Assembly (NCBI GenBank): GCA_001657395.1
Contig: LYSY01000003.1
Span: 372,001-436,000 of the forward strand
Source of the DNA: Rhodospirillales bacterium BBD 1991-14
Lineage (GTDB): Bacteria > Pseudomonadota > Alphaproteobacteria > Kiloniellales > Kiloniellaceae
DNA: 64,000 nucleotides
Reading direction: 5' to 3'
The position numbers were made by a program, and so were the translations under genes. Below, in pieces: positions 1 through 64,000 of the stretch. Every line of letters starts with the position of its first letter. Position 1 is the first letter of the stretch. The notes beneath the pieces are model-generated. The model was not told the origin of the DNA. It saw only the letters and a program-made list of their open reading frames with translations, and did no database searches.

Positions 1-873
1 GCTGTGGTCGCTGGGCTCCGCCACCGCACAGCAGAAGACCGGCACGCCGACGTCGGAGGTGACATCCCAAAGGCCGACCGAAAGTCCGGCCTGCCCATAG
101 TGGTCCAGGAGCGAACGGGCAGCCGGGCTGTCCACCGTCCCGGCATCCATCTTGCTGGCGGCACGGACCGCATCACCGCCGAGCCTCCAGAGGCTGAGCG
201 CGTCCCTTTCGATCAGTTCGCAGACTGCGTGGAGCGCCGCCTCTTCGAAGGTGTTGCCGGAGGCCAGGCCGTTGGTGTCGGCGGGAAAGACGTAGCTGCC
301 CGGCGGCTGCGGCAGGGTGAAGTTGGTCGAGACCAGTTCCAGCGGCACCCAGAGGGGCTCGCCGCGATCGCCCGATGTGCAATGGCGCGGGTCGAGGTGC
401 CTGGCCTCGATCCAGAGGATCGGCTGTTCGGGATGAAACTCGCCCAGGCACGACCGCGGCAACCCGGAAACCTCGATGACCCTCTCCGAGACTGCCAGCT
501 CGTTGAAAGACAGCATCCGCAGAGGCATTGCGATGCGTTCGGCATGAAAGGTCTCGGCCGACTCCATAAAGGCCGAGACCTTGGCTTCCTGCACCGTCAG
601 CCCCTTGCCCTGCGACACGGCGATGGAGCGCGACAGGGGACGGCAGGCCATGAAGACGGGAATACCGATGCTGTCCAGTCCGGTCACGTTGGCGAGGCGC
701 GTGATTCCCATCTGCCCGGCAAAGGGCAGCACCCGGGCCAGCGTGTCTTCCGGCCGGCGGCTGCGATGGGTGCCGCCGCGGTAGACCTTCGCGGAGCCCG
801 GCGGCGCCGCAGCCGGCGGCACGGCGCCGCCGGAATCGCCAGAGATCTGCTCTCGTCGCGCGGCTTCGGTCAT
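1..873 (-). CDS. YcaO-domain protein (partial, runs off left edge)
   Basis: The frame is open from an ATG at 873 to base 1 (291 residues seen), so the C-terminus lies outside the window. YcaO enzymes use ATP to activate backbone amides, making azolines or thioamides in peptides and proteins. Residues 34-112 carry the typical start of the fold, including VTGLDSIGIPVF (63-74) and the acidic ATP-site stretch ESAETFHAE (104-112). Residues 202-223 hold GLASGNTFEEAALHAV followed by ELIERD, the second nucleotide/magnesium motif of the family. The start lies 5 bp after the stop of the upstream cyclase gene, so the two are probably cotranscribed and perhaps translationally coupled. Such proteins often pair with TfuA, which would lie off the edge. 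No precursor peptide is visible. The family is clear; the substrate is unknown. Confidence 0.88.
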   Translation of the reverse strand, partial: MTEAARREQISGDSGGAVPPAAAPPGSAKVYRGGTHRSRRPEDTLARVLPFAGQMGITRLANVTGLDSIGIPVFMACRPLSRSIAVSQGKGLTVQEAKVSAFMESAETFHAERIAMPLRMLSFNELAVSERVIEVSGLPRSCLGEFHPEQPILWIEARHLDPRHCTSGDRGEPLWVPLELVSTNFTLPQPPGSYVFPADTNGLASGNTFEEAALHAVCELIERDALSLWRLGGDAVRAASKMDAGTVDSPAARSLLDHYGQAGLSVGLWDVTSDVGVPVFCCAVAEPSDHS

Positions 874-878
874 CGCTC

Positions 879-3800
879 CTATCCGCTTCTGCGGCCCCGC
901 GCGGTGGAAAGGATGGCCGTCGCCGCGGCGTAGTCCGCCGTGCCCGCCATGGTCTCGAGCCCGACGAGGCGTGGCTCCAAGGTCTTGCGCGCTTCTTCGC
1001 TGTAACCCTGCACGCGCAGCAGCCCGGCCAGGCTGGTCGCGGCGCGCAGCGCCAGGGTCCTGGCGCCCTGGTCGCTGGCCAGGTCCAGGGCACTGTGATA
1101 GGCGGCGATGGCCGGTTCCGGATCATGCGGCATGCGCAGCTGCAGCAGATAGCCGATGCGCCGGCGCAGCTCCGGCAGCCAGATCCGCAGCCCGAGGGAT
1201 TCGAACTCCGCCTGCGCCGCCGTGCATTCTTCCAGGGCTTCGTCGATGCGGCCGTTCAGAGCCAGAACCTCGGCAAACATGTCATAATAGACGGGGAAGT
1301 CCTCCTGCGTGCCGATATCCTTCTGGCGCTCCAAACCTTCGCGGATCTCGCCCAGGCCCTTGGAGAGATTGCCGAGGCGCGAGTGCGCCCAGCCTGCAAA
1401 GACCAGCGCCTTGGCCCGGTCGTCCTTGAAGCCGTGCTCGTCGGCAAAGGCGATCAGTTCGTCGGCAATGCGCAGAACCTCCACCGGATCACGCTGATAG
1501 AGCCGATGCATGATGGTGATGTACTTGTAGTGGCTCCAGCTGCCGCCGTGGTCGAGGTTTTCCAGCCAGGCCCTGGCCTGGCGCTCGTACTCCATGGCCT
1601 CGTTGGGCCGGCCCATAAGCCAGTAGACCAGCAGACTCTCGCCAAGACCGCAGACCTTGGCATCGTGATTGCCGTAGAGCGTGGCATGGGCGCGGTAATC
1701 GCCCTTGTCGTAGAGGGCGAGGCCCGCGTCGATGTGCTCCATGCAGCCATGGAGGTCGCCGCGGTTGAAGTGCGACGCCCATTGGCAGTGGTGGGCCTGG
1801 AGCAGCAGCTCCTCGTCGCTGCGGCCCCGGGCGCGGACCAGCAGTTCGTCGGCGCGCTGGCCCATCTCGTTGAAATCGCGCGAGCGGCGCCACCATCCCC
1901 AATAGACCGGGAAGTGATCGCGGGACTCGGGCAGGCTGCGGCAGAGCTCGTAGCCCTCGCCGTAGATCTGCTCGACCTCCGTCGAACCCGGGCCGTGCAA
2001 TGCGATCAGGGCCGGACCCAGGCGGATCAGGATCTGCAGGCGCAGTCCCTTGTACTCCTTGCTGTCGGGCAGCTCGTCCAGCGCCTCCAGGCCGCGGCGC
2101 AGATGGTGGACCGCTTCGACCAGCGCCGACTGGGCGAGGCTCAGGCGGCCGGCCTGCAGCCACAGCCGCGCGGCTTCGTCATAAAGGCCCGCCGCGCTGA
2201 CGTGGTGAGCCACCAGGTCCGGCCGCTCGTCTTCGATCCGGGGACGCAGCTTGCGCAGACCCTGCGCGGTTTCGGCATGCAGGCGCTGACGCTCCTCGCG
2301 CAGCAGCGAAGCATAGGCGGCTTCCTGGACCAGGCCGTGCTTGAAGATAAAGGTCTCCTTCCCGCGCTGGTCGACATCGCGGTGGATCAGGCCGGCATCG
2401 GACAGAGCGATCAGGGCGTTGTCCAGGTGGTCCGGATCGAAGCCGCCCACCGTCGAGATCAGATCGCGCGAGAAGGAGCGCCCGAGCACCGCCCCGACCC
2501 GGGCGACGGTCTTGGCAGCCCCCACACGGTCGAGCCGCTCCATCAGCGAATCATGCAGGGAGATGGGCACGCGGGCGGCTTCGTCGCGGCGGCGGTTCTT
2601 GCCCTTCGCGGCCCGCTCGAAATCGAGTTCGATGACCGACTTGGTCAACTCCTCGACGAACAGGGGAATGCCGTCGGCCTTCTCGGCAATCTCGCCGACA
2701 ATGGCTTTGGACAGGGCGGTGCCCTGGGCGAGGCTGGCGATCAGCGCCTGGGTGTCCTTTGCCGGCAGGCGCCCCAGTTCCAGATGGTTTACGTGGGCAA
2801 GGGAGCCCCAGGGGGCGTAGAAATCCGTCCGGCAGGTGATCAGCACCTGGGCGCGCTTGTCGGCAATGGTGTTGACGACGCGGTCGAGCAGTTCGATGGA
2901 GGTCGGATCGAGCCATTGGAAGTCGTCCACCACGACCACCAGCGGCTGAACGCGCGTGAGCAGGGAGAAGTAGTCGACGATGGTGCGCAGGGTGCGCTCG
3001 CGCGCCTGCTTGGCCGCCACCTGCGACTGGGGGTTGTCGATCGACACCGGGCTCAAGAGATCGGTGAAGACCTCGACGCGCGCCTCGCGCTCAGGGCCTT
3101 CGCCCTGCACCACCGCCGAGAGCTTCTCGCGGATGACGGCGGGCCCGTCGCCATGATCGACACCGGCGATCAGGCGAAACCGCTGAATGATCGGATGCAG
3201 GGGCGAATCCTGGTTGTAGGGCGATGCCTGATAGATCTGCACCGTCGCATCCTGCTCGACCTCGCGCAGGAACTGGTGCGTCAGGCGCGACTTGCCGATC
3301 CCCGGTTCGCCGCAGATCATCAGCACCCGTCCGCGGCCCTCCTGGGCCTGGCGCCACTGGGCACGCAGCAGGTCCAGCGGCTCGCTGCGGTCCGCAAAGG
3401 AGGTCTGGGTCCAGCGCCCGAAGTTGACGTCGGCGCGGTCGCCCTTGTGCTCGCCGAGCACGCGCCAGGTGCGCACCGGTTCGGTCAGCCCCTGAAACTC
3501 CCGGCTGCCCATATCTTCGAAGTCGAAGGCATCCTGGGTCAGGCGGTAGGTCACGTCTGCGACCACGATCTCGTTGGGACCGGCGATGCCCTGGACCCGT
3601 GCTGCCAGGTTGGGCGCCACGCCGATGGCCGGCTGTTCGACGGCGGCCCCGCCGCCGATCAGGTCGCCGACGATGACCACGCCGGAGGCAACGCCGATGC
3701 GCACCGCCAGCTGCGTCTCCGCCGGCATCTCCAACTCGCCGATACCGGCGGTGATGCTGAGCGCCGCGTGCAGGGCATGGACCGGCGCGTCTTCATGCGC

Positions 3801-4226
3801 CATGGGATAGCCGAAGTAGGCCAGGATGCCGTCGCCGACGTAGCGCGCGATGTAGCCCTCGTGGGTGCCGATGATCGACGCGCAGTAGGTCTGATAGCGG
3901 CGCACAACCTCCAGCAGGTCTTCGGCCTCCAGGCGCTCGGACAGAACGGTCGAGCCGACGATGTCGCAGAACATGACGGTCAGGTGCCGCCGTTCGGCGG
4001 GAACCCGGTCGGCCCGGCGGGCCGCCGGCTCGGCCTTTGCCGGCTCGTGCGTGCCCAGCGCCTCGGCCGCGCGCAGCAGGCGCTTGCGCTGCCCCAGAGT
4101 CAGCCCGAGCTGGCGAAGATCGTCCTCGTTGAGATCGGGGACGATCTCCAGGTCGATATCGTTCTCTTCGAAGGTGTCGGCGAGGCCACCAAGGCCGATC
4201 GCCGTCAGCCACTGCCGGATGGCCAT
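879..4226 (-). CDS. SAM / class III nucleotide cyclase / AAA ATPase / TPR signalling protein
   Basis: This 1115-residue multidomain protein belongs to the adenylate/guanylate cyclase family with a STAND-like ATPase. Domain order: SAM domain (about 1-57); class III cyclase domain (about 79-250) with metal-binding aspartates D88 (VMFCDIVGST) and D132 (YVGDGILAYFG); ATPase with Walker A GEPGIGKS (306-313) and Walker B VVVVDD (about 430-435); and a long helical C-terminal half typical of TPR repeats. No signal peptide or membrane segment is seen, so it is probably cytosolic. Expected product is cAMP (or cGMP), with the TPR/ATPase part sensing an unknown ligand. It sits alone with a YcaO gene directly downstream, which is an unusual partner. 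The start at 4226 places the SAM domain at residue 1; substrate specificity cannot be read with certainty. Confidence 0.9.
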   Translation of the reverse strand: MAIRQWLTAIGLGGLADTFEENDIDLEIVPDLNEDDLRQLGLTLGQRKRLLRAAEALGTHEPAKAEPAARRADRVPAERRHLTVMFCDIVGSTVLSERLEAEDLLEVVRRYQTYCASIIGTHEGYIARYVGDGILAYFGYPMAHEDAPVHALHAALSITAGIGELEMPAETQLAVRIGVASGVVIVGDLIGGGAAVEQPAIGVAPNLAARVQGIAGPNEIVVADVTYRLTQDAFDFEDMGSREFQGLTEPVRTWRVLGEHKGDRADVNFGRWTQTSFADRSEPLDLLRAQWRQAQEGRGRVLMICGEPGIGKSRLTHQFLREVEQDATVQIYQASPYNQDSPLHPIIQRFRLIAGVDHGDGPAVIREKLSAVVQGEGPEREARVEVFTDLLSPVSIDNPQSQVAAKQARERTLRTIVDYFSLLTRVQPLVVVVDDFQWLDPTSIELLDRVVNTIADKRAQVLITCRTDFYAPWGSLAHVNHLELGRLPAKDTQALIASLAQGTALSKAIVGEIAEKADGIPLFVEELTKSVIELDFERAAKGKNRRRDEAARVPISLHDSLMERLDRVGAAKTVARVGAVLGRSFSRDLISTVGGFDPDHLDNALIALSDAGLIHRDVDQRGKETFIFKHGLVQEAAYASLLREERQRLHAETAQGLRKLRPRIEDERPDLVAHHVSAAGLYDEAARLWLQAGRLSLAQSALVEAVHHLRRGLEALDELPDSKEYKGLRLQILIRLGPALIALHGPGSTEVEQIYGEGYELCRSLPESRDHFPVYWGWWRRSRDFNEMGQRADELLVRARGRSDEELLLQAHHCQWASHFNRGDLHGCMEHIDAGLALYDKGDYRAHATLYGNHDAKVCGLGESLLVYWLMGRPNEAMEYERQARAWLENLDHGGSWSHYKYITIMHRLYQRDPVEVLRIADELIAFADEHGFKDDRAKALVFAGWAHSRLGNLSKGLGEIREGLERQKDIGTQEDFPVYYDMFAEVLALNGRIDEALEECTAAQAEFESLGLRIWLPELRRRIGYLLQLRMPHDPEPAIAAYHSALDLASDQGARTLALRAATSLAGLLRVQGYSEEARKTLEPRLVGLETMAGTADYAAATAILSTARGRRSG

Positions 4227-4556
4227 CGCGCCCTTTCCTCTTCCAGCCCGAAGCAGACCGGCCGCACCGCGCTGTCCGCGCGCAGGCTAACGGACGGTCC
4301 AAGCCGGGCCTGTGACCGAATTGTGGCATAGCGATGCGGTCCGGCGGGCGCAAAAACGCCGTCGGACTCTCGTCGTCTCCCCTGCAAAGCGCGCACTTTC
4401 CCCACTCTTTGCTCTCCCTCGCAGCCTCTATACTATCGCTTCGGGAAAGGCGTCGACGTGTTTTCTGTCACATTGTCGGGAACCGGGGACCGGCACGGGA
4501 CCAGCACCGGGCGTCAGGGACACCCCTGCCGGGGTGGGCGGGAACGGACCCGCACC
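4227..4556. other. Intergenic region upstream of the cyclase gene
   Basis: No convincing gene is seen in these 330 bp between the IclR stop and the cyclase start (both minus strand). A short GC hairpin (ACCCC / GGGGT around 4521-4537) could help end IclR transcription but has no T-run. An AT-richer patch near 4430-4440 (TATACTAT) could supply a -10 element, but no good -35 was found at a proper distance. Confidence 0.5.
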
Positions 4557-5435
4557 TCAGGGGGCAGCCGCCTGCAACCTGCGCGGCACCACACCGCCGA
4601 TCTGCTCGGTGATCTCCTCGGCGGCCTGGACCACCTTGGCGCCAAGCTCCCCCAGACGCGTTTCGGTCACCCGCACGCTGGGTCCGGAGATCGAGATCCC
4701 GGCAATGACCTCGCCGTGTTCGTTGTGGATGGTCGCCGCCACGCAGCGCATGCCGATGGTATGCTCTTCGTCGTCAACACCCCAGCCGCGCTGGCGGATC
4801 TGCTGAAGCTGCGCGCGCAGGGCCGCCGGTTCGACGATGGTCCGGTCGGTAAAGCGCTGCATCCCCTTCCTGTGGAGGAAATCGCGCAGCGCGTCCTCGC
4901 CCATCTCCGCCAGCATCGCCTTGCCGATAGCCGATGAGTGCATGGGCGCCCGGCGCCCGGGGCGGAAAAAGGCGCGCATCGGCGCATGGCTTTCGAACTG
5001 CGTCACGTAGACCAGTTCGCCCTTGTCCTCGACCGCCAGATTGATGGTTTCGCCGACGTCCTCCATGAGGCGCCGCATCACCGGACGGCCGAGGGAAACG
5101 ATCTTGCGCGACCGCAGGAAGGCGTTGCCCACGTTGAAGGCACCGACGCCGACCACCCAGACGCCGTACTCCTCGTCGAAGTCGGCAAAGCGGCGCTGCT
5201 GCAAGGTGGTCAGCAGCCGATGGGTCGTCGAAGGGGCGAGCCCGACCGACTGGGACAGATCGGTCAGGCTCATGCCGTCGGCCTCCGCCAGGCGCTCGAG
5301 GATCGAAATCGCGCGGTCTAGCGACTGGACCTGGCCGCCCTGGGCTGCCGTTTTCTGGGCTGCCCGCTTCTGGGCCGCCGGCTTCTGGCCTGGAGGCCTT
5401 GTCTGCTCGCGCGTGCGCGACGCCGCTCTCGCCAT
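4557..5435 (-). CDS. IclR family transcriptional regulator, divergent from gcl
   Basis: A 292-residue IclR-type regulator with an N-terminal winged helix (SLDRAISILERLAEA, then LSQSVGLAPSTTHRLLTTL as the HTH) and a C-terminal effector domain (SSAIGKAMLAEM, then ISGPSVRV). It has an Ala/Gln/Lys-rich N-terminal extension of about 35 residues. I chose the ATG at 5435 because GGAG lies 9 nt before it; an ATG at 5450 in the same frame abuts a tandem repeat and has no ribosome site. It diverges from gcl-hyi-glxR. IclR proteins next to gcl genes (such as AllR) respond to glyoxylate or allantoin breakdown products, so control of that operon is a strong inference. Whether it activates or represses is not visible. 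Confidence 0.9.
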   Translation of the reverse strand: MARAASRTREQTRPPGQKPAAQKRAAQKTAAQGGQVQSLDRAISILERLAEADGMSLTDLSQSVGLAPSTTHRLLTTLQQRRFADFDEEYGVWVVGVGAFNVGNAFLRSRKIVSLGRPVMRRLMEDVGETINLAVEDKGELVYVTQFESHAPMRAFFRPGRRAPMHSSAIGKAMLAEMGEDALRDFLHRKGMQRFTDRTIVEPAALRAQLQQIRQRGWGVDDEEHTIGMRCVAATIHNEHGEVIAGISISGPSVRVTETRLGELGAKVVQAAEEITEQIGGVVPRRLQAAAP

Positions 5436-5452
5436 CACCAAACACTCCATCT

Positions 5453-5520
5453 ACTGGAACCTTGGGGCCACTGGAACCTTGGGGCCACTGGAACCTTGGG
5501 GCCACTGGAACCTTGGGGCC
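5453..5520. repeat. Four perfect tandem copies of a 17-bp unit
   Basis: The unit ACTGGAACCTTGGGGCC occurs four times without a mismatch at 5453-5469, 5470-5486, 5487-5503 and 5504-5520. It lies in the 5' region of the IclR gene, 18 bp from its preferred start codon. It is non-coding in any sensible reading. It may be recent slippage or a multiplied protein-binding site. Confidence 0.97.
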
Positions 5521-5657
5521 GAAGCCCTGCGGGACCGGAGATCCCGGGGCGCAGCATAGGGGGCCGCCCTCCGGGATGTAAGCCGGAAAAAGCTCCCGGA
5601 CATGGGTTTTCGGTATGGCGTTCCAAACATCACCGCCACAGAGATCGCTCTAATATG

Positions 5658-5671
5658 TTGTTTCAAAACAA
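5658..5671. promoter_or_regulatory. Inverted repeat, candidate operator between iclR and gcl
   Basis: TTGTTT-CA-AAACAA is a perfect 6-bp inverted repeat in the AT-rich centre of the divergent region. A second half-site pair, TTCC-N7-GGAA (5686-5689 / 5697-5700), lies just beyond. Both fit the size of IclR sites, but no consensus match can be proven by eye. Confidence 0.4.
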
Positions 5672-5716
5672 ATATACATCAGTATTTCCACGATACGGAA
5701 TAATTTTCCATTTTAA

Positions 5717-5744
5717 TTGACATTGGCATACCAGGCATTATTTT
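5717..5744 (+). promoter_or_regulatory. Candidate sigma-70 promoter for gcl-hyi-glxR
   Basis: A perfect -35 TTGACA (5717-5722) is followed after 16 bp by TATTTT (5739-5744). It sits about 55 bp before the gcl start, just downstream of the candidate operators, as expected for a regulated divergent promoter. Confidence 0.5.
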
Positions 5745-5799
5745 CTGGTCGGAAGGTTCACCAAGAAGCCTGGCCACCACCTGAACGAGGGAGTCCGCT

Positions 5800-7626
<1,827 letters not shown>

Positions 7627-7687
7627 GCGCATCAAGACGCATCGGCCCAGGCCCCGGGGCCGGACGTATTTCAGGAGGACCCAAGGA

Positions 7688-8485
7688 ATGCCCAAGTTTG
7701 CCGCCAACCTTTCGATGCTCTACGGCGAGCACGACTTCCTCGACCGCTTCGCCGCGGCCGCCAAGGATGGCTTTCAAGGCGTGGAGTATCTCTTTCCCTA
7801 TGCTTTCGAGAAGGATGCCCTGGCCGAGGCACTGAGCCGCAACGGCCTGACCCAGGTGCTGCACAACATGCCGGGCGGCGACTGGGACGCCGGCGAGCGC
7901 GGGCTGGCCTGCCTGCCGGACCGGGTCGGCGAATTCCAGGAAGGCGTCGGCACGGCCATCGACTATGCCAAGACGCTGGGCTGCAGCCAGTTGCACGTCA
8001 TGGCCGGTATCCGCCCCGACGGCGTCGATGGAGACAAGGTGGCGGAAACCTATGTCGAGAACCTGCGCTTCGCCGCCGCCAAGACCCAGGAAGCCGGCAT
8101 CGCCCTGCTGATCGAGGCGATCAATACCATCGACATTCCCGGCTTCTACCTCTCCACCTCGGCCCAGGCCTTCGCGGTGATGGAGACCGTCGGCTCGGAC
8201 AACCTCTTCTTCCAGTACGACATTTATCACATGCAGATCATGGAAGGCGATCTGGCGCGGACCATCGAGACCAACCTGGCGAAGATCGCCCACATGCAGC
8301 TGGCCGACAATCCGGGCCGCCACGAGCCGGGCACGGGCGAGATCAACTATCCCTTCCTCTTCGACGCCATCGACCGGATGGGCTACAAAGGCTGGATCGG
8401 CTGCGAGTACAAGCCCAAAGCCGGCACCTCGGAGGGCCTCGGCTGGCTGAAACCCCACCTCGCCGCCAGCGCCGCGGCGGAATAA
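7688..8485 (+). CDS. hyi: Hydroxypyruvate isomerase
   Basis: A 265-residue TIM-barrel isomerase of the Hyi/AP-endonuclease 2 superfamily. It interconverts hydroxypyruvate and tartronate semialdehyde. The typical start MPKFAANLSMLY and the metal-site glutamates in LLIEAIN and GCEYKP are present, with HMQLAD and GRHEPGTGEINY in between. The ATG at 7688 follows AGGAGG closely; the frame is open further upstream but that part has no family similarity. Second gene of the glyoxylate operon, between gcl and glxR. Confidence 0.96.
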   Translation: MPKFAANLSMLYGEHDFLDRFAAAAKDGFQGVEYLFPYAFEKDALAEALSRNGLTQVLHNMPGGDWDAGERGLACLPDRVGEFQEGVGTAIDYAKTLGCSQLHVMAGIRPDGVDGDKVAETYVENLRFAAAKTQEAGIALLIEAINTIDIPGFYLSTSAQAFAVMETVGSDNLFFQYDIYHMQIMEGDLARTIETNLAKIAHMQLADNPGRHEPGTGEINYPFLFDAIDRMGYKGWIGCEYKPKAGTSEGLGWLKPHLAASAAAE

Positions 8486-8557
8486 GCCGCGCACCGCGCA
8501 GAGCGCGGAAGAACGACACAGAGCGCAGACCAACGCAGATCAAGGAACGGAAACGTC

Positions 8558-9472
8558 ATGGCAAAGATCGGATTCATCGGCCTCGGCATCATGGGCGCGC
8601 CCATGGTCGGCCACCTGCTGGACGGCGGGCACGAGGTCACCAGCACGGTGCACCGCACGCCCGCGCCTGACGAACTGACGGGCAAGGGCCTGAAGCTCGT
8701 CGAGACCGCCAAGGCGGTCGCCGAGGCCAGCGACATCGTCATCACCATGGTGCCGGACACGCCTCAGGTGGAGGCCGTGCTGTTCGGCGAGAACGGCGTG
8801 GCCGAGGGGCTTTCCAGCGGCAAGCTGGTGATCGACATGAGCTCGATCTCGCCCATCGAGACCAAGGTCTTCGCGGCGAAGATCAACGCGCTCGGCTGTG
8901 ATTATCTGGACGCCCCGGTCTCCGGCGGCGAGGTCGGCGCCAAGGGCGCGTCGCTGACCATCATGGTCGGCGGCACGGAAGCCGCCTTCGAGACCGCGAA
9001 GCCGATCTTCGAGCTGATGGGCAAGAACATCACCCTGGTCGGCGGCAACGGCGTGGGCCAGACCACCAAGGTGGCCAACCAGATCGTCGTCGCGCTGACC
9101 ATCGAGGCCGTCGGCGAGGCCCTGGTCTTCGCCTCCAAGGCCGGTGCCGATCCGGCCAAGGTGCGCCAGGCCCTGATGGGCGGCCTTGCCACCTCGCGCA
9201 TCCTGGAGATCCACGGCGAGCGCATGATCAAGCGCACCTTCGACCCCGGCTTCCGCATCGAGCTGCACCAGAAGGACCTGAACCTCGCCCTGCAGGGCGC
9301 CAAGGCGCTGGGCGTCAGCCTGCCCAACACGGCGACCGCGCAGGAGCTGTTCAACGCCTGCGCCGCCAACGGCGGGGCCGGCTGGGACCACTCCGCCATG
9401 GTGCGCGCGCTGGAGCTGATGGCCGCCCACCCGGTGGCCGAAGACGAGACCGCCTCCGCGGCAGCGGAATAG
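8558..9472 (+). CDS. glxR: Tartronate semialdehyde reductase (2-hydroxy-3-oxopropionate reductase)
   Basis: A 304-residue beta-hydroxyacid dehydrogenase. It reduces tartronate semialdehyde to glycerate with NAD(P)H. Visible: Rossmann motif GLGIMGAPM at the N-terminus, the substrate signature DAPVSGGEVGAKG, and the catalytic lysine in GVGQTTKVANQ. Start ATG follows AAGGAACG. It ends the operon; an intrinsic terminator follows at 9505. No glycerate kinase is present nearby, so glycerate must be phosphorylated by a gene elsewhere. A decayed copy of its 3' part lies about 2 kb downstream (11390-11560). Confidence 0.96.
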   Translation: MAKIGFIGLGIMGAPMVGHLLDGGHEVTSTVHRTPAPDELTGKGLKLVETAKAVAEASDIVITMVPDTPQVEAVLFGENGVAEGLSSGKLVIDMSSISPIETKVFAAKINALGCDYLDAPVSGGEVGAKGASLTIMVGGTEAAFETAKPIFELMGKNITLVGGNGVGQTTKVANQIVVALTIEAVGEALVFASKAGADPAKVRQALMGGLATSRILEIHGERMIKRTFDPGFRIELHQKDLNLALQGAKALGVSLPNTATAQELFNACAANGGAGWDHSAMVRALELMAAHPVAEDETASAAAE

Positions 9473-9504
9473 GCCCTGAGTAGGCTCAAAAGCCAAACGA
9501 CGCG

Positions 9505-9541
9505 AAGGCCCGCCGGTGAGATCCGGCGGGCCTTTTCTTTT
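9505..9541 (+). terminator. Intrinsic terminator after glxR
   Basis: A 12-bp stem AAGGCCCGCCGG / CCGGCGGGCCTT with a 6-nt loop is followed by TTCTTTT. It ends the gcl-hyi-glxR operon. Confidence 0.9.
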
Positions 9542-9563
9542 CCGTCGGCACGCTTGGTCGTTT

Positions 9564-9878
9564 CTAGGCTTGATCCTTCGAATAGATCTCTACGCGAAGG
9601 CCGTCCGGGTCGCTGATGGCAAGGTCGGTCGTGCCCATGCGCTTCTGAGCAGCCGATAACGCGCTGCCGGCGAAGTCGACGCCGATATGCTCAACACCTA
9701 TCGGCCGGTCAGGGTTGTAGAAGATCGAGAAGTGCACGGCCGGCTCTTCGAGCAGCCAATCAATCTGATCCTCTGTCTCGATCGAGGGCTCCCGGCCGAA
9801 GAGCCGGGCGTAGAACGCGCGCGCTTTCTGCAGGGAGGTCACGCCAACCGCCACATGCATCCGGCTCGCTCTGCTCAT
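9564..9878 (-). CDS. Small VOC (glyoxalase/bleomycin-resistance fold) protein
   Basis: A 104-residue vicinal-oxygen-chelate protein: N-terminal MHVAVGVTSLQKARAFYARLFG and C-terminal SDPDGLRVEIY are the two beta-alpha-beta ends of the fold. The start region and VHFSIF resemble the CadI/ArsI group, but the protein is shorter than those (usually about 140-160 residues) and lacks their cysteine-rich tail, so arsenic lyase activity is not supported. It diverges from a LysR regulator across a 108-bp gap that contains a perfect inverted repeat; regulation by that LysR protein is likely. Substrate unknown. Confidence 0.75.
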   Translation of the reverse strand: MSRASRMHVAVGVTSLQKARAFYARLFGREPSIETEDQIDWLLEEPAVHFSIFYNPDRPIGVEHIGVDFAGSALSAAQKRMGTTDLAISDPDGLRVEIYSKDQA

Positions 9879-9926
9879 CTGTCTCGCTCCAAGTTCGGTT
9901 GTTTCACGCTCGATGTTGTGGATTTG

Positions 9927-9958
9927 CTATTCATATGTCTAACGAATAATATGAATAG
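9927..9958. promoter_or_regulatory. Perfect 10-bp inverted repeat, LysR-type operator
   Basis: CTATTCATAT (9927-9936) and ATATGAATAG (9949-9958) are exact reverse complements separated by 12 bp, inside the AT-rich gap between the VOC gene and the LysR gene. Size, symmetry and place fit the binding site of the adjacent LysR protein. Confidence 0.65.
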
Positions 9959-9986
9959 AATTCATTCGATAGGCTCATGGGTTTTC

Positions 9987-10874
9987 ATGCGACCCACCTT
10001 GGAAATCGACCTTTTGCGCACCTTCGTTGCGGTGGCGGATACCGGGAGCTTTACCCAGGCGGGCCGTGAGGTTCTGCGCTCGCAATCTGCCGTCAGCCTG
10101 CAGATGAAAAAGCTGGAGACAGCGCTCGGCCGGGCCTTGTACCGGCCAGATGGCAGAGCGATCGCGCTGACGGAGGACGGTCGAGCACTGGTATCGCATG
10201 CGCGCCGCATTCTTCGCGCTCACCAGGATGCGCTGTCGGATTTTGCGGAACGCGAGGCAGGAGGAACGGTGCGCCTGGGCACTCCCGACGACTATGCGGG
10301 CGCCTTTCTGCCGCTGCTCCTGTCGCGTTTTGCCGCTGTGTATCCGCAGATCCGCGTTGACGTGCGCTGCGAGCCGAGCCCCGCGCTGCAGAAGTTGCTG
10401 AAGGACGGCGCGCTCGATCTGTCGATCCTTTCAAGCGAAGCCGGAAGCGAGGAAGGGCCCATCCTGCGACGGGAGCCGGTGGTCTGGATCACGTCTCGGG
10501 ACAGCTCTCCGCATAACGAAGATCCGGCTCCTCTGGCGCTGTTCAGCCCGCCCTGCATTTTCCATGACTGGGCCGTGCAGGCGATGGGCAGGGTCGGGCG
10601 GCGGCACCGGATCGCCTATACGAGTTCGAACCTTTCGGCACTGCATGCTGCGATCGCTTCGGGACTTGCCGTGGGAGCCATGGCGAAAAGCTCCTGCTTG
10701 AAAGACTTCCGCGTCCTCCGGCCCGATGACGGCTTCCCCTTGCTGCCGGACGTCAGCATCACACTGGCCAAGTCGGACCGGCCGGGAACCGATGCGAGCA
10801 AGCGCCTGACAGACCACATCCTCAGAAGCTTCGAAACCGACGAAGAGTCGGGCCGCACCTACTTTGGTTTGTAG
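9987..10874 (+). CDS. LysR family transcriptional regulator
   Basis: A 295-residue LTTR with N-terminal winged HTH (LEIDLLRTFVAVADTGSF, then SQSAVSLQMKKLE) and a periplasmic-binding-like effector domain. I chose the ATG at 9987, which places the HTH at the usual distance from the N-terminus. An in-frame ATG at 9951 lies inside the inverted repeat operator and is less likely. It diverges from the VOC gene. Its last 16 bp overlap the end of the convergent GFA gene. The effector is unknown. Confidence 0.88.
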   Translation: MRPTLEIDLLRTFVAVADTGSFTQAGREVLRSQSAVSLQMKKLETALGRALYRPDGRAIALTEDGRALVSHARRILRAHQDALSDFAEREAGGTVRLGTPDDYAGAFLPLLLSRFAAVYPQIRVDVRCEPSPALQKLLKDGALDLSILSSEAGSEEGPILRREPVVWITSRDSSPHNEDPAPLALFSPPCIFHDWAVQAMGRVGRRHRIAYTSSNLSALHAAIASGLAVGAMAKSSCLKDFRVLRPDDGFPLLPDVSITLAKSDRPGTDASKRLTDHILRSFETDEESGRTYFGL

Positions 10875-11290
10875 CCCCCTGGGTCTTCCGGTGACTGAAG
10901 CAGCGTCCCTTCATACTTTGGAAGATCGTCCTCGATCTGAAGCCAGGGAAGCCTGCTCTCGTAATTGACGTGGAACGTCGGCTGGAAATCGTCGGGGTCT
11001 TCCAGGGACGCGGCGTAAAGATGCATCCCGCCCGGGTAATGATCGGCTTCAAATCCCATCGGGGAGCCGCAGGTCCCGCAGAAATGCCGCCTGACGCCTT
11101 TGGAGCTTTCCAGGGTTTTCGGCGCCTCTCCCAACCACTTGAAGTTCGCGACAGGTACCCCGAGCCATGCGACCACAGGCGCGGCACAATTGCGGCGGCA
11201 ATCGTCGCAGTGACAGTAGCAGGCCCACGTCACGTCGCCCTTGAATTCCCACCGTGTGCTTCCGCAAAGGCAACGGCCACGCTTTGTCAT
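10859..11290 (-). CDS. GFA family (glutathione-dependent formaldehyde-activating-like) zinc protein
   Basis: A 143-residue GFA/CENP-V domain protein. Zinc-binding cysteines are seen in order: CLCGSTRW, CYCHCDDCRR and HFCGTCGSPMGF. The family includes Gfa, once described as helping S-hydroxymethylglutathione formation, but most members have no proven function. I chose the ATG at 11290 (MTKRGRCLCG) over one 8 codons upstream because the first cysteine motif then lies at the usual distance. Its 3' end overlaps the 3' end of the LysR gene by 16 bp in convergent orientation. Confidence 0.8.
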   Translation of the reverse strand: MTKRGRCLCGSTRWEFKGDVTWACYCHCDDCRRNCAAPVVAWLGVPVANFKWLGEAPKTLESSKGVRRHFCGTCGSPMGFEADHYPGGMHLYAASLEDPDDFQPTFHVNYESRLPWLQIEDDLPKYEGTLLQSPEDPGGYKPK

Positions 11291-11389
11291 GCCGGTCCCC
11301 AGATGTTTTCGCAAATCAGGCGGCGCAGGTCCCTATCCTCGGCGCACTCGTCGATGGGCAGGCCCTTTGCCTTCGTAGCCCAATTCTCT

Positions 11390-11560
11390 GGGGCTGGCGA
11401 GCGCAGGATCAGGCGCGCCCCCGATCCGGGCTTCCGCATCGAGCTGCACCAGAAGGACCGGAGCCCCGCCCCGCAGGGCACCCAGCGTCAGCCTGCCCAA
11501 CACGGCCACCGCGCAGGAGCTGTTCAACACCTGCGCCGCCAATAGCGCAGGCGTGCATTT
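11390..11560 (+). pseudogene. Decayed fragment of a glxR-like gene
   Basis: The stretch matches about 9205-9380 of the intact glxR nearly base for base in several blocks, for example TTCCGCATCGAGCTGCACC, CGTCAGCCTGCCCAACACGG and ACCGCGCAGGAGCTGTTCAA. It has substitutions throughout and an 8-bp net deletion before CGTCAGCC that shifts the frame. No start or stop of a working gene remains. It fills the gap before the cytochrome gene; the rest of that gap shows nothing. Confidence 0.85.
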
Positions 11561-11658
11561 GGGATCGGAATGTCGCGGAATTGACAAGCCATGCGGGCGT
11601 CGTAGTCTCTCCGTTGCGTCCCTAGACAAGAACCATAAGGGATCGGGAGGAAATCGGG

Positions 11659-11976
11659 ATGAAGACGCTGCACCTGCTCGCGGTCTGCGCAGCCCTCGTT
11701 CTCATTGTGTCCGAAGCACCGGGCCAGGACGCCGCGACCGGCGAGGCACGCTATGCGGAGACCTGTATCAACTGCCACGGCAAGGCCGGAAAGGGCATGG
11801 CGAGTTTCCCGTCGATTGTCGGCAGGGATGCCGACTACATCGCAGACCGGCTGATGCAGTATCGCGCCCGGGAAATGGTGGGGCCCAACTCCGCCATCAT
11901 GATGTCCTGGGCCGAAAAGCTGTCCGATGAAGAAATCGCCGACCTTGCCGCCTACATTTCGGCGACCTTCCAGTAA
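11659..11976 (+). CDS. Periplasmic class I c-type cytochrome
   Basis: A 105-residue cytochrome with a signal peptide (residues 1 to about 23). It has a single haem motif CINCH at 36-40 and a likely distal methionine ligand in NSAIMMSW. The remainder (SDEEIADLAAYISATFQ) is the usual C-terminal helix of cytochrome c553-like proteins. Start ATG follows GGGAGGAAA. It lies in a run of exported proteins ahead of a PQQ-dependent sugar dehydrogenase, so it could take electrons from that enzyme; this is inference from position only. Confidence 0.92.
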   Translation: MKTLHLLAVCAALVLIVSEAPGQDAATGEARYAETCINCHGKAGKGMASFPSIVGRDADYIADRLMQYRAREMVGPNSAIMMSWAEKLSDEEIADLAAYISATFQ

Positions 11977-12046
11977 TCCAGACTCTGATGCGAGTTGCAC
12001 CGGCGATACTGCCGCTGTCTGATCCGCCAGCGCAGGGAGACAGCAA

Positions 12047-12751
12047 ATGCATCGCATGATTCTCCGCGCCGTCGCTGCCGGCATCGTCGTCGCAGGCGCA
12101 TTCGCCCTGAACGCCTGGGCCGCAGACCATTCTTCAAAGGCCGATGACACAGCCGCCGGGCTCGGTATCGCCGCGCCCGAGGACGGCGGCCCGCGGCGCT
12201 GGCAGGTGACGGCCGACGACGGGGCGGAGCTGCGCGCCTCGCCCGCGTCGGATGCGCCCGCCATCGGCGTGCTTGCCGACGGCGCAATTCTGGCCAATCT
12301 CGGCTGCACGCCTGCCGGAAGCCAGGTCTGGTGCAAGGTCCGACCCCTTCACGGCCGGACCCGCGGCTATGTCGCGGCTGAGTTCCTCCGCCCGGCGCGC
12401 GGGCCGGACGGCAGCGTGCCGATGGGCGCCGACGACAGCGCAGAACGTGCGGGCCGCGGCGATTTCGATGCCAGCGGAACGCTCTCCTGCGCGCAGGTCC
12501 GCGGTCAGCCGATGGGTCACTGCGCATTCGGTGTCGCGCGCGGCACCAGCGGCGATGCGACGCTTGTGGTGACGTTCTCCAACGGCTTCAAGCGCACATT
12601 GTTCTTCGCGCATGGCCGCTTCATCTCAGCCAACGCCACGATGTCCGGCAACGGCTTCGACACCGACTGGCGGATCGAGGACGGCCGCCACCTCATCCGG
12701 GTCGACGGCCAACGCTACGCGTTATCGGACGCCGTGGTTTTCGGCGACTAA
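12047..12751 (+). CDS. Exported bacterial SH3-domain protein
   Basis: A 234-residue protein with a signal peptide cleaved near NAWAADH (about residue 25). Residues about 50-120 fit a bacterial SH3 (SH3b) fold: DDGAELRASPASDAPAIGVLADGAIL, then VWCKVRPLHGRTRGYVAAEFL. The C-terminal half (CAQVRGQPMGHCAFGVARG onward) resembles a domain common after SH3b in alphaproteobacterial secreted proteins of unknown function. Same strand as the cytochrome gene, 70 bp downstream. Probable periplasmic binding role. Confidence 0.75.
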   Translation: MHRMILRAVAAGIVVAGAFALNAWAADHSSKADDTAAGLGIAAPEDGGPRRWQVTADDGAELRASPASDAPAIGVLADGAILANLGCTPAGSQVWCKVRPLHGRTRGYVAAEFLRPARGPDGSVPMGADDSAERAGRGDFDASGTLSCAQVRGQPMGHCAFGVARGTSGDATLVVTFSNGFKRTLFFAHGRFISANATMSGNGFDTDWRIEDGRHLIRVDGQRYALSDAVVFGD

Positions 12752-12843
12752 GCAGGATCGGACGACACCAACCCGCCGGCCACCTGATTGCGCAAGTGCC
12801 TGGGTTGCAGTTCTGGACCGCGATGTCGCGCCGAGGAAAGCAG

Positions 12844-12871
12844 TTGAAGTGATTTCCGTCTGGGCTACGAT
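12844..12871 (+). promoter_or_regulatory. Candidate promoter for the PQQ dehydrogenase gene
   Basis: TTGAAG (12844-12849), 16-bp spacer and TACGAT (12866-12871) give four of six matches at each box, about 55 bp before the start codon. The gap 12752-12927 holds no gene. Confidence 0.3.
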
Positions 12872-12927
12872 CTTCTCACTCTGACTAAACAGAGTAACAA
12901 ACATAAAAAACTACGGGAGGATCTAAA

Positions 12928-14205
12928 ATGAGACGCAATCTGACTCTCTGGTCCCTCAGCGCGATCGTGGCCTCTGCCATGTCTTATACGCCAGCTCTTG
13001 CGGACGCACATGGCAGCCCCCCCAGCCTTACGCACACAACGGTTCTGTCCGGGCTGGAAAGCCCCTGGGATATGGCCTTCCTCGGGGATGGGACCATGTT
13101 CTTTACCGAGAAGTGTCTCGGCCTTTCGGTGCGGCTCCCCTCCGGCGATGTCAAAGCCCTCTTGGGCATGACCGGGGCCGAGGGCTATCAGAGCACGGCG
13201 GACGACCTGTTCTGTGAGGGCCAGGCCGGTATGCAGGGCGTAGCCGTCGATCCGGACTTTGACGACAACCGCTTCATCTACGTCTATTCGACCTCGAGCA
13301 AGATGGCGCCGGGCAGCAATCGTCTCATGCGCCTGACGGTGAGCGACGATTTCAGCGCGGTATCGGACCGCACCGACATCATCGAGGACGTCCCCTACAA
13401 GCCGGAGGCCACCGATCATCCCTTCGGCGGCCCGGGCGCGCACAACGGGGGCCGCGTCCGTTTCGGCCCGGATGGGCATCTCTACCTGACCACCGGCGAC
13501 ACCCATAACGGCGCGGTTCCGCAATCGCCGACGCTGCTCGGCGGCAAGGTGCTGCGCGTCGACCGGGACGGCAACGCGGTGGCGGACAACAGCCCGCCGG
13601 CGGGCTTCGACCCCCGCATCTTTACCTACGGCCACCGCAACGTGCAGGGCATCGCCTTCCGGCCCAGTGACGGCCAGCCGGTCGTCGCCGAGCACGGCCC
13701 CTGGCATTCCGACGAGATCACCGTGCTGGTGAACGGCGGCAACGGCGGATGGGACCCGCGCCCCAACATGGCCGGCCGTGGCGACTGCCCCGTGAACTAT
13801 TGCGGCTACATGCCCAACCAGATGGAGGGCATGGATCCGGCGGAACGGGTGAAGTTCATGCCGATGACCGACACCGCGACCTACCCCGACGCGATGCCGC
13901 CGGCCTGGACCAACAACGGCCTCTCGCAGGGCACCTCCTCAGCCGCGTTCTTGAGCGGCGATCAGTGGGGCGCCTGGAACGGCCGTCTGGCCGTCGGGAT
14001 CATGGGAATCGGCTTCGGCGGAACCCCGGTCGGCATGCGCATCGACATCATCGACCTCGCAGACGATGGCAAGTCCGTCGACAGCGTCATGACCATGTCC
14101 CTGCCCATGGCCGCCGGCCGCTTCCGGTCGGTCGTTCAGGGGCCTGACGGCAGTCTCTATACCGCTGTCGATCAAGGCGACATCTACAAGCTCACGCCGA
14201 ACTGA
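12928..14205 (+). CDS. PQQ-dependent soluble sugar dehydrogenase
   Basis: A 425-residue exported beta-propeller of the GdhB/Asd-like family, which oxidises aldoses in the periplasm with PQQ and calcium. Signal peptide at 1-25 (TPALADAHG). Family landmarks: SGLESPWDMAFLGDG near the start, GMQGVAVDPDF, GAHNGGRVRFGPDGHLYLTTGD, YGHRNVQGIAF and VAEHGPWHSDEI. ATG follows GGGAGG. The cytochrome c gene upstream is a plausible electron acceptor. No PQQ synthesis genes are in the window. Inserted cysteines (GDCPVNYCGYM) could form a disulfide. Confidence 0.88.
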   Translation: MRRNLTLWSLSAIVASAMSYTPALADAHGSPPSLTHTTVLSGLESPWDMAFLGDGTMFFTEKCLGLSVRLPSGDVKALLGMTGAEGYQSTADDLFCEGQAGMQGVAVDPDFDDNRFIYVYSTSSKMAPGSNRLMRLTVSDDFSAVSDRTDIIEDVPYKPEATDHPFGGPGAHNGGRVRFGPDGHLYLTTGDTHNGAVPQSPTLLGGKVLRVDRDGNAVADNSPPAGFDPRIFTYGHRNVQGIAFRPSDGQPVVAEHGPWHSDEITVLVNGGNGGWDPRPNMAGRGDCPVNYCGYMPNQMEGMDPAERVKFMPMTDTATYPDAMPPAWTNNGLSQGTSSAAFLSGDQWGAWNGRLAVGIMGIGFGGTPVGMRIDIIDLADDGKSVDSVMTMSLPMAAGRFRSVVQGPDGSLYTAVDQGDIYKLTPN

Positions 14206-14213
14206 GCCGGTCT

Positions 14214-14243
14214 CAGCCGCGCCGTCCCTCGACGGCGCGGCTG
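14214..14243. terminator. GC hairpin between convergent genes
   Basis: A perfect 13-bp stem CAGCCGCGCCGTC / GACGGCGCGGCTG with a 4-nt loop follows the PQQ dehydrogenase. There is no T-run, so termination is probable but unproven. Confidence 0.5.
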
Positions 14244-14307
14244 CCCCCTCAACGACCGGACTTCGGGGCCACTCACAAGCATCCTGGTTTTCGCCCCGAT
14301 CAGTCCC

Positions 14308-14973
14308 CTATTTCCGCGCTTCCTCGATCTCCTCGAGCGTGCGGCCGGGGCGGTGGCGGTAGGCGGGCATCGACCAGTTATAGGTGATGGCGAGGCCGCG
14401 CACGGTGAAGGTGACGAGAACGCCGGCCATGCCGGCGAGCAGCGCCGGCAGCGCCAGTTCGGCCAGAACGACGTAGGTGCAGGCGCCGAGCCCCGAGGCG
14501 GTCACGTAAATCTCGCGCCTCAGAATGACCGAGGGCTCGTTGCCGACGAGGTCGCGCACGATCCCGCCGACGGTGCCGGTGACCACACCCATGGCCACCG
14601 CGACCAGCGCACCGGTGCCGTTGTCCAGGCCCTTGGCGGTGCCGGCCACGGTCACCAGGGCGAGGCCCAGGGCATCGAACCACAACACCACCCGGTAGCG
14701 GGATTCCACCAGATGCGCGGTGAAATGCACGACCACCGCCGTAACCAGACAGGCGATGACGTGATGCGGCGCCACCATCCAGAACACCGGCACATCCAGC
14801 AGCAGGTCGCGGACCGTGCCACCGCCGACACCGGTGAGCACGGCGAGCCACATGAAACCGACGATGTCCAGGCTCTTGCGCGAGGCCACCAGGGCGCCCG
14901 AGACGGCGAAGACGATCACCGCCAGGATGTCGATGGTCAGCACCAGTTGCGGCGGCGCTTCGATTTCCAGCAT
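14308..14973 (-). CDS. TRIC family cation channel (YadS/UPF0126)
   Basis: A 221-residue inner-membrane protein with about seven hydrophobic helices and the internal repeat of the family. The two glycine-rich kinks are GGGTVRDLLLD and GGIVRDLVGNEPSVI. Bacterial TRIC channels are homotrimers that conduct potassium or sodium. The ATG at 14973 (MLEIEAPPQLVLTIDI) is chosen over an upstream one at 15063 because the family begins just before the first helix. It stands alone, convergent with the PQQ dehydrogenase. Confidence 0.92.
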   Translation of the reverse strand: MLEIEAPPQLVLTIDILAVIVFAVSGALVASRKSLDIVGFMWLAVLTGVGGGTVRDLLLDVPVFWMVAPHHVIACLVTAVVVHFTAHLVESRYRVVLWFDALGLALVTVAGTAKGLDNGTGALVAVAMGVVTGTVGGIVRDLVGNEPSVILRREIYVTASGLGACTYVVLAELALPALLAGMAGVLVTFTVRGLAITYNWSMPAYRHRPGRTLEEIEEARK

Positions 14974-15118
14974 GTTCAACCTGCCTTCCGCGGTCTTGAT
15001 CCATTGTTGTTCCGCTGCACGGAACCGTCCCCATGCTAGTCGAAGACCGTAAAGGGGAGCCACAGGGCCCGAGCCACCCGTCTGGGCCCCTGTGCTGCAG
15101 CATGTTCAGAGAAAGGGT

Positions 15119-15535
15119 CTAGCCGCCGGGTGCGCGGAAGCGGTCGCGGGGAACCTCGGCGATCGCCGTGATCTCGACCATCAGGTCGGGATCGTAGAGC
15201 CGCGAAACCTCCACCGTGGTGGTCACGGGATAAGGCTCGGCAAAGAACGTTTGCCGGATCGCTCCGGAGGCCATGAAGGCCTCGATGTCGGTTACGTACT
15301 GGGTCAGCGAGACGATGTCCGCCATAGTCCCGCCGACGTGGGCCAGCACGGCCTGGATGTTCTCCAGGACCTGACGCAGCTGCGCCGGCATATCGCCCCT
15401 GCCCACGACCTTGCCCTCGGGGTCGAGCGCGACCTGGCCCTTCAGGTAGACGGTCTGCCCCTGGCCCTGGACCACCCCCATGGAAAAGGCGCCAAACGGC
15501 GCCCAGACCCCGGGCGGGTTGAAGCTTTTCGCCAT
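15119..15535 (-). CDS. RidA/YjgF-family protein
   Basis: A 138-residue Rid protein. Core elements: FSMGVVQGQGQTVYLKGQVALDPEG, LENIQAVLAHVGGTMADIV, and TTTVEVSRLYDPDLMVEITAIAEVP, with the arginine of the VEVSRL motif that marks imine deaminases. It likely hydrolyses reactive enamine/imine intermediates of PLP enzymes. Start ATG at 15535 (MAKSFNPP) gives the standard length. It diverges from the AAA ATPase gene across 195 bp in which no other gene is seen. Confidence 0.9.
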   Translation of the reverse strand: MAKSFNPPGVWAPFGAFSMGVVQGQGQTVYLKGQVALDPEGKVVGRGDMPAQLRQVLENIQAVLAHVGGTMADIVSLTQYVTDIEAFMASGAIRQTFFAEPYPVTTTVEVSRLYDPDLMVEITAIAEVPRDRFRAPGG

Positions 15536-15730
15536 CGCTCTGCCGATCTGTTCGGTGTGGTCGGGACGCGTCCCTGATACCACGACTATGCCCAACCCGC
15601 GGCAGTGGCGACAACCACTCAGGCGGACCGTCGTGTCTTGCGCCGGCACGCCGGTTCGCCGCGGTTGGCAGAGCGCCGCGCGGTGGCTATCAAGGGCCCT
15701 CTGGAGATCTTCCGCGAGAGCCCCGAAAGC

Positions 15731-16915
15731 ATGATCCTGACCTTTGCTGTTGCCGGCTACCGCTCGCTGCGCGAGCTGATCCTGCCCTTGGAGCGGCTCA
15801 ACATCGTCACCGGCGCGAACGGCAGCGGCAAATCCAGCTTCTACCGCGCGCTCCGGCTGCTCGCCGACTCCGCCCAGGGGCGCGTCGTCAGCGCACTGGC
15901 GGCCGAGGGCGGCCTGGAGTCGACGCTCTGGGCCGGCCCGGAGCGCTTCTCCCGCGCCATGAAGACCGGGGAAACACCGGTCCAGGGCACCCTGCGGCGC
16001 GAGCGGGTCAGCCTGAAGCTCGGCTTCGCCGCAGAAGACTACGGCTACGCTATCGATCTCGGCCTGCCCGTCAGCAGCGGCCATTTTCACGACAGCCAAC
16101 AGACCATGCCGTCTCTGTTCGCCCGGGATCCGGAAATCAAGGCGGAAGCCGTATGGGCCGGCGAAACGCTGCGGCGCAGCAACGTCATCGCCACGCGCAA
16201 CGGCCCGACCGTCAAAATCCTCGACGACCAGGGCCGGCGCCAGTCCGTGATCAGCGACCTGGCGTCTTTCGACAGCATGATGACCCATGCCGCCGACCCG
16301 CGCGGCGCCCCAGAGCTGCTGATGCTGCGCGACCGCATGCGCGGCTGGCGCTTCTACGACCACTTTCGCAGCGACGCCGAGGCACCGGCCCGCCGCCCCC
16401 AGGTCGGCACCCGCACCGCCGTGCTCGCCTCCGACGGTGCCGATCTTGCCGCCGCCTTGCAGACCATCCGGGAAATCGGCGACACGGCGGCGCTTCACGA
16501 CGCGATAGAAGACGCTTTTCCCGGCAGCCGCATCGACATTACCGTGAAAGACGGCCTCTTCGAGGCCGTCATGACACAGCATGGCCTGCTGCGGCCGCTG
16601 CGCAGCGTCGAACTATCTGACGGCACCCTGCGCTATGTGCTGCTGATTGCCGCCCTGCTGACGCCCCGTCCACCGTCGCTGCTGGTCCTCAACGAACCGG
16701 AAACCAGCCTGCATCCGGACCTACTGGCCCCGTTGGCCCGCCTCATCGGCGCGGCGTCGCGACGCAGCCAGGTTATCGTCGTGTCACACGCGCAGCCTCT
16801 GGTCGCGGCTCTTGCGGAGGCACCGGACAGCGCAGTCCTGTGCCTGGAAAAAGACTTGGGGGAAACACTGGTGCCTGAGACCGAAGCGCCGCCCTGGTGC
16901 TGGCCAAAGCGATAA
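15731..16915 (+). CDS. Stand-alone AAA (SMC/RecF-like) ATPase
   Basis: A 394-residue ATPase of the AAA15/RecF-like group. Walker A GANGSGKSS lies near residue 29, an ABC-type signature region is SVELSDGTLRY, Walker B is LLVLNEPETSLHPD, and the switch histidine is VVSHAQPL. The start at 15731 (MILTFAVAGYRSLREL) matches family practice; the frame is open 42 codons further up with no similarity. No nuclease or TOPRIM partner is fused or adjacent, so it is not a complete OLD-type system. Function unknown; DNA-related or defence roles are typical of relatives. Confidence 0.82.
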   Translation: MILTFAVAGYRSLRELILPLERLNIVTGANGSGKSSFYRALRLLADSAQGRVVSALAAEGGLESTLWAGPERFSRAMKTGETPVQGTLRRERVSLKLGFAAEDYGYAIDLGLPVSSGHFHDSQQTMPSLFARDPEIKAEAVWAGETLRRSNVIATRNGPTVKILDDQGRRQSVISDLASFDSMMTHAADPRGAPELLMLRDRMRGWRFYDHFRSDAEAPARRPQVGTRTAVLASDGADLAAALQTIREIGDTAALHDAIEDAFPGSRIDITVKDGLFEAVMTQHGLLRPLRSVELSDGTLRYVLLIAALLTPRPPSLLVLNEPETSLHPDLLAPLARLIGAASRRSQVIVVSHAQPLVAALAEAPDSAVLCLEKDLGETLVPETEAPPWCWPKR

Positions 16916-16937
16916 CCAGACGATTCAGCCGTTCCAC

Positions 16938-17543
16938 TCAGCGATGAAAGGTCTCGACCGCCGAGTAGATCCTGACGCCCGTCGTCAGCCAGCAGAGCGC
17001 GCCGAAGAGCCAGGCAAACCAGGCGAAGAGATCCGGAAACAGGCAGATCGCGACAAAGAGGCCGATTGTTTCGGTACCCTCGGTCAGGCCGCCCAGATAG
17101 TAGATCGACTTCCTGCCCCGGGCGGCGGTGGTAACGCCGCGCTTGGCCGCCAGGGTGGCGAAGGCGAGAAAACTGGCGCCGGTGCCGATGAAGGAGAAGA
17201 TCAGGAAAGCCGCCGCCAGAGCCTCGTCCGGCCGCCCGACAGCGAAAAAGAAGATCACGCCGGAGTAGAAGAGGAAATCCAGCACGATGTCGAGGTAGCC
17301 GCCGAGATCGCTCACCCGTCCGTGACGGGCGACCGCCCCGTCCAGCCCGTCCGACAGCCGGTTCAGCAGGATCAGGGCCAAGGCCCAGCCATAGCTTTCC
17401 AGGGCCAGCAGCGCCCAGGCGCCACAGCCGACCAGGAACCCCGCCACCGTCACCCCGTTGGCGGTGACGCCCAGGCGCGCCAAGTGCCGGCCCGCCCGGT
17501 CGAGCGGCGGATCGATGACCTTGCGAAGACGTGCGTCGAACAT
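16938..17543 (-). CDS. CDP-alcohol phosphatidyltransferase family membrane protein
   Basis: A 201-residue integral membrane enzyme with about five helices. The metal and CDP-binding signature runs through RLSDGLDGAVARHG and the following GGYLDIVLD, giving D-x2-DG-x2-AR and two further aspartates spaced D-x3-D. Members move a phosphatidyl or phosphoalcohol group from a CDP-linked donor. The acceptor alcohol cannot be read. Start ATG at 17543 follows a run of G. It diverges from the GnnA/GnnB-like pair by 234 bp, which show no other gene. Confidence 0.87.
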   Translation of the reverse strand: MFDARLRKVIDPPLDRAGRHLARLGVTANGVTVAGFLVGCGAWALLALESYGWALALILLNRLSDGLDGAVARHGRVSDLGGYLDIVLDFLFYSGVIFFFAVGRPDEALAAAFLIFSFIGTGASFLAFATLAAKRGVTTAARGRKSIYYLGGLTEGTETIGLFVAICLFPDLFAWFAWLFGALCWLTTGVRIYSAVETFHR

Positions 17544-17777
17544 GCCCCCCCATAGCCGCTTCGCGGCGGTTAGGCCAGCCTGCCGGCCCGATAAGGCCGC
17601 CGAGGCCGCGAAATGGGCCACAGACTTTGCCCAAACAGGCCCGGAATAGCGGCATTCCTCCGTGGACAAGAAGGGTTGAAACGCAAAGAATAGGCGGGCT
17701 GACGGCTCGGGCTTCCGGGACAGCAAAGGGTGCGTTTATCCCGCCAAGAGGGGCGGCGCTAGGGCCAGGAGGTCCGG

Positions 17778-18773
17778 TTGATTTCTGAAAAACTGCCGAT
17801 GGCCGTGATCGGAACGGGGCATTTCGGCACGTACCACGCCCAGAAGATCGCCGCCTCCGAGCAGGCGGAACTGGTGGCTGTCGCCGACATAGACATGGCG
17901 CGGGCCAAAGCCGTGGGCGAGACCCTCGGCGTGCCGGCAGTCTCCGACTTTCGCGAGCTCTTCGGCAGGATTGAGGCGGCCAGCGTGACCGTACCGACCC
18001 AGGCCCACTTCGAGGTCGCCCGCGAATGCCTGGAGCAGGGGATTCACGTCTTGGTGGAGAAACCCATCACCGACAGCCTGGCCACCGCCGACGCCCTGGT
18101 CGAACTGGCCAAGAGTCGCGCGTGCACCCTGCAGGTGGGCCATCTCGTGCGGTTTTCCGGAGTGGCCGAGGCCTTGCGGCGCCACGTCACGCGGCCGCTC
18201 TACATCGATTCCGTCCGCATCGCCCCCTTCAGCGGGCGCAGCACGGATGTGAACGTGGTGCTCGACCTGATGATCCATGACATCGACCTCGTCCTGTCGC
18301 TGGTCGATTCGCCGATCCTGGCGATCGATGCGGCCGGTGCGCCGGTGTTTACCGATCACGAGGACATCTGCACCGCGCGCATCAAGTTCGCAAACGGCTG
18401 CATCGCCACGATCACCGCCAGCCGGATCAGCTTCAAGACCGAGCGGCGCATGCGGATTTTCCAGCCCAGCAGCTACCTGAGCGTCAACTTCGATTCCCAG
18501 AGCCTCAGCATCGCCCGCCGCGCCGGCGACGGCGTGTCGGCAGCCGCCGTCGATATCCGCGAGGAGAGCTATGAAGAGGTCGACGCCCTGGAGCGGGAGA
18601 TCGGCGCCTTCATCGCCTGCGTGCGCGAAGCGCGGCGCCCCATCGTTTCCGGCGAGGAGGGCCGCCGCGCGCTGGAGGCCGCCCTGATCGCCACCCGCGA
18701 ACTGCAGGCCCATACCCGCTTCGTGATGGAGGTGAGCAGCGATCAGGGTCCTGCCCGCAAGGTCGGCAGCTAA
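17778..18773 (+). CDS. gnnA: Gfo/Idh/MocA oxidoreductase, GnnA-like UDP-GlcNAc 3-dehydrogenase
   Basis: A 331-residue NAD(P)-dependent oxidoreductase: Rossmann motif VIGTGHFGTYHA, EKPITDS with the catalytic-region lysine, and VVLDLMIHDIDLVLSLV. This matches the GnnA type, which oxidises the 3-OH of UDP-GlcNAc before transamination; the product feeds lipid A with 2,3-diamino-glucose. I place the start at TTG 17778, because a perfect AGGAGG lies 5 nt upstream; an ATG 7 codons later is too far from it. The aminotransferase gene starts 2 bp after its stop. A different sugar oxidoreductase of the same family is possible. Confidence 0.72.
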   Translation: MISEKLPMAVIGTGHFGTYHAQKIAASEQAELVAVADIDMARAKAVGETLGVPAVSDFRELFGRIEAASVTVPTQAHFEVARECLEQGIHVLVEKPITDSLATADALVELAKSRACTLQVGHLVRFSGVAEALRRHVTRPLYIDSVRIAPFSGRSTDVNVVLDLMIHDIDLVLSLVDSPILAIDAAGAPVFTDHEDICTARIKFANGCIATITASRISFKTERRMRIFQPSSYLSVNFDSQSLSIARRAGDGVSAAAVDIREESYEEVDALEREIGAFIACVREARRPIVSGEEGRRALEAALIATRELQAHTRFVMEVSSDQGPARKVGS

Positions 18774-18775
18774 GG

Positions 18776-19939
18776 ATGGCCGCCGTCCCGGAACCCTCAC
18801 CCCTGCCGCCGGTGCCCCTCGTCGACCTGCAAAAGCAGATGGCCGCAATCGGCGAGACGATCCAACACCGCATGGCGGCCGTGCTCAGTGGCGGCGACTT
18901 CATTCTCGGCGGCGCCGTCGGCGCGTTGGAGACACGCCTGGCAAGCTATGCCGGCGTCGGCCACGCGATCGCCGTGGCCAATGGCACCGACGCGTTGCAG
19001 ATCGCGCTGATGGCCATGGGTGTGGGGCGGGGCGATGCGGTCTTCGTCCCAGCCTTCACCTTTGCCGCGACTGCCGGTGCCGTGGTCCTGGCCGGCGCCA
19101 CACCGGTCTTCATCGACATCGACGACACGACCCTGACGATGGACCCGCAGCACCTGGAAGACGCTATCGAGGCGGTCCGCAAAGCAGGAAAGCTGACGCC
19201 GCGCGCGGTGGTCCCCGTCGACCTCTTCGGCCGCCCGGCAGACTATCCGGCGATCCACGCGCTCGCACAGACAGCGGGCCTGCAGGTCCTTGCCGATGCG
19301 GCACAGAGCTTCGGGGCAATGCAGGGGAGCGGTCCGGCCGCGCGGCCGGTCGGCAGCCTGGCGCCGATCACCACCGTCAGCTTCTATCCCTCAAAGCCCT
19401 TGGGCTGCTTCGGCGACGGCGGCGCGATCCTCACCGACGACCCGGCCTTGGCGCAGCACTGCCGCCGGCTTCGCGGCCATGGCTTCGACGCGTCAGGCGA
19501 AGCCCGGGAGGTGGGCATGAACAGCCGCCTCGACAGCCTGCAGGCAGCGGTTCTGCTGGCAAAGCTGGATGTCTTCGACCGCGAGCTCGAGGCACGCGCG
19601 CAGGCCGCGGCCTGGTACGAAGCGCGCCTCCGCGGCCATCTACGCACGCCCGCCGGCCCGCCGGACGGGCGCTCTGCCTGGGCTGTCTACTGCGTCCGCG
19701 CGGCCCAGCGCGACCAACTGCGCGAGGCTTTGCGCGCAGCCGGGATCGCCAGCGCGATCTACTACGCCAAGCCGCTCCACCTGCATGCAGCCTATGCCGC
19801 CTACGGGGACGGAGCCGGATCGCTGCCGGTATCCGAAAGGGCCAGCGCCGAAGCGGTGGCGCTGCCCATGCACGGTTATCTGGATGAGCCCACGGTTACG
19901 AGGGTCTGCGACACCGTGATCGGCGCACTGCAGGCCTGA
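18776..19939 (+). CDS. gnnB: DegT/DnrJ/EryC1/StrS aminotransferase, GnnB-like
   Basis: A 387-residue PLP-dependent sugar aminotransferase. Family features: PLVDLQKQM at the start, GTDALQIALMAMGVGRGD, PVDLFGRPAD, DAAQSFGA, and the PLP lysine in VSFYPSKPLGCFGDGGA, then GMNSRLDSLQAAVL. Together with the preceding oxidoreductase it would convert UDP-GlcNAc to the 3-amino derivative. The two genes are separated by 2 bp and surely share a transcript. The convergent deacylase gene begins 24 bp after its stop. Confidence 0.78.
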   Translation: MAAVPEPSPLPPVPLVDLQKQMAAIGETIQHRMAAVLSGGDFILGGAVGALETRLASYAGVGHAIAVANGTDALQIALMAMGVGRGDAVFVPAFTFAATAGAVVLAGATPVFIDIDDTTLTMDPQHLEDAIEAVRKAGKLTPRAVVPVDLFGRPADYPAIHALAQTAGLQVLADAAQSFGAMQGSGPAARPVGSLAPITTVSFYPSKPLGCFGDGGAILTDDPALAQHCRRLRGHGFDASGEAREVGMNSRLDSLQAAVLLAKLDVFDRELEARAQAAAWYEARLRGHLRTPAGPPDGRSAWAVYCVRAAQRDQLREALRAAGIASAIYYAKPLHLHAAYAAYGDGAGSLPVSERASAEAVALPMHGYLDEPTVTRVCDTVIGALQA

Positions 19940-19963
19940 CGCCGCGCCTTAAGCCGGCTCCCC

Positions 19964-20941
19964 TTAGACAGCTTCGACGTAGCGGCCCAGCCTGACTGCA
20001 GAGGCGCCGGGGTTCAGGCGGCGGGATGGCATGATCAGAACGCAATCGTCGTAGGGCGTGGTCACCGGTTTGGCGCCGTCGTGGGCGATCACACTGCCGG
20101 CCTCCGGAATCACCTCCAGGCCTTTGTAGTCTTCGGCAAAGCTGAAGTCCTCGGTTTCGATGGTGACCGGGCCGGTCACCTCGATGAAGCGCTGCTGAGG
20201 CATCGTCACGCCGGCCAGTTCCTCTGCGGCGGCGGCCCAGTCCGGCGCCACTGTACCGGTCACCAGCAGAAACCGCAGGGCGGTGTGGATCGCCAGCGGG
20301 CCAGCCATCGCTTCCCAGTGCTGGCCGCATTCCATCAGCAGCGCGTTCTTCGGGCTGGCGGCCTCGGCGAAGCCTTCGTAGTCGCGCATGCGCTTGCCGG
20401 CGGCATGGCCGGCATCACTGACGACGATTTCCGGCAGGCCGACGTCGCGCGCCAGCTTCCGTCCCTTGGGCAACGGCCCCGCCATCATCAGCGGCGGCGT
20501 CTTGTGCTGCATGGAATGGATGTCCAGAAGAACGTCGACGCCATCCATATAGGGCCGCACGGTGCGGGCACGCCGCAACTCGACGGAGTCCCGCGACGGA
20601 TCGTCCAGCGTCCCGGCTGCCCAGAGACGGTTGAAGTCCTCGTCGACGAAGCGCGAGATCGTGGGATTCGCCGGATCGAAACTGTGATAGGCCTCCACGT
20701 TCATGAAGCCGAGCGAGAGTGAGCCCTTGGCCGGCTGCACGTTGTTGCGGAACAGCCAGTCGAGCGCGATGGCCCCGCAGATCTCGTTGCCGTGAACGAC
20801 AGCCGTGATCATCACGTGGGGGCCCGGCTCCGCCGCGTCGAAGCGGGTGATGTAGTCGATCCCGGTGTTGCCGGCGGCATAGGCAGAGATGTCCGGCGCT
20901 TCCAGTTCGATGGGGTAGCTGTCGGTCACGGGTTCGGGCAT
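19964..20941 (-). CDS. Succinylglutamate desuccinylase/aspartoacylase (AstE/AspA) family deacylase
   Basis: A 325-residue zinc-dependent amidohydrolase of the M14-like fold. Zinc ligands are visible in VVHGNEICGAIALDWL (H-x2-E) and LLDIHSMQHK (His); the catalytic glutamate is probably in LLMECGQHWEA. Members remove acyl groups from amino acids such as N-acetylaspartate or succinylglutamate. Start ATG at 20941 follows GAGGGAGCC. It lies 37 bp downstream of the M81 peptidase in the same direction, opposite a peptide ABC transporter. The exact acyl amino acid cannot be read. Confidence 0.85.
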   Translation of the reverse strand: MPEPVTDSYPIELEAPDISAYAAGNTGIDYITRFDAAEPGPHVMITAVVHGNEICGAIALDWLFRNNVQPAKGSLSLGFMNVEAYHSFDPANPTISRFVDEDFNRLWAAGTLDDPSRDSVELRRARTVRPYMDGVDVLLDIHSMQHKTPPLMMAGPLPKGRKLARDVGLPEIVVSDAGHAAGKRMRDYEGFAEAASPKNALLMECGQHWEAMAGPLAIHTALRFLLVTGTVAPDWAAAAEELAGVTMPQQRFIEVTGPVTIETEDFSFAEDYKGLEVIPEAGSVIAHDGAKPVTTPYDDCVLIMPSRRLNPGASAVRLGRYVEAV

Positions 20942-20978
20942 TGCAGGCTCCCTCTGCGGGTTTTCTCGGTTGGATGGA

Positions 20979-22511
20979 TTATGCGGACGGATGGATGGGC
21001 CCACCCCGACGGTCAGGATGGGGCGCACGCGCTTCGCGCACCAGCGGATAAATCCCGGCCGGCAGGTGACGGTAAGGCAGGCGGCTGAGGTCGGCGGTGC
21101 CCCAGTCCGGCGTGTCGACGATGACGATGGACGCGGCCAGGGGCTCGAAGACGGCGCGGAAATGGGTTTTGGAGCGCAGCAGCAGGACGTCGAGCTCGGC
21201 AAAGTCGATGCCGAATTGCTCCAGGGCGTCGAGATCGATGGCGGAGGTGCAGACGGAAACGACCGAAACCGTATGCCGGCCGATGCGCAGCAGCGCCGCC
21301 GGACCAAGGTCGATCTGCCGCCCCCGGCGCATCGGCCCGGTTCCGGCGAACCGCTTCTCGCCTACCCAGAGGACTTCTGCCTCGACGGAGAGAGGACCGC
21401 CCGCCCGCTCCCCGGTGTTGCGGCCGAGCACCAGAGACACGCGTGCACCGACGCCGGCGGCGCCGGCTGCCTCGACCGCTGCCGGGTCCCAGAAGTAAGG
21501 ACAGTGGACCGCAAGCGCCGGGGCTTCGCTCAACAAACGCCGCAGACACCAGGTCGAGTTGTTCAGCCGATCCGCATGCTCCAGCACCACAACGGGGCGG
21601 TCGGCCCGCAACGCCTGCCGTGAAGCCACCGCAATGCCGTCGCTCAGACCGTGCACCATGTCCTCGTGCAGCAGGGCGGCACGGTGGCGCCAGATCTCCG
21701 CCGCCAAGCTCTCCGCTTCGCGCTGCGCCAGGGCCTTGTCGCCGTCAGCGACCACGGCCACGGAAAAGCCGATGTCCGGGGTATCGGCATAGGCGAAGCC
21801 GCAGAAGAGCGAGGCATCGATGATGCCCGGCACCTCCTCCGGAAGCGCCAGAGACCGCGCCACGAGGTCGGAAAGCGGGGCCAGCGCCGTGGCGGTAAAG
21901 ATGCTCGGCAGAACCAGAGGCACCTTCACCAGAGCCAGTTGCGGGTCGGCGCGCCCTTCCAGTTTCGCCAGCAGGCAGCGCGCGGCCCGCATCCCGGTTT
22001 CCGCCATGTCGACATGCGGCGAGAAGTGAAACCCGAAGAGCGCGTCGCAAAGTGCCGCGCTGCGGGGCGAAAGGTTGGCGTGGAGATCGAAGGCGACCAT
22101 CACCGGCAGGTCCGGGCCGAGTTGTGCCCGCAAGGCCTCCAGCAGGTCGCCTTCCGGATCGGGACGCGCCGGCGTCGTCATGGCCCCGTGCAGAAACAGC
22201 AGGACGCCGTCGAGCGTGCCGGCGTCCGCCAGCCGCTGCAGAAGCTCGTCGCGAAACCGTTCGAAGGCGGCGTCGCTCGCCGGCCCCGCCGCCGAGCAGT
22301 CGCTGTGCACTAAGGGAACCGCCTGCGCGCCGCCGGCCTCAAGCCCCGCCAGAAAGCCGCCGGCCACGCTTGCGGTTCCCGACAGCGCATCGATCAGGTC
22401 ACCGCCGCGCCGTGCCTCGCGCTCGAAGTCTTCGACGCCGGTTTGCTGCGGCAGGAAGGAGACAGACTCCAGCGCGAAACCGCCGACGGCGACACGCAGC
22501 CCGGTACTCAT
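20979..22511 (-). CDS. M81 family (MlrC-like) metallopeptidase
   Basis: A 510-residue protein with the N-terminal M81 metallopeptidase domain and the C-terminal MlrC domain. Landmarks: GGFALESVSFLPQQT, LLFLHGAMTT, MVAFDLHANLS and FHFSPHVDMAETGMRAA (metal-site residues), then SVCTSAIDLDALEQFGIDF and DTPDWGTADLSRLPYRHLPAGIYPL near the end. MlrC cleaves linear microcystin peptides, but most relatives are in bacteria with no microcystin pathway. No Shine-Dalgarno precedes the ATG; instead the start overlaps a chain of short stop/start frames running back to the LysR stop, so translation is probably coupled. Confidence 0.88.
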   Translation of the reverse strand: MSTGLRVAVGGFALESVSFLPQQTGVEDFEREARRGGDLIDALSGTASVAGGFLAGLEAGGAQAVPLVHSDCSAAGPASDAAFERFRDELLQRLADAGTLDGVLLFLHGAMTTPARPDPEGDLLEALRAQLGPDLPVMVAFDLHANLSPRSAALCDALFGFHFSPHVDMAETGMRAARCLLAKLEGRADPQLALVKVPLVLPSIFTATALAPLSDLVARSLALPEEVPGIIDASLFCGFAYADTPDIGFSVAVVADGDKALAQREAESLAAEIWRHRAALLHEDMVHGLSDGIAVASRQALRADRPVVVLEHADRLNNSTWCLRRLLSEAPALAVHCPYFWDPAAVEAAGAAGVGARVSLVLGRNTGERAGGPLSVEAEVLWVGEKRFAGTGPMRRGRQIDLGPAALLRIGRHTVSVVSVCTSAIDLDALEQFGIDFAELDVLLLRSKTHFRAVFEPLAASIVIVDTPDWGTADLSRLPYRHLPAGIYPLVREARAPHPDRRGGPIHPSA

Positions 22512-22562
22512 GACGGGACAGGTCTCATGACGGGACAGTACTCATGCCAGGAAAGGGCTCAT
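22508..22562 (-). repeat. 17-bp-period tandem repeat of an ATGA stop/start junction
   Basis: Four ATGA overlaps occur at exact 17-bp spacing (ATGs at 22562, 22545, 22528 and 22511, minus strand). The first overlaps the LysR stop and the last is the M81 start. Between them lie three 6-residue frames, MSPFLA, MSTVPS and MRPVPS, each ending in the TGA that overlaps the next ATG. The unit CTGTCCCGTCATGAG is nearly identical in the last two copies and diverged in the first. Confidence 0.9.
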
Positions 22563-23512
22563 GACGGCTCGCCGAGGTAGAGATCGGGCATGGTTTCGGC
22601 CAGATAGCGGCGGGTCGTGGCGATCAGCTGCTCCGCCGGGCGGGAGAAACCGCGGTCGGCCAGGTGCAGCACACCGTAGCGGTTCACCAGGCGCGGATAG
22701 AGCGGCCGCGCCACCAGGTCCGTGGGGCCGCTGCCACCCCAGGTGAGGGCATTGATGATGGCGACCCCTTCGCTGCTCCGCACGAGGTCGCAGATGGTGC
22801 GCGAGAGATTGGTCTCGGCACGCAGGCGAAAGGGTACGCCGGCGCGTCTGAACAACTGTTCGATCCGGTGCCGCGAGGAATAGCGGCGTGTCATGGTTAT
22901 CAGCGGCACTTCGGCCAGGTCCTCGGCACGGATCGACCGCTTGGCGGCCAGACGGTGGTTCGGCGGCAGCACGACCACACTGTGGGTTTCGACCAGGGGG
23001 ATCGTATCGACGCCGGGATGGGTGTCCAACAGCGATGCAAAGGCCAGTTCCACCTGGTCGCGCAGCAGCCAGTCGATCATGGTGTCTGTCAGGCCGTTCT
23101 CCAGCGTCAGCACCAGATGCGGATGATTGGCGAGAAAGCCCCCGATCAAGCCGTGCAGAACGCCCTCATAGAGCATCGGTGTGACGCCGACCCTGAGGCG
23201 GCCGACGCCGTGGCGGCGCACATCCTCGGCCGAGCGCCTGACCCGTTCGATGCCGTCAAGCGCACGGCCGACATCGACGGAAAGGCGATGGGCCTCCGGC
23301 GTCGGCGTGAGCTTTCCCTTGGCGCGATTGAACAGGGAGACACCCAACTCAGCCTCGAACTGCTTGAGCAGCCGGCTGACCGCGGGTTGAGTCACCCCCA
23401 GATGGCGGGCCGCCGCGCTGACGGAGCCGGCGTCCATGACCGCATGGAAGGCCTCCATCATACGGGCCGTCGGCTGTCCCCTGTTGCCCGCCGGCCTTTG
23501 CGATTCAAGCAT
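22559..23512 (-). CDS. LysR family transcriptional regulator of the peptide/amide locus
   Basis: A 317-residue LTTR: HTH in MMEAFHAVMDAGSVSAAARHLGVTQPAVSRLLKQFE and an effector domain. The HTH with VSRLLKQFEAELGVSLF is near NocR/OccR-like opine regulators, so a small amino-acid conjugate may be the inducer (inference). I chose the ATG at 23512; an ATG at 23521 overlaps the candidate operator. It is cotranscribed with the M81 and deacylase genes and divergent from the ABC transporter, which it most likely regulates. Confidence 0.88.
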   Translation of the reverse strand: MLESQRPAGNRGQPTARMMEAFHAVMDAGSVSAAARHLGVTQPAVSRLLKQFEAELGVSLFNRAKGKLTPTPEAHRLSVDVGRALDGIERVRRSAEDVRRHGVGRLRVGVTPMLYEGVLHGLIGGFLANHPHLVLTLENGLTDTMIDWLLRDQVELAFASLLDTHPGVDTIPLVETHSVVVLPPNHRLAAKRSIRAEDLAEVPLITMTRRYSSRHRIEQLFRRAGVPFRLRAETNLSRTICDLVRSSEGVAIINALTWGGSGPTDLVARPLYPRLVNRYGVLHLADRGFSRPAEQLIATTRRYLAETMPDLYLGEPS

Positions 23513-23519
23513 GGTGATC

Positions 23520-23534
23520 ATAACATTCTGTTAT
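23520..23534. promoter_or_regulatory. Inverted repeat ATAAC-N5-GTTAT, candidate LysR operator
   Basis: ATAACATTCTGTTAT is a perfect 5-bp inverted repeat in the LTTR format, directly before the LysR start and in the divergent region shared with the transporter genes. The whole 316-bp gap (23513-23828) holds no other gene. Confidence 0.5.
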
Positions 23535-23603
23535 ATGAAAAACCGCCCAAATGGCTTGCTTTTCCTAAGGCTGCGCCACCTGTCCGCCAGAGGTGATTTC
23601 GCT

Positions 23604-23632
23604 TTGACAGCAAGACTAGACGCTCCCATTAT
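23604..23632 (+). promoter_or_regulatory. Candidate promoter for the peptide transporter operon
   Basis: A perfect TTGACA (23604-23609) is followed after 17 bp by CATTAT (23627-23632). This leaves a leader of about 190 nt before the binding-protein start, in which no clear structure was found. Confidence 0.4.
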
Positions 23633-23828
23633 ACCCGGCAAGGTTCCGCCGTCGAGGGCCGGGTGGCCTGCGCTACACCGGCCGGCGATTGGTAAGGAGC
23701 CGTGATAAACCGCCCTGCACGCCCGAATTTGGGCACTGAGGGTCACACAGGAACAGGCGCAAAGCCATCAATGCGGACGCTTAGCCTTTCTGCCGCGTCT
23801 TGAGGCTACGTCTATGGGGAACGAATTC

Positions 23829-25433
23829 ATGCGAAAGAGCACTCTGCTGTGTGCGGTGTCGCTGGCCGCCGTTCTGGCCACGCCGGTCGCCGCGCAGGAA
23901 CTGACCATCGGGCTGTCGTCGGAGCCTTCGGCGCTGGACCCGCACTATCACAACCTTGGTCCCAACAACGCCATGCGGCGCCATACGTACGATTCGCTGG
24001 TGTTGCAGGACGAGAAGCAGCAACTGCAGCCGGCCCTGGCGACCTCCTGGAAGCCCGTTGACGACACGACCTGGGAGTTCAAGCTGCGCGAAGGGGTCAC
24101 CTTCCACGATGGCTCGCCCTTCACTGCCAAGGACGTGGTCTTCACCGTCTGCCGCATCCCGACCGTGGAAGACAGCCCCTCGTCCTTCACCGTCTATACC
24201 AAGGCGATCACGGACATGCAGATCAAGGACTCCCATACCTTGATCCTGAAGACCGCCAAACCCTATCCGCTTCTGCCGGTCGAGGTGTCGACCTGGGGCG
24301 TGCTCTCGGCCACGGCCAACGGCGTGACCGGCGACATCGGCTTCAGCCCGGACGGCTGCACCGGTATCGACTCCTACCCGAAGACCCAGGCTTTCAACGA
24401 CGGCTCCAAGGCCTTCGGCACCGGGCCCTTCAAGTTCAAGGAGTTCACCCGCGGCGAAAAGATCGTCCTGGAGCGCAACGAGGATTACTGGGGCACCAAG
24501 CCGCACTGGCAGACGGTGACATTCCGGCCCATCACCAGCAACGGCCCGCGGGTCGCCGCTCTTCTGGCCGGCGACGTCGACATGATCGACAAGCCGCCGC
24601 TCCAGGACCTCGAGCGCATCAAGAGCGAGGGCTTCGAGGTTGCCCAGGGCCTCTCCAACCGGGTGATCTACCTGCACTTCGATCACGAGCAGGAGCCGAC
24701 CCCGGGCATCGACGGCACGGACGGCAAGAACCCCTTCAAGGATGCGCGCGTGCGCGAGGCCGTCTCCAAGGCGATCAATCGCGAGGCCATTGTGGCCCGC
24801 ATCATGGGCGGCGTGGCCGTGCCGGCGGGCGAACTGCTGCCGCAGGGCATGTTCGGCTCCACGCCGGGCGCCGTGCACGACAGCTATGACCCTGACGCGG
24901 CCAAGAAGCTGCTGGCCGAGGCCGGCTATGGCGACGGCTTCAAGCTGGTCCTGGGCTCGCCCAACGACCGCTACATCAACGATGCGCAGATCGCCCAGGC
25001 GGTGGCCCAGATGCTGACCCGTGTCGGCATCGAGACCGAGGTCGACGCCATGACCAAGAGCACCTTCTTCGCCCGGCGGAACAAGTACGAGTTCAGCCTC
25101 TACATGGCGGGCTGGGGCTCGGGCACCGGTGAGATGTCCTCGCCGCTGCGCGCCCTGGTGGCGACCCGCGACAAGGACAAGGGCATGGGCGGCACCAACC
25201 GCGGCCGCTACTCCGATGCGGAGCTCGATGCCATGATCGAGGAAGCGCTGGCCACCGTCGACGACGACAAGCGCGAGTCGATCCTGCGCCAGGCGAGCCA
25301 GAAGGCGATGGAGAACTACGCCATTCTGCCGCTGCACTACGAAGTGACGCCCTGGGCTTACCGCGAAGGGCTGAGCTACACGCCGCGGACCGATCAGTAC
25401 ACCATTGCCACGGGCGTGAAGCCCGCCGGCTAA
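23829..25433 (+). CDS. Peptide/opine-type ABC transporter substrate-binding protein
   Basis: A 534-residue periplasmic SBP_bac_5 protein. Signal peptide 1-23 (VLATPVAAQE). Family features: SEPSALDPHYHN, WEFKLREGVTFHDGSPFTAKDV, FGTGPFKFKEF, ARVREAVSKAINREAI and ILPLHYEVTPWAYREGL. I chose ATG 23829 over 23814 because GGGGAA lies at a good distance and it starts the signal peptide. It is the first gene of a five-gene transporter set followed by an amidohydrolase. Ligand probably a short peptide or acyl amino acid. Confidence 0.93.
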   Translation: MRKSTLLCAVSLAAVLATPVAAQELTIGLSSEPSALDPHYHNLGPNNAMRRHTYDSLVLQDEKQQLQPALATSWKPVDDTTWEFKLREGVTFHDGSPFTAKDVVFTVCRIPTVEDSPSSFTVYTKAITDMQIKDSHTLILKTAKPYPLLPVEVSTWGVLSATANGVTGDIGFSPDGCTGIDSYPKTQAFNDGSKAFGTGPFKFKEFTRGEKIVLERNEDYWGTKPHWQTVTFRPITSNGPRVAALLAGDVDMIDKPPLQDLERIKSEGFEVAQGLSNRVIYLHFDHEQEPTPGIDGTDGKNPFKDARVREAVSKAINREAIVARIMGGVAVPAGELLPQGMFGSTPGAVHDSYDPDAAKKLLAEAGYGDGFKLVLGSPNDRYINDAQIAQAVAQMLTRVGIETEVDAMTKSTFFARRNKYEFSLYMAGWGSGTGEMSSPLRALVATRDKDKGMGGTNRGRYSDAELDAMIEEALATVDDDKRESILRQASQKAMENYAILPLHYEVTPWAYREGLSYTPRTDQYTIATGVKPAG

Positions 25434-25525
25434 GGCTTTGCAGGGCCGCAGGGGGCGGGGCGTCAAGGCCCGCCCCCTACGATCCTTTTGCGCCACGGAA
25501 CAGGTCCCATTAGGGGGCAGCGCCG

Positions 25526-26503
25526 ATGCTGGTTTATTTTCTTCGCCGCCTGGGCCAGAGCCTCTTCGTGATCGCCGCCATGGCGGTGCTGGTCTTCATC
25601 GGCGTCTACGCGATCGGCAATCCGATCGACATGATGATCTCGCCGGACGCGGACCAGGCGGAGATGGAGGCGGCGATTGCCCGCCTCGGGCTCGACAAGC
25701 CGCTCTGGGAACAGTTCTACATCTTCGTCATCAACGCGCTTCAGGGTGATCTGGGCAACAGCTTCGTCTACGCGACGCCGGCTGTCGAACTGATCCTCTC
25801 CAAGCTGCCGGCGACCCTGGAACTGGCCTTTCTGGCGCTGCTCTTCGCCATCTTCCTGGGCGTACCGCTCGGCATGATCGCCGGGCTCAGACCGAATTCC
25901 CTCGCCGGCAAGACCATCATGACCGGCTCTATCATGGGCTTCAGCCTGCCGAACTTCTGGCAGGGCATGATGTTGATCCTGCTGTTTGCGGTGATCCTGC
26001 GGTGGCTCCCGTCCACCGGCCGCGGCGATACCGTCGACGTCCTCGGCGTGCCGGTCTCTTTCCTGACCTGGGACGGGTTGTCCCACATGCTGCTGCCGGC
26101 CATCAACCTGGCGCTCTTCAAGACCTCGCTGGTGATCCGCCTGGCCCGCGCCGGCACCCGCGAGGTCATGCTGCAGGACTACGTGAAGTTCGCCCGCGCC
26201 AAGGGGCTCTCCGAGCGCCGCATCGTGCTGGTGCACATCGCCAAGAACATCATGATCCCGGTGGTGACGATCCTGGGCCTGGAGCTGGGCAGCATGATCG
26301 CCTTTGCCGTGGTCACCGAGACCGTCTTCGCCTGGCCGGGCATGGGCAAGCTGCTGATCGACTCGATCCAGGCGCTCGACCGGCCCGTCGTCGTGGCCTA
26401 TCTGATGCTCACGGTCTTCATCTTCATTCTCATCAACTTCGTGGTCGACATGCTCTACTGCGTGCTCGATCCGCGGGTGCGCCTTTCGGAGGCCAAGGCA
26501 TGA
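25526..26503 (+). CDS. ABC transporter permease, DppB-like
   Basis: A 325-residue inner-membrane permease of the DppB/OppB type with six predicted helices. Features: first helix MLVYFLRRLGQSLFVIAAM, the LATLELAF-like stretch LPATLELAFLALL, and the EAA loop TREVMLQDYVKFARAKGLSERRIVLVHIAKN that contacts the ATPases. Its stop overlaps the start of the next permease by 4 bp (ATGA). Confidence 0.94.
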   Translation: MLVYFLRRLGQSLFVIAAMAVLVFIGVYAIGNPIDMMISPDADQAEMEAAIARLGLDKPLWEQFYIFVINALQGDLGNSFVYATPAVELILSKLPATLELAFLALLFAIFLGVPLGMIAGLRPNSLAGKTIMTGSIMGFSLPNFWQGMMLILLFAVILRWLPSTGRGDTVDVLGVPVSFLTWDGLSHMLLPAINLALFKTSLVIRLARAGTREVMLQDYVKFARAKGLSERRIVLVHIAKNIMIPVVTILGLELGSMIAFAVVTETVFAWPGMGKLLIDSIQALDRPVVVAYLMLTVFIFILINFVVDMLYCVLDPRVRLSEAKA

Positions 26504-27441
26504 CCGACGCCGCCAAACCCACCGGCGTGCTCGCCGAGAACGAAGTCCTGACGCCGGGCCGCTGGCGCGGCTCCCCGGCCGCCCGCTTCGCCGCGGAGTT
26601 CGCCGCCAGCCCGGTCGCCGTCGCCTCCCTGGTGCTGGTGGTGTTCCTTGCACTGCTGGCGATCTTCGCCGACTTCATCACACCGCAGGACCCCTACGAC
26701 CTGCTGCAGCTCGATATCATGAACGGCGTTCTGGCGCCCGGCGAGACGACCTTCGACGGCAGCCAGACCTTCTGGCTGGGCACCGACCCGCAGGGACGTG
26801 ACATGCTCTCGGCCATCATCTACGGCCTGCGCATGAGCCTGGGCGTCGGCGCCATGAGCACGGCGATCGCGCTGACCATCGGCATGTCGCTGGGCGTGCT
26901 GGCCGCCTACTTCGGCGGCAAGGTCGATACCGTGATCATGCGTCTGGTGGACCTGCAGCTCTCCTTCCCCACCATCCTCATCGCGCTGATCCTGCTGGCC
27001 GCCCTGGGCAAGGGTGTCGACAAGGTGATCATCGCGCTGATCGCGATCCAGTGGGCCTACTATGCGCGCACGGTGCGCGGAACCGCGTTGGTCGAGCGCC
27101 GCAAGGAATACATCGAGGCCGCGACCTGTCTGGCCCTCTCCCACCGGCGCATCGTCTTCAACCACCTGCTGCCCAACTGCCTGCCGCCCCTCATCGTGGT
27201 GGCGACGGTGCAGGTGGCCAACGCCATCGCCCTGGAAGCCACCTTGAGCTTCCTGGGCCTCGGCGTGCCGATCACCGAGCCTTCCCTGGGTCTGCTGATC
27301 GCCAACGGCTACGAGTACATGCTCTCCGGCAAGTACTGGATCTCCTTCTTCCCGGGCATCGCCCTCCTGGTCACCATCGTTGCCATCAACCTTGTCGGCG
27401 ACCAGCTGCGCGACGTCCTGAACCCGAGGCTTCGACGGTGA
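26500..27441 (+). CDS. ABC transporter permease, DppC-like
   Basis: A 313-residue second permease with an N-terminal OppC_N-type segment. The family phrase WLGTDPQGRDMLSAIIYGLRMSL and the EAA loop EYIEAATCLALSHRRIVFNHLLPN are clear, followed by EATLSFLGLGVPITEPSLG. The ATG overlaps the upstream stop, so translation is coupled. Confidence 0.95.
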   Translation: MTDAAKPTGVLAENEVLTPGRWRGSPAARFAAEFAASPVAVASLVLVVFLALLAIFADFITPQDPYDLLQLDIMNGVLAPGETTFDGSQTFWLGTDPQGRDMLSAIIYGLRMSLGVGAMSTAIALTIGMSLGVLAAYFGGKVDTVIMRLVDLQLSFPTILIALILLAALGKGVDKVIIALIAIQWAYYARTVRGTALVERRKEYIEAATCLALSHRRIVFNHLLPNCLPPLIVVATVQVANAIALEATLSFLGLGVPITEPSLGLLIANGYEYMLSGKYWISFFPGIALLVTIVAINLVGDQLRDVLNPRLRR

Positions 27442-27448
27442 GCGGCCG

Positions 27449-28465
27449 ATGAGCGTGCCAACGACAGGGGAACGCGGCGAGCCGACGCTGTCCGTCCGCA
27501 ACCTCAAGACCCACTTCTTCACCAAGGAAGGCGTGGTCAAGGCGGTCGACGGCATCAGCTTCGACGTGGCGCCCGGCGAGGTCCTGGGCCTTGTGGGCGA
27601 GTCCGGCAGCGGGAAGTCCATCACCGGCTTTTCGATCCTGGGCCTGGTCGACCAACCGGGCCGCATCGTCGACGGTGAGATCCTGTTCCAGGGCCGCGAC
27701 CTCGTGCATCTGCCCGAGGAGGAGCAGCGCAAGCTGCGCGGCTCCAAGATCGCCATGATCTTCCAGGACCCGATGATGACCCTCAATCCGGTGCTCAGGG
27801 TCGACACCCAGATGACCGAGGCCGTGCTGGCCCACCGCGACGTCTCCAAGGAGCGGGCGCTGGACATCGCGCGCGAGGCGCTGGTGCGGGTCGGCATCGC
27901 CGCGCCGGACGAGCGCCTGGCCTCCTACCCCCACCAGTTCTCCGGCGGTATGCGCCAGCGCGTCGCGATTGCCATCGCCTTCTTGAACGAACCGGACCTG
28001 ATCATCGCCGACGAGCCGACCACGGCCCTCGACGTGACCATCCAGGGCCAGATCCTCTACGAGGCGCAGAACCTCTGCCGCGACACCGGCACCGCGCTGA
28101 TCTGGATCACCCATGATCTGGCCGTGGTGGCCGGTCTCGCCGACCAGATTTCGGTCATGTATGCGGGCAAGATCGTCGAGCAGGGCAGCGTCGACCGGGT
28201 GCTCGACCAGCCGGCGCACCCCTATACGTCCGGCCTCATAGGGTCGGTACCCGGGCGCAACCAGCGCGGCGAGCGGCTGTTCCAGATCCCCGGCATGACA
28301 CCCTCGCTGCTGAACCTGCCGGACGGCTGCGCGTTCCGCAGCCGCTGCCCCCATGCCGACATCGCCTGCGAGGAGGAACCCTCCGAACAGCGCATCGGCG
28401 ACGGGCGCCTGGTGCGCTGTGTGCGGCCCCTGGCGGGCCGGCCGCGCGACGGAGAGGCGGCATGA
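27449..28465 (+). CDS. ABC transporter ATP-binding protein, DppD-like
   Basis: A 338-residue ATPase: Walker [10 protein letters not shown]-loop [12 protein letters not shown], signature QFSGGMRQR, Walker [13 protein letters not shown] and switch histidine WITHDLAVV. The C-terminal oligopeptide extension with cysteines ([14 protein letters not shown]) is present. Overlaps the next ATPase gene by 4 bp. Confidence 0.95.
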
Positions 28466-29487
28466 GCGAAGCCCTTCAGAAGCCGAGCGCCGGCGCAGCG
28501 CCGATCCTCACCGCCGAGGAGGTCAGCAAGCGCTTCGTCAAGACCCTCGACCTCGCCGGCAGGATCGCCCAGCGTCTCGGCGCGGATATCCGCGAGGAAA
28601 CGGTCCATGCCGTCGACGGCGTCAGCCTGGCGATCGCGCCGGGCGAAGTGCTCGGCCTGGTCGGCGAGTCCGGCTGCGGCAAGTCCACCTTCGGACGCAT
28701 GGTCGCGGGAATCCTGCCACCCAGCGCAGGCAACCTGACCTTCGACGGCAGGCCGATCTGGCAGGACGGCAAGCCGGTCTCCCGCGAGACGGCGCTGGCC
28801 GTCCAGATGATCTTTCAGGACCCCTTTGCTTCCCTGGATCCGCGCATGCGCGTGCTCGACATCATCGGCGAGGCGCCCAAGGTGCACGGCATGATCGAGC
28901 CCAAGGAGATGGACGACTACGTCGCCGACGTGATGCTGCGGGTCGGCCTCGATGCCGACTTCCGCCGCCGCTATCCGCACCAGTTCTCCGGCGGCCAGCG
29001 CCAGCGCATCGGTATCGCCCGGGCGCTGGCGGTCAAACCGCGCTTCCTGGTCTGTGACGAGGCCATCGCCGCCCTCGACGTCTCGATCCAGGCCCAGGTC
29101 ATCAACCTCTTCATGGACCTGCGCGAAGACCTGGACCTCACCTATCTCTTCATCAGCCACGACCTCTCGGTGGTCGAGCACATCTCCGACCGCATCGTCA
29201 TCATGTACCTGGGGCGGGTTGTCGAGGTCGCACCCACCGACGAACTCTTCGAGCAGCCCAACCACCCCTACACCCAGGCCTTGCTCGCCGAGGTGCCACG
29301 CATCGACCTGCGCAAGCGCGCCTACACGCCGGTGAAAGGAGAGATCCCCTCGCCACTGGACCCGCCCAGCGGCTGCCACTTCCACCCGCGCTGCCCCTTC
29401 GCGACGGAGCGCTGCGCGCGCGAACGCCCGGCGCTGAGGGAAATCGCCCCGGGCCGCCTCTCCGCCTGCCACCTCAATGACGGCTGA
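28462..29487 (+). CDS. ABC transporter ATP-binding protein, DppF-like
   Basis: A 341-residue partner ATPase: Walker A GESGCGKS, MIFQDPFASLDPRMRV, signature QFSGGQRQR, Walker B FLVCDEAIAALDVS, switch FISHDLSVVEH. The C-terminal extension GCHFHPRCPFATERC matches the oligopeptide family. The usual DEP of Walker B is DEA here, a common variant in DppF. Its 3' end overlaps the amidohydrolase start by 11 bp. Confidence 0.95.
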   Translation: MSEALQKPSAGAAPILTAEEVSKRFVKTLDLAGRIAQRLGADIREETVHAVDGVSLAIAPGEVLGLVGESGCGKSTFGRMVAGILPPSAGNLTFDGRPIWQDGKPVSRETALAVQMIFQDPFASLDPRMRVLDIIGEAPKVHGMIEPKEMDDYVADVMLRVGLDADFRRRYPHQFSGGQRQRIGIARALAVKPRFLVCDEAIAALDVSIQAQVINLFMDLREDLDLTYLFISHDLSVVEHISDRIVIMYLGRVVEVAPTDELFEQPNHPYTQALLAEVPRIDLRKRAYTPVKGEIPSPLDPPSGCHFHPRCPFATERCARERPALREIAPGRLSACHLNDG

Positions 29488-30367
29488 GCCGGGGCCGGAC
29501 ACGCCAGCGCCGCCGTTCGACGACCGGGCCTTCGATTTCACCGCCGCCGTGCGGCCTTCGTCCGTCCTGATCGACTCGCCCCATTCGGGCCGTGTCTACC
29601 CGGAGGATTTCCGCGTCGCGGTGCTAAGGCCGGTCCTGCGCGGCGCCGAGGACTGGCTGGTCGATGTCCTCTTCGGCGATGCCCCGACCCAGGGCGCCGG
29701 GCTGCTCGCCGCCCGCTTCCCCCGCGCCTATATCGACCCCAACCGCCGCCTCGACGATGTCGACCCGGGGCTGCTGGACGGCCCCTGGCCGGAGCCGTTG
29801 AACCCCGGCCCCAAAACAGCGCTCGGCATCGGCCTCTTCCGCGCCAGGACCGGCGACGGCAGTCCCCTTCTCGACCAGCCGCTCACCGTCGCCGCCCTGG
29901 CGGCACGCATCGAGCGCTGCTGGAAGCCCTACCGCCGCGCGTTGCAGGACCGTCTGGACGCGGTCCAGGCGCGCCACGGCGTCGTCTGGCATCTCAACGT
30001 CCATTCGATGAAGTCGGTCGGCACGGCGATCACGCCCGACGGGCCGGGGGCCGAACGGCCCGACATGGTGCTGGGCGATCTGGAAGGGCGGAGCTGCGAC
30101 CCCGCGTTCACCGACTTCGTCGCCGACCGCCTGCGCGCCCTGGGTTACAGCGTCTCAGTGAACGATCCCTACAAGGGCGCCGAAATCCTCCGTACCCAGG
30201 GGCGGCCTGCCGAAAACCGCCACTCCCTGCAGATCGAAATGAAGCGCGCGCTCTACATGGACGAAGCGACGCTGACCGCCACCGACGGCTTCAAGCCTCT
30301 CCGCGCAAACCTCGTGCGCCTCGTCGCAGACATCGTCGCGTGGACGCGCAACGCGGACCCGCGGTAG
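29477..30367 (+). CDS. N-formylglutamate amidohydrolase family protein
   Basis: A 296-residue zinc amidohydrolase of the HutG/NFGAH fold. Features: SPHSGRVYPEDF, EDWLVDVLFGDAP, YIDPNRRLDDVD (typical DxNR), VWHLNVHSMKS and HSLQIEMKRALYMDEA near the end. Overlap with the ABC ATPase gene shows it belongs to the transporter operon, so it probably hydrolyses the imported compound. There are no hut genes here, so the natural substrate may be an N-acyl amino acid other than formylglutamate. A palindromic repeat follows its stop. Confidence 0.88.
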   Translation: MTAEPGPDTPAPPFDDRAFDFTAAVRPSSVLIDSPHSGRVYPEDFRVAVLRPVLRGAEDWLVDVLFGDAPTQGAGLLAARFPRAYIDPNRRLDDVDPGLLDGPWPEPLNPGPKTALGIGLFRARTGDGSPLLDQPLTVAALAARIERCWKPYRRALQDRLDAVQARHGVVWHLNVHSMKSVGTAITPDGPGAERPDMVLGDLEGRSCDPAFTDFVADRLRALGYSVSVNDPYKGAEILRTQGRPAENRHSLQIEMKRALYMDEATLTATDGFKPLRANLVRLVADIVAWTRNADPR

Positions 30368-30375
30368 ACGCTGTC

Positions 30376-30517
30376 CCCCTCACCCTCCCACTTCGCGGGC
30401 CCCTCCCTCTCCCACAAGGAGAGAGGGTCAAACATGAAAACCCTCTCCCCTGGCGGGAGAGGGTTGTGAAGCCTTGGCGGGATCGAAGATCGCGCTTAGG
30501 CGAAGCTGGGTGAGGGG
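30376..30517. repeat. Palindromic intergenic repeat element (REP/BIME-like)
   Basis: The 142-bp block is bounded by a perfect 10-bp inverted repeat, CCCCTCACCC (30376-30385) and GGGTGAGGGG (30508-30517). Inside are a stem CCCTCTC / GAGAGGG and a perfect 11-bp stem AACCCTCTCCC / GGGAGAGGGTT (30439-30465). It fills the gap between convergent genes, where it could act as a two-way terminator. Similar CCCTCTCC-rich palindromes are widespread in alphaproteobacterial genomes. Confidence 0.85.
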
Positions 30518-30524
30518 GCCTCCC

Positions 30525-31013
30525 CTACTCCGCAGCCAGGCTGCCGCTGCGGCCGGGCAGCTCGCCGCGGATCACGTAGGCGAGCGTCTGCACCACCTGT
30601 TGCGGCGTCTCGCAGACCGCCAGGGCGGCGCCGTCGACCTCTTTCAGGGCGTGGGTCAGGGCCGGGTCGTGCAGGGTGATGAGCGCCTTGCCCAGGGCGG
30701 CGGCGGTGCCGGCATCGAAAGCGGCGTTCCACTGGCGGTACTTGTCGCCGAAGCGCACCACCACCACGTCGGCCTCGGCGATCAGGGTGCGGGTGCGGAT
30801 GGCATTCATCCGCGAGCCCTTCTGGTCGCGCCAGAAGGGCTTGTCCTCCTCGCCCAGGATCACGGCGCCGCAGTCGTCGCTGTCCGCATGCACGGTCACG
30901 GGCGCGTCCAGGCGTACCGGCAGGCCGGCGGCAGCCACCCCCTCGGCGATCTGCTCGCGCCAGTCGGTGTGGATCTCGCCGGAGAGATAAACCTTCCAAA
31001 GCCGCTCGTTCAT
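30525..31013 (-). CDS. YtoQ family protein
   Basis: A 162-residue member of the YtoQ family, a nucleoside 2-deoxyribosyltransferase-like fold of unknown function. The family start VYLSGEIHTDWREQI and the core FWRDQKGSRMNAIRTRTLIAEADVVVVRFGDKYRQWNAAFDAGTAAALGKALITLH are clear. I chose ATG 31013 because GGGGA precedes it at a suitable distance. It ends the hydantoin-type operon, 58 bp after the racemase. Confidence 0.85.
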   Translation of the reverse strand: MNERLWKVYLSGEIHTDWREQIAEGVAAAGLPVRLDAPVTVHADSDDCGAVILGEEDKPFWRDQKGSRMNAIRTRTLIAEADVVVVRFGDKYRQWNAAFDAGTAAALGKALITLHDPALTHALKEVDGAALAVCETPQQVVQTLAYVIRGELPGRSGSLAAE

Positions 31014-31071
31014 GTCGCTGGTCCCCATGGTCTGACCGATGTGAAAGAAGCTGGGCCGGGTTCTAACACAA

Positions 31072-31731
31072 TCAAGCCTGCTGCGCCCCCTCCAGACTGA
31101 TCAGCGCCGCCTCGGCGGCCGCCCGGCAGGGCTCAATGACCGGAAGGCCGAGGGATTCCGCCAGATCCGCCGGATAACCGGCCATCCCGGCGCAGCCGAG
31201 CACCAGGACATCGGCGCCGTCGCGGTCGCGCAGGGCGGTGCCGACTTCGACCAGACGCGCGAAGGTCCTGTCGCGGTCCTGCAGGTCCAGAACGCCGAGG
31301 TCGAGGGGCCGGCTCTCGGCGAGGGCTGCGCTCAGACCAAGCTCGGCAACATAGCGCCGGTGGCGGACGGCGGAGGCCTCCAGGATCGCAAGGATGCCGA
31401 AGCGCCGGCCCAGGGTCAGGGCCTGGCGAAAGGCGCTCTCGGCGATGCCGAAGACCGGCTTTTCCATCTGCGCCCGCGCAGCCGCCAGGCCCGGATCGCT
31501 GAAACAGGCGATGACCGAAGCGTCCGCCGCCTCGGCCTTCAGCCGCGCCAGCAGCGGTATCACCACGCCGTCGATGTGATCCTGGGTTTCGATGGCCGGC
31601 GGCCCCTCCCCCAGGGTCACGCAGTCGATGGCCGGACCGTCCGCTCGGCGCAGATCGTCCACCGCCGCACTGATCCCCTCCGTCACCGCAACGGTGGAAT
31701 TGGGATTGACGATAGCGATGCGCCGGCTCAT
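31072..31731 (-). CDS. Asp/Glu/hydantoin racemase family protein
   Basis: A 219-residue racemase with the two catalytic cysteines in place: C76 (VIACFSDPG) and C180 (VLVLGCAGM), close to the positions known for hydantoin racemase. N-terminal IAIVNPNST is diagnostic. It interconverts D- and L-5-substituted hydantoins (or related allantoin). It shares an operon with a hydantoinase, which strongly supports that role. The upstream gene ends 2 bp before its start. Confidence 0.9.
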   Translation of the reverse strand: MSRRIAIVNPNSTVAVTEGISAAVDDLRRADGPAIDCVTLGEGPPAIETQDHIDGVVIPLLARLKAEAADASVIACFSDPGLAAARAQMEKPVFGIAESAFRQALTLGRRFGILAILEASAVRHRRYVAELGLSAALAESRPLDLGVLDLQDRDRTFARLVEVGTALRDRDGADVLVLGCAGMAGYPADLAESLGLPVIEPCRAAAEAALISLEGAQQA

Positions 31732-31733
31732 CC

Positions 31734-32258
31734 CTATTGCCGCTCCGGCGCGACGCGCAGCGTGAGCCCACCGTCGCCCGCCACCGCCTGCAGAGACACC
31801 GCTGTGGTGTCGTAACAGGCTTCGTTGTCGGCGACGCCCGTGAGCTCGAAGGCGGCGACATCGCCCCGGTCGAAGCGGTGCAGATCGTAGGTGCCGTCGC
31901 GCAGCAGAACCACCGTGTTCACGCCGTCGTTGGCGATCCAGGGGATCGAGACGCCGGCCAGCCTGGGATCTCGCTCCACCGCGTAGTAGGGAGCAACGAA
32001 ACAGACCGCATCCCAGGGCTCATTCAGGAGCACGGAGAGCAGGAACACCGGACGGTTCTGCGCCGCGACAAGAAGATCGGTCTCGAAGGTGTTCTCGTTT
32101 CCCTGCTGCTCGACATAGTCGACACGCCCCTGTCCGAAGTAGAAGCGCTCAATGGCCTGGCCAATCTCTGCAGAGATCCTCAAAGCCCCGACAATAGCCG
32201 CCAAAGCCGCAAGCAGAAGCACAAAGCCAAACAGCCGAAGGGTTGTTCTCTTCGTCAT
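31734..32258 (-). CDS. Conserved-type hypothetical protein with N-terminal membrane anchor
   Basis: A 174-residue protein not recognised. A hydrophobic segment (about 9-26, LFGFVLLLAALAAIVGAL) suggests a signal anchor, with the rest outside the cytoplasm. Two cysteines (FVCFVAPYY-like VCFVAP and NEACYDTT) could form a disulfide. It lies between hydantoinase and racemase with a 2-bp gap to the latter, so it is cotranscribed. It may be an insertion into the operon without a role in the pathway. Confidence 0.65.
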   Translation of the reverse strand: MTKRTTLRLFGFVLLLAALAAIVGALRISAEIGQAIERFYFGQGRVDYVEQQGNENTFETDLLVAAQNRPVFLLSVLLNEPWDAVCFVAPYYAVERDPRLAGVSIPWIANDGVNTVVLLRDGTYDLHRFDRGDVAAFELTGVADNEACYDTTAVSLQAVAGDGGLTLRVAPERQ

Positions 32259-32303
32259 CTGACAGGTTCTCCACCGCGCCCGCTCACAGTCAGCAAGGCG
32301 GCG

Positions 32304-33761
32304 CTACAGCAAGTCGGCGCCGAAGTTGCGGGCCGGGTCCAGCTCCGGCTCGCGGGCGCCCGGCGCGGCAATCTTCGGCGCGCGCTTGAGGTAGTTCCCG
32401 AAACCGCGTTCGGCGTTCAATGTCTCGTCCTCGACGATGACACGGCCGCGCGAGACTACGAACCGCGGCCAGCCGGTGAGGGTCATCCCCTCGTAAGGCG
32501 TGTAGCCGGCGTTGTCGTGCAGCATGTCGTAGGTAACAGTCCGCTCCCAGGACGGGTCCCAGAGCGTGAGGTCGGCATCGGCACCCACGGCGAGGCTGCC
32601 CTTGCGGGGATGCAGGCCGTAGATCTTCGCAGGATTGGTCGCCGTCAGCGCGACGAACTCGTTGAGGCTCAGCCGCCCCTTGCCGACGCCCTCGGAGAAC
32701 AGCAGCGGCAGGCGCAGCTCCAGGCCCGGCACCCCGTTGGCGAGCTGCTTGAAGGTGGCGCTCGGCCCGTGTTTCAGCTTGCCGGTTTCATCCATGCGGT
32801 AGGGCGCGTGGTCGGAGGAAAAGACCTGGAAGGTGCCGTTCGTGAGGCCGCGCCAGATTGCTTCCTGCGCCGCCTCGTCGCGCGGCGGCGGGGAGCAGCA
32901 GAACTTGGCCCCCTCCATGCCCGCGCGGTCGAGATCTTCCGCCGTCAGGAAAAGGTATTGCGGGCAGGTCTCGCCGTAGATCTTGAGCCCGGCGTTGCGG
33001 GCGGCGAGGATGGCGTCCGCGGCCTCCGGCGCAGAAACATGAACGATCAGCAGCCGCGCATCGACCAGGCGGGCGAGCTGGATGGCGCGGCTGGTCGCCT
33101 CGCTCTCGGCGATGCGCGGGTGGCTGACGGCGTGGTACTTCGGCGCGCCGTAACCGCGGTCCAGCAGGCGCTCGCTGATCCAGGAGATGACCTCGTTGTT
33201 CTCCGCATGGACCATGGTGGTGGCGCCGTTCTCCCGCGCCACGCAGAGCACGTCCAGCATCTGGCGGTCGTCGATCTTCAGCAGGTCGTAGGTCATGTAG
33301 ACCTTGAAGGAGGTGTAGCCGTCGGCGATGAGTGCCGGCAGTTCCTGGCCCAGCACCTGCGCCGTGGGATCGGAGATGATGAGGTGAAAGGCGTAGTCGA
33401 TGACGGCCTTGGGGGCGCAGCGCTCCTCCGCGTCCTTCACCACCTCCCGCAGCGATTGGCCGCGGTGCTGGGCGGCGAAGGGCAGGAAGGTGGTGGTGCC
33501 GCCGAAGGCCGCCGACACGCTGCCGGAATGGAAATCATCAGCCGTCCAGATGCGGGTCGAGGACATCTGCTCCACATGGCAGTGGGCGTCCACCCCGCCG
33601 GGCAGCACCAGAAGACCGCCGGCGTCGATCACCCGCGCCGCCGTGCCGAGGTCCGTCCCCAGCGCGGCGATGCGGCCATCTTTTACGGCAATGTCGGCGG
33701 CGAAGGTCTCGCTGGCGGTGGCCAGCGTGCCGCCGCGGACGATCAGATCGAAATCGGTCAC
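32304..33761 (-). CDS. hydA: Dihydropyrimidinase / D-hydantoinase
   Basis: A 485-residue cyclic amidohydrolase. Metal ligands: GGVDAHCHVE (His-x-His), the carboxylated lysine in GYTSFKVYMTYD, MVHAEN, LIVHVSAP and FSSDHAPY. It opens hydantoins or dihydropyrimidines to N-carbamoyl amino acids. Its start overlaps the stop of the DapA-like gene by 4 bp. No N-carbamoylase gene is seen in this operon. Very close relatives include true dihydropyrimidinases and D-hydantoinases, which cannot be told apart here. Confidence 0.9.
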   Translation of the reverse strand: MTDFDLIVRGGTLATASETFAADIAVKDGRIAALGTDLGTAARVIDAGGLLVLPGGVDAHCHVEQMSSTRIWTADDFHSGSVSAAFGGTTTFLPFAAQHRGQSLREVVKDAEERCAPKAVIDYAFHLIISDPTAQVLGQELPALIADGYTSFKVYMTYDLLKIDDRQMLDVLCVARENGATTMVHAENNEVISWISERLLDRGYGAPKYHAVSHPRIAESEATSRAIQLARLVDARLLIVHVSAPEAADAILAARNAGLKIYGETCPQYLFLTAEDLDRAGMEGAKFCCSPPPRDEAAQEAIWRGLTNGTFQVFSSDHAPYRMDETGKLKHGPSATFKQLANGVPGLELRLPLLFSEGVGKGRLSLNEFVALTATNPAKIYGLHPRKGSLAVGADADLTLWDPSWERTVTYDMLHDNAGYTPYEGMTLTGWPRFVVSRGRVIVEDETLNAERGFGNYLKRAPKIAAPGAREPELDPARNFGADLL

Positions 33762-34696
33762 GCCGCGAGGCCGAGGGTGGAGCGCCGCGCCTCCATGCGT
33801 TCGATGAGGTGCGTGAGTTCCGCCTGATCCTCAGCCGAGAGCTTCGGCCCCGGCGCGCGGACCTTCGCCGAGGCGATGGCACCGCGGCGGCGCAGCACCT
33901 CCTTGCGGATGGCGAGGCCCAGGCCCGGCTGCAGCTCATGGCGCACCAGCGGCAGGTAGGCATCGAAGAGGTCCTCCGCCGCCTCGGCCTTGCCGGCGGT
34001 GAAGAGGTCGTAGACCTGCACCAGCATCTCCGGATATGCGAAACCGGTCATGGCGCCGTCGACGCCGCGCGCCAGTTCCTGCGGGTAGTGGATGCCGCCG
34101 TTGCCGACCAGGATGGAGATGCGCCGCCGCCCGTCGCGCTCCGCACTCCGGCGCAGGCCGGTGATCTTGGCAAGGCCCGGCGCGTCCTCGTGCTTCAGCA
34201 TGACGAGCTGCGGGTGGCGGTCGATCAGCGTGTTGAGTGTCTCCACCGAGACCGGGACGGAGGTGGTCTGGGGGTAGTCCTGATAGACCAGCGGCACCTC
34301 GGGGCCGAGGGCCTCGCAGACCTGAGCGTAGTAGGTCAGCAGCTTGGTTTCGGTGTTGAGGCCGGGAAAGGGCGCCACCATGACGCCGGCCGCCCCCTTG
34401 TCCATGGCGGTATGCGCCAAGCGCGCCAGGTTGTCGAGGCCGGGGTTGGAAACCCCGACGATGACCGGCACGCGGCCCCCGACCCGCGCCAGCACGGTGG
34501 AGAGGAAGGTGACGGACTCCTCCGCCGTCAGTTTCGGCGCCTCCCCCATGATGCCAAGGATGGTCATGCCGTGGACGCCGGCCTCCAGGTAGAAGTCGGT
34601 CAGGCTCTCGGCGCTGGCGAGATCCAGCGCGCCGTCCTCAGCAAAGGGCGTCGCCGCGATGATGTAAACGCCCTTGGCCTCTTCTGAGATGCGCAT
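33758..34696 (-). CDS. Dihydrodipicolinate synthase (DapA) family aldolase/lyase
   Basis: A 312-residue class I aldolase of the DHDPS/NAL family. Schiff-base lysine in QLVMLKHEDAP and the catalytic tyrosine in PLVYQDYPQT are clear; the N-terminal GVYIIAATPFAEDGALD is typical. The canonical GTTGE substrate loop reads GIMGEAPKL, so it is not a normal DapA and its keto-acid substrate differs. Start ATG 34696 follows AAGGGG. It is the first gene of the five-gene hydantoin-type operon. Confidence 0.85.
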   Translation of the reverse strand: MRISEEAKGVYIIAATPFAEDGALDLASAESLTDFYLEAGVHGMTILGIMGEAPKLTAEESVTFLSTVLARVGGRVPVIVGVSNPGLDNLARLAHTAMDKGAAGVMVAPFPGLNTETKLLTYYAQVCEALGPEVPLVYQDYPQTTSVPVSVETLNTLIDRHPQLVMLKHEDAPGLAKITGLRRSAERDGRRRISILVGNGGIHYPQELARGVDGAMTGFAYPEMLVQVYDLFTAGKAEAAEDLFDAYLPLVRHELQPGLGLAIRKEVLRRRGAIASAKVRAPGPKLSAEDQAELTHLIERMEARRSTLGLAA

Positions 34697-34782
34697 GACC
34701 GCCCCTTCCCGCCTGTATCGCATGCCAACCGGATGCCAGGATTCAGGACCGGGCGAAGCACGTCAAGGGCGGGAGAAGAAAC

Positions 34783-34811
34783 GGGGCGGCTTCTGCGGGA
34801 GAGGCCGCCCC
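34783..34811 (-). terminator. Terminator after metY
   Basis: An 8-bp stem GGGGCGGC / GCCGCCCC is followed on the minus strand by GTTTCTTC. It lies between metY and the downstream DapA-like operon in a gap (34724-34896) that otherwise shows nothing. Confidence 0.5.
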
Positions 34812-34896
34812 TGAGTGGGCTGGGAGGTAACGAGAAAACCTGTTTCCGGGCCCGATCTCCCGGGCCCGGATATCTCTCGGGCGGTCAGGCGGGCGG

Positions 34897-36210
34897 TCAG
34901 GCCGCCCGGGCCGTGCCCTTGACCGCGGCGGTCAGAGCCTGGTCAAGATCGGCCAGGATGTCGTCGATGTGCTCGATGCCGACGGAAAGACGCAGGTAGC
35001 CCGGCGTCACGCCGGTGGCGAGCTGCTCTTCCGGCTTCAGCTGCTGATGCGTCGTGCTGGACGGATGGATGGCCAGGGTGCGCGTGTCGCCGATGTTGGC
35101 GACGTGGTAGATCATCTGCAGGGCGTCGATGAAGGCCGCGCCGGTTTCCGTGGTCGCGTCCTTGATCTCGAAGCCGACAAGGCCGCCCTTGCCCTCGGGC
35201 AGATAGGTCTCGGTGCGTTCGCTGCGGTCCTCCGGCGTCATGCCCGGATAGATGACCTTGGCAACCCGCGGGTCCTTGGCCAGGAAGTCGGCCACCGCCT
35301 GGGCGTTGCTGCAGTGCTCGCGCATGCGCAGGGACAGCGTCTCCAGGCCTTGGATGAAGTTGAAGGTATTGAAGGGGCTGAGCGCCATGCCGAGGTCGCG
35401 CTGCAGCGTGCAGCGGGCCTTCACGATGTAGGCCACCGGGCCCAGTTCCTTCGTCGCCTCGGTCCAGACCGCGCCGTGGTAGCTGGGGTCCGGCTGGTTG
35501 AGCAGCGGAAAGCGCTCGGCATGCTTCACCCAGTCGAAGCTGCCGCTGTCGACGATGACCCCGCCGATGGAATTGCCATGGCCGCCGATGTACTTGGTGC
35601 AGGAATGCACGATGATGTGGGCCCCATGGTCGAAGGGCCGGCAGATGATCGGCGAGGCCGTGTTGTCCATGATCAGCGGCACGCCCAGTTCGTCGCCGAT
35701 GGCCGCCACCTCGCGGATCGGGAAGACCTGCAGCTTGGGGTTCGGCAGGGTCTCGGCGTAGTAGGCGCGGGTCCGCTCGTCGGTGGCGCGGCGGAAGTTC
35801 TGCGGGTCCTCCGGGTCGACGAAGCGCACCTCTATCCCCATGGTCTTCAGGGTATTGGCGAAGAGGTTCCAGGTGCCGCCGTAGAGGTCGGTGGAGGACA
35901 CGATGTTGTCGCCGGCCTGGGCGACGTTCAGCACGGAGAGCGTGGTCGCCCCCTGGCCGGAACTCAGCGCCAGGGCGGCCACACCGCCTTCGATCGCGGC
36001 GATGCGCTGCTCGAAGACGTCGTTGGTGGGGTTCATGACCCGGGTGTAGATGTTGCCCATCTCCGAAAGGTCGAAGAGCCGCGCCGCATGGCCGGAGTCA
36101 TTGAACTGGTAAGACGTCGTCTGATAGATCGGAACCGCCACCGCATTGGTGGTGGGATCGGCACGGTAGCCGGCGTGGAGGGCAAGGGATTCCGGCTTCA
36201 TGGTTGTCAT
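34897..36210 (-). CDS. metY: O-acetylhomoserine sulfhydrylase (aminocarboxypropyltransferase)
   Basis: A 437-residue PLP enzyme of the Cys/Met metabolism family. It makes homocysteine from O-acetyl-homoserine and sulfide. Features: ALHAGYRADPTTNAVAVPIYQTTSY, SSGQGATTLSVLN, PLIMDNTASPIICRPFDHGAHI, PLP lysine in VHSCTKYIGGHG, and THQQLKPEEQLATGVTPGYLRLSVGIEH. Start ATG 36210 follows GAGGACACC. It ends an operon with a homocysteine S-methyltransferase and an alpha/beta hydrolase, so sulfide assimilation into methionine is the theme. No SAM-II-like riboswitch was seen before it. Confidence 0.95.
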   Translation of the reverse strand: MTTMKPESLALHAGYRADPTTNAVAVPIYQTTSYQFNDSGHAARLFDLSEMGNIYTRVMNPTNDVFEQRIAAIEGGVAALALSSGQGATTLSVLNVAQAGDNIVSSTDLYGGTWNLFANTLKTMGIEVRFVDPEDPQNFRRATDERTRAYYAETLPNPKLQVFPIREVAAIGDELGVPLIMDNTASPIICRPFDHGAHIIVHSCTKYIGGHGNSIGGVIVDSGSFDWVKHAERFPLLNQPDPSYHGAVWTEATKELGPVAYIVKARCTLQRDLGMALSPFNTFNFIQGLETLSLRMREHCSNAQAVADFLAKDPRVAKVIYPGMTPEDRSERTETYLPEGKGGLVGFEIKDATTETGAAFIDALQMIYHVANIGDTRTLAIHPSSTTHQQLKPEEQLATGVTPGYLRLSVGIEHIDDILADLDQALTAAVKGTARAA

Positions 36211-36290
36211 AGTCTGGTGTCCTCTGTTCTGAATGCCTGTTGTTGGAGCGGCGTCTCGGTTGCGAAAAAGTCGGATCAATTGTGAAGGCG

Positions 36291-37235
36291 TCAGGCGACA
36301 AGCGTGCCCGCCGGCGCCGGGGCAACGGCCCAGAGGCGGCGGTTTTCGGCCCGTTCGATGTGGTAGATCACCGCCGCATTGACGGCCGTCGTGTGCGTCA
36401 CGGGGGCCATGTGCCCGGCCCCGAAGATCCGCGTTGCGCGGACGTTGTCCCCGGCTTCGATCAGCAGTTCGGCGATCTGCCCGGTGACTTCCGGCGAACG
36501 CTCCCCGCTGACGACCTGGATCGGAAAGGTCAGCGGTGTCAGATCGTCCAGCAGCCAGGCTTCGTTGAGAACGGCTTCGAAGTTCCGCAGCACAGCCTTG
36601 GCCTGGCGCGCCAGGATCTGGCGGCGCGGCAGGTCCATGCTGTGCCAGGCGCCCTCGCCGGACCAAAAGTCGACGAAAGCGCCCATGCCGTGAGCCGGCC
36701 AGCCCGCCGCCACTGCCCCGCGCACGCGGTCGCGTACGCCGAGGATCTGCCGTTCCAGCCTGGCGCCCGGGCCCCCGGCCTGGCGCAGGAGGTGGAACAG
36801 AACCGGTTCGATCAGGGTCAGGCTGCGGACCCGCTGCGGTGCCAGCATGGCGAGCTTCAGCGCTACGGCGCCGCCGTAGGAGTGGCCGACGAGGTGGAAC
36901 GAACCGCCCAGATCCAACGAATTGCCCGCCGCGCCGGCCTGGGCCAGCAGCCAGCGGGCCTCGGTTTCCAGGTTGGCCGCATGCATCAAGGTGGCAGAGT
37001 CGGCCGCCGTACCGTAACCGGGCAGATCGGGGGTCAGCACGTCCCGCTCCCAGGCGAGACTCTGCGACAACGCCTTCCACTGGCCCCCGAGCGAGGCAGA
37101 GCTGTGCAGCGCCAGCAGCGGCCAACGGGGGCTTGCCCGGTCCTCCGGGAATGCCTCTCCGCCCACAGGGGGCTGTGCCCGCGAGTCGAAACCGGTGTCG
37201 CGCGCTGAGGCGCGATGGTATGCGGCGCCGATCAT
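36291..37235 (-). CDS. Alpha/beta hydrolase in the methionine operon
   Basis: A 314-residue alpha/beta hydrolase. Nucleophile elbow HLVGHSYGGAVAL, oxyanion-region LLALHSSASLGGQW, and the catalytic histidine in GAGHMAPVTH are clear. It lacks the GPSMGG-type elbow of MetX, so it is not the standard homoserine acetyltransferase. It sits between a homocysteine methyltransferase (3 bp gap) and metY (80 bp gap), on one transcript. The substrate is unknown. Confidence 0.83.
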   Translation of the reverse strand: MIGAAYHRASARDTGFDSRAQPPVGGEAFPEDRASPRWPLLALHSSASLGGQWKALSQSLAWERDVLTPDLPGYGTAADSATLMHAANLETEARWLLAQAGAAGNSLDLGGSFHLVGHSYGGAVALKLAMLAPQRVRSLTLIEPVLFHLLRQAGGPGARLERQILGVRDRVRGAVAAGWPAHGMGAFVDFWSGEGAWHSMDLPRRQILARQAKAVLRNFEAVLNEAWLLDDLTPLTFPIQVVSGERSPEVTGQIAELLIEAGDNVRATRIFGAGHMAPVTHTTAVNAAVIYHIERAENRRLWAVAPAPAGTLVA

Positions 37236-37238
37236 GGA

Positions 37239-38252
37239 CTAGGCGGCCTTGGCCGCTGTGCAGGCCCGGCAGATCGCCTCGATGTGGCGGTGGTCGGTTC
37301 CGCAGCAGCCGCCGAGCACGGTGATGTGCTGCATCGCCCCATGCAGGGCGCGGATCTGCTGACCGAGTTCCTCCGGATTGCCGTCGTCGAGGTCCTCGGC
37401 CTCGTCCAGTTCGGCATGGCTGAGGCAGGAGGCGTTGGCGCGCAGCCCCTTGATCCGGCTGACCCAGGCTTCGCCCGGCTTCAGGGTCCCGTCGAAGTGA
37501 GTCGGATGGGCGCAGTTGATCATGAAATAGGCGGGACCGTTGCCGGTTGCCGTGTCGACTGCCGCGATGGCTTCCTTCATGCTCTGCCCTGACGGCAGTC
37601 GCCCGTCGGTCTCGACGGTGAAAGAGATCACGACCGGCATGCCTTCGGCCAGAGCCGCGCGGGCCAGGCCGATGGCCTCGTCGACGTAGGTCATGGTGAT
37701 GGCCGTGATCAAGTCCGCCTCGGAGCGGGCGAAAGCGCGGATCTGTTTGCGGTGGTAGGCTTCCGCTTCCATCGCGGTCATCATCCGGCCCGGATCGTAG
37801 CCGTCGCCACGCGGCCCGATGCAGCCGCTGATCACCATCGGCGTATCCGGGCCTTCGAAGTCTTCGCGCAGGGCGGCAAGGAAGGTGATGGAGTCGAGGT
37901 TGACCTCTGCGATATCCGCATCCGAATACCCGAGCTTCCGGCCCCAGTCGGAAGAGGCACGCCAGGTCGGGCTTTCGAAGACGAAACCGAGATCGTTGGA
38001 CCGGGCGATCTCCGCATAGCGCGAGAAGTAGCGGCGCAGGGCATCACGGCCCTCGCGCTTTTTCATCAGATCGAAAGCGGCAAAATGCGGCAGCTCGAAG
38101 CCGTCGTGAAAAATCAGGGTTGTTTCGATCCCGCCATCGGTCAGAAACAGCCCGCCGTCCAACTGCGGCAGCCTGGCGCGGTACTTGGCCTGGCGCCCGT
38201 TCTTGTTCGGGGCCCCGTTTTGGGCCTTGGACGGACTCTGGGGTACGGACAT
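37239..38252 (-). CDS. Homocysteine S-methyltransferase family protein
   Basis: A 337-residue zinc methyltransferase of the betaine/S-methylmethionine-homocysteine type. Zinc-binding cysteines are in YFMINCAHPTHF and LGGCCGTDHRH; the N-terminal LTDGGIETTLIFHDG is diagnostic. It would methylate homocysteine to methionine using S-methylmethionine, betaine or a related donor; the donor cannot be read. Start ATG 38252 follows GGGAG with 8-nt spacing; this Shine-Dalgarno is buried in a predicted hairpin (38254-38306). It opens the met operon. Confidence 0.9.
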   Translation of the reverse strand: MSVPQSPSKAQNGAPNKNGRQAKYRARLPQLDGGLFLTDGGIETTLIFHDGFELPHFAAFDLMKKREGRDALRRYFSRYAEIARSNDLGFVFESPTWRASSDWGRKLGYSDADIAEVNLDSITFLAALREDFEGPDTPMVISGCIGPRGDGYDPGRMMTAMEAEAYHRKQIRAFARSEADLITAITMTYVDEAIGLARAALAEGMPVVISFTVETDGRLPSGQSMKEAIAAVDTATGNGPAYFMINCAHPTHFDGTLKPGEAWVSRIKGLRANASCLSHAELDEAEDLDDGNPEELGQQIRALHGAMQHITVLGGCCGTDHRHIEAICRACTAAKAA

Positions 38253-38253
38253 T

Positions 38254-38306
38254 GGGGTCTCCCGGTTCGGAACAGCGCATAAGTTCCGGCGACGGGAGGG
38301 CACCCT
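38254..38306 (-). promoter_or_regulatory. Leader hairpin hiding the ribosome site of the homocysteine methyltransferase
   Basis: On the transcript, GGGU plus CUCCCG pair with CGGGAG plus ACCC (10 bp with a 3-nt bulge), and inside this CGGAAC pairs with GUUCCG around a 9-nt loop. The Shine-Dalgarno GGGAG lies within the helix, 8 nt before the AUG. This suggests translational control, by a ligand, protein or temperature. It does not resemble the SAM-II core that I can recall. Confidence 0.5.
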
Positions 38307-38407
38307 AGCGGCGGTCTATTTCTCCATGATTTCGCGAATCAGAAACAAAGGAAATGTATCGCGGCAACGCTGAAACGAAGCCGACGCCCTCGAATTCTCC
38401 TTTAAAA

Positions 38408-39328
38408 TCAGGATATTGCCTCGAACCTCAAGGCCTCTTCGGCGGCGTTCAGCGGGCCGGAGCAATCGATGCGGCGGGTGTCGCCGGCCAGCTTGTCATA
38501 GGACGGCGCGCGCAGCGAGACCCGCAGATCGACGACCTGCAGCAGCTTGGCTCCGGTGTCCTCGAAGCGGCTGGTCCAGAAGTGGCCGCTGGGCTGAAAG
38601 GCGCTGCCCAGGTACCAGCTGGCGGCGTCCGGCCCCTGCGGGGCCTCCGCCACCAGCGCATCGACAAGGCGGCGGAACTGGACCACGCAGCCTTGCGTGG
38701 TGCGTGCGGCGGCGGGCACAAAGAACGAGGCCGAGAGGCGGATCCGCCCGTCGCGCCAGCGGTAGGTGGCGCTGCTGCGCGGCGGCACGTTGGCGAAGTC
38801 CTCCTGCCCGAGCTGCAGGCTGGCGCGATGAAGATCGCGTTCGAGGTTGGCGAGCCCCCAGTCGAAGAGCGTGAGAGGCTCCCGCTGAAGCCGGCGCAGG
38901 ATGTCGTTGCTGCGTTGAGGTCTTTGAGGGGCCACGGGTCGTTGAGGAGCCGGAGGTGTGGCCTCGTTGCCGGAGGTCCCGGAGGAGGTCCCGGAAGATG
39001 CCCCGGGAGATGCCCCGGGAGATGCCCCGGGAGATGCCCCGTGCGGCGGCGCCTCGACCGACACCGGCACCGCCACCGGCGACAGGCCTTCCGCGGCCAT
39101 GACCGCCGCGCTGGCGTTCATCGGATTTGCGCTGATCGGATTGGCGCTGGTCAGACTGGCGCTGGTCAGACTGGCGCCGATCACCAGCAGCAGCACCATC
39201 CAGATGTCAGTCGACGCAGTTGTTCCTGCGCCACCGCCATCTGCACCCGCGCCATCTGCACCCGCGCCATCTGCACCCGCGCCATCTGCACCCACGTCAC
39301 CCGCACCCATGCGAAACGTCACCGCCAT
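38408..39328 (-). CDS. Membrane-anchored protein with three tandem-repeat tracts (hypothetical)
   Basis: A 306-residue protein not recognised as a known family. Order: Gly/Ala/Asp-rich N-terminus in GAGAD steps, a hydrophobic helix (about 42-53, DIWMVLLLVIGA), an Ala/Ser/Asn repeat, a GASP-type repeat, then a folded C-terminal domain from about residue 140 (SNDILRRLQREPLTLFDWGLANLERDL to the end). The three repeat tracts have periods of 15, 15 and 12 bp and stay in frame. Start ATG 39328 follows GGAGAG. The C-terminal part looks like a compact periplasmic domain; its role is unknown. Confidence 0.7.
   Translation of the reverse strand: MAVTFRMGAGDVGADGAGADGAGADGAGADGGGAGTTASTDIWMVLLLVIGASLTSASLTSANPISANPMNASAAVMAAEGLSPVAVPVSVEAPPHGASPGASPGASPGASSGTSSGTSGNEATPPAPQRPVAPQRPQRSNDILRRLQREPLTLFDWGLANLERDLHRASLQLGQEDFANVPPRSSATYRWRDGRIRLSASFFVPAAARTTQGCVVQFRRLVDALVAEAPQGPDAASWYLGSAFQPSGHFWTSRFEDTGAKLLQVVDLRVSLRAPSYDKLAGDTRRIDCSGPLNAAEEALRFEAIS
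38973..39044. repeat. 12-bp tandem repeat, six units
   Basis: Unit GATGCCCCGGGA, three exact copies (38997-39032) with diverged units on both sides. It encodes GASP/GTSS steps in the repeat-rich protein. Confidence 0.93.
39114..39188. repeat. 15-bp tandem repeat, five units
   Basis: Unit GCGCTGGTCAGACTG, two exact copies (39144-39173) flanked by diverged ones. It encodes five-residue steps such as TSASL and ISANP. Confidence 0.9.
39226..39300. repeat. 15-bp tandem repeat, five units
   Basis: Unit CTGCACCCGCGCCAT, three exact copies (39241-39285) with a diverged unit at each end. It encodes the GAGAD-type N-terminal steps. Confidence 0.93.
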
Positions 39329-39511
39329 CGCGAGTCTCTCCGCAGACCTGACAGACCGTCAGTCTACCACGTGTGGCGCATGGGTCGCTATGGTATCGGG
39401 TTGTGACACCGGATCATGGTGCCGGACCGACCCTTCGGCAAAGGGAGAAGCTTCGGCGAAGTGTCTGCCCGGCAGCGTGGCAACGCCGCGGTGCGCGCGC
39501 CGCGGTCGTGC

Positions 39512-40078
39512 TCACTCCGCGCCGAGACCGTCTTCGCGGCCCGGCGCATCCATGCCCGGTTTCGCGCGCGGTGCACAGCGCGCCTGCAAAACACGTTCGT
39601 CCACGCGGGCGATGACGTAGAGCACATGATCGACGACACCTTGCGGTGCTTCGCCACTGGTAAACGGAAAGGCGCCGCGGAACACCCGTAGGAATTCCCG
39701 GCCCTTGATCGGAACATCGCTGTGGGAGAACAGCGGCCCCGCACCGTCAACCAGGCGGGCCAGTTCTTTCAGGCGCTCCGCCACCGCCGCCGCCGGCAGG
39801 TTCTCAGCGAAGGCCTTGCCTTCGCTGTTGCGGCCGAAGAGTTCGGTGCAGCCGGTGCCGCAGAGTGCGCAGTCCCAGGACTGCGCCAGGGCCGGGTCGG
39901 CGGCCGGATCGCGCTTGAGCAGCAGCAGCCAGGGCAGCACGGCCTTGTGGGCGGCCGGGTCGAAGTCCGACCAGGGCAGCGGCCCGTGCTCCTTCGCGGC
40001 CTCCTGCCAGCTGGCGGCGAAGACCGCAACCGGATGCTCCGGCGGGACCTCCGCCAGGCTCACCGGACGGTACGGCAT
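39512..40078 (-). CDS. PAS_5-type domain protein
   Basis: A 188-residue protein that fits the PAS_5 family of alphaproteobacteria: FDPAAHKAVLPWLLLLKRD, CALCGTGCTELFGRNSEGKAFAEN, then GREFLRVFRGAFPF. Two cysteines at CALCGTGC are a local oddity. It has no output domain, so it may work as a sensor that binds a partner. The start at 40078 has no good ribosome site. The 228-bp gap upstream (40079-40306) shows no convincing gene. Confidence 0.68.
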   Translation of the reverse strand: MPYRPVSLAEVPPEHPVAVFAASWQEAAKEHGPLPWSDFDPAAHKAVLPWLLLLKRDPAADPALAQSWDCALCGTGCTELFGRNSEGKAFAENLPAAAVAERLKELARLVDGAGPLFSHSDVPIKGREFLRVFRGAFPFTSGEAPQGVVDHVLYVIARVDERVLQARCAPRAKPGMDAPGREDGLGAE

Positions 40079-40306
40079 ATCACATCAATCTAAAGTTGCT
40101 TTGCACACCCGAATGTGCGCCCGCGAGGGTAAAGAATTGATGAAGGGATGGAGAGCCGTCTTCAAGGCAGAGGGCAGAAAGGCAGCGGGCAGAGCTGCCG
40201 CTCTTCGCCAAAGCGCGGTCTGCCGAGTGCCGGCGGCGGCACACCTGCTTCACCGGGCCTTGCGGTCATGGGCGGCTCGGCGGTCAGACGGCGTGCCGCT
40301 CCGACC

Positions 40307-41443
40307 TCATCGGACACCGAGCTTGCTGAGAAGGCGGTCCCGCTTCATCAGCCACCAGCCCGATTCAATCGGCCACATTCCGTGATTTTCATCAGCCTCA
40401 AGGTCTTTGGCTGCATGGAGTGGCCAGTTCGGATCGTCGAGAAGCTCTCTCGCCAAGGCAATCATGTCCGCCTTGCCGGTGCTGACGAGATCCTCGCAGA
40501 CAGTCGCATCCCAGAGGAAGCCGACCGCCATGCTCGCAATGCCGGCATCCTCGCGAACCCGTTCGGCGAAGGGCACCTGAAAGCCTTGCTCGATGACCAT
40601 CCGGCGAGGCCGGTCTTTACCGCCGATACCGCCCGATGAGCAATCGATCATGTCGACCCCCACCGCTTTGAGCGCCTTCGCGGTCTCGACTGCATCTTCC
40701 ACCTCTATTCCGCCCTCAAGCCAATCGGTTGCCGAAAGGCGGAACGCCAAGGGATAGGCCTCCGGCCAGTTCGCCCGAACGGACCTCGCCACTTCGACGG
40801 CAAACCGCCGCCGATTTTCACCGCTGCCTCCCCAGCGGTCGCGGCGCTGATTGGCAATGGGCGACAGGAACTGGTGCACCAGAAACCCGTGGGCCGCATA
40901 GACCTCAATGATCCTGAAACCGGCCTCATGGGCACGCCTTGCGGCCGCACCGAAGGCAACGATCACCCGTTCGATGTCCGGTTCCGACATCTCTGCGGGT
41001 GCGGGCCAACCCTCCGCGTAGGGAATGGGCGAAGGGGCGATCGCGGTCCACGGCACTTCGTTCCGTTCGGCGAGGTCCTCACCGTCAACGGGGGTCTCGC
41101 CATGCCAGGGCCGCCGCTCGGACGCCTTGCGGCCGGCATGGCCAAGCTGGATACCGGGGACCGAGCCCTCCTGGCTTATGAACTCGGCAATCGGCCTCAG
41201 GGCGTCTCTTTGCGTGTCCTGCCAGAGTCCGAGATCGCCGTGGGTTCTCCTCCCCTCGGCTTCGACAGCCGTTGCCTCCGCGTAGACCAGCCCCGCCCCG
41301 CCCAAGGCGAAGCGGCCCAGGTGCACCGCATGCCAGCTGCTCGCGTGGCCGTCCTTTGCCCGGTACTGGCTCATGGGTGAAACGGCGATGCGGTTTTTGA
41401 AGGTGACATCGCGAAGGGTGAAGGGCGAAAAAAGCGCGGCCAT
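40307..41443 (-). CDS. NADH:flavin oxidoreductase (Old Yellow Enzyme, YqjM-like)
   Basis: A 378-residue FMN-dependent ene-reductase. Landmarks: LFSPFTLRDVTFKNRIAVSPMSQY, GIQLGHAGRKAS, VYAAHGFLVHQFLSPIANQRRDRWGGSGENRRRF and DMIALARELLDDPNWP. These mark the thermophilic-like/YqjM class, which reduces activated C=C bonds with NAD(P)H. I chose ATG 41443 (MAALFSP) as the standard start; a GTG 18 codons upstream is open but without similarity. It stands alone. Confidence 0.93.
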   Translation of the reverse strand: MAALFSPFTLRDVTFKNRIAVSPMSQYRAKDGHASSWHAVHLGRFALGGAGLVYAEATAVEAEGRRTHGDLGLWQDTQRDALRPIAEFISQEGSVPGIQLGHAGRKASERRPWHGETPVDGEDLAERNEVPWTAIAPSPIPYAEGWPAPAEMSEPDIERVIVAFGAAARRAHEAGFRIIEVYAAHGFLVHQFLSPIANQRRDRWGGSGENRRRFAVEVARSVRANWPEAYPLAFRLSATDWLEGGIEVEDAVETAKALKAVGVDMIDCSSGGIGGKDRPRRMVIEQGFQVPFAERVREDAGIASMAVGFLWDATVCEDLVSTGKADMIALARELLDDPNWPLHAAKDLEADENHGMWPIESGWWLMKRDRLLSKLGVR

Positions 41444-41613
41444 CGATTGCTGGATCCTCGTCGCAAGACTCTGTAACCGATGTAGCAAAGCTATCACCCG
41501 GGGTTGAAGTAACAGTTTGGTGGGTTGAGAGGATCCGAAACGCTAGCACCGGCAGGATGGCGGTCACGCGGCACCGCGTCTGCATCCTTCATTCGGCGGG
41601 CCGGCTAGGCGGA

Positions 41614-41633
41614 AAGCGGTGCGAAAACCGCTT
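41614..41633 (-). terminator. Weak hairpin downstream of tRNA-Glu
   Basis: A 7-bp stem AAGCGGT / ACCGCTT lies about 100 bp after the tRNA 3' end and is followed by TTCC. Possible terminator. The rest of 41444-41729 shows nothing. Confidence 0.3.
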
Positions 41634-41729
41634 GCGCGCTTCCTGACGCCCGCAGCCTGCACGCAAGCCATGCGCCCTTGGTGGCCCCTGTGCAGACTTG
41701 GGAACGCTATCGGCAGCTTGGAGAATTCC

Positions 41730-41805
41730 TGGCGTCCCCTAGGGGAGTCGAACCCCTGTTTCCGCCGTGAGAGGGCGGCGTCCTAGGCCACTAGACGAAG
41801 GGGAC
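41730..41805 (-). tRNA. tRNA-Glu (anticodon CUC), CCA encoded
   Basis: Full cloverleaf on the minus strand: acceptor GTCCCCT / AGGGGAC, anticodon stem CCGCC / GGCGG around loop CTCTCAC (anticodon CUC, codon GAG), and T-loop GGTTCGACTC. The discriminator G and the CCA end are encoded (41730-41733). Confidence 0.97.
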
Positions 41806-42000
41806 CAATGGCCGGAAGGGCGGTGGTGTAGCCCAAAGGCCGCCGCAAGGCAAGCCCCGATCGGCTGGTGGCCTCCGGGAACGCTAGCACCAGCCACGCG
41901 CCGGAGCGAGGGCGGTATCGGGAGCTCGGGATCCAGCTGCAGGCGCCCACTTCGGATGGGGGCCGCTGCTGCGCTCCCCGTCCTTCAGTGGAAGTCGGCC

Positions 42001-42675
42001 CTAATCGAAGTCCGCCGGCCAGTCGGGGTTGCGGGTATGGGCGAACATGCGCTTGAGCTGGCTCTCGGTCACCCGCCCGGTGGAAAGCGCCGGCAGGGCG
42101 TCCTCGGCGAAGAAGGCGACTTCGGAGGTCTCGATGCTGGGCCGCGGCGCGCCCTCCAGGATCTCGCAGAGAAAAAAGGCCTTGAAGGAGTGAAAGGGAT
42201 GCGGGCGGGCGCCGTGCCGGCGCTGGTCGTAGAGCGCCAGCAGCTTCACCGCGCGGGCGCGGAAGCCCGCCTCCTCCCAGACCTCTTTCTCGATGCAGGC
42301 CGCCGCGGTCTCGCCGACGTCGGCCCAGCCGCCGGGCAGCGACCACAGGCCGTCGCTGCGCTCGCGCACCAGCAGCACCTTGTCTTCCCGCAGGACGACG
42401 GCGCGCAGGTCGGTCTTGGGCGTGGCATAGCCGACCTCCTGGCTGAAGAAGCGCTCCACCCGGTCGGCCGAGGCTCCGCTGTGGCCGGCCACGATCTGGG
42501 CGGCGATGCGGCCGATCTCCTCGTAACGCTCGCGGTCGAAGACGTCGTCGCAGTAGTGCAGGCCGCTCTGGGAAAGCGCCTGCAGGCGCCGCGCCCAGAC
42601 CAGCCACTGCGGCTCCTCCGACACTGCGTCTGCGTGATCCGCGCCGCCGCCGGTCGCCTCGGCGCCATCGGTCAT
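42001..42675 (-). CDS. Nudix hydrolase with N-terminal Nudix_N2 segment
   Basis: A 224-residue Nudix protein of the YjhB type. The Nudix box is GWADVGE, seven residues, then KEVWEEAGF, fitting G-x5-E-x7-RE-x2-EE-x-G except that the Arg is Lys. The N-terminal WLVWARRLQALSQSGLHYCDDVFDRERYEEI is the Nudix_N2 region. It cleaves a nucleoside diphosphate derivative, which cannot be named. Overlaps the DUF6476 gene by 4 bp. Confidence 0.9.
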   Translation of the reverse strand: MTDGAEATGGGADHADAVSEEPQWLVWARRLQALSQSGLHYCDDVFDRERYEEIGRIAAQIVAGHSGASADRVERFFSQEVGYATPKTDLRAVVLREDKVLLVRERSDGLWSLPGGWADVGETAAACIEKEVWEEAGFRARAVKLLALYDQRRHGARPHPFHSFKAFFLCEILEGAPRPSIETSEVAFFAEDALPALSTGRVTESQLKRMFAHTRNPDWPADFD

Positions 42676-42980
42676 TGGCCGGTCACCCCGCGCAGGCGGC
42701 CCAGCACCTCGCCGCTGGCCATGTCGACCACCACCACCTGCTGGCAGCCGCGCTCGGCGAGGCCGTCGAGGCGCAGGATCAGCCGCCCCTCGGCCACCTC
42801 GGTCCCGGCGATGCTGCAGCCCGGCGGCAGGGGCACCTCCACCACGCCGAAACTCTCGCCGCCGCCCCCGCCGTCACCGCCGCCGCCGGCCACCCGGGTC
42901 GCCAGGCCATAAGCCAGCAGCCCCATGCCGGCCAGAATCAGAACGGCCATGAGAATGACGACAATCTTCAGCGCTTGCAT
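42672..42980 (-). CDS. DUF6476 small membrane protein
   Basis: A 102-residue protein with one N-terminal membrane helix (KIVVILMAVLILAGMGLLAYGL), a Gly-rich linker, and a short outer domain (VVEVPLPPGCSIAGTEVAEGRLILRLDGLAE). It is typical of the DUF6476 family that sits divergent from rluD and next to rpoH in alphaproteobacteria. Start ATG 42980 follows GAGG. Function unknown. Confidence 0.78.
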   Translation of the reverse strand: MQALKIVVILMAVLILAGMGLLAYGLATRVAGGGGDGGGGGESFGVVEVPLPPGCSIAGTEVAEGRLILRLDGLAERGCQQVVVVDMASGEVLGRLRGVTGQ

Positions 42981-43026
42981 AGGCTGCGGCCTCGGGCTTA
43001 TTGGGCGGACAGGAAAGCGAGGAAGC

Positions 43027-44004
43027 ATGGCCGCCGAGACGGGTCAAGAGCGATATGAGGTGTGCATCGGCAGCGAACAGGCGGGCCGGCGGCTCGACCG
43101 GGCGCTGGCCGAAGCGCTGCCGCAGCTCTCGCGCAGCCGCATCCAGGCGCTGATCGCGGGAGGCCATGTACGGAGCGACGGCGGCGCTGCCACCACGGCC
43201 GCGGCCAAGGTCCGGGCCGGCCAAAGTTTCGCCATCATTGTGCCGGAAACTGTGGAGACTCCGCTGGTGGCCCAGGCCATCCCGCTGGACATCGTCTACG
43301 AGGACGCCGATCTCATTGTGCTGAACAAACCCGCCGGCCTTGTCGTCCATCCCGCAGCCGGGAACCCGGACCGCACCCTGGTGAACGCCCTGATCGCCCA
43401 CTGCGGCGAGGGGCTGACCGGCATCGGCGGGGAACGGCGGCCGGGGATCGTGCACCGACTGGACAAGGACACCTCGGGCCTGATGGTGGCGGCCAAGACC
43501 GAGACCGCCCACCGCGGCCTGGTGGCGCAGTTCGCGGCCCGCAGCATCGAGCGCCGCTATCACGGCCTGGCCTGGGGCCGCCCCCTGCCCAGCCGCGGCA
43601 GCCTGACCGGCAACATCGGGCGCAGCCCGCGCAACCGCAAGAAAATGGCGGTTCTGAAGCGCGGCGGCCGGGAGGCGGAAACCGCCTATCAGGTCCTGAA
43701 GGCCTATCGCGACGGCGCCGTCAGCCTGGTGGAGTGTCGCCTGAAGACGGGCCGGACCCACCAGATCCGCGTCCACATGGCCGAAGCCGGCCACAGCCTG
43801 CTGGGCGACCCGCTGTATGGCCGCGGCGGATCAAAGCGGGCCCGCGCCCTGCCGGAAGCCGCGCAGCAGGCGCTTCAGGCCCTCGGACGCCAGGCGCTGC
43901 ACGCCAAGACCCTGGGCTTTCACCACCCCGTGACCCAGCGTGTCTTGCAATTCGACAGCGAATTACCACGTGATATGTGTAATTTGATTGACTCTTTGGA
44001 ATAA
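43027..44004 (+). CDS. RluA-family 23S rRNA pseudouridine synthase (RluD-like)
   Basis: A 325-residue enzyme with an N-terminal S4 RNA-binding domain (about 15-65) and the catalytic domain with HRLDKDTSGLMV, in which the Asp is catalytic. NKPAGLVVHPAAG and KTGRTHQIRVHMAEAGHSLLGDPLYG are further family marks. It probably makes pseudouridines in helix 69 of 23S rRNA. Start ATG 43027 follows GAGGAAG. It lies directly before rpoH. Confidence 0.93.
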   Translation: MAAETGQERYEVCIGSEQAGRRLDRALAEALPQLSRSRIQALIAGGHVRSDGGAATTAAAKVRAGQSFAIIVPETVETPLVAQAIPLDIVYEDADLIVLNKPAGLVVHPAAGNPDRTLVNALIAHCGEGLTGIGGERRPGIVHRLDKDTSGLMVAAKTETAHRGLVAQFAARSIERRYHGLAWGRPLPSRGSLTGNIGRSPRNRKKMAVLKRGGREAETAYQVLKAYRDGAVSLVECRLKTGRTHQIRVHMAEAGHSLLGDPLYGRGGSKRARALPEAAQQALQALGRQALHAKTLGFHHPVTQRVLQFDSELPRDMCNLIDSLE

Positions 44005-44059
44005 TTCCATATATATATGATCGTATTGGTCATGTATCTGCGCAGCAACGGGGGATTCA

Positions 44060-44068
44060 TGCTATACT
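44060..44068 (+). promoter_or_regulatory. Extended -10 promoter element before rpoH
   Basis: TGCTATACT contains an extended -10 (TGn plus TATACT). No good -35 is found 16-18 bp upstream, as is common with extended -10 promoters. It leaves a leader of about 150 nt. Confidence 0.4.
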
Positions 44069-44194
44069 CTTGGCATCACACGGTACGCCCGGTGACCGAG
44101 CATCCGGGGATAGGGCATCCGGCCGGGGAGCATGGGCGTGGAATTTCCATTCCGCAGGCTCCGTTACTCACATAAGTTTAGGATCATCTCGTCA

Positions 44195-44211
44195 TTCGCG
44201 TTAATCGCGAA
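44195..44211 (+). promoter_or_regulatory. Hairpin just before the rpoH ribosome site
   Basis: TTCGCG / CGCGAA form a perfect 6-bp stem with loop TTAAT, ending 3 nt before the Shine-Dalgarno CGGAGT. It may influence rpoH translation, which is often temperature-controlled in this gene. Confidence 0.35.
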
Positions 44212-44225
44212 GTTCGGAGTACGCC

Positions 44226-45110
44226 ATGCCGTCAGCTAAAGTTCCGGTTCTCGTCGCCGAAGGAAATCTGTCCGGCTATCTGCAGGAAATCCGCAAGTTT
44301 CCCATGCTGGAGCAGGATGAGGAGTTCATGCTGGCCAAGGCATGGCGCGAGCGCGGCGATGCCGAGTCAGCGCACCGATTGGTGACCTCGCACCTGCGCC
44401 TGGTCGCGAAGATCGCCATGGGCTACCGGGGCTACGGCCTGCCGCTGTCAGAGCTGATCTCCGAAGGCAATGTCGGCATGATGCAGGCGGTCAAGCGCTT
44501 CGATCCGGATCGCGGCTTCCGCCTGGCCACCTACGCCATGTGGTGGATCCGCGCGGCGATCCAGGAATACATCCTGCATTCCTGGTCCCTGGTGAAGATG
44601 GGCACCACGGCGTCGCAGAAGAAGCTGTTCTTCAATCTGCGCAAGCTCAAGGGCCAGCTGAAGGCGATGGAGGAAGGCGATCTTCATCCCGAGAACGTCT
44701 CAAAGATTGCCGAAACCCTGGGCGTGCCGGAGCAGGATGTGGTGTCCATGAACCGCCGCCTGGCGGCGCCGGACCATTCGCTGAACGCACCCCTGCGCAT
44801 CGACGGCGACGGCGAGTGGCAGGACTGGCTGGTGGATGACACCGAAGACCAGGAGAGCCAGCTCGCCGAGTCCGAGGAGCTCGGGAAGCGCCGCGCGCTC
44901 TTGAAGGCCGCCATGGCCAACCTTAACGACCGGGAGCGCAGGATCCTGGAAGAGCGCCGGCTGAAGGACAATCCGACCACCCTGGAGGACCTCTCGCAGG
45001 AATACGGGATCAGCCGGGAGCGGGTACGCCAGATCGAGGTGCGGGCGTTCGAAAAGCTGCAGCGGGCAATCCGCAACGCGGCCATCGAGGAGCGGCTGGC
45101 GATCAACTGA
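44226..45110 (+). CDS. rpoH: RNA polymerase heat-shock sigma factor (sigma-32)
   Basis: A 294-residue sigma-70 family factor. Region 2 (LVTSHLRLVAKIAMGYRGYGLPLSELISEGNVGMMQAVKRFDP and TYAMWWIRAAIQEYI) is intact. The RpoH box is QKKLFFNLRKLKG, and region 4 ends with SQEYGISRERVRQIEVRAFEKLQ. It directs transcription of chaperones and proteases. It follows the rluD-like gene with a 221-bp leader that holds an extended -10 and a hairpin. Confidence 0.97.
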   Translation: MPSAKVPVLVAEGNLSGYLQEIRKFPMLEQDEEFMLAKAWRERGDAESAHRLVTSHLRLVAKIAMGYRGYGLPLSELISEGNVGMMQAVKRFDPDRGFRLATYAMWWIRAAIQEYILHSWSLVKMGTTASQKKLFFNLRKLKGQLKAMEEGDLHPENVSKIAETLGVPEQDVVSMNRRLAAPDHSLNAPLRIDGDGEWQDWLVDDTEDQESQLAESEELGKRRALLKAAMANLNDRERRILEERRLKDNPTTLEDLSQEYGISRERVRQIEVRAFEKLQRAIRNAAIEERLAIN

Positions 45111-45166
45111 TCGCCACCGCCCCTTATCCGCGCCGGCGGCCCGGCCCGGTCCGGCGGTTTCAGCAC

Positions 45167-45751
45167 TCAACGTGGGAAATCGGCCTCGACGATCTCAGCT
45201 TCGGGAGTTTCCGTCGTCTCCGACGCCATGCCGGCCGCGCCCTCCCCGTCATCGCCGTCCAGAGGAATCAGGGCCATGCCGTCGGCCACGGCGTGGCCCC
45301 ACTCGTCGATCAGATCCTTCTGCTGGCGGGCCAGGCTCTTGATCCGGCTCTCAGTCGTCATCTTGAAGTAGCTGCCGACCAGGCCGGGCATCAGGGCGAA
45401 GATCACCCAGCCCAGCATCGCAGCGCCATAGGCGACCGCCCAGACGAAAACGTCCGTCAGCAGGAGCATCGCCGCATCGTGGCTTTGGCCGCGCGACCAG
45501 AGATCGATGATCGCCGGCAGGGTTCCGCTGAAGTTCAGCAGGCCGACGGTGATGGCCAGGTGTTTTTCCGCCGAGCGGTCGGTCATGTAGGCAACCCAGG
45601 TCGGGGCCATCATGGTCGCGACAACCAGCGTGGTCGGCAGCAGAAGAGCGGCAAAGGGGAACAGCAGGATGAGGACGAGCACCTTGACCCAGGGCTTCAG
45701 GCCCACCCGGCGGGTCCGCACGACCTTGCGTGATTTGGTTGCCTGTGCCAT
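45167..45751 (-). CDS. Hypothetical membrane protein paired with a pseudokinase
   Basis: A 194-residue protein not matched to a named family. A basic N-terminus (KSRKVVRTRR) is followed by three hydrophobic stretches (about 20-45, 66-82 and 93-128), then a polar acidic C-terminus. The arrangement suggests an inner-membrane protein. Its start lies 12 bp after the stop of the upstream pseudokinase gene, so the two are cotranscribed and may interact. Confidence 0.68.
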   Translation of the reverse strand: MAQATKSRKVVRTRRVGLKPWVKVLVLILLFPFAALLLPTTLVVATMMAPTWVAYMTDRSAEKHLAITVGLLNFSGTLPAIIDLWSRGQSHDAAMLLLTDVFVWAVAYGAAMLGWVIFALMPGLVGSYFKMTTESRIKSLARQQKDLIDEWGHAVADGMALIPLDGDDGEGAAGMASETTETPEAEIVEADFPR

Positions 45752-45763
45752 CGCCCGCCGGTC

Positions 45764-47815
45764 CTAGAAAACCGATACCAGGGTGATGCCGAGCACGGCC
45801 ACGCCGGCGATCACAGAAGACACGATGCTGGAGGTTTCCCGGGCGTGGTGCTTCACGATGGCCGGCGACGTCATACCCCCACCGCGCAGCCAGTTGGCCT
45901 GCTCGACAAGCGCCGCGAACTCCGCCTTGGCATTCATGAAGCCCTGCTCGTCAGCCTCGCGCCGCCGCTGATCGTCGACCAGGCTCAGGAGCGTCGTCAG
46001 GTTGCCTTGCGCGGCGAGCTGACGCGCCATCTCGATCATCTGATCGCGCCGTGTGCGGTTGTGGAATCCTTCGATAACCGGCTGCAGAAGAGACGCGCAC
46101 CAGGCCGCCAGATAAGGCGTCTTCATCGGTCCGACGGCCCTTTGAACGTCCGCCAGCAGGCGCAGCACCCCCAGATGGAAAACCGCCGGGTCGTCCGCGG
46201 TGCCCAATTCGCCGAGAGCCTGATCGATCGAGGCCTTGATCTTGGCGGCGACGAAGCCGGCGATGTGCGGGTCGACCGGCGGGCGCTCCGTCTTGCCTTC
46301 ACGGGCGACACGCTCCAGCGCCGGCAGCAGGTCGTCCAGTTCGGCGACATAGTCCTGCTTCAACAAGGGACTCTGGCAGGGCCAGTTCGGATTGCTGGCG
46401 TAGAGGGCCCGCTCCGCACCCTGGCCGATCCGCGGCTTGGCCATGGTGAAGGCGGCGGTGTCGAAAGTCCGGCGCAGCATCGACAGTTCCGGGCGCATCG
46501 CCGGCTGATTTTCGATCCAGGTCTGAGGCAGGCGCTGGGCAAAGATCTCGGCAAAGGTCTGACGCTTTTCATCGCTGTGGTAGTTCACCGCAAAGGCCTG
46601 CGCCAGGCCGTCGATGCGTACCGCGATGTCGCGGTAACGCAGCGGTGCGTGCTCGTCCAGCGCCATCAGAACCCGGGCCAGCAAGCGGTCTTCGCCGGCG
46701 ACCCGTCCGGTGGCGGAGCTGAAGGCGGCTTGCGTCGACTGACGGACCGCTTCCGCACGGACCTCGTCGCCCAAAGAGCGGCGCACCCAGCTTTCCAGGT
46801 CGTTCTTGCGGATCACCATGAGCGCCTCGGGCCAGGACCGCGCCAAGGCGTGGGAGAGGGCCGGCGCGTTCAGGTACTCTTCATCGCCGAACTGGAATGC
46901 GCGCGCGGCCTTCTGCGGCAGCAGCGCCTGCTTCGGGCTCAGGTGCCGGCCGTTCATCCACATGTTCAGGTCTTCGTAACGCCAGCGCTGCTCCGCATCA
47001 TCGCAGAGCAGGCCGCGCAGGACTTCCACCATGGGCAGCGACAGCCGGGTATCGCGCACCAGAGCGGCATAGGAGCCCTTGGTGATCTTGGCTTCGACCA
47101 CCTCGTCCTGGCTCAGGTCTGCAACCGGGTTGCCACCGCACAGCAGCGTCAGAATGGTGACCCCGAGCGCGTAGAAGTCGTCAGGCGGCATCCCGGCACC
47201 GCGCCCTTCCGGCATCGCCATCGAGCCGTCGATAGGCTCGTAATAGTAGGGCTGGTTCATCGCCGGGGGGGCACTGAAGCACTCGCCGACAACAACGCTT
47301 TCGCGGCTGGGATCGGAGAAGAAGATGTTGTCGGCCCGGATCGAGCGATGCGTCAGGATGCGGTCGCTCAGTTCCTTGAACAGCGGCATCAGGGGTTGCA
47401 TCATCGTCCGAACGACCCGGTCTTCACGCCAGGGCTCAATCGTCGCATCGGCGGAGGGCAGCACCCGCTCGCCGCCGGGTTGCTCAAAGACGATGACAAA
47501 GCGGCGGGCCCGGGCCGGCGGCCAGTCGACGACACCGCTGCGTAGCGGGATCGACATGGGCAGGCGGCGGAATCGCGAGAACTGGGCCAGCACATCGGTC
47601 CGCGCGGCGATATCCTGACGGCAGATCAGAGCATAGAGCGACTTCGGCGCGCCGCGCTCGTCGGACACGGCATAAGCCTTGACCCCTGGCGTGCCGAGCT
47701 CGGGGAGCGGCATATCCGGGTGCAGCCGAAAGCGATCGCCCAGCATGACCATGCCGTTGTCGAAGGCGCCGTCATGCCGGTGATCCGGCCCTCTTTCCTC
47801 CTCCTGAGCGCTCAT
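45764..47815 (-). CDS. Tail-anchored protein kinase-like protein (predicted pseudokinase)
   Basis: A 683-residue protein with a kinase-like fold at about 40-310. The catalytic loop reads HRSIRADN (156-163): the HRD Asp is Ser158, while Asn163 remains. The DFG position reads GECF (177-180), and no VAIK lysine is clear (YALICR). So it is probably inactive as a kinase, or uses another mechanism. A late-lobe phrase DDFYALGVTILTLLCGG supports the fold. A long helical region follows, and a single C-terminal helix (SSVIAGVAVLGITLVSVF) anchors it in the membrane. It lies upstream of a small membrane-protein gene. Confidence 0.75.
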   Translation of the reverse strand: MSAQEEERGPDHRHDGAFDNGMVMLGDRFRLHPDMPLPELGTPGVKAYAVSDERGAPKSLYALICRQDIAARTDVLAQFSRFRRLPMSIPLRSGVVDWPPARARRFVIVFEQPGGERVLPSADATIEPWREDRVVRTMMQPLMPLFKELSDRILTHRSIRADNIFFSDPSRESVVVGECFSAPPAMNQPYYYEPIDGSMAMPEGRGAGMPPDDFYALGVTILTLLCGGNPVADLSQDEVVEAKITKGSYAALVRDTRLSLPMVEVLRGLLCDDAEQRWRYEDLNMWMNGRHLSPKQALLPQKAARAFQFGDEEYLNAPALSHALARSWPEALMVIRKNDLESWVRRSLGDEVRAEAVRQSTQAAFSSATGRVAGEDRLLARVLMALDEHAPLRYRDIAVRIDGLAQAFAVNYHSDEKRQTFAEIFAQRLPQTWIENQPAMRPELSMLRRTFDTAAFTMAKPRIGQGAERALYASNPNWPCQSPLLKQDYVAELDDLLPALERVAREGKTERPPVDPHIAGFVAAKIKASIDQALGELGTADDPAVFHLGVLRLLADVQRAVGPMKTPYLAAWCASLLQPVIEGFHNRTRRDQMIEMARQLAAQGNLTTLLSLVDDQRRREADEQGFMNAKAEFAALVEQANWLRGGGMTSPAIVKHHARETSSIVSSVIAGVAVLGITLVSVF

Positions 47816-47910
47816 ACCTGCCGTTAACCTTTTGGCGCATGGGGATACGCCGTTTCAACCCGAAACCGGCTGCAAAGGTACGCGGCATAAGGCAAAGAGA
47901 ACGTTAAGGC

Positions 47911-47939
47911 CCGGGCGGCCAAGCGCCGCGACCGCCCGG
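47911..47939 (-). terminator. Hairpin after purA
   Basis: An 8-bp stem CCGGGCGG / CCGCCCGG lies between purA and the pseudokinase gene, followed on the minus strand by a weak pyrimidine run. The gap 47816-47980 holds no gene. Confidence 0.45.
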
Positions 47940-47980
47940 AAACTCAGGTCCCGGGACCTTGCGGCGAGAGGCTGCGCAGG

Positions 47981-49273
<1,293 letters not shown>

Positions 49274-49297
49274 GGCTTCTCAGTCCTTCGCTTTGCT

Positions 49298-50461
49298 CTA
49301 GTCGTTCGCTGGTTCCAAGGCCACGGCCGCGTCGCCGCGCAGCAAATGGCTGCAGCCGAGCCGCCGCGCCTCCTCTTCCGGCTGCTCCGCCTCCGACAGG
49401 CCGGCAAGGGTCTCCCAGCCTTCGCGGCGCAGATCGCGCGCCTTGGCGACGGGGGTGCCGAAAGGCAGGTAAATCCGCCTTTGGCGCTGCGGGCCCGGGA
49501 CCGCCCGGAGCACCGTGTCCATGAACAGCGTGAAGCCGGTGGCAGGCTCCTGCACGCCGTTCGGTCCGGCCGCCTGATAGCGCCCGCCGCGGCCGAGCTC
49601 CCCGCGCACGCCCTTGGCGAAGAGAATGAAGCTGATGCCGGTCTGGTATTCGAAGCCCCGGTGTTCGACCGGATCGACCGTCACGCGGGCCTCCGGCGCG
49701 GCGGCCTGGATGAGGGAGAGCACTGTATCGAGGCGCCTCACCTCTTCCGCCGCGGCAGCCGGCAGCTCGAGCGCCTTCAAGGCCGCCAAGGCGCTCTCCG
49801 CCGGACCGGCCGAGCGCAGCAGCGCATGAAACAACTCCGCCTGGGCACCCGCCAGGGCGGTGACAGCAGCGGCGTCCTTGCGGTCCAGGGCCATGCGCAG
49901 ATCGCGCACCTGCGCCTCCCCCAGCCCCAGGTCCGCCGCCAGCGAACCGACCAGGGGCGGCAGGTTGAGGTCGACCGAAAGGCCCGCGACGCCGGCCGCG
50001 TCCAGCGCTTCGACCGCCAGCAGCACAACCTCGGCATCCGCTGCTTCCGTGGCGGAACCGATCAGCTCGGCGCCGGCCTGCGCGAACTGGCGCTCCGGGC
50101 GCAGCTGACTGCCGCGCACCTGCAGCACCTGGCCGCCGTAGCAGAGCCGCAGGGGCCGCGGCGTATTTTTCAGGCGGGTCGCTGCGATGCGGGCCACCTG
50201 GGGGGTCATGTCGGCGCGCAGCCCCATCATGCGCTGGCTCACCGGGTCCATCAGGCGGAAGGTCTGCCCGGCCAGGGCAGCGCCGGGGCCGGTCAACAGC
50301 GCTTCCTCGAACTCGAGCAGCGGCGGCTTCACCCGGTCGTAGCCCTGGGCGCGAAACGCGGCCACGAGGCGCTCGAGGACCTGGGACTCGTGGGCGGCAA
50401 GCGGGGCCAGCACGTCCTGGAGGCCGGCCGGCAGAAGGCCTTTGTCGGCTGTATCTGTCAT
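49298..50461 (-). CDS. hisZ: ATP phosphoribosyltransferase regulatory subunit
   Basis: A 387-residue paralogue of histidyl-tRNA synthetase without its C-terminal anticodon-binding domain. It forms a complex with short HisG in histidine synthesis. Seen: LPAGLQDVLAPLAAHES, VKPPLLEFEEALLTG, GLRADMTPQVARIAATRL, RPERQFAQAGAELIG, and GRGGRY in motif 3. No hisG is adjacent. It is cotranscribed with purA. The 272-bp gap upstream (50462-50733) shows no gene. Confidence 0.93.
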   Translation of the reverse strand: MTDTADKGLLPAGLQDVLAPLAAHESQVLERLVAAFRAQGYDRVKPPLLEFEEALLTGPGAALAGQTFRLMDPVSQRMMGLRADMTPQVARIAATRLKNTPRPLRLCYGGQVLQVRGSQLRPERQFAQAGAELIGSATEAADAEVVLLAVEALDAAGVAGLSVDLNLPPLVGSLAADLGLGEAQVRDLRMALDRKDAAAVTALAGAQAELFHALLRSAGPAESALAALKALELPAAAAEEVRRLDTVLSLIQAAAPEARVTVDPVEHRGFEYQTGISFILFAKGVRGELGRGGRYQAAGPNGVQEPATGFTLFMDTVLRAVPGPQRQRRIYLPFGTPVAKARDLRREGWETLAGLSEAEQPEEEARRLGCSHLLRGDAAVALEPAND

Positions 50462-50733
50462 GGCGTCAGGTCTTCGGGGAGCTGCAATCCGGATGCTGGG
50501 CGTCTATCCGGAAGCGGGCAGAGGCTTTGTCAGCCGGAGGCAGGCCCGCTTCCGCTCTCTGGTAACAGTCTGTGGCGCGGCGGGCAAACGGAAATCCGCC
50601 CACAGGCATCGCGGCCGGGGCGCAGGGAAAGGTGTAACGCCCTGAATTCGCGTGCTTTCGCAGACTGGCTGCCGGCCGCACAGGCCGATAGACTGCGCGG
50701 GCTTCAGCGACAGCAAGGGATTCTTTCAGAATC

Positions 50734-51264
50734 TTGTTCAGACGACTTCTCAAACCGGCCGGCCTGGCCGCCGCCAGCAACGGTCTGGACCGCTACCTTG
50801 GGCTGCTCATCCTGGCCGCCGCCGCGGCCCTGCTGGCCGGCTGGCTGCTGCCGGTGATGACCGTCCGCACGCTGCTGGTCTTCTATGACGAGGTCTCCAT
50901 CCTCACCGGCGCCTACCGGCTGCTCGAAGGCGGCGACTATCTGATCTTCCTGGTCATCGTCGTCTTCACCGTCGTGTTGCCGGTCGGCAAGCTGGTGCTG
51001 GCCTATCTTGCCTGGGCCTGGCTGCGGGTGGAGGACCCGCGTGTGCGGCGGACGCTCCGCGCGATCGAGGCGCTGGGGCGCTGGTCGATGCTGGATGTCT
51101 TCGTCGCCGCCATCCTGGTGGTTGTGATTAAGCTTTCGCTGATCTCGGAAGTCGAGATTCATGCCGGCCTCTATGTGTTCATGGCCGCGGTGCTGCTTTC
51201 CATGATTGCGGTGCGCCGCATTGCGGTTCTCGCCCACCGCAGGCTGGAGACGCCCGGCGGCTAG
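50734..51264 (+). CDS. Paraquat-inducible protein A (PqiA) family membrane protein
   Basis: A 176-residue membrane protein with four hydrophobic helices and the PqiA core: GWLLPVMTVRTLLVFYDEVSILTGAYRLLEGGDYLIFLVIVVFTVVLPVGKL, and RWSMLDVFVAAILV. PqiA-like proteins take part in lipid transport across the envelope. The frame begins with a TTG at 50734 and no better in-frame start was found, so the exact start is uncertain. It has no PqiB/C partner here. Confidence 0.82.
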   Translation: MFRRLLKPAGLAAASNGLDRYLGLLILAAAAALLAGWLLPVMTVRTLLVFYDEVSILTGAYRLLEGGDYLIFLVIVVFTVVLPVGKLVLAYLAWAWLRVEDPRVRRTLRAIEALGRWSMLDVFVAAILVVVIKLSLISEVEIHAGLYVFMAAVLLSMIAVRRIAVLAHRRLETPGG

Positions 51265-51476
51265 GGCCGTAGGGCGGGGGAAGCGGTCACGGCGGAAGCG
51301 GGCTCGCCCTGGCTCTATAGGGCCAGCCCATCTGGCTCTGGGCCCAGGCTGGCGGCTGTCGTATATCCTGCGGGTGCCCGAAAGCGCCGAAGTCTGCGGT
51401 TCTCAGTGGCTGAGACTGCCGCGGCCAGATGAGGCCAAGCCAGGAAACCCAACCCAGAAGCAAGGGGTGAGATGCG

Positions 51477-53252
51477 ATGAAAATGACCACCGAAGAGGCC
51501 TTCGTAAAGGTGCTCCAGATGCACGGCATCGAGCATGGCTTCGGCATCATCGGCTCGGCCTTCATGCCGATCTCCGACCTCTTTCCCAAGGCCGGGATCA
51601 CCTTCTGGGACGTGGCGCACGAGACCAACGGCGGGCTGATCTGCGACGGCTACACCCGCGCCACCGGAAAGATGGCCATGGCCATCGCCCAGAACGGCCC
51701 GGGCGTGACGGGCTTTGTCACCGCCATCAAGACCGCGTACTGGAACCACACGCCGATGCTGCTGGTCACCCCGCAGGCGGCCAACAAGACCATCGGCCAG
51801 GGCGGTTTTCAGGAAGTCGACCAGATGCCGATGTTCCGCGAGATGGTCTGCTACCAGGAAGAGGTGCGGGATGCCTCGCGGATCGCCGAGGTACTGAACC
51901 GGGTGATCGAGAAAGCCTGGCGCGGCTCCGCTCCGGCACAGATCAACGTGCCGCGCGACTACTGGACCCAGGTTATCGACATCGAGCTGCCGCAGATCGT
52001 CCGCCTGGAACGTCCGGCCGGCGGCACGCGCGCCATTGCCGAGGCGGCAAAGCTGCTCTCCGAGGCGAAGTTCCCGGTGATCCTGAACGGCGCCGGCGTG
52101 GTGCTGGCGGGGGCCATTCCCGCCTCTCAGGCGCTGGCCGAGCGGCTCGACGCGCCGGTCTGCTGCGGCTATCAGCACAACGACGCCTTCCCCGGATCAC
52201 ACCCGCTCTTCGCCGGGCCGCTGGGCTACAACGGCTCCAAGGCCGGCATGGAACTGATCGCCAAGGCCGACGTGGTGCTGGCGCTGGGCACCCGGCTCAA
52301 CCCCTTCTCGACGCTGCCCGGCTACGGCATCGACTACTGGCCGAAGGACGCCAAGATCATCCAGGTCGACATCAACGCCGACCGCATCGGCCTGACCAAG
52401 AAGGTGAGCGTGGGCATCCAGGGCGACGCCAGGCTGGTGGCCGAACAACTGCTGGAGCAGCTCAGCCCGGAGGCCGGCAATACCGACCGCGAGGCCCGCA
52501 AGGCCACCATCCACCAGACCAAGTCGGCCTGGCTGCAGGCGCTGTCCTCCATGGACCACGAGGACGACGACCCGGGCACCACCTGGAACGAGCGCGCCCG
52601 CACGCGCGATGCCGACCGCATGTCGCCGCGCCAGGCCTGGCGGGCGATCCAGGCCGGCCTGCCGAAGGACGCCATCATCTCCTCCGACATCGGCAACAAC
52701 TGCGCCATCGGCAATGCCTATCCGACCTTCGAGCAGGGCCGCAAGTACTTGGCGCCGGGCCTCTTCGGCCCCTGCGGCTACGGTTTCCCCTCGATCATCG
52801 GCGCCAAGATCGGCTGCCCCGAGGTGCCGGTGGTCGGCTTTGCCGGCGATGGCGCCTTCGGCATCTCCATGAACGAGATGTCCTCCATCGGGCGCGAGGA
52901 ATGGCCGGCCATCACCATGGTGGTCTTCCGCAACTATCAGTGGGGCGCGGAGAAGCGCAACACCACGCTGTGGTACGACGACAACTTCGTCGGCACCGAA
53001 CTCGACCCGCACCTGAGCTACGCCAAGGTCGCCGAGGGCTGCGGCCTGAAGGGCGTCACCGTCACCACGCAGCAGGACCTGACCGAAGCGCTGGCGACGG
53101 CCTGCAAGGCGCAGGACGACGGCGTCACCACCTTCATCGAGGTGATCCTCAATCAGGAACTGGGCGAGCCCTTCCGCCGTGACGCCATGAAGAAGCCTGT
53201 GGAAGTGGCCGGCATCAGCCGCGACGACATGCGCCCGCAGCAGCCGCTGTAG
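51477..53252 (+). CDS. xsc: Sulfoacetaldehyde acetyltransferase
   Basis: A 591-residue ThDP enzyme that converts sulfoacetaldehyde and phosphate to acetyl phosphate and sulfite, the key step of taurine and isethionate use. The N-terminus MKMTTEEAFVKVLQMHGIEHGFG and the stretch AIAQNGPGVTGFVTAIKTAYWNHTPMLLVTPQAANKTIGQGGFQEVDQMPMF are diagnostic of Xsc. ThDP motif: GDGAFGISMNE, ending at NYQWGA. Start ATG follows AAGGGGTGAG. There is no pta, tpa, tauR or transporter next to it, so the pathway genes are elsewhere. A 6-bp hairpin TCTCAG / CTGAGA lies in its leader (51401-51415). Confidence 0.95.
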   Translation: MKMTTEEAFVKVLQMHGIEHGFGIIGSAFMPISDLFPKAGITFWDVAHETNGGLICDGYTRATGKMAMAIAQNGPGVTGFVTAIKTAYWNHTPMLLVTPQAANKTIGQGGFQEVDQMPMFREMVCYQEEVRDASRIAEVLNRVIEKAWRGSAPAQINVPRDYWTQVIDIELPQIVRLERPAGGTRAIAEAAKLLSEAKFPVILNGAGVVLAGAIPASQALAERLDAPVCCGYQHNDAFPGSHPLFAGPLGYNGSKAGMELIAKADVVLALGTRLNPFSTLPGYGIDYWPKDAKIIQVDINADRIGLTKKVSVGIQGDARLVAEQLLEQLSPEAGNTDREARKATIHQTKSAWLQALSSMDHEDDDPGTTWNERARTRDADRMSPRQAWRAIQAGLPKDAIISSDIGNNCAIGNAYPTFEQGRKYLAPGLFGPCGYGFPSIIGAKIGCPEVPVVGFAGDGAFGISMNEMSSIGREEWPAITMVVFRNYQWGAEKRNTTLWYDDNFVGTELDPHLSYAKVAEGCGLKGVTVTTQQDLTEALATACKAQDDGVTTFIEVILNQELGEPFRRDAMKKPVEVAGISRDDMRPQQPL

Positions 53253-53256
53253 TGTC

Positions 53257-54171
53257 CTAGCGAAAGAGCCGCAGCTCGCGGCCGCCGCTCAAAGGGATCG
53301 CGACGCCGTCGAGGCCGTTGCCGTCCATGTCTTCGAGGCGGAAGTCGCCAACGATCTGTTCGTCCAGTTGAAGGACGGCGCGCTCGCGCAGGTCGCCCTC
53401 GACGAAGCCCATGACGCGCAGCGCCCGGCGGCCCGCGTCGGGCAGCAGGATCTCCGGCAAGCCGTCCTCGTCGGCGTCGAGGATGGCGGAGAGGCCGAGG
53501 GCGCGGGAACCGATGAAGTGGTTGGAGAAGCCGTAGGCCTCCGCCTCCTGCACCAGCGCATCACCCTGCAGGGAGAGGATGCGCAGCACGCCGCCGATGT
53601 GCGGCGTCTCGACATAGGCGACCTCCAGCACGCCGTCGCCGTCGAAGTCGGCCACGCCGACGGGGTTCAGCCAGCGATAGGTGGTGAGCCGCTCGGGGCC
53701 CTTCGCAACCAAACGCAGCGTCCCGTCGACGACGCCGTAAGCCGTCAGCAGGCCGCCGCTGCCCTGTGAGGACCGCACCACCAGGATCTCCTGCCGCCCG
53801 TCGCCGTCCAGATCGACGAGCCGCGGCTGCAGATCCTCGAAGACCTGGTTCTCCGGCAGGGAGAGGCTGAGGCTGCCACCGTCAGAAAGCCGCACCAGCA
53901 GGCCGCCGGCTTCGATGCCGTCGCCGAGCACCGCGTGGCCGTAACGCTCCGTCGGCTCGGTCAGCCAGACCTCGGCGATCGCTCCGTCTCCGAGCGCCGG
54001 GTGGCCGTCGGGCAGGGGATTCTCCGGCCGCGACACGGCACGCAGCTCGATGGTCATCTCGCGCTGGGCCTCGGTGACCTGGGGGCGAAAGCCGAGAGCC
54101 TCCAGACCCTCGGCCTGCGCCGGCCCGGCCGACGCGACGCCTGCCGCAAGAACGAGGGAAAGGGCGCGCAC
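53257..54171 (-). CDS. Exported FG-GAP/VCBS repeat protein
   Basis: A 304-residue protein with a signal peptide (MRALSLVLAAGVASAGPAQAE), beginning at GTG 54171. It holds several calcium-binding FG-GAP-type repeats: LVDLDGDGRQEILVV, VADFDGDGVLEVAYV, ILDADEDGLPEILLP and LEDMDGNGLDGVAI. These build a beta-propeller used for surface or periplasmic binding. It starts 7 bp after the serA stop, so it is cotranscribed with serA, though no functional link to serine synthesis is evident. Confidence 0.83.
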   Translation of the reverse strand: MRALSLVLAAGVASAGPAQAEGLEALGFRPQVTEAQREMTIELRAVSRPENPLPDGHPALGDGAIAEVWLTEPTERYGHAVLGDGIEAGGLLVRLSDGGSLSLSLPENQVFEDLQPRLVDLDGDGRQEILVVRSSQGSGGLLTAYGVVDGTLRLVAKGPERLTTYRWLNPVGVADFDGDGVLEVAYVETPHIGGVLRILSLQGDALVQEAEAYGFSNHFIGSRALGLSAILDADEDGLPEILLPDAGRRALRVMGFVEGDLRERAVLQLDEQIVGDFRLEDMDGNGLDGVAIPLSGGRELRLFR

Positions 54172-54178
54172 GGCCGCT

Positions 54179-55756
54179 TTAAAACACCAGCGCTTCGGCC
54201 TGCTTGGTGTGCGGCAGGGAGCGCACCTTCTGCAGGATGGCGGGGTCGATGGGCGCGTCCAGTTCCAGCAGCGCGATGGCGTCCTGGCCCTGGGCCGCGC
54301 GGCCCAGATGGAAGCTGGCGATGTTCACCCCGGCATCGCCCAGGGTGGTGCCCAGCGCACCGATGAAGCCCGGCTTGTCCTCGTTGGTGATGTAGAGCAT
54401 GTGCGGGGTGATGGAGGCCTCGACGGAGATGCCTTTGATCTCGACAAGGCGCGGCTTGTCGCCGCCGAAGAGCGTGCCGGCGACACAGCGCTCGCCGCGC
54501 TCGGTGGTCACCGTCAGGCGGATCAGCGTCTGGTAGTCGCAGTCGCGCTCGTGCTTCACCTCGGCCACGTCGATGTCGCGCTCGCGCGCCACGATGGGCG
54601 CGTTCACCATGTTCACGTTGTCCAGCATCGGCCGCAGCATGCCGCAGAGCGCCACCTGGGTGAGCGGCCGGGTGTTGAGGTGGGCCACATGGCCTTCGTA
54701 TTCGATGCGCGCATCTTTCAGGCCGGTGCGGGTGAGCTGCCCGGCGAAGGAGCCGAGCTGCTCGGCGAGCTGCATGTAGGGGCCCAGCCGCTTGGCCTCC
54801 TCCGCCGTCAGGGAGGGCATGTTGAGCGCGTTGGTGATGGCCCCGGTCAGCAGGTAGTCGGCCATCTGCTCGGCGACCTGGAGCGCCACCTTCTCCTGCG
54901 CCTCGGCGGTCGAAGCGCCGAGGTGCGGTGTCGCCACCACCTGGTCCATGCCGAAGAGGGGATTCTCCTTGGCCGGCTCCTCGGTGAAGACGTCCAGCGC
55001 CGCGCCCGCCACGTGGCCCGAGTCGATGGCGGCCTTCAGGTCCGCCTCCACCACCAGGCCGCCGCGCGCGCAGTTGACGATGCGCACGCCGGGCTTGGTC
55101 TTGTCCAGCGCCGCGGCGTCGATGATGCCCCGGGTCTGATCGGTCATCGGCACGTGCAGGGTGATGATGTCGGCCCGCGCCAGCAGCTCGTCCAGTTCGA
55201 CCTTTTCGATGTCCAGATCCTCGGCGCGGTCGGGCGAGAGGAAGGGATCGTAGGCGATGACGCGCATGCGCAGGCCCTGGGCCCGCTCGACGACGATGGA
55301 GCCGATGTTGCCGCAGCCGATGACCCCCAGCACCTTGCCGGTCAGCTCGGTGCCCATGAAGCGCGACTTCTCCCACTTGCCGGCCTGGGTCGAGCGGTCG
55401 GCAGCGGGGATCTGGCGGGCCAGCGCGAACATCATCGCAATCGTATGCTCGGCGGTGGTGATGGAGTTGCCGTGCGGCGTGTTCATCACCACGATGCCGC
55501 GCCCGGTGGCGGCGGGGATGTCGACGTTGTCAACGCCGATGCCGGCACGGCCGACGACCTTCAGGTTGTCAGCCGTAGCGATGATCTCCTCGGTCACCTT
55601 GGTCGCGGAACGGATGGCAAGGCCGTCGTACTGGCCGATGACGGCCTTCAGTTCCTCCGGCGTCATGCCGGTCTTCACGTCCACCTCGAGCCCGCGCTCG
55701 TGGAAGATCTCCGCCGCGCGCTCGCTCAGCTTGTCCGAAATCAAAACCTTGGGCAT
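54179..55756 (-). CDS. serA: D-3-phosphoglycerate dehydrogenase
   Basis: A 525-residue enzyme for the first step of serine synthesis. NAD site GKVLGVIGCGNIGSIVVERA, active-site histidine in VVATPHLGASTAEAQEKVA, then the allosteric substrate-binding domain, and a C-terminal ACT domain (MLYITNEDKPGFIGALGTTLGDAGVNIASFHLGRAAQG) that would sense serine. This is the long (type I) form. It lies downstream of serC on the same strand. Confidence 0.97.
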   Translation of the reverse strand: MPKVLISDKLSERAAEIFHERGLEVDVKTGMTPEELKAVIGQYDGLAIRSATKVTEEIIATADNLKVVGRAGIGVDNVDIPAATGRGIVVMNTPHGNSITTAEHTIAMMFALARQIPAADRSTQAGKWEKSRFMGTELTGKVLGVIGCGNIGSIVVERAQGLRMRVIAYDPFLSPDRAEDLDIEKVELDELLARADIITLHVPMTDQTRGIIDAAALDKTKPGVRIVNCARGGLVVEADLKAAIDSGHVAGAALDVFTEEPAKENPLFGMDQVVATPHLGASTAEAQEKVALQVAEQMADYLLTGAITNALNMPSLTAEEAKRLGPYMQLAEQLGSFAGQLTRTGLKDARIEYEGHVAHLNTRPLTQVALCGMLRPMLDNVNMVNAPIVARERDIDVAEVKHERDCDYQTLIRLTVTTERGERCVAGTLFGGDKPRLVEIKGISVEASITPHMLYITNEDKPGFIGALGTTLGDAGVNIASFHLGRAAQGQDAIALLELDAPIDPAILQKVRSLPHTKQAEALVF

Positions 55757-55834
55757 AGCGATGTCCCTTGTCCTCGGCGCCGCGGCGTCTGCGCGGGGCC
55801 GGATGATGTCTTTAGATGTAGGGCTGGGTGCCGG

Positions 55835-57004
55835 TCAGGCCGCCGCTTTCTCCGATTTTACCAGGCCATAGGCCCAGTCGAGCCAGGGCAGCAGCGCGGC
55901 CATGTCCGCGGACTCCACGGTGGAGCCGCCCCAGAGGCGCAGGCCCACGGGCGCATCGCGGTAGCCGCCGATGTCGAAGGCGATCCCCTCGTCGTCCAGC
56001 AGCGCGGCGATACGCTTGGCCGCGGCGGACTGGCCGTCGCCGTCCAGCGCCAGGAACCAGGGGTCGACGATCTTCAGACAGATGGAGGTGGAGGAGCGGA
56101 TCTCCGGGCGCGCCGCCAGGAAGTCGGCCCAGTCGGAGCGGGCGACCCAGTCCTCGACCGCCTGCAGGTTGGCCTGGGAGCGGGCGATGAGCGCCGGCAG
56201 GCCGCCGATCTCCTCGGCCCATTTCAGGCCGTCGAGGGCGTCTTCCACCGCCAGCATGGAGGGGGTGTTGATGGTCTCGCCCTTGAAGATGCCCTCGATC
56301 AGCTTGCCGCCCTTGGTGAGGCGGAAGATCTTCGGCAGGGGGCGGTCGGGGGTGAAGCTTTCCAGCCGCTCCACCGCGCGGGGGCTGAGGGCCAGCATGC
56401 CGTGGGCCGCCTCCCCGCCCAGCACCTTCTGCCAGGACCAGGTGATGACGTCGAGCTTGGCCGCCGGCAGCTCCATGGCAAAGGCCGCCGAGGTGGCGTC
56501 GCAGATGGTCAGCCCCGCGCGGTCGTCGGCGATCCAGGTGCCGTCGGGCACCTTCACGCCCGAGGTGGTGCCGTTCCAGGTAAAGACCACGTCGCGGTCG
56601 CTTCCCACCTGGCCGAGATCGGGCAGCGCGCCATAGGGCGCCTCCAGGATGCGCAGGTCGTCCAGCTTCAATTGCTTCTGAGCGTCGGTCGCCCAGCCCT
56701 TGCCGAAGCTTTCCCAGGTCAGCACGTCGACGCCGCGCGGGCCCAGCAGCGACCACATCGCCAGTTCCACCGCGCCGGTGTCGGAGGCCGGGACGATGCC
56801 CAGGCGGTAGTCCGCCGGCAGCCCCAGCAGCGCCTTGGAGCGCTCGATCACCTCGGCCAGCTTGGCCTTGCCGACCTTCGCCCGGTGAGATCGGCCCAGG
56901 GACGCCTCGCTCAGACCGCTCAGGGACCAACCCGGGCGCTTCGCGCAGGGTCCCGAGGAAAAGCAAGGGTTCCCAGGCCGGAGGGCCGGGCGGGCGGCAT
57001 TCAT
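55835..57004 (-). CDS. serC: Phosphoserine aminotransferase
   Basis: A 389-residue PLP enzyme (class V) converting 3-phosphohydroxypyruvate to phosphoserine. It is of the alphaproteobacterial type: [52 protein letters not shown], and the PLP lysine in [20 protein letters not shown] 57004 follows AAGGAG. It heads the serC-serA-(FG-GAP) operon and has a structured leader at 57044-57106. Confidence 0.93.
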
Positions 57005-57043
57005 GAGGCTGCTCCTTAAACGCTTCGGGTGCGGGCGACCGGA

Positions 57044-57106
57044 CCAGCCCGCCGTCACCCCGGTTGACGGAACGGCGCCCCAAGGGCTGGGCGCCGAAAG
57101 AGGCGC
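57044..57106 (-). promoter_or_regulatory. Structured serC leader with competing helices
   Basis: Helices CCAGCCC/GGGCTGG (57044-57050 / 57084-57090) and CCGTCA/TGACGG (57052-57057 / 57065-57070) are perfect. GGCGCC at 57090-57095 can pair either with GGCGCC at 57074-57079 or with GGCGC at 57102-57106, so alternative folds exist. A serC RNA motif is known upstream of serC in Alphaproteobacteria; whether this is it cannot be settled by eye. Confidence 0.45.
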
Positions 57107-57222
57107 GATACTAGCACCATGCTGCACTGCGTCAATTGTCCAAACGCCGCAAACCGGCGCCAAAGCGTCGCAGACGGCAAAGTTGACCAAGGGGTCAGGA
57201 AAGGCGGATGCGTGTCCGTTCT

Positions 57223-57672
57223 CTACCCTCCCTCGCGCGCCAGGATGTGGATGGCGGTGAAGGTCATCACCACCTCGCCGATCTGGTTGAAGACCTCGTA
57301 GTCCATCAGCAGCGTGCCGCGGTCGGGCTTGGACTTGGAAGGACGCATCTCCTTCACTGTCGCGGTCACGCGGAGCGTGTCTTCGGGGCGCACCGGGCGC
57401 ACCCAGCGCAGTTCGTCGAAGCCGGGCGAGCCCATGGAGCAGGCGTTGATGACGTTGGCCTGGTAGAAAAGGCGGAACGCCAGGGACAGGGTCTGGAAGC
57501 CGGAGGCGATGAGGCCGTTGAACGGTCCCTCCTCCGCCGCGCGCTTGTCGAGATGGAAGGGCTGGGGGTCGTAGACCAGAGCGAAATCGAGGATCTGCGA
57601 TTCGGTGATCGTGACGCCCTTGCTGTGAAACTGCTGGCCGGACTCGAAGTCGTCGAAGTAAAGCGCTTGCAC
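57223..57672 (-). CDS. MaoC-like hydratase family protein
   Basis: A 149-residue hot-dog fold protein with the MaoC signature: [26 protein letters not shown] holds the catalytic Asp and His. [24 protein letters not shown] is the last strand. Such proteins hydrate enoyl-CoA thioesters, but this one stands alone with no CoA genes. Start ATG 57672. Substrate unknown. Confidence 0.9.
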
Positions 57673-57764
57673 CGTAGTGCACCTCTCGAAACGTAGATGG
57701 GGTGTTGCGGCAGAAAGGGGGGGTCAGACGGCGGCCGGGCGGATGGCCAGCGTGGTCCGGGCGC

Positions 57765-58253
57765 TCATTCCCAGGGCTCCCCGTTCTTGTGGGTGAAGAG
57801 CCACTGGCCGTCGCGCCGCACCAGTGCCAGGTCGATATCCGGGTAGTGCGCCTCATCCTCGTCGGAGCGGCTGCCGACCTCCAGGTAGACCACCCAGGCT
57901 TCGCTGCGGTTCACCAGGTGATGGCCGTCGGCCTTGCCGGCGGGAAAGCCCGCGACCATGCCGGCGCGCAGGACCTGCTCGCCGCCGTCGGTTACCAGCG
58001 TCACCTCGCCCTCGAGGACATAGACGAACTCGTCCTCCTTTGTGTGCCAGTGGCGCTGGGACGACAGCGCCCCCGGCGGCAGACGCACGAGGTTGACGCC
58101 GTAGTGGGTGAGCCCCAGCGGATCGCCCAGCGCCCGTTTTTCGCGCGCGCCGCAGGAATCGCGGAAGGGCGCGGGGTAGGAGGAGCCGAGGCGCGGCTCC
58201 AAACTGGAAGGGTCGAGCGCCGGTGCGGCCGGCGCAGCGGTGTCTTTGCTCAT
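57765..58253 (-). CDS. Cupin-domain protein
   Basis: A 162-residue cupin. Motif 1 is [21 protein letters not shown] (His-x-His-x4-Glu) and motif 2 is [18 protein letters not shown] with a metal-binding His. An extended N-terminus ([21 protein letters not shown]) and a C-terminal tail on one cupin barrel match a group of cupins often annotated as transcriptional regulator-like or sugar-related. Function unknown; no operon partner is certain. Confidence 0.86.
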
Positions 58254-58293
58254 GCCGCTGATCTCATCTGAAGTCTGATTGCGGCAGAGCAGT

Positions 58294-59076
58294 CTACACC
58301 CGAATGCGTCCTTCGAGATAGAGGGCGGCCTTGCCGGTGAGCAGGACGCGTTCGCCCCTGTGTTCGACCGTCAGGCTCCCGCCGCGCGCGGAAATCTGCC
58401 GCGCCTGCATCACCGTTTTGCCGAGACGCTCCGCCCAGTAGGGCGCCATGACGCAATGGGCCGAGCCGGTCACCGGGTCTTCCGGAATGCCGGCGTGGGA
58501 CGCGAAGTAGCGGGAAACGAAGTCGCAGTCCTCCCCCTCCGCCGTAAGGATCAGCCCTTTGACCGGCAGGTGCTTAATGCGCTCCATGTGGGGCTCGGCC
58601 TCCCGCACCTCGGCCTCGCTGGCCAGCACCGCCATCATCTTCTCCGAGGCGAGAACCGCCTGCGGCCGGAAGCCCAGGATCTCGAAGACAGCGTCGCCGT
58701 CGTTGAAGGGCTCCGGCGGCTGGGCCGGGAAGTCCATGGTGAAGGCCTCGCCCTGCCGGCTCACGATCAGCGGGCCGCTGGCGGTTTCGAACTGCACCCT
58801 GTCCGTCTCCGGCTTCAGCAGCCTGGTGATGACAAAGGCCGAGGCCAGGGTCGCATGGCCGCAGAGCCGGACCTCGAAGGCCGGGGTAAACCAGCGCAGG
58901 TGATAGCCGGCACCGTTGGGCACGAAGAACGCGGTTTCCGAGAGATTGTTCTCCCGCGCAATCGCCTGCAGCGTCTCGTCGGGCAACCAGTCGTCCAGCG
59001 GGCAGACCGCCGCCGGATTGCCGGCGAAAACGGCATCGCTGAAAGCATCGACCTGGTAGAGCGCAAGTTCCGTCAT
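58294..59076 (-). CDS. PhzF family epimerase/isomerase-like protein
   Basis: A 260-residue protein of the diaminopimelate-epimerase fold. Signatures: YQVDAFSDAVFAGNPAAVCPLDDWL, NNLSETAFFVP with the acid/base Glu, WFTPAFEVRLCGHATLASAF, and EDPVTGSAHC. PhzF acts in phenazine synthesis, but most single PhzF-like genes have unknown substrates. There are no phenazine genes here. Confidence 0.92.
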   Translation of the reverse strand: MTELALYQVDAFSDAVFAGNPAAVCPLDDWLPDETLQAIARENNLSETAFFVPNGAGYHLRWFTPAFEVRLCGHATLASAFVITRLLKPETDRVQFETASGPLIVSRQGEAFTMDFPAQPPEPFNDGDAVFEILGFRPQAVLASEKMMAVLASEAEVREAEPHMERIKHLPVKGLILTAEGEDCDFVSRYFASHAGIPEDPVTGSAHCVMAPYWAERLGKTVMQARQISARGGSLTVEHRGERVLLTGKAALYLEGRIRV

Positions 59077-59107
59077 GCGCGGTATCTCCTGAATTGAACT
59101 ACGAGCC

Positions 59108-59437
59108 TCAGGGCTGCCAGAAGGGCTTATGGGCCTCGCGGTCCGCCTCGGCCCGGCCGACGCCCATGTCCTTCAGCATCCGCTCGTCCATCTGCGCCAG
59201 ATGGGCGCGGCCGGCGGCCCGCTCCTGCCAGAGCGCCAGGGCGTCCAGGGCGCGGATCAGCCAGCTTCGCGCCACAACACCAGAGCCCGGGCGCAACCTT
59301 GGGCCCGACGTTGAGGCCGTCGCGCGGCCCGACTGCCGCTGGAGATCCGAAACGGGGCGGCCCAGCCGCCCTTGATGGTCTGATGCGGGGCGGCCCAGCC
59401 GCCCCGGGGAAACCGGGGGCTTCAGAATTGTATCCAT
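59108..59437 (-). CDS. DUF1127 protein with a duplicated 11-residue palindrome-coded segment
   Basis: A 109-residue protein with a C-terminal DUF1127 domain (LAQMDERMLKDMGVGRAEADREAHKPF). The N-terminal part holds the repeat GRLGRPASDHQ / GRLGRPVSDLQ, each coded over a DNA palindrome. I chose ATG 59437 because a strong GGAGGG precedes it at 4 nt; upstream in-frame codons lie in the divergent regulatory region. Some DUF1127 proteins bind RNA or take part in phosphate/carbon control. It diverges from a MocR regulator. Confidence 0.82.
   Translation of the reverse strand: MDTILKPPVSPGRLGRPASDHQGRLGRPVSDLQRQSGRATASTSGPRLRPGSGVVARSWLIRALDALALWQERAAGRAHLAQMDERMLKDMGVGRAEADREAHKPFWQP
59354..59405. 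repeat. Duplicated GC palindrome inside the DUF1127 gene
   Basis: GGGGCGGCCCAGCCGCCC (59354-59371) and GGGGCGGCCCAGCCGCCCC (59387-59405) are two copies of one palindrome (stem GGGGCGGC / GCCGCCCC), spaced 33 bp apart, so the frame is kept. Confidence 0.93.
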
Positions 59438-59524
59438 TTCACCCTCCAAAATCGCTAAATTGTATCCATCAATATCTCGAACAATGTATTTATTGTTGCC
59501 ATCGTTAGGGGTCAATTGTATTAT
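59427..59524. promoter_or_regulatory. Divergent regulatory region with direct repeats, DUF1127/MocR
   Basis: ATTGTATCCAT occurs at 59427-59437 and at 59459-59469 (32 bp apart, about three helical turns), with a weaker ATTGTATTAT at 59515-59524. A perfect inverted repeat AACAAT-N6-ATTGTT lies at 59480-59497. Direct repeats are typical MocR sites, so autoregulation and control of the DUF1127 gene are plausible. Confidence 0.5.
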
Positions 59525-59531
59525 TGTCATC

Positions 59532-60920
59532 ATGACAAAATGGACTCCCGAACTGAGCAGCATCGAGGGCCCGCGTTACCTCGCCATCGCCGAGGCGCTG
59601 GCCCAGGACATTGCCGTGGGCCGGCTGAAGGCCGGCGACCGCCTGCCCACCCACCGCGATCTGGCCTGGACGCTGGGGGTCACCGTCGGCACCGTCAGCC
59701 GCGCCTACGCCGAGGCGGAGCGCCGCGGCCTGACCACCGGCGAGATCGGCCGCGGCACCTTCGTGAACGTGCCGGCGAGCAACGAGAACCTGCACCGCTG
59801 GCACGACCGGGCCCCGGGGACGATCCACATGCGCTCGGCCCCGCCCATGCCCGGCGCCGACGAGGGCGTGATCGCCGACGTGATGGCGCGCGTCGCCAGC
59901 GGACCGCGCGCACTGGAAATGATGGCCTACCAGACACAGCGCGGCCTGATCGAACACCGGCAGGCCGGGGCTGACTGGATCAGCCGCCCGGGCTACCGGG
60001 TGCAGGCCGAAGAGCTCACGATCACCGCCGGCGCCCATCACGGCGTGATGGTCGCCCTGGCCGCTGTCACACGGCCGGGAGACCATATCGTCTGCGATTC
60101 CCTGACCTATCCGGGCATCCGCAGTCTCGCGCGCCTGCTCGGTCTGCGTCTCGAAGGCCTGCGCCGCGATGCCGACGGTCCCCTGCCGGACGCCTTCGAG
60201 GAGGCCTGCCGCACCCACGATACCAAAGCGCTTTTCGTCTGCCCCACCCAGCACAACCCGACCAGCCTGACGATGCCCGAGGACCGGCGCCGCGCGTTGG
60301 CCGCGGTGGCGCGGCAGTTCGGCGTCGCGATCGTCGAAGACGACACCTTCGGCCAGTTGGACGGAACGGAACCGCTGCCGCTCACCACCCTGGTGCCGGA
60401 GTTGGGTTTCTACGTCGTCGGCATGTCAAAGACCGTCGCGGCGGGCCTGCGCATCGGCTATGTCGCGGCGCCGGAAAAGGCGCGCGAGCGCGTCGGCAGC
60501 GCGGTTCACAGTTCCTGCTGGATGGCCTGCCCGCTGACCGGCGAGATCACCGCCGAGCTGATCCGCAGCGGGGCCGCCGCCGAAGTCCGTGCCGGACGCA
60601 AGAAGGAGGCCGTGGCGCGCAGCGCGGTCGCCCGCGAGGTCCTGAAAGGCTGGGACTTCGACTGCGCGGAGGGCGCCAACTTCCTCTGGCTGCGGCTGCC
60701 CGAGCCCTGGCGTTCCAGCGAGTTCGCCGAGGAGGCGGAGCGCCGCGGCGTCCTCGTCACGCCCAGCGACCCCTTCATGGTCGGCCGCCGCGAGAGTGCG
60801 CCGGCCGTGCGCGTCTGCTTCGGCCCGCCGCGCGACCACCGGGAGCTGCGCCGCGGCCTTGCCATCCTGGCCGAGCAGCTCAGCGAAGGCCCGGGTTACG
60901 CCCTCAGCAGCGTGGTCTAG
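59532..60920 (+). CDS. MocR-type regulator (GntR HTH fused to class I aminotransferase)
   Basis: A 462-residue fusion. The N-terminal GntR winged helix is GPRYLAIAEALAQDIAVGRLKAGDRLPTHRDLAWTLGVTVGTVSRAYAEAERRGL. The aminotransferase-like domain follows, with the PLP lysine in YVVGMSKTVAAGLRIGYVA and conserved FVCPTQHNPTSLTMP. MocR/PdxR-like proteins sense PLP or PLP-bound amines. I chose ATG 59532; upstream in-frame codons run through the regulatory repeats. It diverges from the DUF1127 gene. Confidence 0.92.
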   Translation: MTKWTPELSSIEGPRYLAIAEALAQDIAVGRLKAGDRLPTHRDLAWTLGVTVGTVSRAYAEAERRGLTTGEIGRGTFVNVPASNENLHRWHDRAPGTIHMRSAPPMPGADEGVIADVMARVASGPRALEMMAYQTQRGLIEHRQAGADWISRPGYRVQAEELTITAGAHHGVMVALAAVTRPGDHIVCDSLTYPGIRSLARLLGLRLEGLRRDADGPLPDAFEEACRTHDTKALFVCPTQHNPTSLTMPEDRRRALAAVARQFGVAIVEDDTFGQLDGTEPLPLTTLVPELGFYVVGMSKTVAAGLRIGYVAAPEKARERVGSAVHSSCWMACPLTGEITAELIRSGAAAEVRAGRKKEAVARSAVAREVLKGWDFDCAEGANFLWLRLPEPWRSSEFAEEAERRGVLVTPSDPFMVGRRESAPAVRVCFGPPRDHRELRRGLAILAEQLSEGPGYALSSVV

Positions 60921-60956
60921 CCCCGCGGGAGGCCAATGTGCATGCGGCGCGGAGCG

Positions 60957-60993
60957 TATGTCATGCGGCCCCTCGGCGGCACCGCATGACATA
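60957..60993. terminator. Perfect 12-bp inverted repeat between convergent genes
   Basis: TATGTCATGCGG (60957-60968) and CCGCATGACATA (60982-60993) are exact complements, with 13 nt between. It lies between the MocR gene and the YHS gene and may terminate both, although no T-run follows. Confidence 0.55.
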
Positions 60994-61017
60994 GCGCACG
61001 CACAGACGCCCTTGAGA

Positions 61018-61542
61018 TTACTGGGCGCCGATGGTCACGCCGGCAGGCGTTGAGGCCTCAAGGCTCGCATCGGCGACACTGCGGATGATCGACCAGTTGT
61101 TCTCCGCACCTCGGATGAAACCAGGCACATCCTTTTTCCATCGTGCCTGAATGTTCTTGTTCAGGTTCAGATAGAGCTTGCCATCGACAATGGCCCAGGC
61201 ATTGGGATCGCCATCAAACTTGCGGCCCATAGCCGTCCCGAAGGCGCAGTATCCGCCGTACTGGGGTGCGTATTGCGCCGGGTCCGCGGTAAAGGTGTCG
61301 CGATGCTCCGCAGAGGCAAAGCGATAGGTGGCGCCTTCGTACTGCGCGGTAAACTGATCGTTACCTGCCACCGGCTTTCCTTGGGTGAAGTAAGCCACGA
61401 CGTCATAGCCATGCACGGCGTAACCTTCCACGATGTTGACCTCGGTCTCTGCCGCTGCGAGCTCTACCGTCGCCGGCACCACCGCGAGCGCCAGGCCTGC
61501 CGACAACAGAGCATTGCGAAGTGTTTTGGTGACAATCGACAT
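61018..61542 (-). CDS. Exported YHS-domain protein
   Basis: A 174-residue protein with a signal peptide (cleaved near VELAAAETE). The YHS-like region is YAVHGYDVVAYFTQGKPVAGNDQFTAQYEGATYRFASAEHRDTFTADPAQYAPQYGGYCAFG. YHS domains are thought to bind metals. It diverges from an AraC regulator, with 103 bp between starts. Function unknown. Confidence 0.88.
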   Translation of the reverse strand: MSIVTKTLRNALLSAGLALAVVPATVELAAAETEVNIVEGYAVHGYDVVAYFTQGKPVAGNDQFTAQYEGATYRFASAEHRDTFTADPAQYAPQYGGYCAFGTAMGRKFDGDPNAWAIVDGKLYLNLNKNIQARWKKDVPGFIRGAENNWSIIRSVADASLEASTPAGVTIGAQ

Positions 61543-61645
61543 TGCAATTTCCTTTTAGTGGGTTCATTGACCGATAGGTCGGAGAACGCGCCGGGGCGCC
61601 ACAGTCCGGCCTTCACAGAAGAGTTAAGCCGTCGGGTGTGATCAT

Positions 61646-62521
61646 TTGTCCGAGAAAACACGCAGTTCGTCCGAAGACCCGGGCCTCTTTCCGCTGCTGA
61701 ACCGCCGAAGCCTCAGCGCCAGCGTTTTCTTTTCCGGTTCTCTCTGCGGGCGTTCAGACCACAGTGCGGAAGATGCCCAGATGCACCTGCATCTGCTGCG
61801 CCGCGGATCGCTGAACCTCCGTACCCGGAACGGTGCTGTCAGGCACATCGACCGGCCGAGCCTCATCTTCCTTCCCCGCACCCAGGATCACCGGCTGGAA
61901 GCCGGGGAAACACCGGGCGCCGAACTGGTCTGCGCGCGCCTGACCTTCACCGGCCCCGAAGCCGATCTCCTGCTGCTCGGCTTACCCGAGCTGCTGATCA
62001 TCCCGCTCGATGCCCCAACCGGCTTCGGCCCGGTGGTCGAGCGCCTGTTCGATGAAGCCTTCACGCCCGCCTTCGGCCATGGCGCAGCCGTCGATCTGAT
62101 CGCCGAGCTGTTGCTCGTCATGTTGCTGCGGCACTGCATGACAGAGGGCCTGACCGAGGGCGGACTGCTGGCCGGCCTCGCGGACAGCAAGCTCGCCCGG
62201 GCACTCGTCGTGATGCATGGTCGCCCGGCGGAGGATCTGAGCATCGAGCAACTGGCAGGGATTGCGGGCATGTCACGGTCCAACTTCGCCGCCGCATTCA
62301 AGCATCGGATCGGCACGTCGCCCGGCGACTATCTCACCACCTTGCGCCTGGCCTTAGCCCAGCAGGCCCTGTTGCAGGGCAAACCCCTGAAGACCGTGGC
62401 GCCGCTGGTTGGTTACAGGAGCGCCACCGCTTTGGCCCGTGTCTTCCAGCGGCAGTTCGGGTGCGGACCGCGTGACTGGCTGGCGCAGCAGCAACGAAGC
62501 GCCGAAGCTGGCGACACGTGA
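61646..62521 (+). CDS. AraC family transcriptional regulator (Cupin_6 type)
   Basis: A 291-residue regulator: N-terminal cupin-like domain (MHLHLLRRGSLNLRTRNGAVRHIDRPSLIFLPRTQDHRL) and two C-terminal HTH motifs (LSIEQLAGIAGMSRSNFAAAFKHRIGTSPGDYLTTLRLALAQQ and LVGYRSATALARVFQRQFGCGPRDW). The start is placed at TTG 61646, the only usable in-frame start before the cupin part; it is uncertain. It diverges from the YHS gene and may control it. Confidence 0.85.
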   Translation: MSEKTRSSSEDPGLFPLLNRRSLSASVFFSGSLCGRSDHSAEDAQMHLHLLRRGSLNLRTRNGAVRHIDRPSLIFLPRTQDHRLEAGETPGAELVCARLTFTGPEADLLLLGLPELLIIPLDAPTGFGPVVERLFDEAFTPAFGHGAAVDLIAELLLVMLLRHCMTEGLTEGGLLAGLADSKLARALVVMHGRPAEDLSIEQLAGIAGMSRSNFAAAFKHRIGTSPGDYLTTLRLALAQQALLQGKPLKTVAPLVGYRSATALARVFQRQFGCGPRDWLAQQQRSAEAGDT

Positions 62522-62761
62522 CCGGGTTGGCCGCCGCGCGTCTTCGATTGGGTGGCCTGCAGTGGGCTCGTCTTTCTCCACAGGGGGTCGGGTGGTCGCC
62601 TGCGCGCCAGTGCGCAGGCTCGTTATCCCTGCAACCGACACCTTTGCGCACATGACTGCCGCTTGACCATCGCGCGGCCGGTTGCCACTTCTAGGGCGCG
62701 CCGACGCAACACACGAAAGATCCCGAGGGACTTTCGTGAGGATTGAGAAAGGAACGGCAGG

Positions 62762-63346
62762 ATGAGCCCCGAAGCAGCCAAAGGTGAAGCAGCCGAAGGC
62801 TCGGCCTACTGGTCGGCACAGGCCCGCACGCGCGTAACGGAGAATCCAAGGCTCGAGGTCATGGCGCGGCGATCGTTTGTCCTCGAACATGCTGTCGACG
62901 TTGTCTGGCAGGTGATCGCCGACCCGCTGCACTGGGAGGCGGACGCCTTCCACAACGAGATTGTCGACATGAACGATGCCGGCGGCACCGGCACCCACTT
63001 CGAGATGCTCCACACCAATCATCCGATCATCCCCTGGCCAATGCCCGACCAGCGCTTTGTGGGGGTGATCATGGACTGGGAGCCTCTCAAACACCAATCG
63101 GTCGCGGAGTTGAACATCGACGACAGCGCCGGCTCGAAGCGCACGCCGGATCACAAGCAAACGATCGAACTGGAAGCGCTTGGACCAGCGCGCACGCGTC
63201 TCACCTACACGGTCGCCACGATCCGGATGGAAGGCATCAGCGAGGTAACACGGTTTTTCTTTCGCCCCTGGGCGCGGTTTCAGTTGCGCCGCGCGATCGG
63301 CAAGAAGCTCTCCCACATCCGCGCGGATCTCGCCCGGAACGCTTGA
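62762..63346 (+). CDS. SRPBCC (START-like) domain protein
   Basis: A 194-residue protein with a helix-grip ligand-binding fold: RSFVLEHAVDVVWQVIADPLHWEADAFHNEIVDMN, then LTYTVATIRMEGISEVTRFFFRPWARFQLRRAIGKKLSHIRADL. It has no signal peptide. SRPBCC proteins bind hydrophobic ligands. Start ATG follows GGAACGGCAGG. The 240-bp gap upstream (62522-62761) shows no gene. Function unknown. Confidence 0.82.
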   Translation: MSPEAAKGEAAEGSAYWSAQARTRVTENPRLEVMARRSFVLEHAVDVVWQVIADPLHWEADAFHNEIVDMNDAGGTGTHFEMLHTNHPIIPWPMPDQRFVGVIMDWEPLKHQSVAELNIDDSAGSKRTPDHKQTIELEALGPARTRLTYTVATIRMEGISEVTRFFFRPWARFQLRRAIGKKLSHIRADLARNA

Positions 63347-63441
63347 GGAGCGCCTAAGGGCCGCCGACGCGCTCCGGTGCAGCGCGGCAATGGCATACGT
63401 TCGGGATAAAAAAGCCGGCGTTGGACAACCGCGGCCGTCGT

Positions 63442-64000
63442 CTAGCGGCCCGGAACAGCCTCGTCCACCGCCCGGAACCGCACGATGTAGTACGGCGCTT
63501 CGGATAGCTCGTCACCGCCATTGAGGACTGCGGAGCGGTTCAGCTTGTTGACGGTCGCGTACATCCAGCCATCGGGGCCGGCGCTGATCCCGTCCGCCCA
63601 GGCCAAGTGCTCATCATGCTGAACATAGATGCGGTAGGTCCCGCTGGGGCCGGTCACGCCGATGGCGTTATTCTCAACGTCGGTGACATAGATATGCCCG
63701 GCAGCATCGACGGAGATGCCATCGCTCACCGGCTTGTCGCCATAACGCTCCACCCGCTCGGCAAGCTCAGTCTCGGAGAGCGAGGCATCGGCCAGATCGC
63801 GTGCGCGAATGCGCCAGATGTCGTCGCCATGCATCGCTCCGTAGTAGACCCAGGTATAGCTTGGATCGATGGTGATTGGATTGAGGCCGATCCTGGCAGG
63901 CGCCGCTTCCGCCCCTTCGCCGAGCAGGACGGGCCGGCCCTCCACGACCATCGGGATATCCTCGGCCTGGACGCTCGGATGGCCGACAAGGACGCGGCGC
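63442..64000 (-). CDS. MRJP/gluconolactonase-like beta-propeller protein (partial, runs off right edge)
   Basis: The frame is open from its stop at 63442 to base 64000, so the N-terminal part is missing; about 186 residues are seen. The phrases RRVLVGHPSVQAEDIPMVVEGRPVL, GLNPITIDPSYTWVYYGAMHGDDIWRI and YGDKPVSDGISVDAAGHIYVTDVENNAI match the major royal jelly/yellow (L-dopachrome tautomerase-related) family. A role as an esterase or lactonase is typical but unproven. Confidence 0.8.
   Translation of the reverse strand, partial: RRVLVGHPSVQAEDIPMVVEGRPVLLGEGAEAAPARIGLNPITIDPSYTWVYYGAMHGDDIWRIRARDLADASLSETELAERVERYGDKPVSDGISVDAAGHIYVTDVENNAIGVTGPSGTYRIYVQHDEHLAWADGISAGPDGWMYATVNKLNRSAVLNGGDELSEAPYYIVRFRAVDEAVPGR

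Follow-up and report, generated by a model that had tools for sequence, protein, structure and literature searches.

A predicted hairpin over the ribosome site of a Pelagibius-like methionine operon: leader stem or promoter DNA

Does the short leader of a methionine operon fold over its own ribosome site, and does such a fold act as a switch? The question was raised by a window of 64,000 nucleotides (the whole stretch of DNA analyzed) from Rhodospirillales bacterium BBD 1991-14, contig LYSY01000003.1, for which a sequence-only reading had placed a Shine-Dalgarno (SD)-hiding hairpin in front of a homocysteine methyltransferase operon. The placement was correct: the first gene matches PF02574, genes for an alpha/beta hydrolase and an O-acetylhomoserine sulfhydrylase follow it (Table 1), and the operon is a Pelagibius-like one for methionine. 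Two Pelagibius records, with identities of 92% and 80%, were the closest named relatives. A close orthologue was found in seven of the eight same-genus genomes compared (own included), the exception being G003, and the methyltransferase, hydrolase, and sulfhydrylase genes were grouped in all seven, where the hydrolase frame of the own locus, L121, and L125 was detected only as a partner of the frames in other genomes. The gene upstream of the operon lies on the same strand in the own locus, L121, L122, and L125, and is divergent in L123 (an Omp85 type by Pfam), L124, and L126. Additionally, the frame at 38411-39328 had no Pfam match and includes short repeated units at 38990-39045 (around GATGCCCCGGGA) and 39235-39300 (around CATCTGCACCCGCGC).

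Table 1. Positions in the window of the operon, the predicted leader fold, and the candidate elements upstream of it.
Feature	Coordinates	Strand	Basis or detail
O-acetylhomoserine sulfhydrylase (MetY type), operon gene 3	34897..36189	minus	start approximate
Alpha/beta hydrolase, operon gene 2	36291..37235	minus	
Homocysteine S-methyltransferase (PF02574), operon gene 1	37239..38252	minus	Pfam
Leader, invariant TAG to ATG; two stacked helices	38250..38307	minus	predicted fold
Outer helix 3' arm, CGGGAGACCC, carries SD	38255..38264	minus	predicted fold
Shine-Dalgarno GGGAG, 6 nt from ATG at 38252	38259..38263	minus	sequence
Inner helix 3' arm, GUUCCG	38268..38273	minus	predicted fold
Inner helix 5' arm, CGGAAC	38283..38288	minus	predicted fold
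Outer helix 5' arm part 2, CUCCCG, anti-SD	38293..38298	minus	predicted fold
Outer helix 5' arm part 1, GGGU; within possible -10 box	38302..38305	minus	predicted fold
Candidate -10 box TAGGGT; all seven genus leaders keep its T, A, G, and final T	38302..38307	minus	putative -10 reading
Short frame TTG TTT ... AAA TAG, 10-11 codons, [LM]-F-x-x-[RQ]-[ED]-I-[MI]-x-K	38316-38348	minus	
Block conserved in letters, without structure; GTTTCA, followed after 29-31 nt by TGTTTCN8GAMATCATNNRGAAAT	38318..38376	minus	putative protein-binding site

Folding of positions 38254-38306 (minus strand) returned the proposed hairpin of two stacked helices with the GGGAG ribosome site in the stem. The outer helix consists of 10 bp (4+6, GGGU/ACCC and CUCCCG/CGGGAG) with a 3-nt bulge, and the inner helix (CGGAAC/GUUCCG) of 6 bp. 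The fold energy was -23.8 kcal/mol with a z of -2.63, equaled by two of 200 shuffles, and the predicted SD sits paired in a stable helix, so that the leader is SD-sequestering by prediction. The z varied with the frame: the 58-nt stretch between and including TAG and ATG gave -3.16, one 9 nt longer -2.25, one of 101 nt -0.45, and one of 211 nt -0.02. In the 101- and 211-nt folds CUCCCG/CGGGAG and the inner helix persisted, and the GGGU paired with coding letters instead.

The limits of the leader (TAG to ATG) were picked after the folds had been seen, for which a six-length test against background leaders of the genome compensates in part. Background genes came from a crude caller (255 genes in 464 kb, with uncertain starts); the sets of 184 and 157 leaders include the own gene, and the set of 156 excludes it. 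The best z of six lengths was as low as that of the own leader in 10 of the 156 other leaders, and the corresponding counts for all seven genus leaders were 10 (own), 23, 26, 10, 38, 38, and 6. Burial of the SD as complete as in the own leader was found in 4/184 (own gene included). SD burial was weak in L086 (34% unpaired) and L089 (41%), where 58/157 and 72/157 background leaders were as buried, and the SD of L090 was 20% unpaired by the SD definition of that burial test. The hairpin of the own leader is above chance, yet not rare in its own genome.

These counts bear on an explanation by chance, which states that, in a GC-rich genome, good folds arise readily from C-rich letters beside a G-rich SD and that recurrence among relatives reflects shared descent. 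It gains from the 16 of 157 background leaders (own included) with an SD less than 5% unpaired, and from the six-length test, in which single leaders were not extreme. It has to contend with a form that persists among relatives while the letters differ: all seven same-genus leaders, taken from TAG to ATG, took the same general form, in which an outer helix encloses the SD and an inner hairpin follows. For example, the CUCCCG/CGGGAG of the own leader is CUCCCA/UGGGAG in L084, L085 has GCCU/AGGC where the own leader has GGGU/ACCC, and the outer helix of L090 comprises 10 bp. The z values (own first) were -3.16, -2.09, -1.84, -3.02, -1.89, -1.69, and -3.50, and 1, 6, 11, 1, 10, 13, and 1 of 200 shuffles folded as well. 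Addition of 9 coding nt weakened them to -2.25, -1.29, -0.62, -2.26, -0.91, -0.98, and -2.46.

Covariation of the pairing in relatives, which the sequence-only reading had named as a check, gave a mixed outcome. When the own structure was mapped onto the nearly gapless alignment, 70.5% of the cells were paired and the covariation score was 0.250; both values were reached by none of 500 shuffles and exceeded all six slid versions, although relatedness alone can lift these two values above the controls and a structure derived from a single row has an advantage. Seven cells were changed on both sides, a number reached by 2/500 shuffles. The two measures most resistant to spurious signal gave unexceptional values: two-sided changes occurred in 4 of 16 pairs (reached by 82/500 shuffles and also by the slide of +3), and 13 further pair types were counted (reached by 67/500). 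Some pair-keeping change is present in the relatives; paired cells and covariation score stood out from the controls, and the two-sided pairs and pair types did not. In permutation tests run without L083, which is near-identical to the own leader, the inner-helix halves suited their own partners over the halves of other species (14/720 permutations as good), and the outer-helix arms were interchangeable across species (108/720). RNAalifold did not recover the own pairs and returned weak other pairs at -2.82 kcal/mol. The only motif kept within the hairpin was CC[AG]T[TC]GC, which is partly unpaired in the own leader and mostly paired in the others.

The pairing of each 5' arm with its 3' arm was equaled after letter shuffling of the 5' arm in 25, 33, 16, 5, 48, 66, and 6 of 500 cases, and background 15-mers at the same place equaled the own 5' arm in 6, 6, 19, 3, 9, 13, and 1 of 184. 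Of the 184 background SD regions, 32 to 110 were equally good partners for the own 5' arms, and self-pairing as good as in the genus leaders occurred in 18 to 52 of the 184 background leaders. Random spacers composed from the letters of the seven species concealed the SD to the same degree in 26, 30, 7, 66, 56, 189, and 21 of 300 draws. Chance is favored by the interchangeable outer arms, by two-sided pairs and pair types not clearly above shuffles, and by random spacers that often did equally well, and is opposed by paired cells and a covariation score above every control and by inner halves that suit their own partners. Because of the unexceptional covariation measures and the random-spacer control, the odds of a working inhibitory stem were lowered and those of chance raised, although we still regard chance as unlikely. 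Support for a kept hairpin form is moderate and rests on its recurrence, with the covariation drawn from seven related sequences.

A second explanation takes the 5' arm to be promoter DNA. The TAG..T that opens the leader resembles a -10 box, though without a -35 in sight: a sigma-70 promoter scan of 38200-38450 returned no site and no recognisable -35. A terminator scan of the same interval also found none. In regions upstream of genes the pattern TANNNT is uncommon, with a frequency of 0.46% of positions. Promoters of the TTGAC type were represented by one example in 157 upstream regions, which did not identify the -10 consensus of the host. The overlap of TAG..T with the 5' arm means that the arm may be promoter DNA rather than mRNA; if TAG..T served as a -10 box, the greater part of the SD-hiding arm would be untranscribed, and only the inner hairpin would be in the mRNA. 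The promoter explanation accordingly holds TAG..T to be the -10 of an activator-dependent promoter, with the conserved upstream block as its operator, a start at about 38293 near CC[AG]T[TC]GC, and the inner helix as a stem-loop at the 5' end of the mRNA; the SD would be mostly free, and the outer helix a by-product of the C-rich stretch after the -10. It is supported by the invariance of the T, A, G, and last T in all seven leaders, by the CC.T.GC.G that is invariant 6 nt beyond them, and by the block, which TAG..T follows at a fixed distance and whose pattern was seen without mismatch at this locus only. In folds trimmed to a start at about 38293, the SD was 50-85% unpaired, as this explanation would have it. 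The same trimmed folds, however, had z values of only -0.14 to -1.72, versus -1.69 to -3.50 from TAG to ATG, and the 5' arm beats most 15-mers at that distance as a partner of its own SD. The lacking -35 also counts against it. We hold the promoter explanation to be only slightly less likely than the inhibitory stem, its close rival; chance comes next.

The upstream block is conserved in letters, with 29 of 65 columns invariant. Its folds showed no excess or shared structure (z of -0.31, 1.28, 0.38, -0.83, 0.13, and -0.72 in the six of seven folded, L083 left out), and since the block is conserved in letters yet without excess fold, the excess structure is in the hairpin. Among 102 orthologue loci, counted after the removal of five loci judged to be duplicates (L003-L006 and L067), the second part of the block was present in the seven genus loci and in none of the 95 others examined. 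The pattern occurred without mismatch exactly once in each of the seven genomes with the gene; elsewhere in 61 genomes of the order, only scattered sites with two or three mismatches were found, and a regulon search of eight genus genomes by the same pattern yielded a single further site with three mismatches. From AAATRG to ATG the spacing between block and hairpin is nearly fixed at 69-71 nt. Such a pattern of conservation suggests that the block is probably a protein-binding site. A Pfam scan of 14 proteins (12 from the window and two from L123) detected no regulator family; three of the 14 matched no family at all.

A different element was observed at other loci of the gene. A GTACC..GTAC palindrome lies within 400 nt upstream of 9 of the 95 orthologue loci outside the genus (L029, L035, L044, L050, L087, L088, L093, L096, and L101), compared with 21 of 2140 400-mers drawn at random from the loci. 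The palindrome may serve as the operator for a regulator that is not employed by Pelagibius at this operon.

The block could also belong to a larger RNA switch, as the aptamer to which the hairpin would be the expression platform. The nearly fixed distance and the co-occurrence of both parts at this locus are in keeping with such an arrangement, which we nevertheless hold very improbable, as the block had neither excess or shared fold nor an Rfam match. Still less credible is control by a leader peptide, in which a ribosome on the short frame in the block would open the 5' arm. The frame is open in all seven genus loci, starts with TTG in six and ATG in one (L090), and ends 5-8 nt before the hairpin. 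Against this, no clear ribosome site was seen in the 20 nt before the frame (the AGGGG of L090 is only 2 nt from its ATG), the TTT, ATC, and AAA codons are invariant despite the existence of synonymous codons, and L084 and L085 have Ile in place of the Met codon.

Searches for known RNA classes addressed the further proposal of a riboswitch-like regulatory RNA or a thermosensor. At gathering score, Rfam returned only a single tRNA in the whole window and no match in five of the seven genus loci, and a permissive search of 701 nt returned four matches, all at chance level. No match to SAM-V or to other SAM or SAH riboswitches was found at this leader, and the earlier impression that it lacks a SAM-II core was borne out by the absence of RF00521 from its matches. 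The genome had a single SAM-II candidate, on contig C1 (L127:2163-2239, G000:C1:1046662-1046738), which scored 30.1 bits against an Rfam cut-off of 36 and precedes a different O-acetylhomoserine sulfhydrylase gene. A ligand aptamer in this leader is unlikely, because no aptamer-like core was seen within the hairpin, no Rfam family matched, and the SAM-II candidate sits before that different gene; a switch or a thermosensor at this leader is conjectural. We likewise consider it improbable that block and SD-hiding hairpin together form a genus-specific regulatory RNA that would switch translation of the operon through a methionine-cycle metabolite or a ribosome on the leader frame. A literature search on a homocysteine riboswitch with a Shine-Dalgarno in alphaproteobacteria found nothing, and no title on this leader was among the matches listed for Pelagibius.

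Our tentative preference is for a leader stem that inhibits translation and has no pocket for a ligand, transcribed from a regulated promoter. A regulator would bind the conserved upstream DNA block; the whole hairpin would be transcribed, and the RNA leader would fold such that the outer helix pairs the ribosome site and presumably lowers translation of the first gene. The stem would be opened by thermal breathing, by the arrival of a ribosome, or by some helper, with no built-in pocket for a ligand. If transcribed and working, such a stem would act as a minimal brake on the translation of a methionine operon; the only SAM-II candidate found in this genome precedes another sulfhydrylase gene. 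More generally, the same letters can belong to both a promoter and a leader hairpin, which makes such hairpins easy to misread from DNA alone.

Methionine control in Proteobacteria, as described in the excerpted text of a comparative study (PMC4239095), includes MetJ, MetR, SahR (which binds a 20-bp palindrome), SamR, and the RNA elements SAH, SAM-SAH, SAM_alpha, and metXZ; none of the controls in that excerpt resembles this leader. According to the same text, SAM_alpha was found only in the Rhizobiales and Rhodobacterales of the study set. SAM-II (SAM_alpha, RF00521) precedes metY in alphaproteobacteria (PMC4239095, in excerpt), and the leader described here differs in having no match to it. 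In the excerpted account of SAM-V (PMC5069961), this riboswitch stands before mmuM, metY, and bhmT of Ca. Pelagibacter ubique; the kind of target gene and the occlusion of the SD are the same, whereas the present leader has no aptamer core or Rfam match. The metXZ element of beta-proteobacteria (PMC4239095, in excerpt) is likewise an uncharacterised RNA element before methionine genes, but it is followed by a potential terminator hairpin and U tract, and the leader here has no terminator-like site. With SD-sequestering leader hairpins as a group, simple inhibitory stems and RNA thermometers alike, the leader shares a Shine-Dalgarno that by prediction is paired in a stem just ahead of the start codon. 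It differs from them in that neither ROSE nor fourU was among its Rfam matches, its gene is not a heat-shock gene, and its 5' arm is only putatively transcribed.
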